Assembly: GCA_938021675.1 (NCBI GenBank)
Contig: CALIFY010000039.1
Span: 1 to 64,000 of the forward strand
Direction of reading: 5' to 3'
Length of the DNA: 64,000 bases
Origin: an uncultured Acidimicrobiales bacterium
GTDB taxonomy: Bacteria > Actinomycetota > Acidimicrobiia > Acidimicrobiales > SZUA-35
The stretch's first letter is position 1. Each line of letters starts with the position of its first letter. The position numbers and the translations under genes were made by a program. This document shows positions 1 to 64,000 of this stretch, piece by piece. The notes under the pieces are model-generated. The model was not told where the DNA came from. It did no database searches and was given only the letters and a program-made list of their open reading frames with translations.

Positions 1-185
1 TTTGTCTCGCTGAGGATCAACTGTTTGCCAACCGAGACCTCGACAGAGCGAAGTTCGACGATCGTCGCTCGTTTCTCTCGACCGTCGGACACCTCCACCA
101 ACATCTGCCTTTCCGAAGCCGCCGAACGACTGGATCGCACCGCTTCGTCGCCCGCCACGACCGGCCCGGAGCTGCATCCCACCAT
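1..185 (-). CDS. Partial protein of unknown function (C-terminal part outside window)
   Basis: Reading leftward from an ATG at 183-185, one frame stays open for 61 codons and runs off the window edge. The product begins MVGCSSGP and continues with a charged, beta-rich looking stretch (LVEVSDGREKRATIVEL). Third codon positions are mostly G or C, as in the surrounding genes, and an in-frame TGA lies eight codons upstream, which limits the start. The ribosome-binding site is poor: AAGGAA is about 15 nt upstream. I do not recognise the family. The main reasons to call it are the open frame to the edge and the codon bias; the other frames of this stretch have several stops or unlikely compositions. 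Confidence 0.45.
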   Translation of the reverse strand, partial: MVGCSSGPVVAGDEAVRSSRSAASERQMLVEVSDGREKRATIVELRSVEVSVGKQLILSET

Positions 186-519
186 ACCGACTCGTATCGG
201 TTCCTTTCAGCGGAAGCTCGGAACCAACAAGCTGAACCGAAAATGGGTTGAGCTCCATTCACTACAGGCTTCGACTTCGGTGGCCAAGACGGTTTTGACC
301 AAATGATCTCCGTTCGGCATAGAGGCGAGATAACCCCCTAGCGCGAACTTGTTCCGCGCCATACTTACCGGCGATTAACGCTGCGGGGCGAAGTGTTTTC
401 CGAAAAGAGCATCGGTTATGGCCAACATCGGACGCCACCACAACCGGGAACCGGCCGACAAACGAACGTCGAATCCGTTGGCTATGGAATCAGTAGCTCT
501 CGCACGAGAGGATATTTGG
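186..519. other. Intergenic stretch, no gene seen
   Basis: This gap separates the partial left-edge gene from the end of the GH81 gene; both are on the minus strand. No frame with convincing coding bias, no strong hairpin and no RNA gene was recognised. It presumably holds the promoter of the left-edge gene. Confidence 0.4.
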
Positions 520-2943
520 CTATTGCGGCCAGGTGACCCGTTGGACGATACGTTCGCCGGCGTCGACCTCGATGGTGATCGACCGCCCCTGTTGGTCGCG
601 GAAGGTGACCGTGGTCGCAACGCCGGTCGGGTTCACCGCCGTGAGTACCACCTCGGTGCCGGCCGGATCGTCACTGCTGTCAGAAGCGGAACCCTCGAAC
701 GCCATGCCGATCGGGGCGTCAGGCCAGATCGCGGTCGACGGATTGCCGATCGCAGCCAACGACTCCACCCAGTATCGGGAGAACGCTGCGGTGTTGCCTT
801 CCTCATACTCGTCGGCTGCGACATAGGAATCGAGCAGCGCCTTGGCCTCGCCCGGGTCTTCCAAAGCCAGGTCGAGCGCCATCAGGTCAACCCACATATC
901 GGGAACGTTGGGACGAGCACCCTCGGCGTCGGCGAAGCGTTCGACTGCCGACGCCGGGTTGTTGCGGTACATCGAACCGAACGTGAACGGCAGGAGCTGA
1001 ATACCGACCGCAGCGGCCGGATCGGCGCTGAACCAGGTTGCGAAGTCGACCTTGCCATCCCACACGATTCCGGCCGAAGAGTAGCCATAGCCCTCGGGCC
1101 GGGGATTGCGTTCGTCGCCGAGCCAATACATCCGAGCCGATTCCGACTCGATGGTATAGAGGGCGGTGGCCAGCTCGGTCAGACGGGTGTCGCCGGTGAC
1201 CAGTCCCCAGCGAGCGATCGACCACCAGGCATGAACGGCCTCGCTCGACGATTCCTGATTGTTGCCGTCATAGGTGTTGCCGAAACCGCCGGCGTAGGAG
1301 TGTCCGAGGTAGGGGTTGAAGCCCCGCAACGGTGCGATCCCGTCCTTGCCATCCTCGAAGGCTGTTGCTCCACCCACCATGTCAGCGATGAGCAGTTCGA
1401 TCGTCTCGCCGTAGGCGTCGAGCAGATCTGGGTTATGTTCGACCGCCGTCACCGCAGCCTGGAGAAGGTAGCCGTAATGGAAGTGGTGGTCGTTGTAGTC
1501 CTGGCTGCCGAACTCGGCCGGTATGGCGACGATGCCACCCCATGTCGGTTCGTAGGCGAGCCAGTGCTCATCTTCTCCACCCGAGTAGGTAAGCCGGTCG
1601 ATAACCCCTGACGTGACCGCATCGACGAGCGCTGTCGAGTCGGCGCCGACAGCGTTGGCGAGTTCGGCCGTGGTGGCCAGACGACCGAGTTCCTTCGGTC
1701 CGAAGTAGCTTCCGGCTTCGTAGGTAGCGCTGGGAGCGACACCGTTCGCCAGGTCTGCCACCTCGGCCCGCACCTCGGCCGACACGTCGGTTTCGGGAAC
1801 ACCGGGGATGAGGCCGCGGAACGGCGTCGTCGTGGTGATCGATGTAGCCCGGGCCAGTTGGAGCGTGCCCCGTGGGGTGGGGAACTCGTAGCCGAGCAGG
1901 TCGGCGTCGGGAAGGTTTTCCCGGTGGTGGGGGAGAAGCGCGACGACCGAAGCGCCTTCCCATGTCAGTTCCTGAATGGCCGAGCCCGTTTCGTAGTTCA
2001 TTCCTACCGACGAGCTGGTAGCGGTTACAGGATTGGCGGCGATCTCGACCGCCAGTTCGGTCCACGCAGCGTCGCCCTCGGCACCTCGGGGTACCGCAAC
2101 CAGGGTGACCGAGGCCCCATCACCGGCGTCAAAGGACGAGCCGTCGTTCGACAGCGTGCCACCTTCGACGAATACGTCCCAGTCGCCTTCGGGTGTGGTG
2201 ACCCGCATGCGGTCACCGCTTGGGTTCGCCGTCGAACCGGCAGCCCACGCCAACGGCCACGTGCCGTTGGACAATTCGATTCGTAGCGCGGGCCAGCCCT
2301 GTACGACCCGGGTCGTTGCCGTACCTTCGGCCAGACTTGCGGTTAGCTCGACTGAGAACGCGTCGAAGTCGCTGACCAACGTTTCGCTTGGTGCGGTGCC
2401 GATGGTGACCGCCGTCAGCCTCGGCGCGATGATCGCTCGTTCGCTGGCGACGAGATCGCCGGGAAGGGCGACCACCATGCCCGTATCATCGATCTGGAAA
2501 ACGAGCGGTTCGGCGAACAGCGGGAGTACCTCATCACCCATCAAGGAGTTGGACCACCATTGATTGGTTGGCACTGCCGTGCCGGCAAGATCACTGGTTC
2601 GTCGGGTCGGGGCTGCGCTCGGGGTGGCATCGCTCGGTATTGGCCCAAAGACCGAGGGCGGACTGTCGAGAATCGGGGTGCCCTGAGTAGCGAGAGCGAT
2701 CAACTCCTGCGGTGACGGCGGCTCTACCGGCGATGGCGGAGTCACTACCTCCGGATCGGAGGGCGCAGTGTCGTTGGGCTCCGATCCTGGCGGAACGCTC
2801 GTCGGCACAGTGACCGCGACGAGTTCAGACTCGTCGTTGGTCGTAGCCGGGATGTCGTCACTGGCGATCACGGCGGAGTACCCAAACAGTAGGGCGAGAA
2901 TCGCCCCGACCGATGCGCCAACCAGTAGTCGACTTACTCTCAT
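520..2943 (-). CDS. Secreted glycoside hydrolase family 81 endo-1,3-beta-glucanase
   Basis: Predicted to cleave internal beta-1,3-glucan linkages (laminarin, curdlan, fungal wall glucan) outside the cell. The 807-residue product starts with a signal peptide or anchor (MRVSRLLVGASVGAILALLFG), then about 110 residues of Pro/Ser/Thr/Glu-rich linker, then the catalytic region. GH81 hallmarks are DHHFHYGYLL near residue 484, with the family's proposed acid Asp, and NQESSSEAVHAWW near residue 564, with the conserved Glu residues. The C-terminus (about the last 50 residues) is beta-rich. The ATG at 2943 has AGTGAG about 8 nt upstream and gives a clean signal peptide; a TTG ten codons earlier is less likely. 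It stands alone with 368 bp upstream. Family assignment is confident; substrate is inferred. Confidence 0.88.
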   Translation of the reverse strand: MRVSRLLVGASVGAILALLFGYSAVIASDDIPATTNDESELVAVTVPTSVPPGSEPNDTAPSDPEVVTPPSPVEPPSPQELIALATQGTPILDSPPSVFGPIPSDATPSAAPTRRTSDLAGTAVPTNQWWSNSLMGDEVLPLFAEPLVFQIDDTGMVVALPGDLVASERAIIAPRLTAVTIGTAPSETLVSDFDAFSVELTASLAEGTATTRVVQGWPALRIELSNGTWPLAWAAGSTANPSGDRMRVTTPEGDWDVFVEGGTLSNDGSSFDAGDGASVTLVAVPRGAEGDAAWTELAVEIAANPVTATSSSVGMNYETGSAIQELTWEGASVVALLPHHRENLPDADLLGYEFPTPRGTLQLARATSITTTTPFRGLIPGVPETDVSAEVRAEVADLANGVAPSATYEAGSYFGPKELGRLATTAELANAVGADSTALVDAVTSGVIDRLTYSGGEDEHWLAYEPTWGGIVAIPAEFGSQDYNDHHFHYGYLLQAAVTAVEHNPDLLDAYGETIELLIADMVGGATAFEDGKDGIAPLRGFNPYLGHSYAGGFGNTYDGNNQESSSEAVHAWWSIARWGLVTGDTRLTELATALYTIESESARMYWLGDERNPRPEGYGYSSAGIVWDGKVDFATWFSADPAAAVGIQLLPFTFGSMYRNNPASAVERFADAEGARPNVPDMWVDLMALDLALEDPGEAKALLDSYVAADEYEEGNTAAFSRYWVESLAAIGNPSTAIWPDAPIGMAFEGSASDSSDDPAGTEVVLTAVNPTGVATTVTFRDQQGRSITIEVDAGERIVQRVTWPQ

Positions 2944-3311
2944 ACACTCGCTCACTTTCGGTAACTCGCACAATGAAGGTCGAACAACTCGACCTCTCCC
3001 GCCATTACTTCAACCGGCACGTACCGGCCCACTCCAACCGCTCGGTAAGAGCGATCTCCGGCCCGCCGCCGGCATGAGATTCTTTTGCCGTCCTCACCAG
3101 ACGTGGCAAGGGCCGTACTGTCACTCGACATCGCCAAAAAGATGGTCGTAGATGCTGGCGTTGCTATTCGATATCGAGCTGGGAGTAATGCCCCGGCCCC
3201 GGAGCCGCACACCATCGCAGGTACCGATCGCGGTAACTGTCAACATCGAGGCCAGTGTTCGAAGAAGATGCAAGCGGACGGGCCGCCAGCCGCTACCACG
3301 AAGTCGGGTAT
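2944..3311. other. Intergenic stretch upstream of the GH81 gene
   Basis: Between two minus-strand genes. On the minus strand a TTGACA hexamer occurs at 3243-3238, but no good -10 follows at 16-18 nt. An open frame at 2952-3215 has an unlikely composition and was not called. I looked for a riboswitch-like fold because of the length and GC-rich arms but could not match a known class. It probably carries the glucanase promoter. Confidence 0.4.
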
Positions 3312-3947
3312 TCAGATCGTTTGGTCGAACTCGGCAAGCAGAGACTCGATTCGTCTAGCTTCTGCGCTATAGGTCCGACCGATTCTTCGATTTACCCAAT
3401 ACAACACAGCAATGACCGGGCCGGCGACGCCGACAAAGATCAGATCTTCGGGAAAGACCCAAAGTTCCTCGCCAGTGCCGACTTGAAACAGGACGATGGC
3501 GACGATGAAGGGCAGAAAGTACCACCAACCGACGGTGCGATAGAGCGTTGCCCGGTGGTTGGTCTGGGCCAATCGGCGAGCTAGTTGATCGCGGACCGCG
3601 GTTCCCCAGCGAAGATCAGCTCGATGATGACGGACCGAGCTGATCGCCAGAAAGCAGCCGACAGCCAGTACCAAGGCCGCAGCGGCCAAGGTGGCTGGTG
3701 GGCGTGCCGAGTCCGGCACTGCGCTGGCGAACACCCCAGCGACAAAGATACTCGGTATGACCTCTCTGGCGTTGAGCCACAGCAACCGTCGTCGGTCTTT
3801 GGCGTGGGCGTCAGCCACAGCGTCGGCCACCGCACCGGAGTCCATCGGAAGGAAGCTGGCGCCGTCTGGCTCACCCTGGTTGGCCCAAGCCTCGGCGATG
3901 GGGTCGGTCGGGTCGAAGCCGCGGTCCGATGGTGTTTGAGAGGTCAT
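3312..3947 (-). CDS. Four-TM membrane protein coupled to an ECF sigma factor
   Basis: A 211-residue protein with about 60 cytoplasmic N-terminal residues (acidic start, then AKDRRRLLWLNARE) followed by four hydrophobic segments near residues 66-80, 85-105, 140-160 and 168-187, and a short charged tail. Its ATG overlaps the stop of the sigma factor gene by 4 nt (ATGA), so it is translationally coupled. Position and topology, a soluble N-terminus followed by membrane helices directly after an ECF sigma gene, fit a membrane-bound anti-sigma factor. However, no HxxxCxxC zinc anti-sigma motif is present, so the role is an inference. It is the last gene of the operon. Confidence 0.7.
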   Translation of the reverse strand: MTSQTPSDRGFDPTDPIAEAWANQGEPDGASFLPMDSGAVADAVADAHAKDRRRLLWLNAREVIPSIFVAGVFASAVPDSARPPATLAAAALVLAVGCFLAISSVRHHRADLRWGTAVRDQLARRLAQTNHRATLYRTVGWWYFLPFIVAIVLFQVGTGEELWVFPEDLIFVGVAGPVIAVLYWVNRRIGRTYSAEARRIESLLAEFDQTI

Positions 3948-4453
3948 CGTGCTTCCTCTAATTGTTCGGTGAGTCGGGTCCTGGCTCGACTGAGTCGAGC
4001 GCCGACGTTGGTCTCGGTCAAACCGGTGATTTCAGCGATCTCGGCATAGCGGTGGCCATCGAGCGACAGCATGATCAACGACCGGTCGATCGGTTTTAGG
4101 GTCCTGATGGCGGCGTAGATTCGGTCGACCAACAGGCTGTCGTCGGCTCGACTGTGGGCCGAGGGTTCGGCTACGTCATCGACATCGAGATGAGGCGCTT
4201 TCGCTGCTCGTTTCCAAGAGATCGCTTCGTTGAGAGCGATCCGCCAGATCCAAGTGGAAGCCTTTGATTCTCCCCGGAACGATCGGATCGACCGCCAGAG
4301 GGCCAGGGTGATGTCTTGGGTGAGGTCGTCGGCATCAACCGGGTCGGTCGTGAAACTTCGGACGATCTTCACTAGTATTCCGCGGTGGTCGACCATCCAC
4401 CCGGCAAACACTTCGCGGTCGTCACGATCGGGATACGGTGCCGGGCGACTCAT
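3944..4453 (-). CDS. RNA polymerase sigma factor, ECF (sigma-70 region 2 and 4)
   Basis: A 169-residue extracytoplasmic-function sigma factor. Region 2 spans roughly residues 20-85, with DADDLTQDITLALWRSI and the promoter-melting stretch FRGESKASTWIWRIALN. Region 4 spans roughly 108-165, with RYAEIAEITGLTETNVGARLSRAR as the -35-binding helix-turn-helix. There is no C-terminal extension. The start ATG overlaps the stop of the upstream serine hydrolase gene by 4 nt, and its own stop overlaps the start of the membrane protein gene by 4 nt, so three genes form one tightly coupled operon. It probably directs transcription of an envelope-stress or autoregulated regulon; no target promoter could be derived here. 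Confidence 0.9.
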   Translation of the reverse strand: MSRPAPYPDRDDREVFAGWMVDHRGILVKIVRSFTTDPVDADDLTQDITLALWRSIRSFRGESKASTWIWRIALNEAISWKRAAKAPHLDVDDVAEPSAHSRADDSLLVDRIYAAIRTLKPIDRSLIMLSLDGHRYAEIAEITGLTETNVGARLSRARTRLTEQLEEAR

Positions 4454-5940
4454 TCTATAAGCTCGATTGCCGAGGCGATAGGCAGGAGAGCGTCGACCAT
4501 GTCGATGGCATCGTCGGGGTTGGCAACGCCGCCTGCGAGTACATAGCGATCGCCGTCGATTCTCTCAAACCACCATGCTCCGGCGACGACGCCAGCTTCG
4601 GATCCACCTTTGAAACGGATCGTCGGCCAACGGTCTCGGTCGAACGGGAGCCCGCCACCCGGGTTGATCTCGAGGATCGAGGCCAGCGGCTCCAAGCCCG
4701 GGATATCGGCCAGCTCGCTGAGATGAACAAGGGTTCGACAAAGATCCTCGGCTGTCGCGAACCACTCGATATCGAGGTCTCGTGGCTGGTCGATCGTCAG
4801 TCCGTCGACGTTCACACTCCCAGTCACGTCCTCAACCGCCGTTTCAGACCGTGTCCAAGCGAATACCGCCTCGTCGAGATCGGCCAACATCGCTCGTCGT
4901 CCGTCTTCGTCGAGGGCTCGGTAGTCGGAGGCGTTCGGTGGGTCGGCCACATACTTCAGGGCAAAGAGGTTACCGGTCGACAACATTGGGACGTTGGCAG
5001 CCGGGTCAGCCACACCGATCTGTTTCAGGATTGCCTCGACCGCAGGCCGGCCGAGCCGGTCGAGAAGCATGTCGGTCGCCGTGTTGTCCGAGATCGAGAT
5101 CATGGCCTCGGCCAGTCGCTTGAGCGTAACCTCGGTGCCGGTCTCCAGCTGGTAGATGTCACCAACCGGATTGCTGCGCAGCTCATCGGTTACGGTCATC
5201 GTCTCATCCCAGCTCGCTCGACCTTCGTCGATTTCGACGCCCAGAGCTGCCAACACCCACAGCTTGAACACCGACCCCAACACGATCGGTGAGTCGGTTC
5301 GGATCTCGTGAACCGCCGTGCAGTCACCGCTGGTCACCTCATAGAGGCCGAGCGACGATTGCGGCCCGAGCTGGCTCAGTCTTTCGTCGATAGCGGCGAT
5401 GTCGATCGGGAGCGGAAACTCCAGATCGGTCGGCGTTATCAGCAGTCCTTCGATCAGATTGGGGGCGGCGGGAGCCACCACGATTTCGACGGAGAGGCGA
5501 CGGCCGTCAGCCCCGAGAAGGACTGCCGTTGCCGGGGCGAGGAGACCATCGTCGCCCGGCTCGAAGCGTTCGACAGTGAACGGCGGACCGGCGAGATCTA
5601 GCAGCTGTGGAAAGAACGCAGCGAGCTGATCTGCCGGGACCTCGGCCAGGAACGCCGGACTGAACCGCTCATCGATCTCGGCATCGGTAACTTGGGCGCC
5701 ATCGTTCAGGACGGTAACGATCCAATCGAGCTGTGTCCTGGCGGGCGAGGCGACATCGTCGAACTCCGCGTCGACGGTCGAGGATTCACTGGCGACGATC
5801 GTTGTTGGTGTGGGCTCGCTGGTCGGCGACGGGGGAGCGGCGAGATCACCGCCGTTTGATGTTCCACAGGCGGCGGCCAGGGCCACGATGGCAAACAAGA
5901 CGGGACGCAAGCAACGGGTTCGATCGCCGGTTTCGGCCAT
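4450..5940 (-). CDS. Lipoprotein serine hydrolase of the class A beta-lactamase fold
   Basis: The 496-residue product begins with a signal peptide ending in the lipobox LAAACG, so it is probably a lipid-anchored exported protein. An N-terminal domain (about 50-190) resembles the accessory region seen before such hydrolases. The C-terminal half has the penicillin-recognising enzyme motifs: SVFK near residue 223 (Ser nucleophile and Lys), SDN near 283, and KGG near 443. Members hydrolyse beta-lactams, act as DD-peptidases or have unknown ester or peptide substrates; which applies here is unclear. The ATG at 5940 has GGAGG 8 nt upstream, better than the TTG at 5955. First gene of the operon with the ECF sigma factor and membrane protein, which suggests a role in sensing or remodelling the envelope. 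Confidence 0.8.
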   Translation of the reverse strand: MAETGDRTRCLRPVLFAIVALAAACGTSNGGDLAAPPSPTSEPTPTTIVASESSTVDAEFDDVASPARTQLDWIVTVLNDGAQVTDAEIDERFSPAFLAEVPADQLAAFFPQLLDLAGPPFTVERFEPGDDGLLAPATAVLLGADGRRLSVEIVVAPAAPNLIEGLLITPTDLEFPLPIDIAAIDERLSQLGPQSSLGLYEVTSGDCTAVHEIRTDSPIVLGSVFKLWVLAALGVEIDEGRASWDETMTVTDELRSNPVGDIYQLETGTEVTLKRLAEAMISISDNTATDMLLDRLGRPAVEAILKQIGVADPAANVPMLSTGNLFALKYVADPPNASDYRALDEDGRRAMLADLDEAVFAWTRSETAVEDVTGSVNVDGLTIDQPRDLDIEWFATAEDLCRTLVHLSELADIPGLEPLASILEINPGGGLPFDRDRWPTIRFKGGSEAGVVAGAWWFERIDGDRYVLAGGVANPDDAIDMVDALLPIASAIELIE

Positions 5941-6067
5941 GGGGGAGTCCTCCAAGTCGTTTCAACTGATCAGACGAGGACGAGACAGCGTTCCTTACAC
6001 CCGAGACCCGATTTTCTTGCCAGGAAGCAAGATCACACTGCAAAACGCTGTTCCGGCGGGCGTTGAG

Positions 6068-6628
6068 TCAGCGTTTGCCGACCAGGGAGAGACCATCGGA
6101 CCACCCAGCCTTCTTCATCTCTCGGGAGAACCCCGGTCGGGTGGCCAGCTCCTGATAGAGGGTAAGATCCTGTTTCATCGTCTCGGGCCACGGTGTCGCC
6201 GGATCATTCCATGAGCGCCATGCTGCCACTGCTCTTCGCACCGCGTCGTTGTCCTCGTAGTTTCCCTTGAGGAGGTTACATCTGCGACATGAGGTGGCAA
6301 GATTCGAATCTTCATGACCGCCACCGCTGGATCTCGGCACTATGTGATCGATCTGCGCCACTTTGGTTGGATCGGTCATTCCTTGCCACACCTCACCTCC
6401 GCAAAGGTGGCAACGCCAGCTGTCGCGCTCGTAAATACTCCACTTGACTCCAGGGATTTCCCACCGCTCGCGTTTGGCACCAGCGGTGGTGCCGACCAGT
6501 CGATCCGGTGGCGGATATCGACCCGGTTGGCGGGGTGGTGAACGAAAGGCGTCGAGAGCGATCAGAGCCCAAGATGTCCCGGCGATGATGGCCAGGATGA
6601 TCGCTGCCACTACCAGCGCACTGTACAT
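6068..6628 (-). CDS. Membrane-anchored HNH endonuclease-like protein
   Basis: The 186-residue product starts with one strong transmembrane helix (about residues 4-25), then a Pro-rich linker, then an HNH domain. The zinc knuckle CxxC is at 73/76, the catalytic region reads DHIVPRSSGG with His95, Asn109 follows, and a second CxxC lies at 114/117, after which NLLKGN completes the beta-beta-alpha-metal fold. All metal and catalytic positions expected for an HNH nuclease are present. HNH domains are found in restriction enzymes, homing nucleases and repair proteins. An N-terminal membrane anchor is unusual and places the domain at the membrane, probably cytoplasmic side if the charged linker obeys the positive-inside rule. 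It stands alone, codirectional with its neighbours. Function unknown. Confidence 0.8.
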   Translation of the reverse strand: MYSALVVAAIILAIIAGTSWALIALDAFRSPPRQPGRYPPPDRLVGTTAGAKRERWEIPGVKWSIYERDSWRCHLCGGEVWQGMTDPTKVAQIDHIVPRSSGGGHEDSNLATSCRRCNLLKGNYEDNDAVRRAVAAWRSWNDPATPWPETMKQDLTLYQELATRPGFSREMKKAGWSDGLSLVGKR

Positions 6629-6781
6629 CTACCTATCATCGCGCCGATGTATAGAATTATCGACCCTGTCGCTTGGCTCTTTTGCTCCGAATTTTTAGAT
6701 TGCCATACTGGCAATAATGCGAGGGGCAATCCCGCTGGCCCCACCGTTGCCGAGAGCTAGCCGGTCAACAGGTATCGGTGC

Positions 6782-7627
6782 TCACTTTGAGCCGTCAATA
6801 ACTTGGTCAAGAATATCATGGAGAGGTATATCGGTTGCCGCATGGGCAGGCCTTGCAACATATAGCTCTGCACTGTGCTGTCCGTTTTCTTCGATTTCGG
6901 ATGGAGTGAGGCCTTGCGTCGATAGCTGACCAAACACGAAATTTCGTTCCTCACTACTCGAAAAACGACGTTGCGGCACGACGAAATCGTCGACTTTTTC
7001 TGTTACGAGTCCGTGAGAGTCCAGGGTTTCTGCTACTGGCTCAAAGTCAACCCATCGAAGCGAAAGCGCAGCGACCCATGGGGTTTGGTCGAACGCTTGA
7101 AGGATATGGTCGAAGGTGCGATCAGCGATGTAGCCGATCCCGCCAGTGACGGTTACCAGGTCGACATCACTGATCTTCGTTTGATCCTGCTCGGTCAATG
7201 CGCCAGTCTCCAGGTCGGCGGTAATTCCATCGGTCAGCAAACCTGCATCGACCGCATAGTTGACCGCTGCCTCGGAGCTATCGAGGCCGATGACGTTGAC
7301 CGTCTCAGAACGGCGACGATCGGCGTACCAACGCCGATCCCGTTCTAGAAGATCATCGTGGGAGAGAGCACTGGCCTGAGAGTGGTGGGCCTGCACCTCC
7401 TCCAAGGTGACATCGTGGTTGAGAAGCGCTGCGTTCACGCCATAGGAACAACAAAGGTCCAGTACCGTCGGGTCTTCCGAATCAACACGAAGCTCGTCCA
7501 GCAGTGCGTGGAACACCCGACGGCCGTGCTCTGGGATCTCGTAGTCCAAGTTGCCCAGAGTGCGATGATAAGAACCAGGGTCGGGTTCAACGTAAATATT
7601 TTCGAAATCGGCCTTTTGCTTTGTCAT
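6782..7627 (-). CDS. Class I SAM-dependent methyltransferase of unknown substrate
   Basis: A 281-residue protein with a Rossmann methyltransferase core: motif I is VLDLCCSYGVNAALL (about residues 55-69), where the usual glycine-rich loop is CCSYG; an acidic loop follows in NVIGLDSSEAAVNYA; and DLVTVTGGIGYI matches motif IV. The start at 7627 has GAAGGG 4 nt upstream; the frame is open for 68 more codons upstream, but those translate AT-rich sequence and look non-coding. Acceptor unknown. The gene sits in an AT-richer patch (about 6600-7900) compared with both sides, and its flanks contain no other genes, which hints at horizontal acquisition. Confidence 0.75.
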   Translation of the reverse strand: MTKQKADFENIYVEPDPGSYHRTLGNLDYEIPEHGRRVFHALLDELRVDSEDPTVLDLCCSYGVNAALLNHDVTLEEVQAHHSQASALSHDDLLERDRRWYADRRRSETVNVIGLDSSEAAVNYAVDAGLLTDGITADLETGALTEQDQTKISDVDLVTVTGGIGYIADRTFDHILQAFDQTPWVAALSLRWVDFEPVAETLDSHGLVTEKVDDFVVPQRRFSSSEERNFVFGQLSTQGLTPSEIEENGQHSAELYVARPAHAATDIPLHDILDQVIDGSK

Positions 7628-7992
7628 TTTTCCCTTCGGACGTCGAGTCCCATTCACAACTATCGCCAATAGGGCAGGGTTACACTCCACGCGCCGATCA
7701 ATCGCAATGTGTGTGATAGTTGTCACATCGAGAACTGGGTGTTTTAGACGTAACAGAAAATGTTTGTAATCCAGCAAATGACCGATAATTCCTCGTATAT
7801 CTGAGCGATCTAAAACCAGACAAACGAACAAGAAATTGTCGCCACCCGTGGGAGAAGTCTGGGTCGCAGACGAGCGGCGCAGTCAAGATGAACCGGAGGC
7901 TTGGAAAAGCACATCACCAGCTGGTTGAGCCCGGATTCAGGGCCGACCACGGACGCCCTAAGAAGTAGCCCGAGCCGTGATTCTGTGGCCCG
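7628..7992. other. AT-rich intergenic stretch upstream of the methyltransferase
   Basis: 365 bases without a supportable gene, visibly richer in A and T than the rest of the window (runs such as TTTTAGACGTAACAGAAAAT). It probably holds the methyltransferase promoter. No terminal repeats or transposase remnant were recognised. Confidence 0.4.
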
Positions 7993-8406
7993 CTATCCGT
8001 CAGCGGGCTTCGGGGCAGTGCCCGTGACCCGAGCTTCACCACGATGGGCCATCGCCGTTGCCGCCAGCGCCACTACCGATGGCACCAGCTGAGGCAGGCC
8101 GGTGTCGATCCCAACCGTTACCGCGGCCGCGATACCAGCGACTGCCACGAATCCGAGAAAACAGATTGCCACCCGGAACCGCCACAGAGGATCGGTGATA
8201 AATAGCGACCAGACCAAACCCGCCGCAAGGAATAAGTTGTAGACACCCTGGTTGGCCGCAAGATCGACCGTCTCTGGGAACAAGTCTGCGTCGAATGTGG
8301 AGAACACATCCGGACCGACCTCAGTCCAAGCAAAGATCTCGAACCATGCGATGTAGAGGTGCAAGATGGCGATGAGTGCAATCAGAACTCGCGAGAGCAA
8401 CTTCAT
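7993..8406 (-). CDS. DUF1304 family small membrane protein
   Basis: A 137-residue integral membrane protein with four predicted helices. The DUF1304 pattern is clear: an N-terminal helix ending HLYIAWFEIFAW, then the conserved block ANQGVYNLFLAAGLVWSL around residues 52-69, then two further helices. The biochemical role of the family is not established. The start ATG at 8406 has TAGTGT 5 nt upstream and no good Shine-Dalgarno sequence. It lies alone between the methyltransferase gene and a small plus-strand gene. Confidence 0.8.
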   Translation of the reverse strand: MKLLSRVLIALIAILHLYIAWFEIFAWTEVGPDVFSTFDADLFPETVDLAANQGVYNLFLAAGLVWSLFITDPLWRFRVAICFLGFVAVAGIAAAVTVGIDTGLPQLVPSVVALAATAMAHRGEARVTGTAPKPADG

Positions 8407-8659
8407 TCGTTGACACTAGCTCCGAAGTGCGGCGATTGACGCCACCGAGCCGACCAGAGCACACGCCGTTTGTCGGTTTCTGCCACCGTCTGTCCCGACA
8501 CTTAGTCGTTCGGGTACGCAGATGAAGCGGTGAGCCTATGCAATGCGACCGTAGGTGTGAGCCCTTTCGTTCCGCCATTTTTGAGCGCGTAGCAAAAGCC
8601 TAGGAAATGCGTCTCTCCGTATCTGGCGGGTAAGCACCATCGACGCAAAACTGTTGCCG

Positions 8660-8914
8660 ATGAGTCGACTAGAAATATCTGGCACCGCATTCACTGTCGA
8701 TACGACCGTCGAAGATGATGACCGTGTCCGTCTTCAGATTGGCACCGGCTCAGAGTCCGTCACCCTCGAAGGTTCGCGGTTTTATGTGCATCGCCTGATC
8801 ATCGAGGCCGATCGCCAGCTGGGGCGTTTCCACCGCCGCTGCCTTCAACAACCGTCTCGTATCCAGAGCGCTCCCGAAAGCTCAAGCCTTCCTTCCAGAA
8901 CTCCCGGTCAGTAG
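8660..8914 (+). CDS. Small protein of unknown function
   Basis: An 84-residue frame starting MSRLEISG. The first 55 residues look like a beta-sandwich or two-layer fold (TVEDDDRVRLQIGTG, then VTLEGSRFYVHRLIIEADRQL), while the last 25 are Ser/Pro/Arg-rich and likely disordered. Support for it being real comes from codon bias and from a strong hairpin terminator that starts just before its stop codon. No family was recognised. Confidence 0.5.
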   Translation: MSRLEISGTAFTVDTTVEDDDRVRLQIGTGSESVTLEGSRFYVHRLIIEADRQLGRFHRRCLQQPSRIQSAPESSSLPSRTPGQ

Positions 8915-8950
8915 GACGGCGGCGGATCCTGCTGACCGGGTTCCCTTTCT
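8903..8950 (+). terminator. Hairpin terminator, stop codon inside the stem
   Basis: Arms CCCGGTCAGTAGGA (8903-8916) and TCCTGCTGACCGGG (8927-8940) pair with one mismatch around a 10-nt loop, followed by TTCCCTTTCT. The TAG stop of the small upstream gene (8912-8914) is part of the left arm. It lies between convergent genes. Confidence 0.75.
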
Positions 8951-9036
8951 CGTCCAAACCACGGGCATAGGACCCTGTGGGCCATCTTTGCCAACGGCAC
9001 GGGTTGACCCACAGGCCTCGAGCGACCGTAGCCCGA

Positions 9037-10013
9037 TCAGGGTTCGATCACGATCTTGCCAATCGTCTGCCGATCCATCATGGCTCGGAGCCCTACCGCC
9101 GCATCGTCGAGCGAATAGCGGGCCGACACATGGGGCGCAAGCCGGCCGTCCGCGGTCATCATCAATAGGTCATTCATGATCTGGTCCCCGAGTTCCGGCT
9201 CGGTTGACATCATTGCCCCGTAAAAGACGCCGACCACCGAACAGCTCTTCAGCAGGGTGAGGTTGAGCGGCAGCGCGGGAATTCCGGCCGTGAAACCGAT
9301 GACCAGGAACCGTCCACCCCAGGCTGACGCTCGGAGGGCCTGCTCGGAATAGTCGCCGCCGACCGGGTCGTAGATGAGGTCGCAGCCAACGCCCCCCCCG
9401 TCAGCTCTTTTGCCCGTTCTTTCAAGTTTTCTTCGGCGTAGTTGATGGTGGCGTCGGCACCGAAGGACCGGCAAAGGGCCAGCTTCTTCTCCGTCGACGC
9501 AGCAGCGATAACCGTGCCGCCGAGGAGCTTGCCAATCTCGATCGCTGTCATCCCAAGATGTCCACCAGCTCCGAGTACGAGCAACGTTTCGCCATCGGCC
9601 ATACGGCCGCGGTGTTTCAAGGCGTAGTACGTGGTTCCGTAGGCGTAGCCAAGTCCGGTCGACTCGGCAAAGTCAACCGAATCGGGAAGCAGACGGGCGT
9701 TTTCGGCGGTGGCCACAGCCATCTCGGCAAACCCACCGGTCACCCCGAGAGCGGCCACCACTCGCTCACCGATCGACCGTTCGACGACCCCGTCGCCGAC
9801 TGCAGAAATTACTCCCGCCACCTCGCCGCCGGGTATGTAGGGGAGTGGAGCTTTGAACTGGTACCTATTCTCGAGCATCAACGTGTCAGGAAAGGTAACC
9901 GGGACCGACCGGACGTCGATGAGTACTTGACCGGGCCCGGGGGTCGGGTCTTTCACCTCTTCGACCACGAGGTTCTCCGGTGGCCCGAACTTGTTACAAA
10001 CGACCGCTCTCAT
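9037..10013 (-). pseudogene. NADPH:quinone oxidoreductase (zinc-type MDR family), frameshifted
   Basis: Two minus-strand frames together encode one medium-chain reductase. The first runs from ATG 10013 (MRAVVCNKFGPP) through the catalytic GroES-like domain into the Rossmann domain (LLVLGAGGHLGMTAIEIGK) and the sequence KERAKELTGG. The second frame then continues GCDLIYDPVGGDYSEQALR to the stop at 9037. The switch falls in a run of eight G on the minus strand (C8 at 9392-9399). One extra G would restore a single 325-residue frame, the usual family length. No zinc-ligand cysteines are seen, typical of the quinone oxidoreductase branch. This is a sequencing error, a recent inactivating mutation or a slippage site; sequence alone cannot decide. 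Both halves look well conserved, which argues for a very recent change or error. Confidence 0.8.
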
Positions 10014-10110
10014 AAGTGGCGACACTAGCCTCACGCCACTTTCTGCGCCGCTAGGCGACCTCTTATACGAACCACAAGCCGGAGGCCGCCCGCCGGGGGC
10101 CAAGAGCGAG

Positions 10111-10116
10111 TACGGT
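10111..10116 (+). promoter_or_regulatory. Predicted -10 element of the SRAP gene
   Basis: TACGGT lies 8 nt before the ATG at 10125, with no Shine-Dalgarno sequence between them; consistent with a leaderless or nearly leaderless transcript. Confidence 0.4.
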
Positions 10117-10124
10117 TCACTGAC

Positions 10125-10856
10125 ATGTGTGGCCGGTTTGTGTCCGCGTCGCCGCCAGATGAGTTGGCGAAGTACTTCGGGGCGCTGGAACCAGACGGCG
10201 GGCTCGAACCCAACTTCAATGTGGCGCCGACCAACGAGGTCTACGTCGTGCGCGCCAACGATGAGAACCGGCAGATCAGCCGGCTTCGGTGGGGGCTGGT
10301 CCCCTTTTGGGCGAAGGATCTGAAGATCGGCTCGAAGATGATCAACGCCCGCGCCGAAACGGTTGCCGAAAAACCGGCGTTCCGAACGTCCTACCGACGC
10401 CGTCGGTGCGTCATACCGGCCGATGGGTTCTACGAATGGGCCAAAGTCGACGGCCAAAAAGCCAAACAGCCGTTCTTTATTCACCGACACGACGGCGAGC
10501 CGATCGTGTTCGCCGGGCTCTGGGAACGGTGGCGTCCCCGGCTCGAAGACGGCAAGACGATCGACGAAGAAGCAGAGCCGGTCGAGACCTGCACCATCCT
10601 CACCACCACACCGAATAAGACGATGGAAGCGATCCACAACCGGATGCCGGTCTTGCTCGCCCCCTCGGTATGGGACGACTGGCTGGCGCCAGACTCCGAT
10701 CCCGATCACATCTCCTCTCTCATGGTGCCCGCACCGGATGACCTGCTCGATCTTTATCCGATCTCAACCGCGGTCAACAACGTAAAGAACAAGGGAGATC
10801 ACCTGATCGATCCGCTGCCCGACCTTCCGGCCACTGCCGACCGGTCGATCAGCTGA
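10125..10856 (+). CDS. yedK: SRAP-domain abasic-site processing protein (YedK/HMCES family)
   Basis: A 243-residue SOS-response-associated peptidase. The family crosslinks to abasic sites in single-stranded DNA through Cys2 and shields them. After removal of the start Met, Cys2 (MCGRF) becomes the N-terminal nucleophile. Other conserved residues are present: the Asn in NARAET, the Glu in GFYEWAK and the His in IHNRMPVLL. Length and order match the family. The protein should act on replication-associated lesions in the cytoplasm. It is transcribed away from the oxidoreductase gene, and the intergenic space of 111 bp holds the promoter. Confidence 0.92.
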   Translation: MCGRFVSASPPDELAKYFGALEPDGGLEPNFNVAPTNEVYVVRANDENRQISRLRWGLVPFWAKDLKIGSKMINARAETVAEKPAFRTSYRRRRCVIPADGFYEWAKVDGQKAKQPFFIHRHDGEPIVFAGLWERWRPRLEDGKTIDEEAEPVETCTILTTTPNKTMEAIHNRMPVLLAPSVWDDWLAPDSDPDHISSLMVPAPDDLLDLYPISTAVNNVKNKGDHLIDPLPDLPATADRSIS

Positions 10857-10937
10857 GGACGAAACCATGATCGACCGAATGTTTTCCGGCTCCGTAGCGG
10901 GGCGCCACCGTCGGCGCCGGATCGTTGGTACCCAACC

Positions 10938-12416
10938 ATGAGCGAGCTGCCCTATCAACGCCGCCTGGAACGAGCTGTCGTCCGTATCCAGGCTCGGATG
11001 GAAGGCGGAATCGGCGACCGGTGGGTTCCTCCGACCGTGGCGTTGAGTCTGACCATCTGGCTGGCCAGGCTGGCCACAGATCGGGTGACCGGCTTCGAAA
11101 CCGGTCGAGACCTTGCCGCCTACAGCCAGGCCAGCTGGCTGTTAGGTCAACGTTTCGAGCCACGGGCATCGCTATTTGGGACCGATGTCCACCTATTGGA
11201 ACTTCGTTGGTCGTTCATCTCCTATCCGCTCGCCCCATTCGGTGCCTTCGTCGAACCGGCACAAGTTCTGATCGTGGCGCAGGCTATCGCCCTTGGTCTC
11301 GGTGTATTTCCTCTGTGGTGGTTGGCTCGGCGGGTAGCGAATCTCCGGGTTGGCGCAGCCTCAGTGCTCGTGTTGGCCTACGCCCTCCATCCCGCTACTC
11401 AACAGCTCGGTATCGACGACTTCCATCCGGTCGTTCTCGCCGTACCGGCCATTCTGGGAATGGCGTACTTCGGCGCGTCAAAGCGATGGGTGGCGTACTG
11501 GTTGTGCGTTGGATTCGCGCTGGCGTGCCGGGCAGACCTCGGACTGGCGGTTGCCCTCTGGGGTTTCGTGCTCCTCGGCGACGGAGAGCGACGGGCCGGG
11601 TTGTGGACGCTTGGCGTCGGTTTCGTCTGGTCGTTGGCCCTACTACTGGTCGGACAACCAATCTTCGATCAAGGCGGTGGAGTCGGCGCCTCCGGAGGAT
11701 ACAACGGCCGATCGCTTGGCGAAGTTGCGCTTGGATCGATACGCGAGCCGGTCGGTTCGCTCCAAAACCTTCTCGCCCAAGACAACCTGTCATTGTTGGT
11801 GGCACTGTTGGCGCCGGTGCTGTTCCTCCCGCTGTTGTCCCTGCGCCATCTGCTTCCCAGTTTCCCGCTCGTCGGGCTCTACCTCGTGTCGAGCACGCCA
11901 GACAACACCGCCTTTTCAGAGCGGGCCGCCATGTTGCTCGCCTTCGTAATGATCGCCGCTACTTACGCCCTCAATCGGTTGGGAAACGTCGGTGTCGATC
12001 GGGTGTTCCTCGACGTTCGGCTCCTCACCACCCTGGCGGCTGCGTCGGTCCTGCTGTTCGTCAGCTCGGCCCCGACATCGCCATACGAAGACCCTTGGAG
12101 TTGGCATGAACGCGATGCCACCGATCGGGCGATCGCCACCGCAATCACCCGATTGGACGACGACACGCCCGTCCGGGCGTCGCCCTCGGCGTTAACCGCT
12201 CTCTCGGAGCGACCATGGCTCTATCCGCTGTCGACCGATACGCCACCGACCGCGGTCAACATGGCGTTCCCCGCCTTTACTAGAGCGGTGTTGGTAGTCG
12301 AGCGTGAAATCCCAGAACGCACCGACGATGAGCGGGCGGACTTCGACGAACGTATGGCCCAAGGAGGCTTTGAACTCGACTTCGACCGCGATGGAGTCGC
12401 GCTCTATGTCCGTTGA
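10938..12416 (+). CDS. DUF2079 polytopic membrane protein
   Basis: A 492-residue protein with about ten hydrophobic helices and a DUF2079 signature: an early loop with FETGRDLAAYSQASW near residue 55, then LRWSFISYPLAPFG and an HPATQQLGIDDFHPV motif near 155-170. DUF2079 proteins resemble the GT-C type glycosyltransferases that use polyprenyl-linked sugars; the acidic and histidine residues in external loops fit this, but the activity of this member is unknown. Its last codons overlap the start of the phosphatidyltransferase gene by 11 nt, so the two are probably co-transcribed and translationally coupled. Confidence 0.8.
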   Translation: MSELPYQRRLERAVVRIQARMEGGIGDRWVPPTVALSLTIWLARLATDRVTGFETGRDLAAYSQASWLLGQRFEPRASLFGTDVHLLELRWSFISYPLAPFGAFVEPAQVLIVAQAIALGLGVFPLWWLARRVANLRVGAASVLVLAYALHPATQQLGIDDFHPVVLAVPAILGMAYFGASKRWVAYWLCVGFALACRADLGLAVALWGFVLLGDGERRAGLWTLGVGFVWSLALLLVGQPIFDQGGGVGASGGYNGRSLGEVALGSIREPVGSLQNLLAQDNLSLLVALLAPVLFLPLLSLRHLLPSFPLVGLYLVSSTPDNTAFSERAAMLLAFVMIAATYALNRLGNVGVDRVFLDVRLLTTLAAASVLLFVSSAPTSPYEDPWSWHERDATDRAIATAITRLDDDTPVRASPSALTALSERPWLYPLSTDTPPTAVNMAFPAFTRAVLVVEREIPERTDDERADFDERMAQGGFELDFDRDGVALYVR

Positions 12417-13032
12417 CAGACCTGAGGAGCCATCGGGTTTCGCTGCATCGTTTGCCGGCCTTCGGCCAGCCGATGCTCTCACCTGGCCGAACTTGATCAC
12501 GTTCGGCCGCATGCTGTGTATCCCGATCTTCCTCTGGTTGTTGTTCGGGCGCGATCACCGGGCCGCAGCAGGGTGGCTGCTGGCCGTACTTGGGTCAACC
12601 GATTGGGTCGACGGGTGGGTGGCCCGACGCTTCGACCAAGTCAGCGAGTTTGGTGCACTGTTCGATCCGACGGTCGATCGCCTTCTGTTCCTCGTCGCCG
12701 TGCCGGCCATCCTTGTCGACGGCTCGATTCCCATCGTCGTCGCCATCATCGCTCTCGTCCGAGAGGCGCTTGTCGCCGTGGCCGCATTGGTCCTCGGCCT
12801 ACTCGGTGCACAGCGCTTCCCGGTGACCTGGGAGGGTAAAACCGGCACGTTCCTGTTGATGTTCGCGTTCCCCATGTTCCTCGGGGCGAACAGCACGTTG
12901 TCCTATGCCCCGATTCTGACGTGGCTTGCCTGGATGTTTGCTGTTCCGGGTTTGGGGTACAGCTGGTATTCGGCGGTCTTTCAGTACGTTCCCACCGCTC
13001 GGTCTGCGCTGCCGAATACGCCCCCCCAATAG
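12406..13032 (+). CDS. CDP-alcohol phosphatidyltransferase family protein
   Basis: A 208-residue membrane enzyme. The family transfers a phosphatidyl group from CDP-diacylglycerol to an alcohol such as glycerol-3-phosphate or inositol phosphate. The signature D-xx-DG-xx-AR-x8-G-xxx-D-xxx-D is complete: Asp66, Asp69-Gly70, Ala73-Arg74, Gly83, Asp87 and Asp91. About five to six helices follow. The ATG at 12406 lies inside the end of the DUF2079 gene and has GGAG 9 nt upstream; starts further upstream would translate the other gene's frame. The position just before gcvH matches the pgsA2 neighbourhood of mycobacteria, so a PgsA-like role is likely, though the acceptor is not proven. Confidence 0.85.
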   Translation: MSVDRPEEPSGFAASFAGLRPADALTWPNLITFGRMLCIPIFLWLLFGRDHRAAAGWLLAVLGSTDWVDGWVARRFDQVSEFGALFDPTVDRLLFLVAVPAILVDGSIPIVVAIIALVREALVAVAALVLGLLGAQRFPVTWEGKTGTFLLMFAFPMFLGANSTLSYAPILTWLAWMFAVPGLGYSWYSAVFQYVPTARSALPNTPPQ

Positions 13033-13126
13033 AGGTCTCGTCGCGCTGGTCGTACCCGAAGCGAGATAAGCATGCTTGCCCGGTCAGAGAGCGGTCAAAG
13101 GTAGCCCGGTTCTGGCGACGGTGCGC

Positions 13127-13132
13127 TACCTT
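13127..13132 (+). promoter_or_regulatory. Predicted -10 element of gcvH (leaderless start)
   Basis: TACCTT ends exactly 7 nt before the gcvH ATG, with no Shine-Dalgarno sequence, so transcription is expected to start at the A of the start codon. Confidence 0.5.
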
Positions 13133-13139
13133 AGACGCA

Positions 13140-13523
13140 ATGCTGACCCCCGAAGATCTGCGGTACTCCGCCGACCACGAGTGGATAAAGGTCGAGGAGA
13201 ACAACCGAGTCCGCATCGGAATCACCGACTATGCGCAAGACGCACTAGGCGACGTGGTCTATGTCGAACTGCCCGAGGTTGGGGCCACCGTCGGCGTCGG
13301 CCAGTCGATTAGTGAAGTCGAGTCGACGAAATCGGTGTCCGATATCTACGCCCCGGTCGCCGGAGTGGTTGTCGAAGTCAACACCGACCTTGGAGAAGAG
13401 CCCCAGCGGCTCAACAGCGACCCATACGGTGATGGCTGGATCTGCGTGATCGAGCTTGGCTCTCAAACCGAGCTTTCGTCGCTGCTCGATGCGAAAAGCT
13501 ATGCTGACCTGACGGAGGGATGA
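13140..13523 (+). CDS. gcvH: Glycine cleavage system H protein
   Basis: A 127-residue lipoyl carrier of the glycine cleavage system, which shuttles the aminomethyl intermediate between the P, T and L proteins. The lipoylated lysine is Lys64 in VESTKSVSD, and the surrounding biotinyl/lipoyl fold (GDVVYVELPEVGATV, IYAPVAGVVVEVN) is complete. A start 73 codons further upstream is possible in frame but would add non-homologous sequence; the ATG at 13140 gives the usual N-terminus (TPEDLRYSADHEWIK). The stop overlaps the start of the FHA gene by 4 nt. No other gcv gene is nearby. Confidence 0.95.
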   Translation: MLTPEDLRYSADHEWIKVEENNRVRIGITDYAQDALGDVVYVELPEVGATVGVGQSISEVESTKSVSDIYAPVAGVVVEVNTDLGEEPQRLNSDPYGDGWICVIELGSQTELSSLLDAKSYADLTEG

Positions 13524-14011
13524 CTATGGATGCCGGCTGCGCGTCGTGCGGGTACGAGAACCCGATCGGTGCTCGATTCTGCAGTTCCTGCGGAACACCG
13601 CTGAAGGCCAGGACGCCGAGCAGCGATGTTACCGAGGCCATCGACGCCACCGCGGCCTACGACCCGATTGAGGTCACAGACGAAATTATGGCCGACATGC
13701 CAGATGGCACGGTTGGCATGTTCGTTGTGCGCGACGGTCCAAAGCGCGGGAGTCGCATCGCCCTCGATGCACAAGAGGTCAGCATCGGGCGCCACCCTAA
13801 GAGCGATATTTTCCTCGACGATGTGACCGTGTCCCGCCGGCACGCCACCGTAAACCGTGTCGGTGCCGGATACCACGTCTCCGATGCCGGCAGTCTGAAC
13901 GGAACCTACGTAAACCAGGCAAGAGTAGAGACCGCAGCGTTAAACGACGGCGATGAAGTTCAAGTTGGAAAATTTAAACTCGTCTACCTGGCGTTGAGCT
14001 CACAGAACTGA
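13520..14011 (+). CDS. Zinc-ribbon FHA-domain protein, positional homologue of GarA/OdhI
   Basis: A 163-residue protein. Residues 7-24 form a zinc ribbon with CxxC pairs at 7/10 and 21/24. A linker follows, then an FHA domain at about 67-155 with the phosphothreonine-binding residues in place: Arg91 (SIGRHPKSD), Ser105, His108 (SRRHATV) and Asn127 (SLNGTY). In mycobacteria the gene after gcvH is garA, whose FHA domain controls 2-oxoglutarate dehydrogenase and glutamate metabolism. The N-terminal twin-threonine phosphorylation motif of GarA is not seen here; the zinc ribbon takes its place. It should still bind phosphothreonine partners. Translationally coupled to gcvH by ATGA. Confidence 0.88.
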   Translation: MTMDAGCASCGYENPIGARFCSSCGTPLKARTPSSDVTEAIDATAAYDPIEVTDEIMADMPDGTVGMFVVRDGPKRGSRIALDAQEVSIGRHPKSDIFLDDVTVSRRHATVNRVGAGYHVSDAGSLNGTYVNQARVETAALNDGDEVQVGKFKLVYLALSSQN

Positions 14012-14071
14012 CATCACCCGCTACTCGTCGACCAATCCGTTCGCGGTGGGACTGACGGCCCAGAAGTGGGG

Positions 14072-14077
14072 TACCGT
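14072..14077 (+). promoter_or_regulatory. Predicted -10 element of the bifunctional nuclease gene (leaderless start)
   Basis: TACCGT ends 7 nt before the ATG at 14085 and no Shine-Dalgarno sequence is present. Spacing is identical to that at gcvH. Confidence 0.5.
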
Positions 14078-14084
14078 TGAGCCC

Positions 14085-14591
14085 ATGACGATCGAGATGG
14101 AGCTCGTGGGGGTCCGAGTACAGCTACCGACCAATACTCCGATCTTGCTGCTGCGCGAGACCGGCGGTCAGCGACGAGTTGTCCCGATATATATCGGCGG
14201 GCCCGAGGCTCACGCCATTGATCTTGCCCTGTCCGGTACGCCCATGGCCCGACCCATGACCCACGACCTTTTTTCCGAGGTCATCGATGGGCTCGGGGCC
14301 AGCCTTGAACGTGTCGTCGTTACCGAGTTGCGGGGAGGCACCTTCTACGCCGAGCTTTACCTCCGCGACGCCAGCGGAGGGGTGCAAACAATCTCGGCTC
14401 GGCCATCTGATGCTGTTGCTCTCGCAGCCAGAACCGGTAGTCCGATTTTCGCCGAGGATGCCCTTATCGAAGAGGCCGGCATCGAGGAAGTCGAGACCGA
14501 CGATTCCGAAGGCGACGAAGAAGAAATGGTCGAGGCCCTCCGGAAGTTCCTCGACGAGGTCAACCCTGAAGATTTCCAGACCGAAGAGTAG
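14085..14591 (+). CDS. Bifunctional nuclease family protein (BFN/DUF151)
   Basis: A 168-residue cytoplasmic protein. The BFN domain covers about residues 1-130: it starts MTIEMELVGVRVQL, continues with ILLLRETGGQRRVVPIYIGGPEAHAI and has the conserved SARPSDAVALAARTGSPIFAEDALI. Plant members have RNase and DNase activity; bacterial ones are poorly studied. The C-terminus (about 130-168) is very acidic. The ATG at 14085 was chosen over the GTG at 14046 because the family begins here and a -10 element sits 7 nt upstream. Same neighbour order as Rv1829 in the mycobacterial gcvH-garA-merR block. Confidence 0.9.
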   Translation: MTIEMELVGVRVQLPTNTPILLLRETGGQRRVVPIYIGGPEAHAIDLALSGTPMARPMTHDLFSEVIDGLGASLERVVVTELRGGTFYAELYLRDASGGVQTISARPSDAVALAARTGSPIFAEDALIEEAGIEEVETDDSEGDEEEMVEALRKFLDEVNPEDFQTEE

Positions 14592-14603
14592 CCAAACCTC
14601 CAG

Positions 14604-14639
14604 GTCGTTGGGTTACTTCACGTCGTTGGGCTACTTCAC
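14604..14639. repeat. 18-nt tandem duplication between convergent genes
   Basis: GTCGTTGGGTTACTTCAC at 14604-14621 is followed directly by a copy with one change (14622-14639). The second copy includes the stop codon of the minus-strand phosphotransferase gene. Confidence 0.7.
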
Positions 14640-15661
14640 ACTGCCAGCGATGCCACATCGAGGTCGGCGAGGGCGGTAGCGATCCGGCGCAAGCTCACCG
14701 CGACGAATCGGCGTGTCCGCTCGCTATCGAGCCGGCGTTGAGCGAGGAGGAGCACCGCCAATCCAGGTAGCGCCATGCCGAGCCGGTAGCGGTCTTGGGA
14801 GCCGCCGTAGGACGTTACGACGGCATCATCCAAGCGGCGTCGAACCTCGACATCGAGGCTGGTGGCAGCCAACCACGCCAGGTCCGCCTCACCAAACTGC
14901 ACGGCCATCTGTTGCCAGTCGAACAGTACCGGTCTCCCGTCGTCGGCAAACACGAGATTGTCGGCCCGCGGATCACCGTGGCAGAGCGTTACGTCATCGG
15001 TGGCGTCATAGGCCGAAACCAAACCGGACCGTACGGCCACAAGGCGGGCGAAGGTCTGCCGCTGATCGTCGGACACGGCATCGGACCAATCGGTCTCCAA
15101 CGCCGCCAACCCGGCCATGAGCGCCTCGGGATCGAGGAGTCCGATGGTCTGTCGGCGTACCGGCAGCTTTGCAAGCTCCTGCGTCTTGATTCGCCATCCT
15201 CGGTGAAAGCGAGCCAGCTCATCGACGACGGCGGCGACATCCTCCGGCGACAGCCCGATCAATTGATCGACGGCCCGATGTCGGCCCAGGTCTTCGAGTA
15301 GGAGCCGACAGGTATCTCGATTTGGTCGATCGACGTGATACACGATCGGGGTCTGAACCGAGGATCGGCCGAGGAGCCTCTCGTAGGCCAACGCCTCGCG
15401 ACCGTAGGCGCCCGACGAGCGAGCGGCCGCCCCGTTTCGGTCATCGACGGGGAGTTTGCCAACCACCGATGACGGCCGCTCACCGGTGTTTGGGGCCTCA
15501 CCGTCCCAGTGCAGCTCGGCCCGAACTACGGTGCTGAACACGCCACGCCCTTGATTGACGTCGGTCAGTGCCCCGACCGTCGGGGGGTCAGGTATGAACG
15601 CGGTGGCGATCAAATCTTCGATTGGATCGCGATCCATGAGACGGTGTCGATCGGTGTCCAT
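14636..15661 (-). CDS. Aminoglycoside phosphotransferase/choline kinase-fold protein
   Basis: A 341-residue kinase-like protein. The catalytic loop LCHGDPRADNLVF (near residue 220) and the metal-binding VLFDWQ (near 240) are the phosphotransferase-family (APH) hallmarks. The N-lobe contains a short Gly-rich region (VNQGRGVFSTVVRAEL) and VVGKLP with the likely ATP-binding Lys, then EALAYERLL. The natural substrate of such genomic APH-fold kinases is usually unknown: small alcohols, sugars or lipids are possible. Start ATG 15661 or the ATG eight codons later; neither has a strong ribosome-binding site. Divergent from the MerR gene, sharing a 121-bp promoter region. Confidence 0.82.
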   Translation of the reverse strand: MDTDRHRLMDRDPIEDLIATAFIPDPPTVGALTDVNQGRGVFSTVVRAELHWDGEAPNTGERPSSVVGKLPVDDRNGAAARSSGAYGREALAYERLLGRSSVQTPIVYHVDRPNRDTCRLLLEDLGRHRAVDQLIGLSPEDVAAVVDELARFHRGWRIKTQELAKLPVRRQTIGLLDPEALMAGLAALETDWSDAVSDDQRQTFARLVAVRSGLVSAYDATDDVTLCHGDPRADNLVFADDGRPVLFDWQQMAVQFGEADLAWLAATSLDVEVRRRLDDAVVTSYGGSQDRYRLGMALPGLAVLLLAQRRLDSERTRRFVAVSLRRIATALADLDVASLAV

Positions 15662-15782
15662 GTGATATCGGGTTTGGCTCTGTGGAGTCTGTGGATGCTC
15701 GCGCTCCGCGCGAATCGTTGACTGGGCGCGCGCAGCTTACTACGATCGGGGTAAGGCAAATTCCTTCAACGTAATTACGTGC

Positions 15783-16349
15783 ATGGCAGGTAATAACGCT
15801 CATAGTGGGAATTTCGGTCTATCGGTCGGACCTAGCGAGAGTGCAGGCTACATGTCAGTTGAAGCGAACTACAGCGGGAAGCGCGCAGCGGAGATTGTGG
15901 GCATCACCTACAGGCAACTCGACTATTGGGCCCGAACGGATCTGGTACGACCGTCGGTAGCCGACGCCCAGGGGTCCGGCTCTCGTCGTCGCTACTCCTA
16001 CAAGGATCTTCTAGAACTCAAGGTCATCAAGACGCTGCTCGACGCCGGCATCCGACTTGAGTCGGTTCGTGAGGTGTTCTCCTTCATGCGAGAGCAGCTC
16101 GGTGAGGACGTCGCGTCGGCCAACCTGGTGATCCATGGGTCGACATCGGTCCTGACGCGAAGTGGTGAAGAGCTGATCGACCTCGTCCGCAACGGGCAAG
16201 GCGTGCTCAACGTGCTTCCCCTGGCCGGAATCAAGGACGAGGTCGACGCCAGGATCGTTGAGCTACAACCGAAACAGACTGTCGAATCGACCGAGCCAGC
16301 GAGTACCCAGCACGTTCTACCGGTCGCCGACATCGCTTCCGGCGCCTGA
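15783..16349 (+). CDS. MerR-family transcriptional regulator (Rv1828/Rv1830 type)
   Basis: A 188-residue regulator with a winged helix at about residues 30-100: KRAAEIVGITYRQLDYWART, then RRRYSYKDLLELKVIKTLLDAGI. This is the MerR subgroup found next to garA and bfn in mycobacteria (Rv1828/Rv1830), where it controls growth-related genes. The C-terminal part (100-188) has no metal-binding cysteines; it is helical with VREVFSFMREQL and then variable. The start ATG 15783 adds a Gly/Ser-rich tail; the ATG at 15852 (MSVEANYSG) is an equally good alternative. Synteny supports the assignment. Confidence 0.88.
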   Translation: MAGNNAHSGNFGLSVGPSESAGYMSVEANYSGKRAAEIVGITYRQLDYWARTDLVRPSVADAQGSGSRRRYSYKDLLELKVIKTLLDAGIRLESVREVFSFMREQLGEDVASANLVIHGSTSVLTRSGEELIDLVRNGQGVLNVLPLAGIKDEVDARIVELQPKQTVESTEPASTQHVLPVADIASGA

Positions 16350-16450
16350 GCTTGGATCCGACCGAACGGGCTGACACGGCTCCAATCGAGCGCTGATTGC
16401 GCCGCTGGGTGCCGCGGCATCTATTTCTGCGACGGCTATTTGCGCGACGG

Positions 16451-17902
16451 CTATTTGGTTGCGCCGGCGCCGGAACCATTCGTGGAGATGGGGCCCGAGG
16501 GACGAATCCACATCTGCGCCCGGTTCTTTCCAGTCGCTTTCGCTCGGTACAACGCCTGGTCGGCGCGGTCGAAGGTTTCGTCGGCCGCCACTTCGGCTTC
16601 GTGTAGCGCCACTCCAGCGCTGATGGTCGTCGAACTGCCACGGCTGGACCAACCACGAAGAATGCGTTGGGCAACGGCGACCGGGTCGGCAAAAGCTCGT
16701 CTGGCCACGACCAGGAACTCATCGCCGCCCAGCCGAGCGGATGTGTCCGAATCGCGGAGGCAATCCCGTAAATGCTGAGATAGGTCTTGCAGCACCTGAT
16801 CGCCAGCGGCGTGGCCAAGGGTGTCGTTCACCGCTTTGAAGCCATCGAGGTCGAGCAGGATCAACGCGTCGCCGTCCTGCATCGAGTTGAGCAGCGCATC
16901 GGCATGGCGACGGTTTCCGATACCGGTCAGCTCGTCGCGGGTCGATGCTCGTTCCAGCTTGTCTATGACGAACAGGTGCTCGATGGCAATACCGACCTGG
17001 GTTCCGAAGAGCCGTGCAAGGTCGAGGGTGAACGTCGGGTCTTCATCAGGAATCGGGTGAACGACCACCGCGCCGGCCGGCAGGTCTGCCGCTGGCAACG
17101 GCAGTACGAGGAGCGTTTCGTCGACGTTGGGCACGAGTCGGGGTTCATCGCCACCGATCGTGTCGGCCACAAGTTCGGCGGTGAGAGGGTCTGGATCCTC
17201 TTCGGTCGATGGCCCAAGCGTTACCGAAATTAGTCCCCCCTCGGTGTCGCGCAGCACCACGGTCGAACGATCGACCCCGAAAATTTCGAGGGCCGCCGTC
17301 GCCACCTCTTCGGCAGCCTCGTCGAGCGAACCAGGCCGCCGGAACCGGCGCAAGACATCTTCGAGGCGGCCGAGGCGTTCACTGCGAGACGAGAATCGAT
17401 GTTGCGTCCGGACGCTACGGTCGACCAAAGCTGAGATCAGCTCACCGAGCCCAGCAGCGACGGGCACACCGATCAAGGGGAGGGCCAGGCTAATCCGGCC
17501 GCGTTCTTGCACGTAGGCCAGCAGCAGTACACCCACGACGAGTGGACTAAACGTCAGCGCTGAACCAGGAGGCAGGGTGAAACCGACGTAGGCCAACACC
17601 ATGAGTGCCGCAGCCGCGAGGCCAATCGTGGCGTGGTTTGTGTTGACACTGTCGGCCCAAAACATCGACGCCACGATTGCCAACAGCACCAACACCGGTG
17701 GGGCGAGGCGCCAGCCAGCCCAGATCCTCTTCCAATCAGCAAAGGTCGTGTAGATAGCCGCAAGTTCGAGAGCCAATGCCAGGTACAGGATCGACGAGCC
17801 GCGCTCGAATGGATCTCGGGCGACATAATCGAGCACTGCAAGCAGGGCCGCGCCAGACAGCAATGCACTGGCCGCCAACCGGTATCTTTCTCGCCAGAAC
17901 AC
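16451..17902 (-). CDS. Membrane-bound diguanylate cyclase (GGDEF)
   Basis: A 483-residue protein with about six transmembrane helices in the first 165 residues, a GAF-like region (about 180-315) and a C-terminal GGDEF domain (about 325-470). The active-site signature LGGDEF is intact near residue 390, preceded by the substrate-binding TRDELTGIGNRR. It should make cyclic di-GMP at the membrane in response to a signal sensed by the membrane or GAF part. The RxxD inhibitory site is not obvious. The start is a GTG at 17902 without a clear ribosome-binding site. Convergent with the MerR gene across 101 bp containing a short repeat of GCGACGGCTATTT. Confidence 0.9.
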   Translation of the reverse strand: MFWRERYRLAASALLSGAALLAVLDYVARDPFERGSSILYLALALELAAIYTTFADWKRIWAGWRLAPPVLVLLAIVASMFWADSVNTNHATIGLAAAALMVLAYVGFTLPPGSALTFSPLVVGVLLLAYVQERGRISLALPLIGVPVAAGLGELISALVDRSVRTQHRFSSRSERLGRLEDVLRRFRRPGSLDEAAEEVATAALEIFGVDRSTVVLRDTEGGLISVTLGPSTEEDPDPLTAELVADTIGGDEPRLVPNVDETLLVLPLPAADLPAGAVVVHPIPDEDPTFTLDLARLFGTQVGIAIEHLFVIDKLERASTRDELTGIGNRRHADALLNSMQDGDALILLDLDGFKAVNDTLGHAAGDQVLQDLSQHLRDCLRDSDTSARLGGDEFLVVARRAFADPVAVAQRILRGWSSRGSSTTISAGVALHEAEVAADETFDRADQALYRAKATGKNRAQMWIRPSGPISTNGSGAGATK

Positions 17903-18047
17903 GATTGCCGTTACCTCGGACTGTGCGGATTCTCGGTTCGCCTCGCAGAAGCTTGGAACCCATCGGGATCCTTGACCACCAGGCGTGCCGTCGAGAATAC
18001 CCTACGTGATGGGTGTTCGGAAGCACGTCCAGGTTGATTTACTCCCA

Positions 18048-18776
18048 TCACGGTGAAATATGCTTGATGTCGGCGTCCCCCAAAAGAGACCCAGCGTGAG
18101 CGCCATCATTAAACGTCCGGACGTTCCAGCTTTCAGGGTCGGTGACGTCTGGTCCGACGACAATGTGATTGATCGACGTGTGACGAGCACCGCGAAAAGC
18201 CATTGGATGGGCCCCGAGTGCGTAGCCCAGCACCGCCGAGATCACCCCGCCATGGCAAAAGGCGGCGATCAACTCGCCTGGATGATGCCTTGCCAGTCGG
18301 CGAACGGCCGACACCGTGCGTTCTGTGAGCTGCTGGTTGGTTTCGGCTCCTGGCAGTGCACCCCATTCCTTCGTCTTTCGCATAGCCATCACATCGGGAT
18401 GTCCGGTGGCAATCATTTCCCGTAGCCTGCCACCTTCAGCAACCCCCAGAAACACCTCGCGGAGGTCGGGCTCGACCGTTGGGGTCAACCCCAGCTGCTC
18501 GGCGAGTGGAGCTGCGGTTTGATGGGTTCTGACAAGAGTGGTCTGGTAAACGGCCGAGATGGGTTCGTCTACCAGCCGCCGAGCGACGAGGCTCGCCTGG
18601 AGCTGCCCGAGAGGCGACAGTGGTGGGTCCCCATGGCCGTCGACGAGCGGGAACGGCTGCTGCGGATCGTACGGTGCCGACTGCCCGTGGCGAACGAGCA
18701 AGATTTGGCATGCCCCATCCGGTGCTTGGAAGAACGTCTGGGGATACGTCGAGGAAGTATCGGGATCGGCGGCCAC
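18048..18776 (-). CDS. Histidine phosphatase superfamily protein
   Basis: A phosphoglycerate-mutase-like protein of 242 residues. The catalytic LVRHGQS is near residue 28; the second histidine lies in AAFCHGGVIS near 170, and Arg and Glu partners in TLVRTHQTA and LREVFLG are present. Such proteins remove phosphate from small phosphorylated metabolites; the substrate cannot be told from sequence. The start GTG at 18776 has TAAGGT 6 nt before it (18788-18783, minus), fitting a leaderless transcript; a TTG one codon earlier is the alternative. The gene is divergent from oligopeptidase B, with only 25 bp between start codons. Confidence 0.87.
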   Translation of the reverse strand: MAADPDTSSTYPQTFFQAPDGACQILLVRHGQSAPYDPQQPFPLVDGHGDPPLSPLGQLQASLVARRLVDEPISAVYQTTLVRTHQTAAPLAEQLGLTPTVEPDLREVFLGVAEGGRLREMIATGHPDVMAMRKTKEWGALPGAETNQQLTERTVSAVRRLARHHPGELIAAFCHGGVISAVLGYALGAHPMAFRGARHTSINHIVVGPDVTDPESWNVRTFNDGAHAGSLLGDADIKHISP

Positions 18777-18782
18777 CAATCG

Positions 18783-18794
18783 ACCTTATAGGCT
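18783..18794. promoter_or_regulatory. Back-to-back -10 elements of two divergent leaderless genes
   Basis: On the minus strand TAAGGT (18788-18783) stands 6 nt before the phosphatase GTG. On the plus strand TAGGCT (18789-18794) stands 7 nt before the oligopeptidase GTG. The two hexamers abut, so each promoter's -35 region must lie inside the other gene's 5' end. Confidence 0.5.
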
Positions 18795-18801
18795 CGTCAT
18801 C

Positions 18802-20958
18802 GTGTCGCTCCCTCCGTCCAAATCCGAAGCCAGCCCCAATGATCTCACGCCCCCGACGGCTCACCCCGTCGAGCATCGCTCCGACTGGTGGGGCGAAACG
18901 CTCGTCGATCCCTACCACTGGCTTCAAGAACGTGAATCGCCCGCAGTTCGCGCTCATCTGGAGGCGGAAAACGCCTACACCGAGAACGTGCTCGCCCCCG
19001 TGGCCGAGTTGCGAGAAACGCTGTTCGCCGAAATCAAAGGCCGAATCAAAGAAACCGACATGTCCGTCCCGATCTCGAAGGACGAGTGGTCGTACTACAG
19101 CCGCACGCGGGAGGGAGAGGACTACGGCATCCATTGCCGCCGGCCGGTGAGCACCGAGCAAGACATGACCTCCTTCGCCGACGAGGTGGCCGGAAATGGT
19201 ACGCCGACCGAGGAAGTGTTGCTCGATGAGAACGTTGAGGCCGGTGAGTCAGAGTTCTTCGACATCGGCTTGTTCGACGTTTCACCGGACCACAAACTGC
19301 TCTTGTGGGGGGCCGACCGCACCGGCGACGAGCGGTTTTCCGCCTACGTTCGAGATCTGACAACAGGGGAGGACATCGACGATGGGCTCGTCGATCTGTC
19401 GTACGGTTCGGCCTGGGCCCTCGACGGTCAAACGTTCTTCTACGTCAGGCCCGACTCCGCCAATCGACCTCACGAGGTCTGGCGCCATCGAATAGGGACG
19501 CCGGTAGCCGATGACGAACTGGTCTATCGGGAGGACGACGAGCGGTTCTGGGTCGGAGTCGGAAGGGACAAGGACGACACCTACATCCACATCGGATCCT
19601 CTTCAAAGGTAACCGACGAGATCCGGATCATCCCCGCCGCCGAGCCGATGACGACGCCCCGATTGATCGCCGAACGGCGCCAAGGGGTGGAGTATTCGGC
19701 GGATCACGTTGGGGACCGGTTCGTCATATTGACCAACGACGAGGCCCAGAACTTTCGGGTTGTGACCGCTCCCGAAGCGAACCCCGGTCCCGAGAATTGG
19801 TCTGAACTTATCGCCGAGGATCCGTTGGTCATGGTGAGCGGGCTCGACGTGTCAGCCAACCATCTCACCCTGTTCGAGCGAACCGGGGGCGGAACCCGGA
19901 TCCGGATGCGGGCCTGGTCAAACGGCAGCTTCGTCGACGACGAGTTCACCGAGATCGACCAACCGGAGTCGGTGTCCACCGTGTGGCCCGGTGCCAATCC
20001 AGAGTTTGAGGCCACCACCCTTCGCTACGGCTATAGCTCGATGGTGACCCCTCCGTCGCTGTTCCTACTCGACACCAAAAGTGGCGAACGGACCCTCCTG
20101 AAACAGCAGGAAGTGCTAGGCGACTTCGACCAGACCCGGTACACGACCGAGCGCCGCTGGGCTACCTCTCCCGATGGAACGGACGTCCCGGTAAGCCTCG
20201 TGTGGCGAACCGACGGAGGCGAGCTTGGCGCCGCCGGGGGGTCCCGCCCGTGCGTGTTGTACGCCTACGGTGCCTACGAGATTTCGACCGACCCGACATT
20301 TTCGTCAGCCCGCCTGTCGTTGCTAGATCGAGGCTTTGTCTTTGCCATCGCTCACGCTCGCGGTGGCGGTGAGATGGGGCGGCAATGGTATCTGGACGGC
20401 AAGTTCGAGCGGAAGCAGAACACGTTTTCCGACGTGATCGCCGTTGCCCGAGAACTGATCGACAGCGGTGTGACAAGTGCAGATCGTCTGGTCTTGCGCG
20501 GAGGTTCAGCCGGCGGATTGATGGCGGGGGCCGTCGTGAACCAAGCTCCCGAATTGTTTTGCGGAGTGGTAGCTCACGTCGCATTCGTCGACGCGTTGAA
20601 CACCATTCTGGATCCAAGCCAGCCGCTGACGGTGACCGAGTGGGAAGAGTGGGGGAATCCGACCGCCGATGAGTCAATCTTTCGAGCTATGAAGGCATAC
20701 TCGCCATACGAGAACGTGAGCGAGCAGAAGTATCCGTCGATCCTGGCCACCGGAGGTCTCCACGACACCCGAGTAAATTATTGGGAGCCGGCGAAGTGGA
20801 TCCAGCGTCTACGACAACACACGACCGGTTCGGCGCCGATCCTGTTGTGGACAGATCTGGCGGCCGGCCACGGCGGCCCATCAGGTAGATACGAGGCATG
20901 GCGAGAAGAGGCCCGAATCCTGGCATACATCTTGTTGATCACGGGTTTACAAGGGTAG
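18802..20958 (+). CDS. ptrB: Oligopeptidase B, prolyl oligopeptidase family S9A
   Basis: A 718-residue serine peptidase that cleaves short peptides after basic residues. The N-terminal part (about 80-430) is the beta-propeller; the C-terminal alpha/beta-hydrolase domain has the catalytic triad Ser569 (GGSAGG), Asp655 (GLHDTRVNYWEP) and His690 (AGHGGPSGR). The N-terminal signature DPYHWLQERESPAV is typical. The GTG at 18802 was chosen because homology begins just after it and a -10 hexamer lies 7 nt upstream; the frame is open further upstream but there it reads through the divergent gene. No signal peptide, so cytoplasmic. Confidence 0.93.
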   Translation: MSLPPSKSEASPNDLTPPTAHPVEHRSDWWGETLVDPYHWLQERESPAVRAHLEAENAYTENVLAPVAELRETLFAEIKGRIKETDMSVPISKDEWSYYSRTREGEDYGIHCRRPVSTEQDMTSFADEVAGNGTPTEEVLLDENVEAGESEFFDIGLFDVSPDHKLLLWGADRTGDERFSAYVRDLTTGEDIDDGLVDLSYGSAWALDGQTFFYVRPDSANRPHEVWRHRIGTPVADDELVYREDDERFWVGVGRDKDDTYIHIGSSSKVTDEIRIIPAAEPMTTPRLIAERRQGVEYSADHVGDRFVILTNDEAQNFRVVTAPEANPGPENWSELIAEDPLVMVSGLDVSANHLTLFERTGGGTRIRMRAWSNGSFVDDEFTEIDQPESVSTVWPGANPEFEATTLRYGYSSMVTPPSLFLLDTKSGERTLLKQQEVLGDFDQTRYTTERRWATSPDGTDVPVSLVWRTDGGELGAAGGSRPCVLYAYGAYEISTDPTFSSARLSLLDRGFVFAIAHARGGGEMGRQWYLDGKFERKQNTFSDVIAVARELIDSGVTSADRLVLRGGSAGGLMAGAVVNQAPELFCGVVAHVAFVDALNTILDPSQPLTVTEWEEWGNPTADESIFRAMKAYSPYENVSEQKYPSILATGGLHDTRVNYWEPAKWIQRLRQHTTGSAPILLWTDLAAGHGGPSGRYEAWREEARILAYILLITGLQG

Positions 20959-21154
20959 GAGCCGCACCGCCGAGCATGACATGCCCAACTATCAAGCCCG
21001 TATCCCGCCCCCGTTCTTCTTCAACTGCGTGCCGACGGCGACGATGTCTCGACGGCTTCCTGCTTGAAGCGTTCAGCATCCTGCCGAACGTAGGTGTAGG
21101 GTCCGCTACGGAGGTCCAGCTCGGACCTCAACCCTCGATTGGTGATTTCAGGAG

Positions 21155-22924
21155 GTGGTGGTCGTCAAAACCCCCGAGTACGAACGACGGCTGACCGAGT
21201 ACGAAACTGGTATGGCCGAGTTGCAGTCGCAACTCAAGGCGATGGAGGAAGAAGTCGTTACCCTCCGCCGCCGATTACAGGACGCCCCAAAACGCGTCCG
21301 AACCCTTGAAGAGCGATTGCTCGACACCAAGGGACAGCTGGCCCAGGCCATCAGTCAAAACGAGAAACTTACCTATACCTTACGCGAGGCCCGCGAACAC
21401 ATCGCCGCGCTGCGCGAAGAGGTCGACAAACTAACTCAACCTCCGAGTGCATACGGCACCCTCCTCGGGATGAATGAGGACGGTTCGGCCGACGTGTTCT
21501 CCAGCGGTCGCAAGATGCGGGTCGAATGTCACCCCGCCCTCGACACCGATGAGCTGGTCCGCGGCGTCGAAGTTGTACTCAACGAGTCGCTCAATGTGGT
21601 GAAGGTGCGCGGCCCTGAACGGTCGGGCGAAGTCGTGAGCGTCAAGGAGATGTTCGACGACGGCCTCCGAGCGTTCATCGTGGGACGAGCCGACGAAGAA
21701 CGTGTGGTCGAGTTAGCCGATCACCTTGTTGGCACCGGAGTCCGGGCCGGAGATTCGATGCTGCTCGACGTTCGGGCGGCAGTTCTGGTCGAAAAACTCC
21801 CAAAGGCCGAGGTCGAAGACCTCGTGCTCGAAGAGGTTCCCGACGTGTCCTATGAAGACATAGGCGGCCTCAATTCCCAGATCGAGACGATCGTCGACGC
21901 TGTCGAGTTGCCGTTTCTCCACGCCGACCTGTTCGCCGAGCATCAGTTGCCGGCCCCGAAGGGCATCCTGCTCTACGGTCCACCTGGCTGTGGCAAGACG
22001 CTCATCGCCAAAGCGGTCGCCAACTCGTTGGCCAAAAAGGTGAGCGAGCTTTCGAACGACAAAGAGGCCCGGAGTTTCTTCCTCAACATCAAGGGCCCAG
22101 AGCTGCTCAACAAGTACGTCGGCGAAACAGAGCGCCAAATTCGGCTGATCTTCCAACGGGCGAGAGAGAAATCGGACGAGGGTTGGCCAGTAATCATCTT
22201 CTTCGATGAGATGGAATCTCTTTTCCGGACCCGTGGGTCTGGGATCAGCTCCGATATCGAATCAACGATCGTACCCCAGCTACTGGCGGAGATCGACGGC
22301 GTCGAGACGCTGAAGAACGTGATCGTAATCGGCGCCTCCAACCGTGAGGACCTCATCGATCCCGCCATTCTGCGCCCCGGCAGGCTCGACGTAAAGATCA
22401 AGATCGAGCGACCAGACGTCGAATCGGCCAAATCGATCTTCGCCAACTATTTGACCAAGGATCTACCGATTCACGAGGAAGAGACTCGCTCCGGTGTCGG
22501 CATCGACACCGCTCTCGAAGGCATGATCGAGCGAGCGGTCGACTACATGTACCGAGCGGACGACGAGACTCGATTCCTTGAGGTGACGTATCAGAACGGC
22601 GACAAGGAAGTTCTCTACTTCAAGGACTTCGCCTCTGGCGCCATGATCGAGAACATCGTTCGGAGGGCCAAAAAGCTGGCCATCAAACGATTCCTCGATG
22701 CCGGCGAGAAAGGCATCAAGGCCGACGATCTACTCGTCTCGGTGACCCAGGAGTACAAAGAGCACGAGGATCTGCCAAACACTACCAACCCGGACGACTG
22801 GGCCAAGATCTCGGGGAAGAAGGGCGAGCGTATCGTCTATGTCCGAACCTTGGTCGGACCGGCCGGCGAGGACAAGACCGGCGGACGAGCCATCGAGCAA
22901 GTGGCCACCGGTCAGTATCTGTAG
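21155..22924 (+). CDS. arc: Proteasome-associated AAA ATPase ARC/Mpa
   Basis: The 589-residue ring ATPase recognises pupylated proteins and threads them into the 20S core. It has an N-terminal coiled coil that binds Pup (about residues 5-95), two OB-fold segments (about 100-235) and an AAA domain with Walker A GPPGCGKT (275-282), Walker [10 protein letters not shown] (about 349-357) and arginine-finger region [11 protein letters not shown]. It ends in GQYL, the C-terminal tail used to dock into and open the core gate. GTG codons at 21155 and 21158 follow AGGAGG very closely, so the exact start is uncertain by a codon or more. First gene of the pupylation cluster; dop follows after 13 nt. Confidence 0.96.
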
Positions 22925-22937
22925 TTAGGCGGGAAAC

Positions 22938-24449
22938 ATGGCAATTCCAAAGATTGTTGGCATCGAGACCGAGTTCGGCATCATGGTTCGCGGCACGGCG
23001 GACTGGAATCCCGTGTCGGCATCGTCGCTTCTCATCAATGCCTATGTCGGCAGTGATATCGGCGGGCTCGACGACCGTTCAGGTCCAGTGGCCTGGGACT
23101 TCATCGACGAGATGCCCGGAGCCGATGCCAGAGATCTGCTGGCACCCGAATTCGCCATGCCGCCAGAGGTCGAAACCCATCTCGTGAATGCGGTGTTGAC
23201 CAATGGCGCTCGATACTACGTAGACCATGCGCATCCAGAGTTGTCGACTCCGGAGTGCCGAGACGCCCTCAGCGTGGTGCTGTACGACCGCGCCGCAGAG
23301 CTGATTCTCATCGAGTCGATGCAGGCCGCGGCCGACGCCTTGCCCGACGGGCAAGAGATCGTCATCTACAAAGACAATTCAGACCGAAAAGGCAACGCTT
23401 ACGGTTGTCATGAGAACTATTTGATCGACCGCAACTTGCCTTTCGGTCAAATTATCGCGGCGGCAACTACCCACTTCGTGTCCCGGCAGGTCTATACCGG
23501 ATCTGGGAAGGTCGGTTCGGAACTTCCCGGGCTGACACGTCGCGACATTCCGTTCCAATTGACCCAACGAGCCGAGCACTTCGAAGAAGAAGTCGGCTTG
23601 GAAACAACGCTGAAGCGGCCGATCGTCAATACCCGAGACGAGCCCCACGCCGACTCGCAGAAGTACCGACGCCTCCACGTAATCGCCGGTGACGCAAACA
23701 TGTCCCAAACGGCGACATTGCTCAAGGTTGGCACCTCGGCCATCGTGTTCGCGATGTTGGAGGACGGGGCAAACGAACGGCAAGTACTTCTCGACGAGCC
23801 GGTGCAAGCCATGCACGCCGTCAGCCACGACATGAGCTTGGCAAAGCCGCTGACACTGACCGACGGCTCGACGATGACCGCCATCGAGATCCAGTGGGAT
23901 CTCTTGGCTCAGGCGCAGAGCTGGGCCGACCGGTTCGGGCTTGAGTCGGTGGGGGAGGAGTGTGGCAAGGTCGTTCTCGAACGATGGGAACAGACCCTGC
24001 ACGCCTTAGAGACCGACCCCGACCAGCTAGCCGGAACCGTTGATTGGGTAGCGAAGAAGAGAGTTATCGAAGGGTTCATGGATCGTCACGACTGTGATTG
24101 GGAAGACCCAAGGCTCCGGGCTCTCGACCTGCAGTATCACGACCTCCGGCCGTCAAAATCGTTAGCGGCCCGAGCCGGGCTAGAGCAGATCGTGTCCGAG
24201 GCTGAGGCCCAACGAGCGATTGCTGAGCCGCCGAACGATACCCGTGCCTACTTCCGAGGCCGCTGCCTTCAGAAATTCGCTGATTCGATCGTCGCCGCCA
24301 ACTGGGACTCAATCGTCTTCGACGTTGGCGATGACCCGTTACGGCGAGTTCCCATGCTGGAGCCTGGACGCGGTACTGTCGATCACGTAGGGACGATCCT
24401 GGACGAGTGTGAAAGCGTCCATGAGCTGTTAGATAGGCTCGGCGCGTAG
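22938..24449 (+). CDS. dop: Deamidase/depupylase of Pup
   Basis: A 503-residue enzyme of the carboxylate-amine ligase fold that deamidates the C-terminal Gln of Pup and removes Pup from substrates. The start MAIPKIVGIETEFGIM holds the ATP/Mg-binding Glu region; further conserved blocks are DHAHPELSTPEC, YKDNSDRKGNAYGCHENY and [19 protein letters not shown]. It is paralogous to pafA four genes downstream, sharing these blocks; the Dop-type N-terminal loop insertion before the conserved Asp is present (residues about 37-80), which distinguishes it from the ligase. The Pup gene downstream ends in Gln, so this activity is needed. Confidence 0.96.
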   Translation: MAIPKIVGIETEFGIMVRGTADWNPVSASSLLINAYVGSDIGGLDDRSGPVAWDFIDEMPGADARDLLAPEFAMPPEVETHLVNAVLTNGARYYVDHAHPELSTPECRDALSVVLYDRAAELILIESMQAAADALPDGQEIVIYKDNSDRKGNAYGCHENYLIDRNLPFGQIIAAATTHFVSRQVYTGSGKVGSELPGLTRRDIPFQLTQRAEHFEEEVGLETTLKRPIVNTRDEPHADSQKYRRLHVIAGDANMSQTATLLKVGTSAIVFAMLEDGANERQVLLDEPVQAMHAVSHDMSLAKPLTLTDGSTMTAIEIQWDLLAQAQSWADRFGLESVGEECGKVVLERWEQTLHALETDPDQLAGTVDWVAKKRVIEGFMDRHDCDWEDPRLRALDLQYHDLRPSKSLAARAGLEQIVSEAEAQRAIAEPPNDTRAYFRGRCLQKFADSIVAANWDSIVFDVGDDPLRRVPMLEPGRGTVDHVGTILDECESVHELLDRLGA

Positions 24450-24555
24450 GGCCAGGATCGAGTAGGAGTAGCGGTTCTCTGCCTAGCATGGGCTGAGACC
24501 AACCATCTGGCGAAGTGCCGAATCCCGCCGAGGATTGCAACCGAGAGGACCGACG

Positions 24556-24753
24556 ATGGCCGAAAGGGAACAGATCCGCAAGAATGCGCCCAAGCCGCAA
24601 GAGGACGCGGTGGAAGAAGAGGCCCCGACCTCCAGCGAGTCTGGTGAGGCGTTGAAGGCCGAACTCGATGATCTGCTCGATGAGATCGATGATGTCCTCG
24701 AGACCAACGCCGAAGATTTCGTCAAGAGCTACATCCAAAAGGGTGGCCAGTAG
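24556..24753 (+). CDS. pup: Prokaryotic ubiquitin-like protein Pup
   Basis: A 65-residue, mostly disordered and acidic modifier. It begins [13 protein letters not shown] and ends in IQKGGQ. The central-to-C-terminal helix region (about 30-55, [17 protein letters not shown]) binds the ARC coiled coil. The terminal Gln must be deamidated by Dop to Glu before PafA can ligate it to lysines. The ATG at 24556 was chosen because it matches Pup size; an upstream in-frame start only adds MQPRGPT. It lies 106 nt after dop and 170 nt before prcB. Confidence 0.96.
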
Positions 24754-24923
24754 CACCGCGTACACACACTGCGCCCACCTTCGAAAAGGGACCATCGTGC
24801 CCGAAGGACGAGGGTGACCTGACGACTGCAGTCGTTCTGATTGGCCGTTGTCTTCAGATGCACCGATGCGACTTGCCTACGATGGTCTCGGGTCATCAGC
24901 CGCCGCGCTACAGTGCTCGGCGT

Positions 24924-25754
24924 ATGTCCCTTCCCAACTTCGACACGTCGAGTGATCCGGGCCCGAGCTTTGCCGGTCTCCTGGGTCAACTCGGTCAATC
25001 GGTCCGCTACGACCAGACCGCCGGCCAGCTGGCCGCCCCCGACGCCACCGAGATCACCCACGGCACGACGGTGGTTGCCGCCAGGTTCGCCGACGGTGTC
25101 ATAATCGCCGGTGATCGCCGCGCCACCTCGGGCAACCTCATCAGCCACCGGACTATGCAAAAGGTGTTCCCGGCCGACCGCTGGTCGGGTATCGCCATCG
25201 CCGGGGCCGCAGGGCCAGCTCTTGAAATGGTGAAACTGTTCCAGCTTCAGCTCGAGCACTACGAAAAGGTTGAGGGTCGGCCGCTCTCGCTCGAGGGCAA
25301 AGCCAATCAGCTGTCGCAGATGCTTCGCAATCACCTTCCAGCGGCAATGCAAGGCCTAGTAGTCGTGCCGTTGTTCGCTGGCTTCGATCAGCACCGCGGC
25401 CGTGGTCGGCTGTTTGCCTATGACGTCACCGGCGGACGCTACGAAGAAGAGGACTTCGTCGCATCTGGGTCGGGCAGCCTGTTTGCCCGCACGGTGGTCA
25501 AACTGGGTCAGCGCAACACAAACTCTCAAGACGAGGCCGTCGACCTCATGATCCGGGCGTTGTTCACCGCTGCCGATGATGACTCGGCCACCGGCGGACC
25601 GGACAGCATGCGAGGGATCTACCCGATCGTGGCGGTGATCACCGACGACGGATACGCAGAGCTGGACGAGGCCGATGTCGCCACCCGATTTGAGGCGGTC
25701 TTGTCCGAGTTCGGAAATCAACTGCGTGACGACGACGAAGGAGCGCAGCAATGA
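24924..25754 (+). CDS. prcB: 20S proteasome beta subunit
   Basis: The catalytic subunit of the proteasome core, 276 residues. A 47-residue propeptide ends in THG, and cleavage exposes Thr48 (TTVVAARF) as the N-terminal nucleophile. Further active-site features are Asp and Lys/Arg in GDRRATSGN and the Ser in SGSGSLFA. The ATG at 24924 is preferred over an in-frame ATG at 24858, which would lengthen the propeptide unnaturally; TACAGT lies 9 nt before the chosen start. The stop overlaps the prcA start (ATGA), ensuring co-translation of both subunits. Confidence 0.95.
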   Translation: MSLPNFDTSSDPGPSFAGLLGQLGQSVRYDQTAGQLAAPDATEITHGTTVVAARFADGVIIAGDRRATSGNLISHRTMQKVFPADRWSGIAIAGAAGPALEMVKLFQLQLEHYEKVEGRPLSLEGKANQLSQMLRNHLPAAMQGLVVVPLFAGFDQHRGRGRLFAYDVTGGRYEEEDFVASGSGSLFARTVVKLGQRNTNSQDEAVDLMIRALFTAADDDSATGGPDSMRGIYPIVAVITDDGYAELDEADVATRFEAVLSEFGNQLRDDDEGAQQ

Positions 25755-26428
25755 GCATGCCGTTCTATGTCCCTCCCGAACAGGTGATGAAGGACCGGGC
25801 CGACTTTGCCCAAAAGGGCATCGCCCGAGGTCGGAGCCTCGCTGCGGTCGAGTTCACCGACGGCGTGCTGCTGTGCGCAGAGAACCCCTCTCGCAATCTC
25901 CGTAAGATCTCTGAGATCTACGACAGGATCGCCTTCGCCGGCGTTGGTCGATACAACGAATACGATCAGCTTCGTATCGCCGGTATCCGGCACGCTGACG
26001 TCAAGGGGTACACCTACTCGCGAGACGACGTCGACCCGCAGGCCCTCGCCAATCAGTACGCCCAAATGATGGGTCAGATTTTCACTCATGAGACGAAGCC
26101 GCTCGAGGTGGAGATCCTGGTGGCAGCAGTCGGCTTCCGTCGCGAAGACGACCGGATGTTTCACGTACGATACGACGGCTCGGTGACCGACGAGGACGGG
26201 TTCGCCGTTCTCGGAGGTGAGGCTGAATCGATGCGGGAGCGTTTGGCGGCTAGCTATGCAGAAGGTATGGACGCGGCGACGGCGCTGCAGTCCACGGTCT
26301 CCGCTCTGGCTGGCGAGGACGAAACGCTCTCTGCCGAAGAACTCGAGGTCGCGATTCTCGACCGAGCCGACAAGGGTCGATGCTTTCGTCGGCTCGAAAA
26401 TGGCGAGATCGAAACGCTATTGGGCTGA
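25751..26428 (+). CDS. prcA: 20S proteasome alpha subunit
   Basis: A 225-residue structural subunit that forms the outer gated rings of the core. It begins MSMPFYVPPEQVMKDRADFAQ, the actinobacterial alpha N-terminus that folds over the pore, followed by GIARGRSLAAVEFTDGVLL and ISEIYDRIAFAGVGRYNEYD. It lacks the catalytic N-terminal Thr, as expected. It overlaps prcB by 4 nt. PafA follows after about 97 nt. Confidence 0.95.
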   Translation: MSMPFYVPPEQVMKDRADFAQKGIARGRSLAAVEFTDGVLLCAENPSRNLRKISEIYDRIAFAGVGRYNEYDQLRIAGIRHADVKGYTYSRDDVDPQALANQYAQMMGQIFTHETKPLEVEILVAAVGFRREDDRMFHVRYDGSVTDEDGFAVLGGEAESMRERLAASYAEGMDAATALQSTVSALAGEDETLSAEELEVAILDRADKGRCFRRLENGEIETLLG

Positions 26429-26525
26429 TTTTCTTTGTGCCGTCGCTCATCGAGGGGTCACTGGATTCGAATCGTCCGGTGACGCGAGGTGAGCCAGGAG
26501 AGCGATCGACGCTAGGTTGGGTTAC

Positions 26526-27887
26526 GTGCACTCTCGCCGCATCTATGGAATTGAGACCGAGTATGGGGTGACCTGTACCCTCCGGGGCCAACGCCGCCTC
26601 AGCCCCGATGAGGTCGCTCGGTATCTTTTCCGGCGAGTTGTTTCATGGGGTCGTTCGTCGAACGTGTTCTTGGTGAACGGAGCCCGTCTCTATTTGGACG
26701 TCGGTTCCCACCCTGAATACGCAACCGCCGAGTGCGATTCGATCGATGAAGTCGTTGTCCACGACAAAGCCGGAGAGCGGATCCTGGAGCAGCTGCTCGA
26801 CTCGGCTGAGGAACGCCTGCAGGATGAAGGTATCCGCGGCACGGTTCATCTGTTCAAAAACAACACCGATTCGGCCGGCAATTCCTATGGTTGCCATGAG
26901 AACTACCTCACGACCCGAAACGACGACCTCAGCCACTACGGCGAAATACTTATTCCGTTTCTAGTCAGTCGCCAAATTTACGCTGGCGCCGGCAAGGTTC
27001 TCCAGACGGCAAGAGGCTCGATGTTCGCCATCAGCCAACGGGCCGAACATATATGGGAAGGCGTCTCATCGGCCACCACACGATCGAGGCCGATCATCAA
27101 CACTCGCGATGAACCGCACGCCGATGCGGAGCACTACCGACGTCTCCACGTAATCGTCGGAGACTCCAACATGAGTGAATATACGACGTTCCTCAAAGTG
27201 GGGGCGATGGCGGTACTGCTTCGGATGGTCGAAGACCCTGGATGTATCCTTCGCGACCTCACGTTGGAGAATCCGATCAGGGCCATCCGGGAGATCAGCC
27301 ACGACCTCACCTTCAGCCGGCGTGTACGCCTAGCCAACGGTCGGGAGGCCTCCGCTCTCGACATTCAAAGCGAATACCTCAACCGTGCCCTTCGCTATGA
27401 GGAGACACACGGTTTCCCCGACGATGAGCTGCGGGCCCTGCGGATGTGGGAACACGTAATGACGCACCTTGAAAGCGATCCATTCAAGCTCGAAACTGAA
27501 CTCGATTGGGTCATTAAGCACAATCTCATCGAGGCATACCGGGCTAAGCATGACCTTCCCCTTAGCCATGCCAAAGTCGCCCTTCTCGATCTGCAGTATC
27601 ACGATATTCGCCGTGACAAGGGCTTGTTCTACAAGATTCAGGATCGGGGCCGGGCCGATCGGACTCTTGTCGACAACGAGATGTACGAAGCGATCGACAC
27701 ACCGCCTCAAACCACCAGAGCCAAGCTTCGCGGAGATTTCATCCGCAAGGCAAAGGAACGCAAGCGGGACTACACAGTCGACTGGGTGCATCTCAAGCTC
27801 AACGATCAAGCGCAACGGACCGTCTTATGCAAGGATCCGTTCCGGAGCGAAGACGAACGGGTGGCAAAGCTAATCGAGACGCTCTAA
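26526..27887 (+). CDS. pafA: Pup-protein ligase
   Basis: A 453-residue enzyme of the glutamine-synthetase-like fold that joins Pup's C-terminal Glu to substrate lysines using ATP. Homology begins [18 protein letters not shown]; conserved blocks include [15 protein letters not shown] (with the catalytic Asp region), [17 protein letters not shown] and [22 protein letters not shown]. It lacks the Dop-loop of its paralogue dop. The start is uncertain: GTG at 26526 gives the usual N-terminal length, TTG at 26517 would add three residues, and AGGAG at 26496-26500 is somewhat far from both. Confidence 0.94.
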
Positions 27888-27963
27888 GGCCTCGATATCG
27901 ATACACTCTCGCCTTGGCACCTAGGGCCGATGGCAACCGTTGGGGATTGCGAAGCGAGGCACG

Positions 27964-28965
27964 ATGTCGGTCAACAAGCTCGAACGACTGCTGAACCTCA
28001 CCGCCGTGTTGCTAGATACGCCGCGCCCGCTCTCGGCGAGCGAGATCCGTAAGAAGGTTGAAGGCTATCCGCCGGCAGGATCGGCGTTTCACCGGGCCTT
28101 CGAACGCGACAAGGACGATCTCCGGGTCCTTGGCATCCCATTGCGGGTTGAGAAGATCATGGCCTCCGACCCGCCGCTCGATGGGTACCGGATTGCGCCC
28201 AGTGACTACTACCTCCCGGACCCTGGTCTCGATCCCGACGAGCTAGCTGCGCTTCACCTGGCCTCATTGACCGTTCGGCTCGAAGGTTTTGGCGACCAGG
28301 AGGCCTTTTGGAAGCTTGGGGGGATGGGTTCGGTCGAGGCCCTCGACCAAACCGAGGCCTCCAACCTTGCTCGCGGGCCGGAGGACCCCGGCCTGGTTCG
28401 GGACGTCGTGGCCAGCCTCCCCTCGGACCCGGCGCTGGTTCCGATGTTCCAAGCGATCACCGAGGGCCAAACGATACGGTTTCAATATCGGGGGGCGCAG
28501 CGCGAGGTCGAGCCGTGGCGCCTGGACTTCCACCGCGGTCGTTGGTACGTAACCGGCTACGACCGGGACCGGGACGGCGAACGAAATTTTCGTCTCGACC
28601 GGGTCGAGGGTGGAATAGACCAGACCGGCCGTGCCATCGAGCATGCATCGGCACTCGCGGCCGGCGGACCTCGTCGGGCGTGGGAACTCGGCGAGGAAGC
28701 ACCGACTCGGGCTCGGCTCCTCGTCGACCGATCGCGGGTCGATACCGCGGCTAAGCAGCTTGGAGCCTCAGAAAGCGGCGACGTCTCTGTCGAACCTCAA
28801 CCCGACGGGTCAGCAATATTCGAGGTCCCGGTGGTCAACTATGAGGCCTTCCGATCGTTCGTTCTCGGATTCCTCGACCACGCCGAGTTGCTGTCCCCAC
28901 CGGAATGGCGAGCTGAATTGGTGGCCTGGCTCCAGGCGTTAACCGGCGATCGGGCCGCGACGTGA
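27964..28965 (+). CDS. pafB: WYL-domain transcriptional regulator PafB
   Basis: A 333-residue regulator that with PafC controls a recA/LexA-independent DNA-damage response in mycobacteria. The N-terminal winged helix covers about residues 1-75 (LLNLTAVLLDTPRPLSASEIRKKVE, then FERDKDDLRVLGIPL). A WYL domain follows at about 155-230 (IRFQYRGAQREVEPWRLDFHRGRWYVTGYD), then a C-terminal WCX region. The ATG at 27964 is favoured over an upstream GTG/ATG because the helix-turn-helix begins directly after it. It is 76 nt after pafA and 19 nt before pafC. Confidence 0.92.
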   Translation: MSVNKLERLLNLTAVLLDTPRPLSASEIRKKVEGYPPAGSAFHRAFERDKDDLRVLGIPLRVEKIMASDPPLDGYRIAPSDYYLPDPGLDPDELAALHLASLTVRLEGFGDQEAFWKLGGMGSVEALDQTEASNLARGPEDPGLVRDVVASLPSDPALVPMFQAITEGQTIRFQYRGAQREVEPWRLDFHRGRWYVTGYDRDRDGERNFRLDRVEGGIDQTGRAIEHASALAAGGPRRAWELGEEAPTRARLLVDRSRVDTAAKQLGASESGDVSVEPQPDGSAIFEVPVVNYEAFRSFVLGFLDHAELLSPPEWRAELVAWLQALTGDRAAT

Positions 28966-28984
28966 CGGCCATTGGAGACCGGCG

Positions 28985-29944
28985 ATGAGCCGAGCAACCG
29001 CCGCCGACAGGATGCGCCGCGTGCTTGCCATCGTGCCGTGGATCGTGGCCAATCCGGGGCAGAAGGTCGCCGACGTGGCAACCCGGTTCGGTTTGACGTC
29101 CGATGAGCTGCTCGCCGACCTCCAAGTGGTGTATATGGTCGGGCTGCCGCCCTATTCGCCAGACGCCTTGGTCGACGTCCAGATCGACGATGAGGGTCGG
29201 GTGACAATTCGGCTCGCCGACTTTTTCTCCCGGCCACTTCGTCTTTCCCCCGGTCAAGGCCTCGCCATGCTTGCTTCCTCGGATGGATTGTTGTCGGTGC
29301 CAGGGACCGATCCAGACGGCGCCCTGGCCAGAGCTCTGACAAAGTTGGGTCACGCACTCGGCGTCGGCGACGGCGACCCGGTCGATATCCACCTTGGCGA
29401 GGTCGAACCGGGAATTCTCGACCGATTACAAGCTGTTGCGTCAGCCGGCACCGAAGTTGAACTGCTGTACTACTCCTACGGGCGAGACGAGGTTTCACGC
29501 AGAGCCATAGCTCCGTGGCGGGTATTCGCCGACGCCGGTCACTGGTATGTCCATGCATGGTGTCATTCGGCAAACGGGGAGCGGATTTTTCGGGCCGACC
29601 GTATCGAGTCGATATCCGAGCTACACCGGCCGGCTTCGGTTCGACCGGACGACGCCGCTGAGGGGGGTGGCATTTTCCATCCACGAAAGGACGATCCGCG
29701 AGTCGTTCTCGACCTCGCCGCCGACGCGGCGTGGGTAATCGATGCCTATCCAAGCGAAGAGGTGACCGAACTCGGCGACGGGCGGCTCCGAGCCACTCTC
29801 GTGGTCACCGCTCGCCCCTGGCTGGAACGACTGCTGGTACGGCTTGGACCGGCGGCCGAAGTCGTCGGAGCACAAGGGATGGATGATGCGCCCGAGTTGG
29901 CAGCGTCGGCCGCCGACCGTATTCTGAACAGGTATCGAAGGTAA
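28985..29944 (+). CDS. pafC: WYL-domain transcriptional regulator PafC
   Basis: A 319-residue partner of PafB. It has an N-terminal winged helix (RMRRVLAIVPWIVANPGQKVADVATRFG), a WYL domain at about 150-215 (VELLYYSYGRDEVSRRAIAPWRVFADAGHWYVHAW, read in two parts) and a WCX domain to the end. PafB and PafC act as a heterodimer or fusion; here they are separate genes 19 nt apart. Cluster position, directly after pafAB and upstream of tat genes, matches mycobacteria except for the inserted lepB, GDPD-like and zinc-ribbon genes. Confidence 0.92.
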   Translation: MSRATAADRMRRVLAIVPWIVANPGQKVADVATRFGLTSDELLADLQVVYMVGLPPYSPDALVDVQIDDEGRVTIRLADFFSRPLRLSPGQGLAMLASSDGLLSVPGTDPDGALARALTKLGHALGVGDGDPVDIHLGEVEPGILDRLQAVASAGTEVELLYYSYGRDEVSRRAIAPWRVFADAGHWYVHAWCHSANGERIFRADRIESISELHRPASVRPDDAAEGGGIFHPRKDDPRVVLDLAADAAWVIDAYPSEEVTELGDGRLRATLVVTARPWLERLLVRLGPAAEVVGAQGMDDAPELAASAADRILNRYRR

Positions 29945-30029
29945 GATCGGGACAGCACGGGCATCTGTCAACCACGAGAGTCACTCCGGACCGGGTCACC
30001 GGCCGCCGGGCGGCTAGTCTGGAAACAAC

Positions 30030-31361
30030 ATGGCCTCCCATCCCGAAGACAAATGGTCGTATGGTGTGCCCGCCGATCCCGCCCCTCAAGCCCGTGCCAA
30101 CGGGAGAGGGCGTTCGAGTGAGTCGCAGCCCTTCAACCCCACCGAGACAGTGCGCCTGAGCAGTGGCCGCTGGGCATCCGCCAGGCTACTTTCGCAGTCC
30201 CTGGGCGACGAGGCGACAACAAGTTCTAGAAATGGCAATCAATACGTCGGAAACGGCCTCACCGACGAGGTGAGCGACGGAACCGTTTTTCCTGGCCGAG
30301 AATACGCCGGTAGTAACGGGGGCCGAGGGGAGTACTACCAGAACGGCGGCGACCGTCAATCCAGACCAGATCTCGATCCGACCGTAAGTCGTGAGGTTCC
30401 ATTCGACAACGGAGTGGGTTTCGACGAACCGACCGGCCTACACAGCACACACCCTGGACCTGGCGGTTTCGGTTTCGACGAGCCGGTGAGCCGTCACCAG
30501 CCGGACAGCAACGGATTCGGTCGAGGTGGGCCGAGCTATGACGACTCGCACCCCGAAATGTCGCCGTACGCTCACTCGGGGTACCCAACCAACGGTGGAC
30601 ACGACCATCAGCAGCAGCCGTATCATCAGGCGGCCAATCGGTTCCGTTCCGAGACTGGCCGGTTTGATCAGATTACGCCCAGAACGACCACCGGAGTGGG
30701 GAGCCTCGGCTACGGGGATGAGTATTTTGACGATCGTCAGGACGATGTGCTCGACGAGAACCGGCAGGGATTCGCCGGTGAGTGGTCAACCGGGGCCGAC
30801 GGTTCTCGAGAGTACGTCGGAAGCGGAGCCAAGAACGCTATCGAATGGATAGTCGTACTGGTCGGTGCGGTCTTGTTGGCCCTCTTACTGCGAGCCGTTT
30901 TGCTCCAGGCGTTCTGGATCCCGTCGCCATCGATGGAGTCGACGCTCGAGATCAAAGACCGGGTACTTGTCAACAAACTCTCATACCGTCTCCACGACAT
31001 CAATCGTGGAGACGTCGTGGTGTTCCGACGAACCGACCAAGAGATCGGGTCAAGCCCGGACCTACCGCGCGACGTGATTAAGCGGGTTATCGGGCTGCCG
31101 GGTGAGACGATCGAAGCCCGCGACGACACCGTCATCATCAACGGCGAAACGTTACTGGACGAGTCGTCCTATATCGATGAGGGCGTGATTACCGAAGACT
31201 TCGGGCCCGTCGAGATTCCTGAAGGCCATGTGTTCGTGATGGGTGATAACCGTCAACAGTCGCTTGACTCAAGATTCGAGACCGGACCGGTGGCGACGGA
31301 CCGAGTGGTCGGTCGCGCCTTTTTCTTGTTCTGGCCCCTCAATCGAGTCGGCCCGTTGTAG
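30030..31361 (+). CDS. lepB: Signal peptidase I with a 270-residue disordered N-terminal extension
   Basis: Removes signal peptides from exported proteins at the membrane. Residues 271-292 form the single membrane helix; the catalytic Ser301 lies in SPSMESTL and the general base Lys351 in DVIKRVIGLPGE; the box E motif MGDNRQQSLDSR is near 404-415. All catalytic elements are intact. Residues 1-268 are low-complexity, rich in Gly, Asn, Asp, Ser, Tyr and His, with a repeated GFDEP motif; they would sit in the cytoplasm. Typical actinobacterial LepB proteins have much shorter tails. TAGTCT lies 9 nt before the ATG. It is 85 nt after pafC and ends 6 nt before the convergent GDPD-like gene. Confidence 0.9.
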   Translation: MASHPEDKWSYGVPADPAPQARANGRGRSSESQPFNPTETVRLSSGRWASARLLSQSLGDEATTSSRNGNQYVGNGLTDEVSDGTVFPGREYAGSNGGRGEYYQNGGDRQSRPDLDPTVSREVPFDNGVGFDEPTGLHSTHPGPGGFGFDEPVSRHQPDSNGFGRGGPSYDDSHPEMSPYAHSGYPTNGGHDHQQQPYHQAANRFRSETGRFDQITPRTTTGVGSLGYGDEYFDDRQDDVLDENRQGFAGEWSTGADGSREYVGSGAKNAIEWIVVLVGAVLLALLLRAVLLQAFWIPSPSMESTLEIKDRVLVNKLSYRLHDINRGDVVVFRRTDQEIGSSPDLPRDVIKRVIGLPGETIEARDDTVIINGETLLDESSYIDEGVITEDFGPVEIPEGHVFVMGDNRQQSLDSRFETGPVATDRVVGRAFFLFWPLNRVGPL

Positions 31362-31367
31362 CCGGTT

Positions 31368-32093
31368 CTAGTTGGCTCCGTCGTAGTACTGAGAGATCAC
31401 GGCAACCACTCGGTCGAGGTGTTCGGAATAGATCGCGTCGATCCCCGCATCGACCACCTGCGCCATTTCTCGCTCGTGCACCGCACCCCAGGCCAAGGCG
31501 ATCCGATCGAACCGGTGAAGCATGGCGATCGAGCCGCCCGACCACTCTCGGTGGAACTGGGTGAGGCCATCGATATCCCGATCGCGCAGCGCGGCCGCCA
31601 GTCGTTCGATCCCACCAGAGACCCGGCTGCGCCCAGTCGAGTTGATCAACTTGGCCGACGTCCGCGGGCGCCACTCGGTGAGCTGATCGAGATCGGCGTG
31701 GCAGAGCCACAGGTTGGCTTCTGCCTCATCTCCAACAGCTCGGGCCACGGATACGACGGCATCGAACACGGCCGGCTCTTTCACCCCAAGCGATAGCGGG
31801 CACGCCGGGCCAATGGCGAGGTAGACCTCTGACAGAGTTGGAACGTGATCAGGGAGTTCGTCTCGGTTCATCGTCGAGATCCGACGCTTCCGGAGGCGAG
31901 AACCGACCTTGCCGACGGGGTTGAGCACCGGCACACCGTCCGCAGTGACCCATACGTCCGACTCGATACCACCGGCTCCGAGCGCTAGGGCATCAGCGAA
32001 ACCCTCGATGGTGGTTCTCGGTAGGTCGTCTACGGCGCCCTGACGTCCGAAGCCTATGGGTGGTTGCAGTCGGGACGGCAAACGCGTAGTCAT
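31368..32093 (-). CDS. Glycerophosphodiester phosphodiesterase-like protein with lost catalytic residues
   Basis: A 241-residue TIM-barrel protein of the GDPD family by overall pattern: TTIEGFADALALGAGGIESDVWVTADGVPVL matches the family's N-terminal block when read in parts. Active GDPDs carry HRG, PENT, E-x-D and HD motifs. Here HRG is replaced by GRQG, PENT by PRTT and HD by NP; only ESD remains. Both catalytic histidines are therefore missing, so phosphodiesterase activity is unlikely. The rest of the barrel is intact and reads as a maintained gene, so a binding or regulatory role is possible. Start ATG 32093. It is divergent from the zinc-ribbon gene. Confidence 0.78.
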   Translation of the reverse strand: MTTRLPSRLQPPIGFGRQGAVDDLPRTTIEGFADALALGAGGIESDVWVTADGVPVLNPVGKVGSRLRKRRISTMNRDELPDHVPTLSEVYLAIGPACPLSLGVKEPAVFDAVVSVARAVGDEAEANLWLCHADLDQLTEWRPRTSAKLINSTGRSRVSGGIERLAAALRDRDIDGLTQFHREWSGGSIAMLHRFDRIALAWGAVHEREMAQVVDAGIDAIYSEHLDRVVAVISQYYDGAN

Positions 32094-32123
32094 GACCGAC
32101 GACCGTCGAACAGAGTCAAAATA

Positions 32124-32136
32124 CTACTTGAAGTAG
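32124..32136. promoter_or_regulatory. Short palindrome in an AT-rich divergent promoter region
   Basis: CTACTTGAAGTAG is a perfect inverted repeat of 6-bp arms around a central G, in the AT-rich gap between the GDPD-like gene and the zinc-ribbon gene. It may be an operator; a chance occurrence cannot be excluded. Confidence 0.3.
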
Positions 32137-32302
32137 GCAAAATATTACTCTCCGCGTTATCTGGTGAGCCTCTCGGCCATTCCGCTCAAGAGCCGAGTGC
32201 AGTCTGCCGAATCATAGAGAAGCTGAGGCCGGGCGACTGCTGTCGGGAAAGCTCAGCGACATGTTCGATGCCAGACGCTTCTCGGCAGGAGGAAAATTCT
32301 CG

Positions 32303-32635
32303 ATGGCAACCATTCGTGCGAGCTGCCACGACTGTGGCGATGTAGAGCTCACGACCCGCGATGTGCACGTCCGCATCTGTGACGACAATAGTCAAGGGAC
32401 GTACTCATTTCGCTGTCCGCACTGCCGGATGACCGTCGTCAAGCCCGCCGAATCTCGAACCATCGACCTACTGGTGGCCTCTGGCGTGTCTTTCACGACC
32501 TGGCGCTTGCCGGCAGAACTCAACGAAGCTCATGTTGGTGAACCGATCAGTCACGATGATCTGCTCGACTTCCACCACCTGTTAAACGACGACATCAAGC
32601 TGAGCGCCGCTCTCGCCGAGTTCACAAACGGCTAG
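32303..32635 (+). CDS. Small zinc-ribbon protein of unknown function
   Basis: A 110-residue cytoplasmic protein. The N-terminal half holds a CxxC (SCHDCGD, near residue 7) and a second CxxC (RCPHCRM, near 37), which should bind one zinc. The second half is helical and acidic (DDLLDFHHLLNDDIKL). The ATG at 32303 has AGGAGG 10 nt upstream, the best ribosome-binding site in this part of the window; earlier in-frame starts are unlikely. I know of no assigned function. It precedes the tat operon by 88 nt and may be the first gene of that unit. Confidence 0.75.
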   Translation: MATIRASCHDCGDVELTTRDVHVRICDDNSQGTYSFRCPHCRMTVVKPAESRTIDLLVASGVSFTTWRLPAELNEAHVGEPISHDDLLDFHHLLNDDIKLSAALAEFTNG

Positions 32636-32723
32636 GGGCCCGCCAACGAGCGAGGCAGGCATATAGCTACAGAAACGACCAACCTGGCCCGGCCTCCGCC
32701 GCTGCTGACGATACGCTACAACC

Positions 32724-33362
32724 GTGTTGAACATCGGAGCCGGTGAGGTAATCGTCATCGCACTGGTGCTATTGGTGGCCGTTGGTCCAGAGCAACTTCC
32801 TGGGCTTATTAGACGTGTTGGCCGCACCGTGTCAGAGGTCCGGGGCATGGCAGACTCCCTGCGCTCGGAATTCATGGACAGTGTCGACGAATTGGAACGG
32901 TCGGTCGACCCAAAGTCTTGGGCCCAAGACGTCGACACGGTCGTCGACGACAACCCGTTCAACGACGACAAGCCCGACCCCTTTGACCGAACGCCTCATT
33001 CGTCGTCCAGTAGCCGGTCGGCCAGCGACAAGCTGAACAAACCCGCCAGCGGTGTCAAACCCGCCAGCGGTGTCAACACCGCCGACGGCACCGCCGATTC
33101 GGACTCTACCGCTACAGACGTTGCCGATGCCGAAAAAGAGGGCGATGGCGAAAAAGAGGGCGACGCCGACAACCGAAGTGATGACCCATCGACGGCAACC
33201 GAGCCATCGATAAAAAAGGTCCCACTTTCCCGCCCGGACGGCAATGCAGCTCCGATCCCCAACGGCGCTAGCGGCGGAACTGACGAGAACGGCGACGACA
33301 ACGACAACGACAACGACAATGTGCGATCAGCGTCGACCGAGGCACCGGAGGACCTGTCGTGA
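32724..33362 (+). CDS. tatB: Sec-independent protein translocase TatB-like protein
   Basis: A 212-residue subunit of the twin-arginine translocase that exports folded proteins. The N-terminal helix (about 8-22) is followed by GPEQLPGLIRRVGRTVSEVRG; the G-P-E of the hinge is the TatB type rather than the F-G of TatA. After about residue 90 the protein is a long, very acidic, repetitive tail (KPASGV repeated twice, EKEGD repeats, DND repeats) that is probably disordered. GTG start with TACGCT 6 nt upstream. The stop overlaps the tatC start by 4 nt (GTGA). Only one TatA/B homologue is here, so tatA may be elsewhere. Confidence 0.85.
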   Translation: MLNIGAGEVIVIALVLLVAVGPEQLPGLIRRVGRTVSEVRGMADSLRSEFMDSVDELERSVDPKSWAQDVDTVVDDNPFNDDKPDPFDRTPHSSSSSRSASDKLNKPASGVKPASGVNTADGTADSDSTATDVADAEKEGDGEKEGDADNRSDDPSTATEPSIKKVPLSRPDGNAAPIPNGASGGTDENGDDNDNDNDNVRSASTEAPEDLS

Positions 33363-34159
33363 AAGTGCCGTTTCTCGGTAAGTCACCAGAACCTGCTCTT
33401 GGGCCGACCGGCGAAATGACGCTACTCGGGCACCTAACCGAGCTGCGCACCCGCTTGATCAGATCGCTGATCGCCGTCTCCATCGGCGTGGCCATTGTGT
33501 TCATGCTCAGCGACCGAATCTTTGGCGTGCTTGAAGGTCCATATTGCGACTTCCAAGCGAAACAAAATAAGTCAGAGTGCAGCTTTCTTGTCCTAGAACC
33601 ACTCGAACCGTTTCGGGTCGTACTAACTCTCAGCGGCTGGGGTGGCCTGATCTTGGCCCTGCCCGTCGTCCTGTATCAACTCGGTCGGTTCATCCTTCCC
33701 GGCCTCTACCCAAACGAGAGACGAGCGCTCTTGCCGTTCCTCGGAGCCTCGGTAGTGCTGCTATTTGGTGGGATGTCGGTGGCGTTCCTGCTCATCCCTA
33801 AAGCCTTGGAGGTGCTGCTCGAGTTCGGGCCCGACTCCTTCGATCCCCAGTTCACCGCCGACAAGTACCTCGGGTTCTTCGTAAAGATGCTCTTCGCCTT
33901 CGGCGTGGCCGCCGAGCTGCCGTTGGTGCTTATCTTCCTTCAGAAGATCGGGGTGGTAAGCAACGAGACGCTCCGGAAGAACCGGCGAGTAGCCGCCGTT
34001 GCCGTGGTCATTCTTGGGGCGATCATTACCCCGACCGGCGATCCATTCATCCTGGCCGCGATCTCCGTGCCGATGTACTTCTTCTACGAACTTGCTATTC
34101 TCATCGGCCGGCGAATGAAGGCTCAGAAGTCGCCGGTTGGCGAAGAGGTCGGCGTTTGA
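33359..34159 (+). CDS. tatC: Sec-independent protein translocase TatC
   Basis: The 266-residue multispanning subunit that recognises twin-arginine signal peptides. It has six predicted helices; the cytoplasmic N-terminus carries MTLLGHLTELRTRLIRS, the signal-binding motif, with the conserved Glu in HLTELR. Another family block is PTGDPFILAAISVPMYFFYEL near the C-terminus. Starts with GTG inside the tatB stop and ends inside the helY start (TTGA), so three genes are translationally coupled. Confidence 0.93.
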   Translation: MKVPFLGKSPEPALGPTGEMTLLGHLTELRTRLIRSLIAVSIGVAIVFMLSDRIFGVLEGPYCDFQAKQNKSECSFLVLEPLEPFRVVLTLSGWGGLILALPVVLYQLGRFILPGLYPNERRALLPFLGASVVLLFGGMSVAFLLIPKALEVLLEFGPDSFDPQFTADKYLGFFVKMLFAFGVAAELPLVLIFLQKIGVVSNETLRKNRRVAAVAVVILGAIITPTGDPFILAAISVPMYFFYELAILIGRRMKAQKSPVGEEVGV

Positions 34160-36918
34160 GCGATCCGGCCAACGGACAGCAACCGGACCGAGACCACGAG
34201 ACTCGGTCGGGTTTCGTCGACAGCCATGGGTTCGAACCAGATGAATTTCAACATCGGGCGTTCGATGCCGTCGACGATGGCCGCAACGTCATCGTCGCCG
34301 CGCCAACAGGCGCTGGCAAAACCTTGGTGGCGGAGTACGCGGTAGCAGTCGCCCTGGCCAAAGATCGGCGCCTGTTCTATACGACGCCGATCAAGGCATT
34401 GTCAAACCAGAAATACCACGATCTGGTCAAGGTCCACGGCAGAGACGAAGTCGGGTTACTCACCGGCGACAACAACATCAACGGAGACGCCCCGATCGTG
34501 GTTATGACCACCGAGGTACTTCGCAACATGCTGTATGCCGGCAACACCCTCGACCGGCTAACCGCGGTGGTTCTCGACGAGGTCCACTACCTCCAGGACG
34601 CGTATCGGGGTCCAGTGTGGGAGGAAGTCATCATTCACCTCCCACGGGCCATCCAACTGGTGTGCCTCTCGGCGACCGTGTCGAACGCCGACGAGCTGGC
34701 CGAATGGATCGAGACGGTGCGGGGCCCGACGTCACTCGTCGTAGAAACCCAGAGGCCTGTCGAGCTCACAAACCTGTACTTGGTAGGGGAGCGGGCCGGC
34801 AACCACCTGCATCTCATGAAGACGATCCAAGGACGCCGCCGTAACCCAAAGGGTGATCGCTACGATCACGACCCCCGCCGTTCCGATGGGAGTCGAGGAC
34901 GCGGTCGAGGTGATGGGCGACAACGGGGACGAGGCAAGCCGAAACGACGGTGGCGGACTCCAGACCGAGCAGATGTGGTTGCCGAACTGGACCGCAAAAA
35001 TCTTCTGCCGGCGATCCACTTCATCTTTTCCCGCGCTGGCTGCGACGATGCGGCTCGAGCGGTCTTAGCATCCGGTCTGCGGTTGACGAGCGCCGCGGAA
35101 CGAGCTCGGATCCGTGAGGTGGTTTCCGAGCACGTTCGAGTACTCGATCCCAGCGACCTCGCCATTCTTGAGTACGACCGATTCCGTCAAGGACTTGAGG
35201 CTGGAGTGGCGGCTCATCATGCCGGCATGGTCCCGCCGTTCAAAGAGGCGGTCGAGCGGTGTTTCGTCGAAGGTCTGATCAAGGTCGTGTTCGCCACCGA
35301 GACCCTGGCCCTCGGGATCAACATGCCGGCCAGAACCGTCGTCTTAGAAAAACTCAGCAAGTTCACCGGCGAGCACCACGAGTTCCTGACTCCGGCGCAA
35401 TACACACAACTCACCGGTCGAGCCGGTCGACGAGGAATCGACACTCACGGTCAGGCCGTCGTGTTGTGGTCGCCATACGTCCGCTTCGAGCAAGTCGCCG
35501 ATTTGGCGCTCAGCCGACAGTTCGTTCTGACGTCGTCGTTCCGCCCCACCTACAACATGGCGGCCAACCTCGTCAGACGATACAGCCCGGAACGAGCCAG
35601 ACAACTTCTCAACCTCTCGTTCGCCCAGTTCCGAACCGACGCCGGGGTGGTCCGGACCGAGCACCGGGTCGAGCGACTCATCGACCGTCGTGGCCAACTG
35701 GTCGGCCGTCTCGAACGCGAATTCGGCCCGATCGAAGAACTCCGAGCCGCCACTCACACCACAGGTTCCGCTGGCAGTTCGGGGGATGAGCACGATTCTC
35801 AGGCAATAGCCAACGGGCTGCTCCAAGTACGACCTGGCGACATACTCGAGATAGAAGGATCGGAGGTGCCCCGGCTGGTGGTGGCACTGGCCGTGACGTC
35901 CCGCAAAGGCGGGCGAGTGCGATTGAAAGCCGCTGATCGTGACGGCGAGGTGTACGAGTTGACACCATCCGATCTCGATCGGGCCCCGAAGGTGGCCGGC
36001 CAGGTGGAGCTTCCAGAGCCATACCTTCCCAACAGCGTCAGCTTCGTCTACGAGGCATCCCAACTCTTGTCGAGAACCCGATTGGCGGCGAAGCACAAGC
36101 GGCGCTCCCTGGCTCCCTCCGGCTCCGTAGTGTCGGCTGTCGATGTGTCGCCAGAACTACGCCGTGGCTTGTCCCGACTTGATCGTATCGAGCGTGACCT
36201 GGCTCGGGCCAAGGCGGGAGCAACCTCAACAGCCGACTCGTTGGCCGGCCGATTCGATCGGGTCATCGAGCTGCTGTCGAGACGCGGCCATATCGATGGG
36301 TGGGAGCTCGAAACGTCCGGCCAACGGCTCGCCCGGCTGTATCACGAGTGTGACCTACTCATCGTCGAAGCCCTCGATGACGGGCTATTCGATGGTCTCG
36401 GTCCAGCGGAGATCGTCGCCCTGGCCTCAACCCTGGTCTATGAGGAACGGCGAAGCGGCGGAGCCCGCCTAGAACCTTGGTACCCGTCCGGTGAGCTCCG
36501 CAGGCGGTTCCGGCAGCTCCAGGCCCGCCACCTCGATATCGTCGCCGATGAGGACGAGCTGAGGTTGCCACACACGAGAGCTCCCGATCCAGGGTTCATG
36601 GCGGTAGCTCATGGTTGGGCGGCCGGCGGCGGATTGGATGACGTTCTCGCCGACGAGGACTTTACCGGTGGCGATTTCGTCCGCAACGCAAAACAGCTCA
36701 TCGATCTACTCAGACAATTGGCCATCCTGGCCGGCGACCCAAACACAGCCACTTCGGCGAGACAGGGCGCCGAAGCGGTCCATCGTGATCTCGTCGCCGC
36801 ATCTTCGAACATTAACGCCAGCGATGATACAACGCCGGCCGAAACCGACGACGATAACGACGATGGTCGGGAGGATCAGCCAGACTCCGAGTCCGACCCG
36901 CCACCGCTCGACCAATGA
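34156..36918 (+). CDS. helY: Ski2/Mtr4-like RNA helicase HelY
   Basis: A 920-residue superfamily 2 helicase. The N-terminal RecA domain has a Q-motif region (FEPDEFQHRAFDAV), motif I APTGAGKT near residue 50, motif II DEVHYL near 142 and motif III SATVSN. The second RecA domain has TETLALGINMPARTVV and QLTGRAGRRG (motif VI). An insert at about 225-270 is rich in Arg, Gly and Asp and looks disordered; the C-terminal part holds the ratchet and a DSHCT-like helical domain. Its role in actinobacterial RNA metabolism is inferred from eukaryotic relatives. TTG start overlaps tatC by 4 nt; the acidic tail overlaps the next gene by 4 nt. Confidence 0.92.
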   Translation: MSDPANGQQPDRDHETRSGFVDSHGFEPDEFQHRAFDAVDDGRNVIVAAPTGAGKTLVAEYAVAVALAKDRRLFYTTPIKALSNQKYHDLVKVHGRDEVGLLTGDNNINGDAPIVVMTTEVLRNMLYAGNTLDRLTAVVLDEVHYLQDAYRGPVWEEVIIHLPRAIQLVCLSATVSNADELAEWIETVRGPTSLVVETQRPVELTNLYLVGERAGNHLHLMKTIQGRRRNPKGDRYDHDPRRSDGSRGRGRGDGRQRGRGKPKRRWRTPDRADVVAELDRKNLLPAIHFIFSRAGCDDAARAVLASGLRLTSAAERARIREVVSEHVRVLDPSDLAILEYDRFRQGLEAGVAAHHAGMVPPFKEAVERCFVEGLIKVVFATETLALGINMPARTVVLEKLSKFTGEHHEFLTPAQYTQLTGRAGRRGIDTHGQAVVLWSPYVRFEQVADLALSRQFVLTSSFRPTYNMAANLVRRYSPERARQLLNLSFAQFRTDAGVVRTEHRVERLIDRRGQLVGRLEREFGPIEELRAATHTTGSAGSSGDEHDSQAIANGLLQVRPGDILEIEGSEVPRLVVALAVTSRKGGRVRLKAADRDGEVYELTPSDLDRAPKVAGQVELPEPYLPNSVSFVYEASQLLSRTRLAAKHKRRSLAPSGSVVSAVDVSPELRRGLSRLDRIERDLARAKAGATSTADSLAGRFDRVIELLSRRGHIDGWELETSGQRLARLYHECDLLIVEALDDGLFDGLGPAEIVALASTLVYEERRSGGARLEPWYPSGELRRRFRQLQARHLDIVADEDELRLPHTRAPDPGFMAVAHGWAAGGGLDDVLADEDFTGGDFVRNAKQLIDLLRQLAILAGDPNTATSARQGAEAVHRDLVAASSNINASDDTTPAETDDDNDDGREDQPDSESDPPPLDQ

Positions 36919-37517
36919 CCATCGAACGAGGGGAGAGGTGGGGGCAACCCGTCTCCCAGCCACGAGATGTATGCGCGTTCACCACCGACGCCGACCTGGC
37001 GAAGGCAGCCGCCGACGCGCTGGCGTCCGGTGTGTCACTGACGGCGGAGGTAGCCGAGGGCGATGTCCTTCGGTCGCTCGGCCTTACCCATCCTCGGCCG
37101 GTCGAAGAACGCCATGCCTACCCGTTCGATCTGGGCCTGGCCCGCCTCGACGGGTCTGACCCGCACCCGTTTGTTGCCCACCTCATCGCCAGCGGTCGCG
37201 GTCTAAGCGGCCCGCTGGTAGCGATCATGAACGTACCTTCGCTCGGCCGGTTTCGGCTTGGGCCACGCGCCCACCCGAACGATGGACGGCTCGACGTCAC
37301 CGCCGGGCGGTTGCCGTTGCTTCAACGGTGGGAAGCGCGACGTCGGGCACTGTCCGGCTCTCATCTCCCACACCCCGATCTCGCAACGAGCCGAGTCGAT
37401 CGATGGGAAACCGCGCTGACAAAACCGGTGCCGATCAAGCTCGACGGTACTGCCCGTGGCCGAGCCAGACGGATCGAAGTCACCTTGCAACCAGATGCCC
37501 TTACCGTCATCGCTTGA
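36915..37517 (+). CDS. Lone C-terminal domain of a diacylglycerol/sphingosine kinase-like protein
   Basis: A 200-residue protein that matches only the second half of the DAGK/YegS lipid-kinase family. Family features seen: FDLGLARLDGSDPHPFVAHLI, GPLVAIMNV, then PRAHPNDGRLDVTAGRLP, and the C-terminal VPIKLDGTARGRARRIEV. The nucleotide-binding domain with GGDGT is missing, and the N-terminal 60 residues do not replace it. It may therefore bind a lipid or act with another subunit rather than phosphorylate alone. The ATGA overlap with helY shows coupling to the tat-helY operon. No frameshift or upstream remnant of the missing domain was found, since the upstream sequence is helY. Confidence 0.75.
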   Translation: MTIERGERWGQPVSQPRDVCAFTTDADLAKAAADALASGVSLTAEVAEGDVLRSLGLTHPRPVEERHAYPFDLGLARLDGSDPHPFVAHLIASGRGLSGPLVAIMNVPSLGRFRLGPRAHPNDGRLDVTAGRLPLLQRWEARRRALSGSHLPHPDLATSRVDRWETALTKPVPIKLDGTARGRARRIEVTLQPDALTVIA

Positions 37518-37730
37518 ATATTTAGCAGCGCGGGAGTAAGTCGGCACGACGTCGGTTGGTCAACAATCGACAGGCTTCTGTGTCTTGGTCCGCCCTCTAC
37601 GGCCGATCTGGCCCTAACCTCTCTGGCCGACGGGGTCGCAACCTCCAGCGGCTGCTACCCGAGTTTCGTCGTCGACCCCGGCGGAGCGTCGCCCACCGGA
37701 ACTGTTCTCGTGGGAGAGGAAGGTTGTGTA

Positions 37731-39347
37731 ATGAGTGCGTATGTGACGGAGGACTTCACCGGCGAGGAGCAGGACGTTCTTCGCCGATACTTCACCAACC
37801 TGGATCAACCGGTTTTCGCCCTCGTCAACCTTCCGGAGGTAGTCAAGGGCGCCCTGTTCGCCCGCTACTCTCGATCGCCGAAGAGCCTTCGTCGTCTATT
37901 CCTCGATGAGTTCGTCGGCGAGCTAGACATCGAAGGTGATGCCTCGATTGATGCCACCATCGGATTGGATCGAGCCGAGGAGCTCTATGAGCGGATCTTT
38001 ATCGAGTACGGCGACGACTCGGTGGCCCAACTCGGCGGCATTCACCTAGCTTGCGAACAAGCATCGAACCTGCTGACCAAAATCTTGGAGTGGGGCCGGC
38101 TCGCCGCATACCTGGAACAGTCCACCCGGTACATCGCCTACGATTCACGACCCTCAGGTCGGTACCGCTACTACCGAGATCCCGACCTGCTGTCGTCGCC
38201 CCTGGGGACCCGGTACATCGGGGATCTCGACCGAATGTTCGAGACGTATGCCTCGCTGGCGCCGATCGTCCAAGATCATGTTCGTCGGCTCACACCGAAG
38301 GATCCAAGCGACAGCGATTTCGTGTACCGCATGGCTGTGAAGGCCAAAGCCCTCGATGCGGTTCGGGGTATTCTGCCCGCTGCAGCTCAATCAAACGTGG
38401 GAATCTACGCCACCGGCCAGAGCTACGAGCAGCTGATCGTTCGGATGAGGGCCGACCCACTTCCCGAAGCTCGAGCGTACGCCGACCTCATGCTGACCGA
38501 GTTGCGGAAAGTCATTCCCTCGTTCGTGAAACGGGTAGATCGGCCAGACCGAGGCCAAGAGACGAGCAACTACCTCGAAGCAAATCGTCGTGCCATGGAA
38601 TCGTTGACCAACGACTTACTTGGCGATGTCGACGTCCATGACGATGAGGAACGAGTTGAACTCGTCGACTTCGACCCGGACGCCGAGATCAAACTCGTGG
38701 CGTCCATGCTGTATGCCTTCAGCCACCTATCGGAGCGATCTATCGAAGATCGCGTCCGTCAGATGTCGGTCGACGACCGCATCGCGGTGATCCGGGCATA
38801 CAACGGTGATCGACGGAACCGTCGGCATAGGCCGGGCCGAGCCACCGAGCGGCCCTTTTACCGGTTCGATGTGTTGTCCGACTACGGGGCGTTCCGCGAC
38901 CTGCAACGGCATCGCATGTTGACCGTCGAGTGGCAAAAACTCAATCCGTACCATGGCTACTGCCGGCCGGACCTGATCGAAGACGCCGGGGTCGCTGCCG
39001 AGTACGACGAGGCGATGACCCGGTCAGCTGAGCTGTTCGAAGCTCTTCGAGATGGCGGTTACACGGCCCATGCACCGTACGCAGTGGCATTGGCGTACCG
39101 GGTGCGGTTCAATCTGAACCTGAACGCCCGGTCGGCGATGCATACCCTGGAACTTCGAAGCACGCCCCAGGGTCACCCCACGTATCGGGCCGTCGTACAG
39201 CGGATGCACAGCCTCATCGAAAAAGAGGCGGGTCATCGGGCCATCGCAGCTATGATGACGTTCGTCAACCACTCCTCTGAGGCGGAGCTTGAGCGGTTGG
39301 ATGCAGAAAGACGGGCAGAAGCGAAGCGGACAGGTAGCGCTGTCTAA
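37731..39347 (+). CDS. Tandem ThyX-fold protein (FAD-dependent thymidylate synthase-like)
   Basis: A 538-residue protein with two ThyX-like halves. In the N-terminal half, residues 121-134 read WGRLAAYLEQSTRY, matching the ThyX signature RHRxxSxNExSxRY with the RHR lost but the E-x-S-x-R-Y end kept. In the C-terminal half, Arg393-His394-Arg395 (LQRHRMLTVEWQ) keep RHR while the serine part is lost; TLELRSTPQGHPTYRAVVQRM is the following conserved helix. Single-domain ThyX is about 220-250 residues and tetrameric. Whether this longer homologue makes dTMP is uncertain. The ATG at 37731 has GGAGAGGAAGG upstream. It is 213 nt after the DAGK-like gene and 56 nt before the transglycosylase. Confidence 0.78.
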   Translation: MSAYVTEDFTGEEQDVLRRYFTNLDQPVFALVNLPEVVKGALFARYSRSPKSLRRLFLDEFVGELDIEGDASIDATIGLDRAEELYERIFIEYGDDSVAQLGGIHLACEQASNLLTKILEWGRLAAYLEQSTRYIAYDSRPSGRYRYYRDPDLLSSPLGTRYIGDLDRMFETYASLAPIVQDHVRRLTPKDPSDSDFVYRMAVKAKALDAVRGILPAAAQSNVGIYATGQSYEQLIVRMRADPLPEARAYADLMLTELRKVIPSFVKRVDRPDRGQETSNYLEANRRAMESLTNDLLGDVDVHDDEERVELVDFDPDAEIKLVASMLYAFSHLSERSIEDRVRQMSVDDRIAVIRAYNGDRRNRRHRPGRATERPFYRFDVLSDYGAFRDLQRHRMLTVEWQKLNPYHGYCRPDLIEDAGVAAEYDEAMTRSAELFEALRDGGYTAHAPYAVALAYRVRFNLNLNARSAMHTLELRSTPQGHPTYRAVVQRMHSLIEKEAGHRAIAAMMTFVNHSSEAELERLDAERRAEAKRTGSAV

Positions 39348-39403
39348 CCGTTTTGTCGATCTGGTCCTATTGGGGCCCCGTCTTTTCGCTAGGAGAACTG
39401 GAC

Positions 39404-40309
39404 ATGGCACGCACCGCCACGTTCCCAATTTCGAACACCAAAAGTCTGCCAAGAAGCTACGGCCGTGCCTTGGCCAAGCCAGTAGTGGCCATTCTGGTGG
39501 CCTTTGTCGTGTCGGTGGCACTCGTGTCACCGGTCCACGCTGAGGAGCACGAGGTCCAACCCGGCGAATCGCTGTCGGTCATCGCGCGACGACACGGTGT
39601 GTCGAGCGAAGAACTTGCCGCGGCAAACGGGATCTCCGATCTCCACCTCGTGACGGTCGGCCAGGTATTGCAGATTCCAGGCTCCGAGCCCGCCGTCCAC
39701 ATCGTCCGCCCTGGCGAAACGCTCGATCGAATCGCTGATCGAGTCGGTGTCCGCCGGGCCGACGTCGTCTCACTAAACAACCTTGGCGACCCCAACCAAA
39801 TTCGGCCTGGCCAAAGGCTACTGATTCCGAACGATCGCTCGGTGCCGGAGTCAGCAGATCCGGCAGCCGGATACCACCAGCTGCCAGGACGGCTCCGCAC
39901 ACATCCCGAACGCCTCAAGTTGATACCGAGTTTTGAGCGATGGTCGCAAAAATACGGCGTGCCAACAGATCTGCTGATGGCCGTCGCCTACCGCGAGTCT
40001 GGCTGGCAGAGTTCCGTCGTCAGCCACAAGGGAGCGGTGGGCGTCGGTCAACTTCTGCCGACGACATCGACCTGGGTCGCCCGGGACCTGCTAGCCAGCC
40101 CCGAACTCGATCCCCGAGACCCCGACGACAACATCCGAATGAGTGCCCGTCTACTCCGGTGGCTCATCGGGCATATGGGCAGCGAGAAGCGGGCTCTCGC
40201 CGGTTACTATCAGGGACCGGGCTCGGTTCGCTCTAGAGGGCTGTTTGACGACACTCAGGAGTACATCACGAACATCACCCAGCTCCGCTCAAGGTTTCGA
40301 CAAGGGTGA
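39404..40309 (+). CDS. Secreted lytic transglycosylase with two LysM domains
   Basis: A 301-residue exported protein. The signal peptide runs to about residue 46 (VSPVHAEEHE). LysM domains lie at about 48-92 (VQPGESLSVIARRHGV) and 98-142 (VRPGETLDRIADRVGV) and should bind peptidoglycan. A transglycosylase SLT domain follows at about 175-295, with the catalytic Glu198 in YRESGW and the family's GAVGVGQLLPTT and GYYQGPGSV motifs. It should cut glycan strands of the cell wall. The ATG at 39404 has AGGAG 8 nt upstream; an in-frame ATG 17 codons earlier has no such site. Confidence 0.9.
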   Translation: MARTATFPISNTKSLPRSYGRALAKPVVAILVAFVVSVALVSPVHAEEHEVQPGESLSVIARRHGVSSEELAAANGISDLHLVTVGQVLQIPGSEPAVHIVRPGETLDRIADRVGVRRADVVSLNNLGDPNQIRPGQRLLIPNDRSVPESADPAAGYHQLPGRLRTHPERLKLIPSFERWSQKYGVPTDLLMAVAYRESGWQSSVVSHKGAVGVGQLLPTTSTWVARDLLASPELDPRDPDDNIRMSARLLRWLIGHMGSEKRALAGYYQGPGSVRSRGLFDDTQEYITNITQLRSRFRQG

Positions 40310-40446
40310 TTTTTGAGCCGCTGACCGAGGTTGCGGCAGGTTCTTACGAGTTTCTCGAAAGAATCCGCTCGGGGAGTAACAAAGTTGGGCCTGAACGGGC
40401 TAGAGTCCGGCCGTTCCTGCCTATGGTCCACTAAGAGGCTGAGCCG

Positions 40447-40962
40447 ATGACAGACGAAGAAATCGAAGACGACGAGACTACTGAGGGCGACATCGAGATA
40501 GACCTGGAATTCGAGGATGGCCCGAGCGAGACCGAAGTAGTCGATGAGGATCTAGACGAGAACCTCGTCATCGACGACGATCTCGAAAACTTCGATGCCG
40601 TCGCCACCGATAGCGACGACACCGTCCCCGCCGTAGTCGAGGAAGAGGACGACGACGAGCCAGAAGCGTCGCGCCCCAAAGCTCGCAAGGTCGACGATGA
40701 CGAAGAGGAAGACGACGACGACGAGGACCCCGACGATGTCGAGGCTGACCTCGACGCAATCCTGCGCGACCGACTCGCAGCCTCCGAAGACGACGATGAC
40801 GAAGAAGAGTCCGACGGCAGTGAGCGAAGCACCTCATCGGCCCAAAGAAGCGTTGGCCAGGAAGTCGTGTGCCAGAGTTGTTTCTTGCTGGTGAACCCCA
40901 GCCAAGTTACTCGTGACCCCGATCCCCGTTGCCCCCACTGCGGCGAGCCCATCGATCTCTAG
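40447..40962 (+). CDS. Highly acidic protein with a C-terminal zinc ribbon (DUF4193-like)
   Basis: A 171-residue protein. Residues 1-135 are strongly acidic with runs of Asp and Glu, including EADLDAILRDRLAASEDD; the C-terminal part has CQSC and CPHC (about 144-163), a zinc ribbon. The layout resembles actinobacterial DUF4193 proteins, which share an acidic region followed by CxxC-hallmarked ribbon, but the assignment is tentative. A ribosome-binding site (AAGAGG) lies about 8 nt upstream of the ATG. Function unknown; such proteins may interact with RNA polymerase or ribosomes (inference). Confidence 0.75.
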   Translation: MTDEEIEDDETTEGDIEIDLEFEDGPSETEVVDEDLDENLVIDDDLENFDAVATDSDDTVPAVVEEEDDDEPEASRPKARKVDDDEEEDDDDEDPDDVEADLDAILRDRLAASEDDDDEEESDGSERSTSSAQRSVGQEVVCQSCFLLVNPSQVTRDPDPRCPHCGEPIDL

Positions 40963-41004
40963 CCGCTCCAGGCGCCCGGTGTCCATGTGGCATGCTGAGA
41001 TGAG

Positions 41005-41010
41005 TACGAT
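41005..41010 (+). promoter_or_regulatory. Predicted -10 element of the next gene
   Basis: TACGAT lies 6 nt before the ATG at 41017; no Shine-Dalgarno sequence is present. Confidence 0.4.
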
Positions 41011-41016
41011 GACGGG

Positions 41017-41655
41017 ATGGACGAAGAGGACGGGCAAAACCCGCTTGACCAGCTCGTAGATCTACTCGTCTACGCTCCGGTCGGCTTGTTGTACGAGTAC
41101 CAGAACGTTATGCCGCGGTTGGTCCGGAGGGGCAAAAGTCAGGTTCAGCTCGCCCGAGTTGTGGGCAAGTTGGCCGTCGACCGCGGGAAAGACGGCCCGA
41201 TGGCCACCGCGAATCAGGTGGGCGAACTGATGAGTTTGGTGGTGACGAGGGGGCTTACCGACTTCGGGGAGGCCATCGGTCTTGCGCCGCCATCCAACCC
41301 TCGGAGCACAACAGCTCCAGCCGCTTCGCCACCACCACCACCACCGCCGACGGCGGCCGATCGAGTCGGCCATCAAGAGCAACCGGCGCTACACGACAAC
41401 AACCAAGTTCTGGTCGCAGGCGGTGGAGAGGTCGTAGACATCGACGACGGGGCCACTGGTGAGCCTGAGCCAGGCACCGACCAGACCGAGGAACTGCCAC
41501 TGCCGATAGCCGGCTACGACGAGCTGACGGCGAAGGTGATCATTCCTCTCCTCGACGAACTAGACCCGGATCAGCTAGCCCGGATCCGGGCACATGAGGA
41601 AGCGAATCGAGCGCGAAAGACAGTCCTCGGCAAGCTCGAACGGCTGGACGGTTGA
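41017..41655 (+). CDS. Conserved actinobacterial-type protein with Pro-rich linker, function unknown
   Basis: A 212-residue protein in three parts: an N-terminal helical region (1-90, PLDQLVDLLVYAPVGLLYEYQ and GPMATANQVGELMSLV), a disordered Pro/Ala/Glu-rich linker with a run of seven Pro (about 108-114), and a C-terminal helical module (about 165-210, PIAGYDELTAKVIIPLLDEL then ARIRAHEEANRARKTVLGKL). The last module resembles a short helical domain that occurs in many actinobacterial proteins of unknown role. Its stop shares one base with the start of the GNAT gene (TGATG), so the two are coupled. Confidence 0.72.
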   Translation: MDEEDGQNPLDQLVDLLVYAPVGLLYEYQNVMPRLVRRGKSQVQLARVVGKLAVDRGKDGPMATANQVGELMSLVVTRGLTDFGEAIGLAPPSNPRSTTAPAASPPPPPPPTAADRVGHQEQPALHDNNQVLVAGGGEVVDIDDGATGEPEPGTDQTEELPLPIAGYDELTAKVIIPLLDELDPDQLARIRAHEEANRARKTVLGKLERLDG

Positions 41656-42119
41656 TGGAGTCAGCACGGGACGCCGTGTTGGACGACGTCACGGTCATCG
41701 ACCAAATCGCCACCGCTCACCGCAAACAGATGCTCGACAAACGCGGCGGCGAGATGTTCTTGAAACGCGAGGCGGGAGCCATATCGGTTTCAGAGCGGGC
41801 TGCTACCGCCATCGACGATGAGGACAGCCTGGTCGTCGTTGGAACCTATGACGGCGTCGTGTTCGGCTATGGACTGGTTCGGTACGAGACCCTGGTCGAC
41901 GGCGGCTCGCTGGCGCGACTTGAAGACTTCATCGTCGAACCTGAAGCGAGAGCGGTCGGGATCGGCGAGGCGATGATGAACCGGATAGTCGATCAAGCCA
42001 CCTCACGGGGCTGTGTCGGTATCGACTCATCGGCCTTGCCTGGTGATCGAGAGACGAAGAACTTCTTCGAGTCGTTCGGGTTAAAGGCCCGCATGCTCGT
42101 CGTGCACCGCCCATTGTGA
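41655..42119 (+). CDS. GNAT-family N-acetyltransferase
   Basis: A 154-residue acetyltransferase. The acetyl-CoA-binding motif is LARLEDFIVEPEARAVGIGEAMM (about 88-110; read as V-x-x-x-x-R-x-x-G-I-G-E variant), preceded by strands VVVGTYDGVVFGYGLVRYE. The acceptor is unknown. The ATG at 41655 shares its A with the previous stop codon; a TTG one codon earlier is possible. Its stop overlaps the start of the NUDIX gene (GTGA). Confidence 0.82.
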   Translation: MESARDAVLDDVTVIDQIATAHRKQMLDKRGGEMFLKREAGAISVSERAATAIDDEDSLVVVGTYDGVVFGYGLVRYETLVDGGSLARLEDFIVEPEARAVGIGEAMMNRIVDQATSRGCVGIDSSALPGDRETKNFFESFGLKARMLVVHRPL

Positions 42120-42532
42120 CGGCTGCAGGGCCCGAGACCTGCATAAGCGCCATCGTGGGGCACACCGGGGCGCTGCTCATGGTGCGCAGGGGACGAGGGC
42201 CGTCTGCCGGGCTGTGGTCCGTGCCTGGAGGCCGGGTCAAGGTGGGGGAGACGCTAGCGGCGGCCGTTGAACGTGAAGTGGCGGAAGAGACCAGTGTCGA
42301 TGTCGAGTGCGGCGACTTGGTCGGTGTTGCCGAGCGATTGGAGCCCGAAGGCCACTACATAATCCTCAGTTTCGCCGCCCGGTGCCGGTCCACAGAACGA
42401 CCATCACCTATCGCCGGTGATGACGCAGACGATGCACGATGGGTACGGCGTTCAGAGGTCGACAAGTTGGATCTTGTCGACGGCCTGCTCGATTTCCTAT
42501 ACGAGAACGGCGTACTTACCGAAGAAACTTGA
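42116..42532 (+). CDS. NUDIX hydrolase
   Basis: A 138-residue pyrophosphohydrolase with a nearly complete Nudix box GRVKVGETLAAAVEREVAEETSV (G-x5-E-x7-REUxEExxU; read in parts), the last Gly replaced by Ser. VLFDFLYENG at the end and WSVPGG before the box are typical of the ADP-ribose or 8-oxo-dGTP type, substrate not determined. GTG start overlapped with the GNAT gene by 4 nt. Last of a coupled run of three genes; a perfect hairpin follows. Confidence 0.88.
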   Translation: MTAAGPETCISAIVGHTGALLMVRRGRGPSAGLWSVPGGRVKVGETLAAAVEREVAEETSVDVECGDLVGVAERLEPEGHYIILSFAARCRSTERPSPIAGDDADDARWVRRSEVDKLDLVDGLLDFLYENGVLTEET

Positions 42533-42576
42533 CCGACCGTTGCCGACGCTGTTCACGGCGCCGGCAACGGTCGGTC
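42531..42576. terminator. Perfect 15-bp hairpin between convergent genes
   Basis: GACCGACCGTTGCCG (42531-42545) pairs exactly with CGGCAACGGTCGGTC (42562-42576) around a 16-nt loop. It overlaps the end of the NUDIX gene and lies before the end of the convergent minus-strand gene, so it probably stops transcription from both sides. Confidence 0.75.
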
Positions 42577-42583
42577 CAATAGT

Positions 42584-44242
42584 TCAATCGCTCGTAGAGG
42601 CCGGCTCTGGGATCTCCGGCGACAACGCCTTCACCGTCTGCTCATCGGCGACCGGGTCCGCCGGCACGTCCTGGTTGCCCGAGGCATCGTCGATATCCTC
42701 GCTTGGGGCGGTCGCCTCAGGCGTTTCGGTTGGACTGGCATCGGCTACCTGATCTTGGTCCCCGCTTGCTTCGGCGGAAACCGACTGTTCGGCGTCTGTG
42801 GCGACGACAGCATCCTCGGTTGGCTCGGTTGGCTCTGTTGGAGAGCCGGCAGCCTCGTCGGCCGCTGAGGAATCGACAGATGTGCCGACCGGTTCGGCCA
42901 CGACGTCGGATGTCTTGCCGGGTTCTTCAGCTTCCGCATTGGGCTCTTCGACCTTCTCCGACGACGGGTCCGTTGCCGGATCGACCTTGGGCTCTGCACC
43001 TGGATGTGGCCGATCGACCTTCGGCTTGCGAGGCTTGCTCGGCTTTGCCTGGTTACCTGATGCGTCGGTCCGACCACCGCGCTGGTTTTGCCGTGGCGAC
43101 CGGCGGCGCTTTGCGCTTTTCGGCACTTCGGCAGGGTCGATGCCGAAGAGGGCAGCGATGGTGGGAACCCGGTCAGATAGTCTCCGGACCTCCGATAAGA
43201 GTTCATCGGAGGGCTGTGCCGGAGTTCCGACCGGCGTGACAGCCCCACGCACAGGAGAAAAAGCGAGGGCGTCGAGCACGGTTGCCCAACGGTCTTGGGC
43301 GACATCGGCGGCCAACGCCTCCGATGCCTGCTGTGCCAGCTTGCTTGCCACCTCGGTGGGGAGCGGAGCGCCAGCCTTCACCGGCCGAGAGCTGAGCCGG
43401 AGGCCACGCACTACCCGTCCTTCAGACACCGCATTGTCGAGATCTTCCAACCAGGCGGCGTGGTCTGACTCCAGCCGGGTATCGAGTATCTCCTTGATCT
43501 GATCGACCAGCGCCCTCGTATCATCCTGACGGGCAACATCGGCTCCGGCCACGACGACGGATCGGAGGTCTCGGATGTCGATCTCGGCCGCGTCGGCCAG
43601 CGCTGCATCGGCTCGATCGCGCCATTCGGCCAGTCGGGCCTTTGCCAAGTTCTTTTCGGCGATGGCCAGGATGGGAGATGCATCGACCGCCGGTTTTCCT
43701 GCTTCGGTGGCCGCTGCAGCCTGCTTTTCGATGGCAGCCCTGACACCGGGCATCCCATCTTTGATTACTTGCTCGACGATCGGCCGATGTTCCTCGGCAA
43801 CCGACTCGAGCAACGCCTCACGGTGGACCCGCTTCGGGCGTAACCGCTTTGGCTTTGGCCGGCGGTCAGCTTCCGGCTTTTGCTCGTGTCGACGCTTGTC
43901 GTCACGCCGGCCATCGCTACGATCACGGCGGCCACGGCCTCCTCTGCGTTCGTTCTTGGCCACGCGTTGGGTTGTGACGAGTTCATCGTCTCGCAGCGGT
44001 CGGGTCTTCAGCTGGAGCAAGTCGCTTCGTTCGCGCTTTTGTTTCGGGGCGAACACCTCGGTGATCTCGATGCCATCGAGGTGGAAATCGGCCTCAACCT
44101 TGACAACATCACCAACCTTGGCACCGTCGTAGAGCAGCGACGCCACGATGTCGCCTTTCGGTTTCTTGGCCCCGGCGGCACGCCAAGTCCAGATCCCGTC
44201 GTCTTTGATGCTGGTCAGTTCAACTTCGAGTCTGCGGCCCAT
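42584..44242 (-). CDS. Large basic/acidic protein with N-terminal TRAM-like domain, function unknown
   Basis: A 552-residue protein. The first 65 residues are beta-rich and resemble a TRAM or OB-fold nucleic-acid-binding domain (GIWTWRAAGAKKPKGDIVAS, then YDGAKVGDVVKVEADFHLDG). Residues 90-145 are very basic (RRGGRGRRDRSDGRRDDKRR). The middle (about 145-350) is helical, resembling DUF349-like repeats. The last 180 residues are acidic, Pro/Ser/Thr-rich and disordered. Charge layout suggests RNA or ribosome binding (inference). Start ATG 44242. No family name is certain. Confidence 0.7.
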   Translation of the reverse strand: MGRRLEVELTSIKDDGIWTWRAAGAKKPKGDIVASLLYDGAKVGDVVKVEADFHLDGIEITEVFAPKQKRERSDLLQLKTRPLRDDELVTTQRVAKNERRGGRGRRDRSDGRRDDKRRHEQKPEADRRPKPKRLRPKRVHREALLESVAEEHRPIVEQVIKDGMPGVRAAIEKQAAAATEAGKPAVDASPILAIAEKNLAKARLAEWRDRADAALADAAEIDIRDLRSVVVAGADVARQDDTRALVDQIKEILDTRLESDHAAWLEDLDNAVSEGRVVRGLRLSSRPVKAGAPLPTEVASKLAQQASEALAADVAQDRWATVLDALAFSPVRGAVTPVGTPAQPSDELLSEVRRLSDRVPTIAALFGIDPAEVPKSAKRRRSPRQNQRGGRTDASGNQAKPSKPRKPKVDRPHPGAEPKVDPATDPSSEKVEEPNAEAEEPGKTSDVVAEPVGTSVDSSAADEAAGSPTEPTEPTEDAVVATDAEQSVSAEASGDQDQVADASPTETPEATAPSEDIDDASGNQDVPADPVADEQTVKALSPEIPEPASTSD

Positions 44243-44423
44243 AGTGGGAGCAACCTACCTTCACGCGCCTGGGCGCCGTGTCATCTCGGAGGGCGTCGAT
44301 TGGAAGGGACGCCCTGTTGTCGGTCCGGGGTGAGGCAACCCGGGTCCGGACGGATCCGGCACCAAAATACTATTGCCGAACCATCGACGTTCACGCCCCG
44401 ACAGCAGGTGAAATGTAGGTGAC

Positions 44424-44453
44424 ACACGCCGCCGGTATGAGTCTACGGCGTGT
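44424..44453. other. Hairpin spanning the end of the recombinase gene
   Basis: ACACGCCG (44424-44431) pairs with CGGCGTGT (44446-44453); the recombinase stop (44443-44445) is in the loop. No T-run follows on the minus strand, so its role as terminator is uncertain. Confidence 0.35.
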
Positions 44454-45510
44454 CCTGGGCTGTCTCGTTGGGTTGACTGACCCCAGCGGGCCCGTCCTTG
44501 TCCACCGTTACGCGGCGGATAGCGCCATATGCCTCGTTCGCTCGCGCCGCGTCTCGAACCTCCCGAGCGGTCGCGTCGACGTAGCGCTGGGTCGTGGCCA
44601 GTGACTCATGCCCGAGCAATCGCTGGAGCTCGGTCCCACTGGCTCCGTTTCGGGCAAGGCTGGTGGCGAACGTGTGGCGGAGTGCGTGGACGAGCGCTCC
44701 AGCTGGCACTTTGGTACGAATCCCCGCCTCGCGATACAGGCGCTCGATCAGATACTGGAGGGCGCCGCGACGCATCGGCTCGCCGCTGTTGGCCACGAAA
44801 AGCGCAGCATCGGCTGGTATGCGGCCGGGGAATCGACGAAGGCGACTTTCCATGTAGGCGTCGATGATGGCTTCGACCTCCGGCTCAAGCGGAAGGGTTC
44901 GTTCCTTGTTTCCTTTGCCCCGAACCCCGACCACCCGATCGTCTTTCGGTCCATCGATCGACCTGACGGTGAGGCCGAGCAGCTCGGACAGGCGCAACCC
45001 GCAGGTCAGGAGCGTGACAACAAGTGCGAGATCCCGTTCGGGCCACGGGTCTCGTGCCCCCTCGCGACCCCGTGCCGCCACCACCAGCAGGCGTTCCACG
45101 CTGTCATCGCCCGAGATAGCTTTCGGACGGCTCTTCGGCACTCGCGGCTTCTCGATAGCCGCCATCGGGTTGCCAGAAATTATCTGTTCGGTGACCAGGA
45201 AGGTGAAGAGCTGATTCCAGGTCGACCAGGTCCGAGCAATCGTGGCCGCAGATTGGTGGGAGATGGCGGCGAACCCGCGGCGCAACGTCGGAATGTCTAG
45301 CTGGTCGATGCGAAGGTCTGCCGATGAGGACTCGGTCAGCTCAGTAACCGTGGTGAGGATCGTCTGGAAATCCCTTCGGTACGCGTCCAAGGTGTGCTCG
45401 GAATGCTTGCGCGGCATCCTGGCCAAAAAAAACTCATCGATGGCATCGAGGAGGTCGCCACCGCGCGATGCTACGGGTCCGTCGGTCGCCGGTCTCGCTC
45501 CTGCACCCAT
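44443..45510 (-). CDS. Tyrosine recombinase (XerC/integrase type)
   Basis: A 355-residue site-specific recombinase. The N-terminal SAM-like core-binding domain covers about 20-125 (HSEHTLDAYRRDFQTIL); the catalytic domain has Arg in TCGLRLSELLGL, Lys in GKGNKERTLPL, His-x-x-Arg in HALRHTFATSL, His in LLGHESLATTQRY and the Tyr nucleophile in the same motif (QRYVDAT). All five catalytic positions are intact. It may serve as XerC/XerD for chromosome dimer resolution or be a stranded integrase: no att repeats, tRNA gene or phage genes were seen beside it, which favours the housekeeping type. Confidence 0.88.
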   Translation of the reverse strand: MGAGARPATDGPVASRGGDLLDAIDEFFLARMPRKHSEHTLDAYRRDFQTILTTVTELTESSSADLRIDQLDIPTLRRGFAAISHQSAATIARTWSTWNQLFTFLVTEQIISGNPMAAIEKPRVPKSRPKAISGDDSVERLLVVAARGREGARDPWPERDLALVVTLLTCGLRLSELLGLTVRSIDGPKDDRVVGVRGKGNKERTLPLEPEVEAIIDAYMESRLRRFPGRIPADAALFVANSGEPMRRGALQYLIERLYREAGIRTKVPAGALVHALRHTFATSLARNGASGTELQRLLGHESLATTQRYVDATAREVRDAARANEAYGAIRRVTVDKDGPAGVSQPNETAQDTP

Positions 45511-45586
45511 GGATCAACAGTAGCCGTCGCCATCTGATCATCGGTGGTACGCGGCGGTAGACGGATCCTGTGAGACTTTGCCGAGG

Positions 45587-46420
45587 CTAGCTGACCGTCT
45601 CGCTGGGCGTTCCTTCACTGCCCAGTCGGTGGCAAAACTCATCGGTGGCGCCATCCAGTGGAAAGTAGCTCTCTATCCGTAGCTCGTCGAGGGTCACATT
45701 GTTTGGCGCATTGAATGCGGTGATGGTGGTCAGAAAACTGAGGGTTGTGCCGCCGATGCCGACGGTGAGCGGCACCATGGGGTAGTCCGTTGCGTCGAGG
45801 CTCGGTTGGCGCCACGCTTCCGGAATTTCTCCAATCTTTAGAAGGTCATCGAGCAGTGCGGTCAACTCGTCGTCGTTTGGTCGGTGCAATACTTCGCGAT
45901 GTAGCCGCCGGAGGAGCGCCCCGGTGAACTCCTTCCAGTTGGTGATCAGCTCGCGTCCGGCGGGGAGGAAAATCAGTTCGAGCAGTTTCGTCTCAGGGTC
46001 GGTTACGTCGATTCCCACGCCGGCAAAGAATCGTCGTGCTGCCTCGTTTGCTCGTCCGACTCGGTAGAGGCGGTCAATAACCATGACCGGATAGGGTTCG
46101 CCGTGGCGCAGGATGGCGTCGACTGCCAGTCCGAGAGGCCCCGCTAACGCATCGGTGGCGGTTAGGACTGGATAGCTCGGAGGGTAGCCGGCGGCCCGCA
46201 GCATCTCGTTCCGATCGCGAAACGGCACGTCGAGCGTCTCGGCCAGAAGCGCCACCATCTCGATACTTGGCCGTGACCGACCGGTTTCCAGGAAGCTGAC
46301 GTGCCGAGCCGAAACGTCGGCGGCAAGACCAAGGTCCAGCTGGCTATACCCCCGACGCCCACGCCAGAACTTGAGCATCGCGGGGAAGACCCGATCTCCG
46401 GTGTGTTGGCTTGTGGCCAT
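45587..46420 (-). CDS. XRE-family regulator with MmyB-like ligand-binding domain
   Basis: A 277-residue regulator. The helix-turn-helix covers about 10-65 (MLKFWRGRRGYSQLDLGLAA, then ARHVSFLETGRSRPS). The remainder (about 95-270) is a MmyB-like PAS-type ligand domain (PVMVIDRLYRVGRANEAARRFF). The ATG at 46420 is preceded by TACCAT at 7 nt, so a leaderless transcript is likely; an earlier in-frame start would lie upstream of that. The divergent alpha/beta-hydrolase gene is its probable target, a layout common to this regulator type. Confidence 0.85.
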   Translation of the reverse strand: MATSQHTGDRVFPAMLKFWRGRRGYSQLDLGLAADVSARHVSFLETGRSRPSIEMVALLAETLDVPFRDRNEMLRAAGYPPSYPVLTATDALAGPLGLAVDAILRHGEPYPVMVIDRLYRVGRANEAARRFFAGVGIDVTDPETKLLELIFLPAGRELITNWKEFTGALLRRLHREVLHRPNDDELTALLDDLLKIGEIPEAWRQPSLDATDYPMVPLTVGIGGTTLSFLTTITAFNAPNNVTLDELRIESYFPLDGATDEFCHRLGSEGTPSETVS

Positions 46421-46427
46421 GGGGTCG

Positions 46428-46433
46428 ATGGTA
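46428..46433 (-). promoter_or_regulatory. Predicted -10 element of the XRE regulator gene
   Basis: TACCAT (minus strand) ends 7 nt before the ATG at 46420. Confidence 0.45.
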
Positions 46434-46566
46434 CGGGACGGCCAGCGACCGGTCACTTACCTCTCCAGGTAGGTGCAACGGTCATCCGAGCGCCGCACCA
46501 TAACTTCATCAACTTCATCAACGACATCTACATCAGCGACAGGCAGACCACCCGGAGGTCACGATA

Positions 46567-47457
46567 ATGGACGAAGAAATGATCGACGTCGGCGGCACTC
46601 AGATCGCCTACCGCCGCACCGGAGCCGGACCCGATGTGGTGTTCGTGCACGGTTGGCCCCTTCATCGAGAGACGTGGCGACACGTAGTCGATGAACTTCC
46701 AGAATTCACCTGCCACATCTTCGATCTTCCCTTTGCCGGCAAGAGTTCGGCGACCTCGACCGGCGAATCCAATCTCGCTTCACTGACGAAAGCGATTGTG
46801 GACTTGATCGAACACCTGGGTCTGCAACGGTTGGCTCTGGTCGGCCATGACAGTGGCGGAATGCTGGCTCGATACGCCGCCGCCGAGTTGGGGCATCGCG
46901 TCGAGGCATTGGTGATCTCTGGTTCAGAGATTCCCGGCCATCATCCACCCTTCCTTGCGCGTCTGGTGCGGGCGGCGCGCCTGCCGGGAGCGTCTGCGGT
47001 ACTCCGAACAGCTCTACGCTCCGAGCGGTTGACGGCCTCCTCCTTTTTGTTCGGCGAAACGGTGGCCGACCGCCAACTGCTCCAGGGGGAGTTCCGGACC
47101 CTGTTCATCGACCCACTCGTCCATGAACGGACGAGCCGAGACGCGGCGTTGGCTGTTCTCGGCTCGTTCAGCCCTGACTACGTCGACGGTCTGGCCAGCG
47201 TCCATGCCCGCCTCGCTATGCCGACGCTGGCCATCTGGGGTCGCGGTGATGGGTTCTTTCCCGCCAAGAAGGCGAGGGTGATGATGCGTCAGTTCGGTGG
47301 TCCTACCAAGTTTGTGTCCGTAGACGACGCTCGATTGCTGGTTCATGAGGAACACCCGAAGCGGTTCGCCGAAGCGTGTAAAGACTTCTTCGCAGAGTGG
47401 ACACAACCGCCGATACCGTCCGGTGAGAATCCCCCTGCGCAGCAGAGCAACGCCTGA
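46567..47457 (+). CDS. Alpha/beta hydrolase with Asp nucleophile motif
   Basis: A 296-residue hydrolase. The oxyanion motif HGWPLHRETW is near residue 27, the nucleophile elbow is GHDSGG near residue 98, where the central residue is Asp, as in epoxide hydrolases and haloalkane dehalogenases rather than esterases. The C-terminal His is in the LLVHEEHPKRF region. The start has GGAGG 8 nt upstream. Divergent from the XRE/MmyB-type regulator, which probably controls it. Substrate unknown. Confidence 0.85.
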   Translation: MDEEMIDVGGTQIAYRRTGAGPDVVFVHGWPLHRETWRHVVDELPEFTCHIFDLPFAGKSSATSTGESNLASLTKAIVDLIEHLGLQRLALVGHDSGGMLARYAAAELGHRVEALVISGSEIPGHHPPFLARLVRAARLPGASAVLRTALRSERLTASSFLFGETVADRQLLQGEFRTLFIDPLVHERTSRDAALAVLGSFSPDYVDGLASVHARLAMPTLAIWGRGDGFFPAKKARVMMRQFGGPTKFVSVDDARLLVHEEHPKRFAEACKDFFAEWTQPPIPSGENPPAQQSNA

Positions 47458-47679
47458 AAAACACTCGTTTGTTTCCCGTGGTTTGCGCAGCGGTTTCGAC
47501 CAAATGACCCGAGACTGAACTGATTTTCGCAGGCAATGGGCGGTGTTCCCTCGCCCAACATGGTACGCCATAGGTGGTGATGCCTATTGGGTGGAAAAAG
47601 GTCCCATCACGCACCTTGTCGCCCTAGTCTGTGAGACCTAGATCACCTTTCGGTATCGACCACTGGGACAAAGGGCGAC

Positions 47680-48465
47680 ATGCAGACCGACACGAGATTC
47701 ATTTCCGACGATTCAGTTCAAATTGACCGGAATTTCGAGCCAAGACGACCCGATGGGCGACAAGCCCCAGTTTCGGTTGTTATTCCAACGTTGAACGAGG
47801 CTGAGAACCTGCCGCACGTATTGCCTCGCATCCCTGAATGGGTAGATGAGGTAGTACTGATCGACGGTGGTTCCACCGACGGCACAGCGACGAAAGCGAA
47901 AGAGCTTCGGCACGACGTGGTCATCATCGAAGACCCAACACCAGGCAAGGGCCATGCCCTTCGACGTGGTTTCGAGGCTGCGACCGGCGAAGTCATCGTC
48001 ATGATCGATGCAGACGGGTCGATGGATCCGGCTGAGATGCAATCGTTCGTCGGCACGCTTCTCGGCGGGGCCGACTTCGCCAAGGGCTCGAGGTTCTGCC
48101 ATGGGGGAGGAACCACCGACATGGAGTGGTACCGCCGCGCCGGCAACCTGGCATTGACCTGGTTGGTCCGCTTGGGCTTCGGCGGCCGCTATACCGATCT
48201 TTGCTACGGCTACAACGCATTCTGGGCATCGGCGGTGGAGCGTCTGGATCTCGATGCGTCAGGATTCGAGATCGAGACGTTGATGAACATCAGAGCGCTG
48301 AGTTCTGGGCTTACCGTTGTCGAGGTGCCTAGCTTCGAGGCTCCTCGCATCCACGGCACCAGCAACCTGAATACGGTGACCGATGGGTGGCGGGTGCTGC
48401 GCACTATCGTGCGCGAACGGCGATCGCGTCAAAAAGATGACGCTGAGATCGACCTCAGCAAGTAG
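47680..48465 (+). CDS. Family 2 glycosyltransferase
   Basis: A 261-residue GT-A enzyme resembling dolichyl/polyprenyl-phosphate sugar synthases. N-terminal motif VSVVIPTLNEAENLPHVLPRI, then LIDGGSTDGTATKAK and the metal-binding VIVMIDADGSMDP. The end lacks long membrane helices; a moderately hydrophobic patch (LALTWLVRLGFG) lies near 160. Acceptor unknown. A Shine-Dalgarno AAAGGG lies a few nt upstream of the ATG. The next gene, an oxygenase, follows after 141 nt. Confidence 0.88.
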   Translation: MQTDTRFISDDSVQIDRNFEPRRPDGRQAPVSVVIPTLNEAENLPHVLPRIPEWVDEVVLIDGGSTDGTATKAKELRHDVVIIEDPTPGKGHALRRGFEAATGEVIVMIDADGSMDPAEMQSFVGTLLGGADFAKGSRFCHGGGTTDMEWYRRAGNLALTWLVRLGFGGRYTDLCYGYNAFWASAVERLDLDASGFEIETLMNIRALSSGLTVVEVPSFEAPRIHGTSNLNTVTDGWRVLRTIVRERRSRQKDDAEIDLSK

Positions 48466-48593
48466 GACAAGATGCCCGGCGCCCAACGATAGCGCCGGTC
48501 ATTTTCGCCCGATTCCCCATCAGCGTTGCGAATCGACTAAACCAGCATCGATGGCTGAGACAATTGACACGCAGCGTATCGGTGGAACACCGT

Positions 48594-48599
48594 TACCTT
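48594..48599 (+). promoter_or_regulatory. Predicted -10 element of the oxygenase gene (leaderless start)
   Basis: TACCTT ends 7 nt before the ATG at 48607, the same hexamer and spacing as at gcvH. TTGACA lies at 48564-48569 but is 24 nt away, so the -35 match is poor. Confidence 0.5.
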
Positions 48600-48606
48600 A
48601 CATCTT

Positions 48607-49296
48607 ATGGCAGAGCCTGTAGCCCCTCGGTCGGTCGAGTTTGACCTCGACCGACTCGCTTCAATCGATGCACATGCAACGGTGTCGCTGTTCGAGCACG
48701 CCGGCTATCTCCCTCTTCCCGGCCTGTTGCCGCCACCGGCGCTGGAGGCAATGCGGGCCGAGGTGGGCCGGCTCCTCGACCACGCCAAGCGCCGCGACTT
48801 CGACATGACGTGCATGGGCGGAACCCCCCGCCATATGACGACCCTAGGTGGCCTTGAAATTGCCTCTACGGCCCCGGCGGTAGCGTCGCTGTACCGCGAC
48901 GACGCACTTCTATCGGCGCTTGGCCGATTGGTCGGCATGGAGCTCAGGTTGGCCGATGACCCGGTCGAGCGTCACGTCCTCAACGTACTTCACCGGCCAG
49001 GCGATACCCATGGTCTCCACACCGATGACTACCCGATTGCGCTCGTACTGTTTATAGAGAGCCCGAGATGTGAAACCGGTTGCGGACACCTGGAGTTCTT
49101 CGATGCCTGCCGACCAGGGGAGCGGGCAACCAAGATGCATCCACCGGGCGACGCCTACGTGCTTCGGGCCGACCGGTTCCCCCATCGGGTCCAACCGATT
49201 CACGACGGCTGCCAAAGAACGGTACTCAACTTCGCCTACGGTGCCGCCGGAGTACCGGTGAGCGCTAGTCCGTCGGCCTCAATTCTGTACGCCTAA
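48607..49296 (+). CDS. 2-oxoglutarate/Fe(II)-dependent oxygenase of the ArpA/HalD group
   Basis: A 229-residue cupin-fold oxygenase. The iron ligands appear as His-Thr-Asp in THGLHTDDYPIAL (near residue 138) and the distal His in ADRFPHRVQPI (near 197); the 2-oxoglutarate-binding Arg follows in CQRTVLNFAY. HalD/BesD halogenases carry Gly instead of the Asp ligand; here Asp is present, so hydroxylation or another oxidation is expected. The substrate is likely a small molecule or amino acid (inference from relatives). Confidence 0.8.
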   Translation: MAEPVAPRSVEFDLDRLASIDAHATVSLFEHAGYLPLPGLLPPPALEAMRAEVGRLLDHAKRRDFDMTCMGGTPRHMTTLGGLEIASTAPAVASLYRDDALLSALGRLVGMELRLADDPVERHVLNVLHRPGDTHGLHTDDYPIALVLFIESPRCETGCGHLEFFDACRPGERATKMHPPGDAYVLRADRFPHRVQPIHDGCQRTVLNFAYGAAGVPVSASPSASILYA

Positions 49297-49717
49297 TAGC
49301 GAGCCGACAGGCCTCAAAGGCGAACGCCGTTTTGTGGGTACCCGTGAGCGTTGGCATCCTAGCTCGCAGTACAGTGTAGCCCGGAATACATTGGCGACAC
49401 GCAATGGTTTCGGCCATCTAACGAGTCCTCATACACAACGTCTCGCTGCATTCCGGATACCGTATTCCGGACGCCGTATTCAGCCATGTATCCAGCCATA
49501 CACCCAACTAAATAGACGTTTGATTGACGACCTTCAGTATGGCGCCATTTACGGCATTCTGAACTTCTGCTCGACGTGTCCAGTGCCCAATAATCTGGAA
49601 TCAAGAAATGGAAACTGCGACGCTCGATTTGGGTATCCATTCAAGGGCCGGACGCGCTGACGTCCACCAACGTCGGGGCGGTGGAGGTAGCGGCCTGGTT
49701 TTGTAACAGGCTGAGCG
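49297..49717. other. Gene-poor stretch of lower GC with short direct repeats
   Basis: 421 bases between the oxygenase and the next frames. The sequence contains repeated short words such as GTATTCCGGA and CAGCCAT, but no frame with good codon bias. It might hold a decayed gene or regulatory sequence; nothing definite was recognised. Confidence 0.4.
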
Positions 49718-49918
49718 TTGTCCGGCCAAACTGGGCTGATCGGTGGCTGGAGCAGCGGCGAGCAGCTCAATTTACAGCGATTTCATCTCCAGGTGTGGCG
49801 CGTCCAGCCGATCAAGAATATGGTGCGTGTCATCAGCCGAGAGCAAACATGGTTAACCCTGAGCCTGGTTCAACACCGGGAAGTCGCCTGGTTGGAGGCA
49901 CTCGTTGACGAGTTCTGA
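49718..49918 (+). CDS. Possible small protein overlapping the phoH start
   Basis: A 66-residue frame starting TTG (MSGQTGLIGGWSSG) and ending ALVDEF with a stop at 49916-49918, 14 nt inside the PhoH frame. Composition is plausible (REQTWLTLSLVQHREVAWLEAL), and translational coupling with the next gene is possible. There is no strong ribosome-binding site and no recognisable family, so it is tentative. Confidence 0.35.
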   Translation: MSGQTGLIGGWSSGEQLNLQRFHLQVWRVQPIKNMVRVISREQTWLTLSLVQHREVAWLEALVDEF

Positions 49919-51209
49919 GTCAGACCAGCGCACCACGTTCGTTCTCGACACCTCGGTGCTGCTCAGTGCACCGCACGCTCTCGACGCCTTCGGTAACAAC
50001 GACGTGGTGCTTCCGATCGTAGTTCTGACCGAATTGGAGGCGAAGCGCCGCCATCCAGAGCTCGGTTGGGCGGCCAGGGTCTCCCTTCGTCGCCTTGAAC
50101 GGGTCCGCGAGGCCAACAACGGGTTGACCGAACCCCACCCGATCAACGACGCCGGCGGGACCATCCGGGTCGAACTAAATCATGGCTCCGATCGGCTTAT
50201 GCCCGACTCGATGCGGGGCGAGCCAGGCAACGATTCTCGGATCCTCATGGTGGCGCTCAACCTCCAGGATGAAGGCCAGCAAGTCGTGCTGGTGACCCAA
50301 GATCTACCTCTGCGACTCAGAGCCGGGGTCGTCGGCCTAAACGCCGAGGAGTTCCTTCATCAGGTCAACGCTGATCTTGAATGGCGGGGAATAGCCGAAC
50401 TGACAGTTCCAAGCGACACTATCGATTCGCTCTACGACCAGACGATCGCCAAAGTGTCAGAGGCGGCCGACCTACCGGTCAACTGTGGTCTGATACTCGA
50501 AAACAACGGCCAGTCAGCGCTCGGCATCGTCCAAGCCGATAGCAAGGTTCGACTGGTCCCGGAACGCCAGATGTTCGGCGTCCGTGGCCGAAACGCAGAG
50601 CAACGCATCGCTCTCGACCTCCTGGCCGACGAATCGGTTGGCATCGTGAGCGTTGGCGGACCTGCCGGTACCGGCAAGTCGGTGTTGGCGCTCGCCGCCG
50701 GCCTCGAGTCGGTGCTGGAACGTCAAAGCCATCGCAAGATCATGATCTTTCGTCCCCTCTATTCGGTGGGGGGTCAAGAACTCGGGTTTCTACCGGGGAC
50801 CGAGGAAGAGAAGATGCGTCCGTGGACCGACGCCGTCGGCGACGCCCTTGAGGCGATCGCCAATGGCCCGGCCAGGGAAGAAATCGAACGACTCGGCCTG
50901 ATAGAAGTACTACCACTCACCTACATCCGGGGTCGCACGCTGACTGACGTGTTCGTCATCATCGATGAAGCTCAGAACCTGGAGCGGAGCGTTTTACTTA
51001 CCGCGCTAAGCCGCCTTGGTACAGGGAGCAGGGTAATACTCACCCACGATGTCGCCCAGCGAGACAACCTCCGGGTCGGGAGACGAGACGGTATTGCATC
51101 GGTAGTTGCCAGTCTCAGAGGTCATGATCTCTTCGGCCACGTAACACTCAACCGCAGCGAGCGGAGTGCCATCGCCGCGCTGGTCAGCGAAGCGCTCGAC
51201 TTCGAGTAG
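49905..51209 (+). CDS. PIN-domain PhoH-family ATPase (PhoH2)
   Basis: A 434-residue protein with an N-terminal PIN ribonuclease domain (about 10-150; VLDTSVLLSAPHAL with the metal-binding Asp, then LTELEAKRR) and a C-terminal PhoH ATPase (about 215-430) with Walker A GPAGTGKSVLA and Walker B FVIIDEAQNLE. PhoH2 proteins are RNA helicase/RNases in mycobacteria, where they are linked to a small antitoxin-like gene phoAT. The start is a TTG at 49905 overlapping the small frame upstream, which may be an analogue of that partner (speculative). Confidence 0.9.
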   Translation: MTSSESDQRTTFVLDTSVLLSAPHALDAFGNNDVVLPIVVLTELEAKRRHPELGWAARVSLRRLERVREANNGLTEPHPINDAGGTIRVELNHGSDRLMPDSMRGEPGNDSRILMVALNLQDEGQQVVLVTQDLPLRLRAGVVGLNAEEFLHQVNADLEWRGIAELTVPSDTIDSLYDQTIAKVSEAADLPVNCGLILENNGQSALGIVQADSKVRLVPERQMFGVRGRNAEQRIALDLLADESVGIVSVGGPAGTGKSVLALAAGLESVLERQSHRKIMIFRPLYSVGGQELGFLPGTEEEKMRPWTDAVGDALEAIANGPAREEIERLGLIEVLPLTYIRGRTLTDVFVIIDEAQNLERSVLLTALSRLGTGSRVILTHDVAQRDNLRVGRRDGIASVVASLRGHDLFGHVTLNRSERSAIAALVSEALDFE

Positions 51210-51214
51210 CACCC

Positions 51215-52060
51215 TCACAGCGGCAAGTTTTCGTTGCAAAACCAGCCGATGATGGCGCCGAACGTTTCGCTGTAGGCCGCGAGATCGATGGCTTCGCGCT
51301 CACTAGACGACAAGTCTTCTTCGTAGCTCGTAGTGATGGCGAGTCCGAACTGTTCAACCGTCATGTCAGCATCCGTGTTCGTACATGCCGTCGTTTGGAT
51401 GACAGTGAGGCGGTCATCGCTGAGTTGGTCGATGAACCTGTCGGCCTCGACCGGGATGCCATCCAGGACGCCCACGGTGGCCCGAAATTGCTCCACGGTC
51501 GTCACGTCGTCGGCCTCGGCCGAGGTTTCGACATCAGGCAACAGCTCGGGACAGAAAAAGCCGATGAGCGTCCCGAACAACAACACCCATTCGTTTACCC
51601 CCAACGCATCTCGTTCGGCCGGTGCTAGTTCGTCGTACAAGTCGACGGCTCGTCGACCGAGCTCGGTATCGGCAAGCCCGGGGGACACCGCACCACAGGC
51701 GAGGTCGGCAAGCTGATCGATCCGGATGGCATCGGCACCTCCAACGAAGGCGGAGACAACGTCCGGAAGACGTTCTAGCAATGGTGCGAGTTCCTGAAAC
51801 GACCGAGCATCGTCGCTGGCTTGCGCCGACGATTGCGCTTGCGAGGTCGTCGTATCGACCGGTTCGGTTGATGTGCTCGCCTCGTCATCAGCACCAACCG
51901 ACGTCGGAACGGCGGTCGAGCGGCGCGACGGCGTGTTGGCATCGGTAGACGGTGAGGCTACCGACGGATTGTCGGCGTCGCCTAGAGAACTGCAACCTGC
52001 GACCAGAAGAACGGTCGACAACAGGACTGGAATGGACGTTCGCCATCTCGGTAGGAACAC
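51215..52060 (-). CDS. Lipoprotein of unknown function
   Basis: A 281-residue protein. It starts GTG (VFLPRWRTSIPVLL) with a signal peptide ending in the lipobox VAGCSS, followed by about 75 residues of Ser/Thr-rich linker and a helical C-terminal part with four Cys that may form disulfides. There is weak internal repetition: VTTVEQFRATVGVL and MTVEQFGLAITTSYEE, and FGTLIGFFCPELLP and FGAIIGWFCNENLP, suggesting two copies of a roughly 90-residue helical unit. A frame upstream of the GTG is open but looks non-coding. Confidence 0.75.
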   Translation of the reverse strand: MFLPRWRTSIPVLLSTVLLVAGCSSLGDADNPSVASPSTDANTPSRRSTAVPTSVGADDEASTSTEPVDTTTSQAQSSAQASDDARSFQELAPLLERLPDVVSAFVGGADAIRIDQLADLACGAVSPGLADTELGRRAVDLYDELAPAERDALGVNEWVLLFGTLIGFFCPELLPDVETSAEADDVTTVEQFRATVGVLDGIPVEADRFIDQLSDDRLTVIQTTACTNTDADMTVEQFGLAITTSYEEDLSSSEREAIDLAAYSETFGAIIGWFCNENLPL

Positions 52061-52189
52061 GCTTTCAGCATGACAGGTCGGCCGATTCTGTTGTGGTACC
52101 CCTTTGACCACAGGGCCTGGCAACCCGACTACGGGCAAGCCAGCCCGTTCGCCAGCCAAAATCCGATGGGAACCGACGTTGCTTACCGG

Positions 52190-53449
52190 TCAGGTCGACA
52201 CGTGGCGTACGAAGTAGATGTCGGCAATCCGATCGATGAGCTGGTTATCGAGCCGATTGGCAAGCTGGTCGTAGTCGCACACGCTGGTCGCCAACTCGCA
52301 AAAGTCGACGGCCACATACGGCCGGAGCTCTCCAAGATAGTCCAGAGTGATCTTGCCGAGATAGGCGGCGGCTTCGGCGGTGACGTCAAGGCCCTCCCTG
52401 TCGGCGGCTCGCACCAGGATCCAGTTGAACGCCGATTCGCTACAAGCGCCGACGAATACCTTGTTTCGCAGCCTACGAAGGAACGCATCGTCGCCAAGCT
52501 CATGGGGATCGAGGTTGGTTGAAATGACCAGTTTGAGTTCGAACGGAACGGTGAACTTCACCCCGCTGTTCGGTCGCAGAAAGTCGATACCTCGTGAGAG
52601 CGGTACGATCCACCGGTTGAGAATCTGGTCTGGTGTCATCGACTGTCGACCAAAGTCGTCGACGACGAGGATCCCGTTGTTGGCCAGGAGCTGGATCGGC
52701 GCTGCGCTCACCCCTGAGACCGTGTCGTACTGGAGGTCCATCATCGGCATCTCGAGTTCACCACCGACGAGGATCAAGGGTCGTTTACATACGATGAATC
52801 GAGGGTCGAGTTCGCTTGGTTGGTCCTCAACGGCCTCGTGGAGCGAGGGGTCGAACACCGAAATGAGCTGGCTGTCGACCTCGAGATACCTCGGGACAAG
52901 TATCTCGTCGCTGTAGAACCGGCTCATCCGCTCAGCCAAGCTCGTCTTCCCGGTTCCGGGGGGACCATAAAAGAAGATTGCCCCCTCGCTCAAGAACGCG
53001 GGACCGATTTGGTCCAGAATCCCATCCTCCAAAACGAGATCGCCATATGCCTGCTTCGTCGACTCCCGATCGAGCACAACGCTCGACCGTTGACTCAGTA
53101 CAAGCGACTGATAGTCGGCGAGCGGTACCGGCATCTGCGCCACGTGGCTGCCGGCTCGCATCCGCTCGGCCGTGACCGAATGGCCGAGTTCGGTGAGGGC
53201 AATGCGGTAATCGCGTCCCTCCACTCCGTGGTACTCGACGAGATTCTTCTCCCGCAATGACTCGGCGAGTTCATCACCGATGGCGTGGGAGACGCAGAGC
53301 GCATCGGCGGCCCTGCTCACCGTCGTCATTCGCTCGGTGAGGATGCGACGCATAAACAAATCTTCGGCGAGGCCTGGGGCGATTCCGAGTTGCTCGACCT
53401 TTCCGGGCGGCAGCATCGACATCGCCAGGTTGGTTCCAGACGTGGTCAT
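52190..53449 (-). CDS. AAA+ ATPase of unknown role
   Basis: A 419-residue protein. An N-terminal winged-helix region covers about 20-100 (MRRILTERMTTVSRAADALC, then VEYHGVEGRDYRIALTELG). The AAA core has Walker A YGPPGTGKTSL (about 161-170), Walker B ILVVDDFGRQSMTPDQ and a sensor in LVISTNLDPHEL. Similar stand-alone ATPases occur in actinobacteria and Chloroflexi, often near pilus or secretion genes, but none are seen here. The ATG at 53449 is two codons inside a GTG alternative. Convergent with nothing; prsW lies 60 nt upstream in the same direction. Confidence 0.8.
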   Translation of the reverse strand: MTTSGTNLAMSMLPPGKVEQLGIAPGLAEDLFMRRILTERMTTVSRAADALCVSHAIGDELAESLREKNLVEYHGVEGRDYRIALTELGHSVTAERMRAGSHVAQMPVPLADYQSLVLSQRSSVVLDRESTKQAYGDLVLEDGILDQIGPAFLSEGAIFFYGPPGTGKTSLAERMSRFYSDEILVPRYLEVDSQLISVFDPSLHEAVEDQPSELDPRFIVCKRPLILVGGELEMPMMDLQYDTVSGVSAAPIQLLANNGILVVDDFGRQSMTPDQILNRWIVPLSRGIDFLRPNSGVKFTVPFELKLVISTNLDPHELGDDAFLRRLRNKVFVGACSESAFNWILVRAADREGLDVTAEAAAYLGKITLDYLGELRPYVAVDFCELATSVCDYDQLANRLDNQLIDRIADIYFVRHVST

Positions 53450-53509
53450 GTTCACTGTTATCGGCGCGAAACAGGCCGAGCATTACGAGTTGCTGCTGTG
53501 GATTTCGCC

Positions 53510-54679
53510 TTAGGCGGAGGCTTGAGCTTGGCGGGCCTGGGAGAGTTGCCCTGCGAGCCGTTGTTCGGTGGCCGGATCGGTTCCACCATCTCGTCGATAA
53601 AAAAGGGCCAGTCGGGCGAGCGCAGCATGTACTTGGTCGAACGCCGGCCGACGGTGGCGGGGAAGTGCTCGTCTGGTGGCCAACATTCTTTGCCAGTTCC
53701 CAAAAATGCCAACCTCCTCGGCGGTCATCTCGAAGCGCTGGGCCAGCATCGGGACCATCGAGGTGAACTTCCGCTGTTCAGATCGACGGATGGTGACCAC
53801 GGTGGCGATAGCAGCCAGAAACAGCAAAATGAAGCAGAGTCCAGCGATGAGGATGGCGCCATTATTTCCCGTCTGCTCGGCAAACGTTAGAGAGCCGTTC
53901 CAGGCGGCATGGCAAGCGACGGCCAGCCCGAACCCCCACGCCGCATTGGCCGCCACCGATTGCCGCCGGGCGACGGCCAGCCCGATACCGAGCCCCGTCC
54001 AAGCCGTGAACAACGGATGAGCAAACGGGGTAAGGAGAGCGCGAAGCACGAAGACTTGGATAATTATCCCTGATGACACCGCATCGGCGAAGTACAACAG
54101 GTCTTCGATGACGGCGAAGCCGAGGGCCACCCAGCCAGCGTAAACAATGCCATCCATCACCCCATCGACTTCTCGCCGCCGGACCGCCCAGTACACGCCG
54201 AGACCTTTCATGAACTCCTCGACGAGTGGGGCAGAGACCACGGCGGCCCATGCCTCGCCTGCACCGAACGCCACGACCGAATTCACGACCCCGGACACGA
54301 ATCCAGCGACGGCGACCCCCCACAAGAAGGCATGGATCTTTGAGCTTCGGGGCTCCGGTTCGACCCGATCGAGCCAAGCTAAGACGGGCAACACAATCAA
54401 AATCGGCACGAACGAGAGAACGATGCCGACCATGGTGGCGACCGGCGAAAAGACAAGAAGTAGAAGCGTCGAGAGCGCGGTGAGAACCAACCCAACGATG
54501 ACCGGGACGCTGAGCCAAGATGGAAGCTTCGGCTTGGCCTGCTGCCCACCCCCAACATGAGCTGTCCAAGCATGGCCATCCCACCACCGCCACGGGTTGA
54601 CATGCCACGGATCGGGGTACCAGCCTGCTGGGTTTGACGGCTGCGCGGGGTACCGGTCGTCGGGAAGCATCGGATTCAT
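53510..54679 (-). CDS. PrsW-family intramembrane metalloprotease with N-terminal DUF2510 domain
   Basis: A 389-residue membrane protein. Residues 15-40 are a DUF2510 domain (PAGWYPDPWHVNPWRWWDG). About eight membrane helices follow. PrsW proteases cut anti-sigma factors to release stress responses; the conserved acidic pair is in PLVEEFMKGLG, and the histidine-containing helices are LLTPFAHPLFTAWTG and ACHAAWNG, giving the putative metal site. The C-terminal 80 residues are cytoplasmic and basic. Fusion to DUF2510 is a known actinobacterial arrangement of membrane proteins. Start ATG 54679; no clear Shine-Dalgarno. Confidence 0.88.
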   Translation of the reverse strand: MNPMLPDDRYPAQPSNPAGWYPDPWHVNPWRWWDGHAWTAHVGGGQQAKPKLPSWLSVPVIVGLVLTALSTLLLLVFSPVATMVGIVLSFVPILIVLPVLAWLDRVEPEPRSSKIHAFLWGVAVAGFVSGVVNSVVAFGAGEAWAAVVSAPLVEEFMKGLGVYWAVRRREVDGVMDGIVYAGWVALGFAVIEDLLYFADAVSSGIIIQVFVLRALLTPFAHPLFTAWTGLGIGLAVARRQSVAANAAWGFGLAVACHAAWNGSLTFAEQTGNNGAILIAGLCFILLFLAAIATVVTIRRSEQRKFTSMVPMLAQRFEMTAEEVGIFGNWQRMLATRRALPRHRRPAFDQVHAALARLALFYRRDGGTDPATEQRLAGQLSQARQAQASA

Positions 54680-54757
54680 TGTCGCTCGTTCCGGCGGTCG
54701 CCGCGCCACCTGACGGTCACAACGGTTGGGCGGCGGCGGACGAGCGGCGCGGATCGG

Positions 54758-54919
54758 TCAAATCGAGCTGCTCACGAGAGGCCAGAGAACTACGCCAAAG
54801 ACGGCAATCGCCACACCGATGAAGGCGACTTTAGCTACCTTGCGAATCAATCCAGCGCCGATAATGAATACGGCCAGGGCGATGAGCACTACCGGCCAGT
54901 TGTTAGCAAACCAATCCAT
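54758..54919 (-). CDS. Small membrane protein (53 residues)
   Basis: MDWFANNWPVVLIALAVFII begins a 53-residue protein with two hydrophobic helices separated by RKVAKV, ending LWPLVSSSI. It has too few residues for family recognition, but the start ATG, clean stop and hydrophobic pattern support a real gene. It lies 78 nt upstream of prsW in the same direction and may be co-transcribed. Confidence 0.5.
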   Translation of the reverse strand: MDWFANNWPVVLIALAVFIIGAGLIRKVAKVAFIGVAIAVFGVVLWPLVSSSI

Positions 54920-55145
54920 AGCGGCACAGCGTAGGCGGTCGCTGCTGAAACATCGGATTTTCGGCCCGGTGCTGTCGACATCGGCCGGGCCGGCAACCGG
55001 TCGTCGTTCACATCCCGTAGTTGTGCTCGAAGGGTTTCGTCGCCGCGCTGGACCAGAGGGGTGACGCTGTTTGTGGTCGCCGTGCACTAGTGTCGTTTGT
55101 GGCGGAATGGCATTGACTCGGCGGGGAAAGTGAGCAATCTCGATC

Positions 55146-56186
55146 GTGTCGCCGCCAAATCGCCTCACCTGTCTTTTTGTTTTCCTTGCCGTAGCCGTCG
55201 TCGCCTGTGGCGGGGACTCCAACGCTACGCCCTCGTCGACGACCGACGGCGAGATCGCCGCCGATGGTTCGTCGACGACACCCGTGGCGAGTACTTCCGG
55301 CCGGTCGAGGAGTACCGCGTCGACCGGAGCGGCACCGACGACGTCTGACGTATCGATATCGGTCCGACAGTCGACGTCGACAGCGGCAGAGAGGCGATCG
55401 GACGCCGGCCAAGGCACTGTGCCGGCCGAGACGACGTCAGTTGAGATCGATACCACCCCGGCCGAAACTGCATCCGTCGCGGTGGACACGACAACGGCCG
55501 ACACGACACCGGTTCAGATGGACACCACGCCGGCCGATACCACGCCAATCGACAGCCCGGAAAACGATACGGCCGAAAACGCTGCGTCGACCGGCGCCGT
55601 CGCTGCCGCGGTGCCCGATCTCGTTGGCGAAACGTCGACCCATCCCCTCATCCCGCAGTCTTGGGCGCCGTTCGCAAGTTTCTCTGGGGTCATCTTGATC
55701 CAACCGTCGATCAACATCGAGCGCATCGGGTTTCATGAGTCGGACCACGACGGTGCCCAACAGCTCGACATTGCCGCCAACACTGTCTTCCCAATCGTTC
55801 TCGAAAGCCGGGGCAGGGGCACCGGTTCGCGAACGGCGGCAGACGTTGTCGTCAAACCAGATACTGAAATCCGCGCCCCGGTAACCGGCACGGTCATCCG
55901 GGCCGGAGGTTACGTGCTGGACTGTGACCATCGAGACGGTTTCGTCGTCATCGAACCCGATGCTCACCCTGGATGGGAAGTCAACGTCGTCCATATCACC
56001 GGCGTGCAGGTCTCACCTGGTGACAGGGTGGAGGCCGGCGTCACGGTGCTTGCCCCTGGCGCCACCGACTTACCGTTCGACTCCCAGATCGATAGCCACA
56101 CCGCTGAGCCGTCGTGGCCCCACGTCCAGATTGAGCTACTCGATCCAGCGATCCCCGCTCGGCTATCACCCGGTGACGCCTGTTAA
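55146..56186 (+). CDS. Lipoprotein with Thr-rich repeats and a degenerate M23 peptidase-like domain
   Basis: A 346-residue exported lipoprotein: signal peptide with lipobox VVACGG, then about 140 residues of Thr/Ser/Ala-rich disordered linker containing short DTTPA-type repeats, then a beta-rich C-terminal domain (about 165-340). That domain resembles LytM/M23 peptidases (APVTGTVIRAGG, then VVHITGVQVSPGDRVEAGV), but the HxH zinc motif reads PHVQIEL, with the second His replaced by Gln. It is therefore probably not an active endopeptidase; degenerate LytM proteins can activate amidases (inference). GTG start without clear ribosome-binding site. Confidence 0.78.
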   Translation: MSPPNRLTCLFVFLAVAVVACGGDSNATPSSTTDGEIAADGSSTTPVASTSGRSRSTASTGAAPTTSDVSISVRQSTSTAAERRSDAGQGTVPAETTSVEIDTTPAETASVAVDTTTADTTPVQMDTTPADTTPIDSPENDTAENAASTGAVAAAVPDLVGETSTHPLIPQSWAPFASFSGVILIQPSINIERIGFHESDHDGAQQLDIAANTVFPIVLESRGRGTGSRTAADVVVKPDTEIRAPVTGTVIRAGGYVLDCDHRDGFVVIEPDAHPGWEVNVVHITGVQVSPGDRVEAGVTVLAPGATDLPFDSQIDSHTAEPSWPHVQIELLDPAIPARLSPGDAC

Positions 56187-56285
56187 TGCCGAGGTAGCTG
56201 TCAATACACCCGCAGCCTTTGCTGTGGAGGCAGCGCCCGATCCCGCTCGTCCCCAAATTTCCCGCCCGAGGTTTCAGCTCGTAGC

Positions 56286-56291
56286 TATGTT
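56286..56291 (+). promoter_or_regulatory. Predicted -10 element of the methyltransferase gene
   Basis: TATGTT ends 6 nt before the ATG at 56298; no Shine-Dalgarno sequence is present. Confidence 0.45.
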
Positions 56292-56297
56292 TGGCTA

Positions 56298-57101
56298 ATG
56301 ACGACTGACCGGTACACCCACGGGCACCACGACGCGGTGCTCCGTTCCCATCGTTGGCGCACCGTCGAGAACTCGGCCCGATATCTCGTGCCCCATCTCG
56401 ACGAGGGGGCGCGCCTCCTCGACGTTGGCTGTGGGCCCGGCACGTTGACCGTCGATCTGGCGAGACGACTTCGGTCCGGGCAAGTTCTCGGGATCGACCG
56501 CGACCAGGGAATCGTGGACGAAGCATTCCGTCATGCCACCGAATCGACGGTTACGAACGTCGAGACCCGGATCGGCGACGTCTACCAGGTCGACGAACCG
56601 AGCGGATCATTCGATATCGCTCATGCGCATCAGGTTCTCCAGCACCTCTCCGACCCGGTTCGAGCCCTCGAAGAGATGGCACGGCTTGTGGGACGAGGTG
56701 GTTTGGTTGCAGCCAGAGATGCCGACTACGGCGCCATGACCTGGTACCCATCGAACGATTGCCTCGACCGGTGGCGAGAGGTCTACCAGTCGGTGGCTCG
56801 AGCAAACGGGGCGGAGCCCGATGCCGGACGTCGGCTCCTGGCCTGGGGTCGGTCAGCGGGGTTCACCGACATCACGGCGTCGGCATCGACGTGGTGTTTC
56901 GCCGATGATGAGACCAGACGATGGTGGGGTGAACTTTGGGCTACGCGGATGACCGAATCGGCAGTAGCCGACCAGGCCATCCAACTTGGAGTTGCCACCG
57001 GAGACGATCTCGCGACGCTGGCACGAGGCTTTACCGATTGGGCCGAGAACCCCGACGGTTGGTTCCTCGTCCCTCATGGCGAAATCATCGCCCGCCCATA
57101 G
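56298..57101 (+). CDS. SAM-dependent methyltransferase (UbiE/methyltransf_11 type)
   Basis: A 267-residue cytoplasmic methyltransferase. Motif I is LLDVGCGPGTLTVDLARRL (about 40-58), then the acidic LGIDRDQGIVDEA, GDVYQVDEPSGSFDIAHAHQVLQHL and ARLVGRGGLVAARDAD, all typical of class I small-molecule methyltransferases. The C-terminal half (about 150-265) is helical with several Trp. Acceptor unknown. Downstream the convergent membrane-protein gene ends 21 nt away. Confidence 0.85.
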   Translation: MTTDRYTHGHHDAVLRSHRWRTVENSARYLVPHLDEGARLLDVGCGPGTLTVDLARRLRSGQVLGIDRDQGIVDEAFRHATESTVTNVETRIGDVYQVDEPSGSFDIAHAHQVLQHLSDPVRALEEMARLVGRGGLVAARDADYGAMTWYPSNDCLDRWREVYQSVARANGAEPDAGRRLLAWGRSAGFTDITASASTWCFADDETRRWWGELWATRMTESAVADQAIQLGVATGDDLATLARGFTDWAENPDGWFLVPHGEIIARP

Positions 57102-57122
57102 CTGGTCGATCGAACCACCGGC

Positions 57123-57590
57123 TCATTGACCGGTAAGGAAGACCCGACGGTCAGCCTCGACCGCGGTGACTACACAATCGGATACCGATCGACCGGCGGT
57201 AGGAAGCGAAAGTTCACGCTCCTCACCTGAGCCGAGGACGGGCGCCTCTGCGACAAGCGCCAGGTCGTCTCCATCATCGACGGTCATCGACACAGCGATA
57301 ACGAAGTCGTCGTCGTCCGAACCTTCGTTTCGAATGGTGACTGCATACCCCTCGGCTCCCACTGTTCCACAGGCAACCGACACCGACGATTGGCTATCAC
57401 CAAGTACGATCCGCTCGCTGCCACTCGGTGTGTTTGGTGACGCCGGGGCCAGCTCTTCTTGGGCTATTTCGTCCTCTTCTGAACCATCGGTGCTTCGAAT
57501 ATTCAGCACGGCCAGAATTCCGAGGATGATGACGAGAAGCACAGAGGAAAGCACCGCTACCGGGCGCAGGATAGAACCGGCGGATTTCAT
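57123..57590 (-). CDS. Single-TM extracytoplasmic protein of unknown function
   Basis: A 155-residue protein with one N-terminal hydrophobic segment (VAVLSSVLLVIILGILAVLN, about 12-31), acting as signal anchor, then an acidic linker and a C-terminal beta-sandwich-like region with two Cys (SVACGT and SDCVVT) that may pair. No family recognised. It is divergent from the TIR-like membrane protein gene, with 136 bp between starts. Confidence 0.65.
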   Translation of the reverse strand: MKSAGSILRPVAVLSSVLLVIILGILAVLNIRSTDGSEEDEIAQEELAPASPNTPSGSERIVLGDSQSSVSVACGTVGAEGYAVTIRNEGSDDDDFVIAVSMTVDDGDDLALVAEAPVLGSGEERELSLPTAGRSVSDCVVTAVEADRRVFLTGQ

Positions 57591-57713
57591 CGGACCAGTA
57601 TGACCGATTCACCAGGCTCGGCCAGATCGCGGGCAAAGGGCCTGACCTTCGCTTCTCTTGGCATATGCTCCTCATTCTGTGCCGGTGGCTCTCGCGCATC
57701 ATAGTGAATTGAC

Positions 57714-57719
57714 TAGGGT
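57714..57719 (+). promoter_or_regulatory. Predicted -10 element of the TIR-like gene (leaderless start)
   Basis: TAGGGT ends 7 nt before the GTG at 57727; no Shine-Dalgarno sequence is present. Confidence 0.5.
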
Positions 57720-57726
57720 GTAGCTT

Positions 57727-58842
57727 GTGGATTCCGCTTCGACTAGCAGTAAGGCGCCGCGCGTATTGATCGGACGCGGCGGGGCCGACCGGCCGTTCCG
57801 ATTATTGGCCGATGGCCTGCGTCGCGAGGGATACCAGGTCGACGAGCTCGCGTCGTCTCCCGTCGGCGCCCACAGCACGGGCACGGCAACCCAGGACGTG
57901 CTCGGAAAAATCGACATGGCCTTCTTGATCGTGCGCGAAAGCGACGCAAAGGACAACGGTGGACCGGTGCGACCGTTCCAGCGGGTGGTACGGGAGGCCG
58001 GAGTCATCCAAGGCCAACTAGGAATGGATCGCGTCGTCCTATTGGTCGAGGAAACGGTCGAAGGCCTCTCAGCCGATACGGGGATCGCAACGATCCGTTT
58101 TCCTGCCGGAATGCCAGAGGCCGTCCTGAACGACGTATTGTCCTCGATCCGCTTCGCGTTTCCGCCACGGGTTCGCGACCTTCGTGCCCAGCCGCCGATC
58201 ATGGAACAGGCTCGAAGTGACGCCCTGAAGTTGCCGTGGCTTCTCGTCGCCGCAGTGTGCCTCCTGGCGTTCATCCCGTTCGTTCTGGCGATCCGAGCGA
58301 TGGGCGCCGATTCGGCCGATGATCCCGATCTAAGTATCCAGCAACTAGATGGCCTGGCCGGTGCGCTCACAGCTGGGGCACAATCCAACGGATTGGATTC
58401 GGCCGTACCGGGAGACGGCGAGGCACTGGCGCCGCAAGCACCATCGCTTCCCTTTGGTGGCGACGACGCGCTGCTCCCAGTCACCTGCCGGCTCGATTTG
58501 TCTTCCGGTCGTCTCTCCGACGAAACGATTGAGTGCGACGGAGCCGGTGGCTTGGCCATCGAGGGTTTCTCCGGGCCGTGGCACACCGAGATCGGCCAAG
58601 TGGCGGTCAGCCCAGGGGTCGTCGGTGAGCTGGTGTACGAGCCGCGCTCGGATGGTTTGACACCGGGGACTAACACCGTTGAGCTACTGCCGGGCACCGT
58701 GACATTGGATCAATCCGACGCCACTTTCGGAGTCGACAACGTGGTGCTCCAATTCAGTGCCCAAGATCAACACATCCATCTGCTACAGGCTGATAGCCGT
58801 GGAGGCGAAGCGGTAACCCTGATCTTCAGCCTCGGGCTATAG
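57727..58842 (+). CDS. Membrane protein with TIR-like N-terminal domain
   Basis: A 371-residue protein. Residues 11-145 resemble the TIR-like predicted nucleotide-binding domain (PF10137 group): strand PRVLIGR, helix DGLRREGYQVDEL, strand KIDMAFLIVRESD, the helix with a conserved Glu in QRVVREAGVIQGQLGM (Glu90), then strand DRVVLLVEE. In true TIRs and this group the Glu sits where NAD is cleaved. A single membrane helix follows (about 170-192), then a 180-residue region likely outside the cell, acidic and beta-rich. GTG start. No clear CBASS or Pycsar neighbours. The family match is by pattern only and needs a profile search. Confidence 0.6.
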   Translation: MDSASTSSKAPRVLIGRGGADRPFRLLADGLRREGYQVDELASSPVGAHSTGTATQDVLGKIDMAFLIVRESDAKDNGGPVRPFQRVVREAGVIQGQLGMDRVVLLVEETVEGLSADTGIATIRFPAGMPEAVLNDVLSSIRFAFPPRVRDLRAQPPIMEQARSDALKLPWLLVAAVCLLAFIPFVLAIRAMGADSADDPDLSIQQLDGLAGALTAGAQSNGLDSAVPGDGEALAPQAPSLPFGGDDALLPVTCRLDLSSGRLSDETIECDGAGGLAIEGFSGPWHTEIGQVAVSPGVVGELVYEPRSDGLTPGTNTVELLPGTVTLDQSDATFGVDNVVLQFSAQDQHIHLLQADSRGGEAVTLIFSLGL

Positions 58843-58848
58843 CCGAAC

Positions 58849-59724
58849 ATGAGCGTGACAGCGGTGAAACTACCTGGCCCTATCGTGTCGGGCGAGTGGT
58901 TGCAGGCCAACCACGAAGCGGTCCGCCTTGTTGACGTGCGATGGTCGCTTGCCGACGGTCCAAAGCGTGGTGCCTTCGATCGAGGCCGGCTCCCTGGCGC
59001 GGTCTTCGCAGACCTCGACGCTGATCTTTCGGCACCGCCCGGTGTCCGGGGCCGCCACCCGCTTCCCGATCCGGAACGATTCGCCGAGGTTCGAGCTCGA
59101 CTCGACCTCGTCACCCGGCCGGTTGTCTGTTACGACGATCAAAGTGGTGCGGTAGCGGCGCGGTTGTGGTGGATGCTCGATGCCATCGGCCACCCAGCCG
59201 CTGTCCTCGACGGTGGACTCGAGGCATGGACCGATGTTGCAGCCATGGAGTCTGGACCATCTCGGTTCTCGACACCGGTCGACCTCCAGGTAGCCGTTAC
59301 GCCATGGCCCAAAGATCGGTTCGTCGATGTCGACGCTGTGCTTCCGGCCATCGATGATGGTGTCGTGTTGCTCGATGCCCGAAGCGCCGGACGTTTCCGG
59401 GGTGAGAAAAACGACGTCGATCAGAGGTTCGGCCACATCCCCGGATCGGTGTCTCGCCCCTGGACCGACAACATCGGATCTGATGGTCGATTTCTTCCAG
59501 CGGATGTTCTCCGGGAGCAGTTAGTCAATCTCGGCGCCGACCCAAAACGTCCGATGATCGCCAGTTGCGGATCCGGGGTCACCGGTTGTCATGACCTGTT
59601 GGCCGCCCGTCTTGCCGGTTTGACAGCGGCGCGGCTCTACACCGGGTCATGGTCAGAGTGGGCCTCTGAACCCAGCCGGCCGGTGGCCACGGCAGCTGAC
59701 GTTGAGCCGGATGCCTCCTACTGA
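58849..59724 (+). CDS. sseA: Thiosulfate/3-mercaptopyruvate sulfurtransferase (two rhodanese domains)
   Basis: A 291-residue enzyme that moves sulfur from thiosulfate or mercaptopyruvate to acceptors. Domain 1 (about 10-145) is structural, with VRLVDVRWSLADG; domain 2 (about 155-280) carries the active Cys240 in ASCGSGVTGC, the CGSGVT loop being typical of the mercaptopyruvate type. It starts ATG at 58849, 7 nt after the previous stop. Its stop overlaps the end of the convergent gene by 7 bases, so the two run tail-to-tail. Confidence 0.9.
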   Translation: MSVTAVKLPGPIVSGEWLQANHEAVRLVDVRWSLADGPKRGAFDRGRLPGAVFADLDADLSAPPGVRGRHPLPDPERFAEVRARLDLVTRPVVCYDDQSGAVAARLWWMLDAIGHPAAVLDGGLEAWTDVAAMESGPSRFSTPVDLQVAVTPWPKDRFVDVDAVLPAIDDGVVLLDARSAGRFRGEKNDVDQRFGHIPGSVSRPWTDNIGSDGRFLPADVLREQLVNLGADPKRPMIASCGSGVTGCHDLLAARLAGLTAARLYTGSWSEWASEPSRPVATAADVEPDASY

Positions 59725-60152
59725 GCCCGACTTCCGGGCGCCATGGACGGTGTGTCGGTCGCCGGGGTAAGGAGCACTCCGGCTTCGATCAAGGATGACC
59801 CTTCGAGGGGAAGTGTCACCGCTGTTCCGTCTTCGAGGCGAACCTGACCAGACAGCCGGCTGAGGTCAACCGACGTAATCTCGGCCCGTTCATAAACTCT
59901 CTGCTTGCGTCCACCGTCGGCGACGACGAATTGGAACTGGTCGATGCTTACCGACGATTGGCGGGCTTTGAACCACAACCACACCCCTCCGAGCCCAAAT
60001 GCAGCCGCGATTCCGAGCGACAGCAGCGCCATCGCCCGTGAGCCTCCGCTCACAATGATGGCTTGGATAACAAAGAATCCAGCCAACACGAAACTGACCA
60101 AGGTAAGAAAAGGGATAGCTCGCTGGTGAAGGACGACGGGTGCAGCGTTCAT
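59718..60152 (-). CDS. Small two-TM membrane protein with a beta-rich cytoplasmic tail
   Basis: A 144-residue protein with two membrane helices (about 13-34 and 42-60) and a C-terminal beta-rich region (SIDQFQFVVADGGRKQRVYERAEI in parts) that resembles bacterial PH-like domains attached to membrane proteins. The ATG at 60152 has GAGGAG 6 nt upstream; an upstream frame extension is not coding-like. Function unknown. Confidence 0.72.
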   Translation of the reverse strand: MNAAPVVLHQRAIPFLTLVSFVLAGFFVIQAIIVSGGSRAMALLSLGIAAAFGLGGVWLWFKARQSSVSIDQFQFVVADGGRKQRVYERAEITSVDLSRLSGQVRLEDGTAVTLPLEGSSLIEAGVLLTPATDTPSMAPGSRAQ

Positions 60153-60275
60153 CTTTATCTCCTCGCGGGTCTGTGCGAAAGGGTAGTACCGCCGCTTCCG
60201 TTCGCAACTAGGTTGACCACCCGGCATGTCGGCGATCTCACCGTGACACTGATTGGCGAAAGGTTGCCCGCTTGC

Positions 60276-60656
60276 TCACGCCGCCGAGTGATCGCAGGCC
60301 AGAGCCATGAGACGCTCGATAGCCGCCTCCGATTCGGTACCGAGTGCATTCCCGAATCGCTGCCGGAGACCCGACCGAAGTCGTATCGTGGCTGATGGGG
60401 ACCACCCCGACGCCCGTCCCCGGATCCGCGCCGCGAGAACCGTATACAACGCCGAGGCATCATTCAGGGCAACGATTTCAGCGGTTCTAGGGGTCTCAGG
60501 AGTCTCAGAATGCTCATAACCACACGGCGGGTTCCGGTAGGCCGCCACGTCGGGATGGGCTGGTGCGAGTTGCAAGATCGTCGGGCGACCTGCGTCTGCC
60601 GTTGCGTCGGCCGTCGTGGGCTCGAATAACTGGTGGTCGGCGGTCATAGGTGCCAT
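60276..60656 (-). CDS. Hypothetical protein
   Basis: A 126-residue frame starting ATG at 60656 (or ATG at 60647). The first half is low-complexity; the second half is helical (LNDASALYTVLAARIRGRASG, in parts, then ESEAAIERLMALACDH). Codon use is like neighbours. No family recognised, and the gene is only moderately supported. It is divergent from the amidase gene. Confidence 0.5.
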   Translation of the reverse strand: MAPMTADHQLFEPTTADATADAGRPTILQLAPAHPDVAAYRNPPCGYEHSETPETPRTAEIVALNDASALYTVLAARIRGRASGWSPSATIRLRSGLRQRFGNALGTESEAAIERLMALACDHSAA

Positions 60657-60868
60657 TGTGCGTTACCGCTGTGACACTCAACGGTCACCGCGCGAAACTC
60701 GTCGAGATCGATTCGGCCGCCTCGACCGGTACGTCACATCCCTCAACCCGGAGCATCCGTGTCACACCCTGCGCCTCCACAACCCACCTGTCCCGAGCTC
60801 CACATCCCTTTCTTCAACCATCGGCCCTGTATCGCCGTGCCGCGGCGATGATCGACACGGGAGGCATC

Positions 60869-62248
60869 ATGGCACCCATACGGTCGCTCCGACATCAGCT
60901 CTCTACCGGCGCCACCACGGCCCGTCTCCTGGTCGAGATGTCACTGGCGGCGATCGAAGACCCAGCGGGGGAGGGGAGTAGGGCCTTTCTCAGCGTTGCG
61001 GCCGACCGGGCACGAAGGGTCGCAGATGAGATAGATGCGACCCGAGCCTCCGGCGGAGCGGTGCCGCCGCTGGCCGGTATCCCGGTTGCGGTCAAAGATC
61101 TATGCGACGTCGAGGGAGAAGTGACGACCGCCGGATCGACCATCTTGGCCAACCGAGCGCCGGCAACTGCCCATGCCCCGGTCGTCGCCCGCCTGATAGC
61201 CGCCGGGTGCATTGTCGTCGGACGGACCAACATGACCGAGTTCGCCTACTCAGGACTGGGGCTTAACGCTCACTACGACACGCCACGAAGCCCCTGGGAC
61301 CGGTCCACCGGTCGGATCCCTGGCGGCTCGTCATCGGGGACGGCGGTGGCGGTAGCCGATGGCATGGTGGCCGCTGGCCTTGGGACAGACACCGGCGGGT
61401 CGTGTCGAATCCCGGCTGCGTTCTGCAGAATCGTGGGATACAAACCGACAGCCCGTCGGGTTCCGCTCGACGGGCTAATACCGCTATCGCCGTCCCTCGA
61501 CTCGGTTGGACCGCTGGGGACCACCGTCGACTGTTGCGTCAGCCTCGACGATGTCTTTGCCGGGGGAAACGGCGTCGTCGCCGAGACCAGGCCAGAACCG
61601 ACGTCACTTTCGCTTGGAGCTCTTCATCACCTCGTGCTCGATGACATGTCCCCCGAGGTGGCGACGGCATACGAGGCAGCGTTGACCCGATTGTCTTCAG
61701 CGGGGATTTCGGTGACAGACGTCGACGCCCCCGAGTTGACCGAACTGCCCCACATCCATCGCCAGGGCGGACTTGCGGCCTCCGAAGCCTACGCCTGGCA
61801 CCAAGAGCTACTGGCCAGCCATGGAGATGACTACGACCAGCGGGTGAGGCGGCGGATAGAACCTGGCGGCCAGCAACTCGCAAGCCACTACATCGAAGTC
61901 CTCAATCACCGCCGCCGACTTATCGAGGTAATGGACCGGCGCCAAGGTGGACTCGATGCATTCGTACTACCGACCGTACCCGTTCTTCCGCCGACGATGC
62001 AGAGCTTCGCCGACGATCCAGACCACTACGGCCAGCAGAATATTCTTTGCCTCCGAAACACCTCGGTCGGCAACTTTCTCGACGGGTGTGCCATCAGCGT
62101 GCCGGTGACGACGATCGATCAGCCGCCGGTTGGTCTGATGCTGATGAGTCGGTCGATGGACGATGACCGGTTGTTGCGGACCGCCCGCACGGTCGAAGCA
62201 GTATTGGGGCTTGGCGAAGGCCGGGTGAACGCAGGGGGAGTGGCGTAG
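60869..62248 (+). CDS. Amidase signature-family enzyme
   Basis: A 459-residue hydrolase that splits amides. The Ser-cisSer-Lys triad is present: Lys76 in VAVKDLCDV, Ser154 or Ser155 in GGSSSGTAVA, and the nucleophile Ser178 in GTDTGGSCRIPA. Length and order match the AS family; substrate unknown. It may also be a GatA-like protein, but no gatB or gatC is adjacent. The ATG at 60869 has GGAGG only 4 nt upstream; an ATG at 60848 is the alternative. Confidence 0.88.
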   Translation: MAPIRSLRHQLSTGATTARLLVEMSLAAIEDPAGEGSRAFLSVAADRARRVADEIDATRASGGAVPPLAGIPVAVKDLCDVEGEVTTAGSTILANRAPATAHAPVVARLIAAGCIVVGRTNMTEFAYSGLGLNAHYDTPRSPWDRSTGRIPGGSSSGTAVAVADGMVAAGLGTDTGGSCRIPAAFCRIVGYKPTARRVPLDGLIPLSPSLDSVGPLGTTVDCCVSLDDVFAGGNGVVAETRPEPTSLSLGALHHLVLDDMSPEVATAYEAALTRLSSAGISVTDVDAPELTELPHIHRQGGLAASEAYAWHQELLASHGDDYDQRVRRRIEPGGQQLASHYIEVLNHRRRLIEVMDRRQGGLDAFVLPTVPVLPPTMQSFADDPDHYGQQNILCLRNTSVGNFLDGCAISVPVTTIDQPPVGLMLMSRSMDDDRLLRTARTVEAVLGLGEGRVNAGGVA

Positions 62249-62265
62249 CTATCGCCCGGGAAGGG

Positions 62266-63048
62266 TCAAAAGCGGCTGGCGGCGTCGCGGCGACGTCGGA
62301 ACCGTTGGCGACGAGCCCGTTCGGCCAGCGCCCGAACCACAGGAAGCCGATCGATACCCCGGGGCGAAATATCAGACCTGGTGGGCCGCGAACCGACCAG
62401 ATTTGGTACGGCCAGCAACCTAACCGCGTGGGGTTCGACCCAAGTAAAGGTGTTCAGCGCTCCGTCGGAGGGCATGGGGCCCAGCAGTTGATCGCCAGGC
62501 TCGCCATGGGCAACGGTGTCGAGATGGGCAATCCAGCGGTCGAGTACGGACCGATGGAGCAAGTAGGCGTGAAGACCGTTGACCTTTCCCCGAAACGGCA
62601 GCCACCTCGGCCCGGTCTCTTCATTCTGGGCGCTAGCGGCGGCAACTTCACCCCAGTGGTCGAGGTACCCGAGGTTGGCGATTTGCCATGGCCGATCGTT
62701 GAGTTCTGAGAGCAAGCCATCGGCTGCTGTCGCCCACGCCGACGAGATGGCAATATCGTCCTCCAGGATGAGATTGACCATATTGCTGTTGTCTTGCGAC
62801 AAACGAGCGGCGGCCAAATGGGCCTCTAGGTTGCTTCGGAACCCAACGTTGGAGAAGCCACTGGGCTCGTCGAACCTTGGGGGGCGAATGAGATGTACAT
62901 CGTCTCGGCCGACGGTTCGGTTAAAGGCTCTGCTCAGCTCGGCTAGCGAGTCGTGCAGCCTGTCTTGGCGAGATCGCAGGTTGATAATGATCGGTTTGAT
63001 CTGATCGAGCCAATGGGTTTCGGAAGCCGTACCAGTCACCTCGGGCAT
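62266..63048 (-). CDS. Family 25 glycosyltransferase-like protein
   Basis: A 260-residue protein resembling GT25 (LPS glycosyltransferases and procollagen galactosyltransferases): N-terminal IKPIIINLRSRQDRLHDSLAE, then the metal-binding ILEDDIAISSAWATAADGLL and later LHAYLLHRSVLDRWIAHLD with GDQLLGPM. It should transfer a hexose to an acceptor of the cell surface. TAGAAT on the minus strand lies about 16 nt before the ATG. Neighbouring genes do not form a polysaccharide cluster, so the pathway is unclear. Confidence 0.83.
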   Translation of the reverse strand: MPEVTGTASETHWLDQIKPIIINLRSRQDRLHDSLAELSRAFNRTVGRDDVHLIRPPRFDEPSGFSNVGFRSNLEAHLAAARLSQDNSNMVNLILEDDIAISSAWATAADGLLSELNDRPWQIANLGYLDHWGEVAAASAQNEETGPRWLPFRGKVNGLHAYLLHRSVLDRWIAHLDTVAHGEPGDQLLGPMPSDGALNTFTWVEPHAVRLLAVPNLVGSRPTRSDISPRGIDRLPVVRALAERARRQRFRRRRDAASRF

Positions 63049-63152
63049 GTCGCAGCGTCGATCGATTCTATTGGCCTATTGATTCAATTGACAGAGTAGT
63101 GCGCTGACGGGGTAGTGCCATACCAGCTGCTGCTAGGGTCGGGCCTAGCGAT

Positions 63153-63992
63153 ATGCAAAGCGATGTAGATGAGCTTGGTTCGATCACGATGTCAGCCGTA
63201 GGACGTGACCGCGTTGAACTCAACGCAGATTCCATCGTTCGAACCGCTCAGACCCTGCACAGACGGGTTGAGTCCCGATTCCCGGGCCGCGGTTTGACCA
63301 AGCAGGCAGCGTTACTCGTTCAGCTTGCCGAGCAGGGAAAGATCCGCTCAGCCGAAATCGCCCGACCCCTGTGGTGGACACGACTTTTGTACGTGGCTTT
63401 GGCCGTAGCGGTCGTTATTGGATTGTTGGCCATACCGTTCGACCTGTCGTCGAACGAACAGCGTGACTTTCTCGAATGGGTTCAGATCATCGAGGCGGGA
63501 ATCAACGATCTTGTGTTGCTCGGCGCCGGCATCGCGTTCGTGATAACGGTTGAGACCCGCGTCAAGCGTCGTCGCTGTCGTCACGAGCTGCACCAACTAC
63601 GGTCACTTGCTCATGTCATCGACATGCACCAACTAACGAAGGACCCCCAACGTGTCGTCGGAGCTCAGGATGCCGATCGGCGGGTTCCCGAAGCAGAGAT
63701 GACGCCCTTCGAGCTCGGGCGCTACCTCGACTACTGCTCCGAGCTCCTCTCTATCTCCGGCAAAGTAGCAGCCCTGTATGTACAGGACTTCGACGATTCG
63801 GTAGCCCTCGAAGCCGTAAGCGAAATCGAAAGTCTCACCACCGGTCTCTCACGAAAGATCTGGCAGAAGATGTCCATCTTGATCGCCGCTCACCCCGACG
63901 CGGTGGGCCCCGCCAAACTGGTTCCGCCGTCGGCAGTCGATTCCTCATCGTTGCCGGCAAACAAGTCGTCAGAGCAGACGAAGGCGGAATGA
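63153..63992 (+). CDS. Two-TM membrane protein of unknown function
   Basis: A 279-residue protein. The first 70 residues are soluble and helical (SIVRTAQTLHRRVESRFP), followed by two membrane helices (about 76-95 and 112-133), then a cytoplasmic helical region of about 130 residues (HQLRSLAHVIDMHQLTK; FELGRYLDYCSELLSISGKV) ending in a Ser/Lys-rich tail. No family recognised. The stop overlaps an ATG (ATGA) of what may be the next gene at the window end. Confidence 0.75.
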   Translation: MQSDVDELGSITMSAVGRDRVELNADSIVRTAQTLHRRVESRFPGRGLTKQAALLVQLAEQGKIRSAEIARPLWWTRLLYVALAVAVVIGLLAIPFDLSSNEQRDFLEWVQIIEAGINDLVLLGAGIAFVITVETRVKRRRCRHELHQLRSLAHVIDMHQLTKDPQRVVGAQDADRRVPEAEMTPFELGRYLDYCSELLSISGKVAALYVQDFDDSVALEAVSEIESLTTGLSRKIWQKMSILIAAHPDAVGPAKLVPPSAVDSSSLPANKSSEQTKAE

Positions 63993-64000
63993 TGCGAAAC
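63989..64000 (+). CDS. Possible start of the next gene, cut by the window end
   Basis: ATG at 63989 overlaps the previous stop by ATGA and opens a frame (Met-Met-Arg-Asn) that continues beyond the window. Such overlaps are common in this window, which is the only support. Confidence 0.3.

What the first reader, a model, noticed from the sequence alone, without database searches (positions are those of the whole stretch)
57727..58842. Membrane-anchored TIR-like protein with an external domain
The N-terminal 135 residues follow the pattern of nucleotide-binding TIR-like domains with a Glu at the NADase position (Glu90), then one membrane helix and a 180-residue beta-rich outer part. An outside-sensing, inside-NAD-cleaving effector would be a possible defence or signalling protein. 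It is divergent from another single-TM exported protein (57123-57590), which could be its partner.
Basis: partly seen in the sequence, partly recalled or inferred. Interest (0 to 1): 0.6.

Follow-up and report, generated by a model that had tools for sequence, protein, structure and literature searches.

The report
Membrane receptor-like protein with degenerate TIR
This is a single-pass membrane protein, found in one family of uncultured actinobacteria, that joins an inside TIR-fold domain (the fold of immune-signalling enzymes) to a previously unclassified outside domain. It comes with a conserved divergently transcribed partner gene, and because most of its NAD-cleaving pocket is missing it looks more like a signalling or assembly protein than an NAD-destroying defence weapon.

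Summary
The gene at 57727-58842 encodes an N-terminal CAP12/PycTIR-type TIR fold (Pfam PF10137 above its cut-off; Foldseek to TIR-STING, E 1e-6), one membrane helix (169-189, N-in/C-out) and an outer beta domain with two invariant cysteines. The suspected partner link also holds: a single-TM, two-cysteine exported protein lies divergently upstream in 13 of 15 genomes of the family that carry the TIR gene (one exception untestable, one true absence).

The NADase/defence reading is not supported. Of nine NAD-pocket residues described in SfSTING the protein keeps only the glutamate (E90), whereas PycTIR keeps eight. Across 15 relatives the glutamate position is E(4), D(2), A(5), L(2), Q, T. In a subclade with alanine there, the TIR domain is still under strong purifying selection (dN/dS about 0.03). 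The gene is a vertically inherited, syntenic chromosomal gene with no CD-NTase or cyclase next to it and no phage relatives.

Best reading: a lineage-restricted, receptor-like membrane protein whose TIR domain works by binding or assembly rather than NAD cleavage, paired with a second envelope protein. The outer domain (AF2 pLDDT 90) has no significant structural match. New variant of a known kind; moderate interest.

The parts
57727..58842 (+). Gene for the 371-aa single-pass membrane protein (TIR-like inside, beta domain outside)
57760..58161 (+). TIR-like domain, residues 12-145 (CAP12/PycTIR type)
   Evidence: PF10137 26.3 bits; profile to PycTIR; Foldseek to TIR-STING
57994..57996 (+). 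Codon of Glu90, aligned with SfSTING E84; not conserved in the family
58231..58293 (+). Membrane helix, residues 169-189, N-in/C-out by charge bias
   Evidence: AF2 helix 158-193
58309..58461 (+). Disordered, fast-changing linker, residues 195-245
   Evidence: low pLDDT; 20-73% identity and many gaps
58462..58839 (+). Outer all-beta domain, residues 246-371, with invariant Cys254, Cys270 and a GPWH motif (283-286; GPWHN in most relatives)
   Evidence: no significant structural match
57123..57590 (-). Divergent partner: 155-aa single-TM exported protein, outer part with Cys74 and Cys139
57591..57726 (.). 136-bp divergent intergenic region between the two start codons

Best explanation
A receptor-like single-pass membrane protein specific to one Acidimicrobiales family. 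The outer disulfide-type beta domain (with the divergently encoded single-TM partner) meets a cue or ligand at the cell envelope. The helix and the conserved juxtamembrane segment pass this to the cytoplasmic TIR-fold domain, which acts by TIR-TIR assembly or by binding a nucleotide or protein, not by NAD+ cleavage. Shown by computation: TIR fold, predicted topology, conserved pair, loss of the NAD pocket, purifying selection without the Glu. Inferred: that the outer domain is the sensor, that the two proteins act together, and that the output is assembly or binding.
For: TIR fold. Topology N-in/C-out and outer Cys pairs in both proteins. NAD pocket lost (1/9 in the window protein, at most 3/9 in relatives; PycTIR 8/9): with pocket residues taken from PMC9402430. 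Glu position variable; the Ala form arose once inside the genus and persists in five species. TIR domain 94% identical with dN/dS about 0.03 in the Ala-type trio, more conserved than the outer domain (81-87%). Partner profile strong hits (E<1e-34) lie beside the TIR gene in 13 of 15 TIR-bearing genomes, including two (G006, G010) not used in the profile; Fisher p 1.7e-7, not corrected for relatedness. The same outer domain occurs on a second single-TM protein without a TIR domain in this genome.
Against: No experiment. No ligand, no interaction data. E90 is present here and in three relatives, probably ancestral within the genus, so some members could be enzymes. Outside the genus the family is thinly sampled (4 genomes). 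The paired genes may be linked only by shared regulation or synteny.
Confidence: 0.5

Rival explanations
1. One reading: an outside-sensing effector whose TIR domain cleaves NAD+ (E90 catalytic) to cause signalling, dormancy or abortive infection.
For: PF10137 includes NAD+-cleaving effectors; E90 aligns with catalytic E84 of SfSTING; E kept in four family members on two branches of the genus.
Against: Eight of nine pocket residues are changed, including the S10, R78, N80, W33 and D110 equivalents. Glu is replaced by A/D/L/Q/T in 11 of 15, with selection maintained in the Ala-type subclade. Syntenic chromosomal gene throughout the genus, no CD-NTase or cyclase neighbour; only weak PADLOC hits.
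Confidence: 0.17
2. Inside-out structural role: the TIR-fold domain is a cytoplasmic assembly or nucleotide-binding module that positions an envelope-binding outer domain (for example a polysaccharide or peptidoglycan binder), together with the partner and perhaps the nearby M23-like lipoprotein; no signal is sensed.
For: The outer domain is an all-beta domain with weak similarity to carbohydrate-binding modules (best CBM86, E 0.03, not significant); the TIR-less paralogue shows the outer domain is a module of its own; an M23-like gene lies close to the pair in four genomes.
Against: The structural hits are not significant; no binding site is known; the M23 gene is not found at the locus in most relatives.
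Confidence: 0.23

Closest known systems
Cap12 / bacterial TIR-STING (CBASS effector), TIR domain, PF10137
   Same: Same TIR fold and Pfam family; best Foldseek match (9lmq, E 1e-6); catalytic-Glu position occupied by Glu90 here
   Different: No STING domain, no CD-NTase nearby, membrane-anchored with an outer domain, eight of nine NAD-pocket residues changed
PycTIR (Pycsar effector)
   Same: Best profile match in the PDB (8jsj, E 1.2e-4) over the whole TIR domain
   Different: PycTIR keeps 8 of 9 pocket residues and is part of a cyclase operon; here 1 of 9 and no cyclase nearby
Toll-like receptors (works-like comparison only, from general knowledge)
   Same: Layout: outer domain, one helix, inner TIR domain acting by assembly rather than catalysis
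   Different: Reverse orientation of the chain (TIR at the N-terminus), no leucine-rich repeats, no shared ancestry claimed
Short CAP12-like nucleotide-binding protein of Hymenobacter plasmid NZ_CP060788
   Same: 31.7% identity over residues 10-150
   Different: Match covers the TIR-like domain only

Membership tests
PF10137 CAP12/PycTIR TIR domain | Profile score above the curated cut-off | tested here: met
   26.3 bits against 24.7; 5 of 15 relatives match at E<=1, most too diverged
PF10137 as NADase | Catalytic glutamate on helix C | tested here: met
   E90 in the window protein, but only 4 of 15 family members have Glu
PF10137 as NADase | NAD+ pocket residues of SfSTING (F6 S10 W33 F37 L47 R78 N80 D110 beside E84) | tested here: not met
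   1 of 9 (the Glu alone) kept; PycTIR control 8 of 9
PF10137 as NADase | NAD+ hydrolysis | not testable with these tools
   needs a biochemical assay
CBASS Cap12 (TIR-STING) | C-terminal STING domain and neighbouring CD-NTase | tested here: not met
   Pfam finds only the TIR domain; neighbours are PrsW, M23-like, methyltransferase, rhodanese; NCBIfam Cap12 15.6 bits against cut-off 450
Pycsar PycTIR | Neighbouring pyrimidine cyclase | tested here: not met
   no cyclase among the neighbours scanned by Pfam, NCBIfam or PADLOC
Mobile anti-phage defence gene | Patchy distribution, variable location, mobile elements | tested here: not met
   11 of 12 same-genus genomes, conserved neighbours; absent from phages and viral contigs
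Conserved divergent gene pair | Partner found beside the TIR gene in relatives and not elsewhere | tested here: met
   13 of 15 TIR-bearing genomes; among 24 TIR-negative genomes only G002, where the contig ends

The most novel reading that the evidence does not exclude
A bacterial receptor system, two paired single-pass envelope proteins, in which a TIR domain that has shed its NADase chemistry relays an outside cue by assembly, analogous in logic to animal Toll-like receptors but of independent origin, with an outer domain of a fold not yet described.
Probability: 0.2. Interest if true: 0.75.

Novelty: new variant of a known kind. Interest (0 to 1): 0.42.

Why it matters
Well-studied bacterial TIR domains such as Cap12 and PycTIR are NAD+-cleaving defence effectors. 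A vertically inherited, membrane-anchored TIR family that kept the fold under strong selection while losing the NAD pocket, with a dedicated partner, would be a case of non-catalytic TIR signalling in bacteria and would make that question directly testable. The outer domain is also a candidate new beta fold.

Tried and rejected
Single-protein PDB search gave only a chance GldM hit. Outer-domain profile in the PDB: nothing. Foldseek of the outer domain in PDB and viral libraries: nothing significant. A Thaumarchaeota contig hit to the GPWH motif (L066) was read and judged a chance pattern match. Matches to the membrane segment alone in other Actinomycetota were treated as chance. The AAA ATPase and PrsW neighbours were considered as functional partners and rejected: they occur in 34/39 and 35/39 family genomes, with or without the TIR gene. 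Literature searches for membrane-anchored or non-catalytic bacterial TIR proteins returned no direct precedent, but the library is partial.

Full report
OBSERVATION. The ORF 57727..58842 (+) encodes 371 residues from a GTG start. Residues 12-125 match Pfam PF10137, the TIR domain of CAP12 and Pycsar effectors, at 26.3 bits (cut-off 24.7). The own genome has no other match to this family. A profile of the domain from 15 family members finds PycTIR (8jsj, E 1.2e-4) and, weakly, Cap12. An AlphaFold2 model from the family alignment (mean pLDDT 75) matches TIR-STING (E 1e-6), PdTIR and SARM1 in the PDB. So the TIR fold is real. One membrane helix lies at 169-189 with more positive charge on the N-terminal side in 14 of 15 members (equal in the other) and no second helix, giving TIR inside and the C-terminal part outside. 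The outer domain is 246-371, after a disordered linker.

DISTRIBUTION. The gene is in 11 of 12 genomes of the genus and in 4 of 27 other genomes of the family. The outer domain was found in no genome outside this family among the 298 sampled in the order. Named relatives are Acidimicrobiales/Acidimicrobiia metagenome-assembled genomes. In the genus the locus is syntenic: AAA ATPase and PrsW on one side, rhodanese on the other in most members (in G001 PrsW lies about 31 kb away). No relatives in phages or viral contigs; one plasmid hit, to a short CAP12-like protein of Hymenobacter.

NOT A CONSERVED NADASE. Glu90 aligns with the catalytic Glu of PycTIR and with E84 of SfSTING. Across 15 family members this column is E 4, D 2, A 5, L 2, Q 1, T 1. 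The SfSTING pocket is described as F6, W33, F37, L47, S10, R78, N80, E84 and D110 of the dimer mate (PMC9402430). Aligned to these, PycTIR keeps 8 of 9, the window protein 1 (E90), and no family member more than 3 (the alignment in the loops is approximate). In a tree the Ala form arose once within the genus and is held by five species; Glu was probably ancestral in the genus (the root is uncertain). In three close Ala-type species the TIR domain is 94% identical with dN/dS about 0.03, and more conserved than the outer domain (81-87%), while the linker drifts (63-73%). The domain is therefore kept for something other than Glu-dependent NAD cleavage, at least in that clade.

OUTER DOMAIN. Every fully invariant residue of the family is in this domain: P251, C254, C270, G274, G280, G283, P284, W285, E305, F343. 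Two invariant cysteines outside the membrane suggest a disulfide (inference). AF2 gives a confident all-beta fold (pLDDT 90, pTM 0.84). Foldseek finds nothing at E<=0.001 in the PDB (best CBM86, E 0.03) or in viral models. The same domain sits on a second single-TM protein without a TIR domain in this genome, split between contigs C16 and C64 that overlap by 141 bp, so it is a module in its own right.

PARTNER. The divergent gene 57123-57590 encodes a short N-terminus, one TM and an outer part with two cysteines, Cys74 (10 of 11 aligned homologues) and Cys139 (all 11). Homologues lie divergently upstream of the TIR gene in eleven loci, 24-564 bp away. A profile search of 39 family genomes gives strong hits (E<1e-34) in 14; 13 of these are beside the TIR gene, including two genomes not used in the profile, and the fourteenth (G002) lies at a contig end where the TIR gene cannot be seen. 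G023 is untestable (contig end) and G025 lacks it. Fisher p is 1.7e-7, or 0.017 outside the genus; neither is corrected for shared ancestry. No Pfam family fits it. The AAA and PrsW neighbours are present across the family regardless of the TIR gene, so the partner is the specific link.

MECHANISM. Best reading: an envelope-facing receptor-like protein with its partner, relaying through a TIR domain that acts by assembly or binding. Shown: fold, topology prediction, pairing, pocket loss, selection. Inferred: sensing, joint action, output. The NADase/defence reading remains possible for this one protein because E90 is present, but it has little support.

LIMITS. All evidence is from sequence and predicted structure. 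Relatives are mostly metagenome assemblies. The literature check was limited to an open-access library, and no library of predicted cellular structures was available.

Noticed in passing
L077:5886-9042 (G426, an actinomycete genome, same phylum): Two tandem PfkB-type sugar kinases, each fused to a CAP12-like TIR domain; one keeps the catalytic-type Glu (HEIGLFQG), the other has Gln in the same context (HQVGIFQG). Possible enzyme/pseudo-enzyme TIR pair.
   Followed up: partly
L041:9686-10317 and L040:1-304 (own genome, contigs C16 end / C64 start): Second single-TM protein with the same outer domain but no TIR domain, split by a contig break with a 141-bp exact overlap.
   Followed up: partly
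L030 and L031, upstream of the TIR gene; also L039: A DoxX-like small membrane protein ORF sits between the two divergent genes in two relatives, and in place of the partner in a third.
   Followed up: no
window 55146-56186: M23-peptidase-like lipoprotein (sub-threshold PF01551), conserved near the pair in three relatives.
   Followed up: partly
window 52190-53455: AAA ATPase of unclear family, highly conserved (about 55-74%) in 34 of 39 family genomes; several genomes have two copies.
   Followed up: partly
L041:3112-5775 (own genome, contig C16, minus strand): Large protein that by eye looks like TPR repeats plus a CHAT-type protease domain (AAHGHF...LAGCDLG).
   Followed up: no
L100 (G001:C115:5318-5641): A separate PF10137 protein (33 bits) in a same-genus genome, away from this locus.
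   Followed up: no
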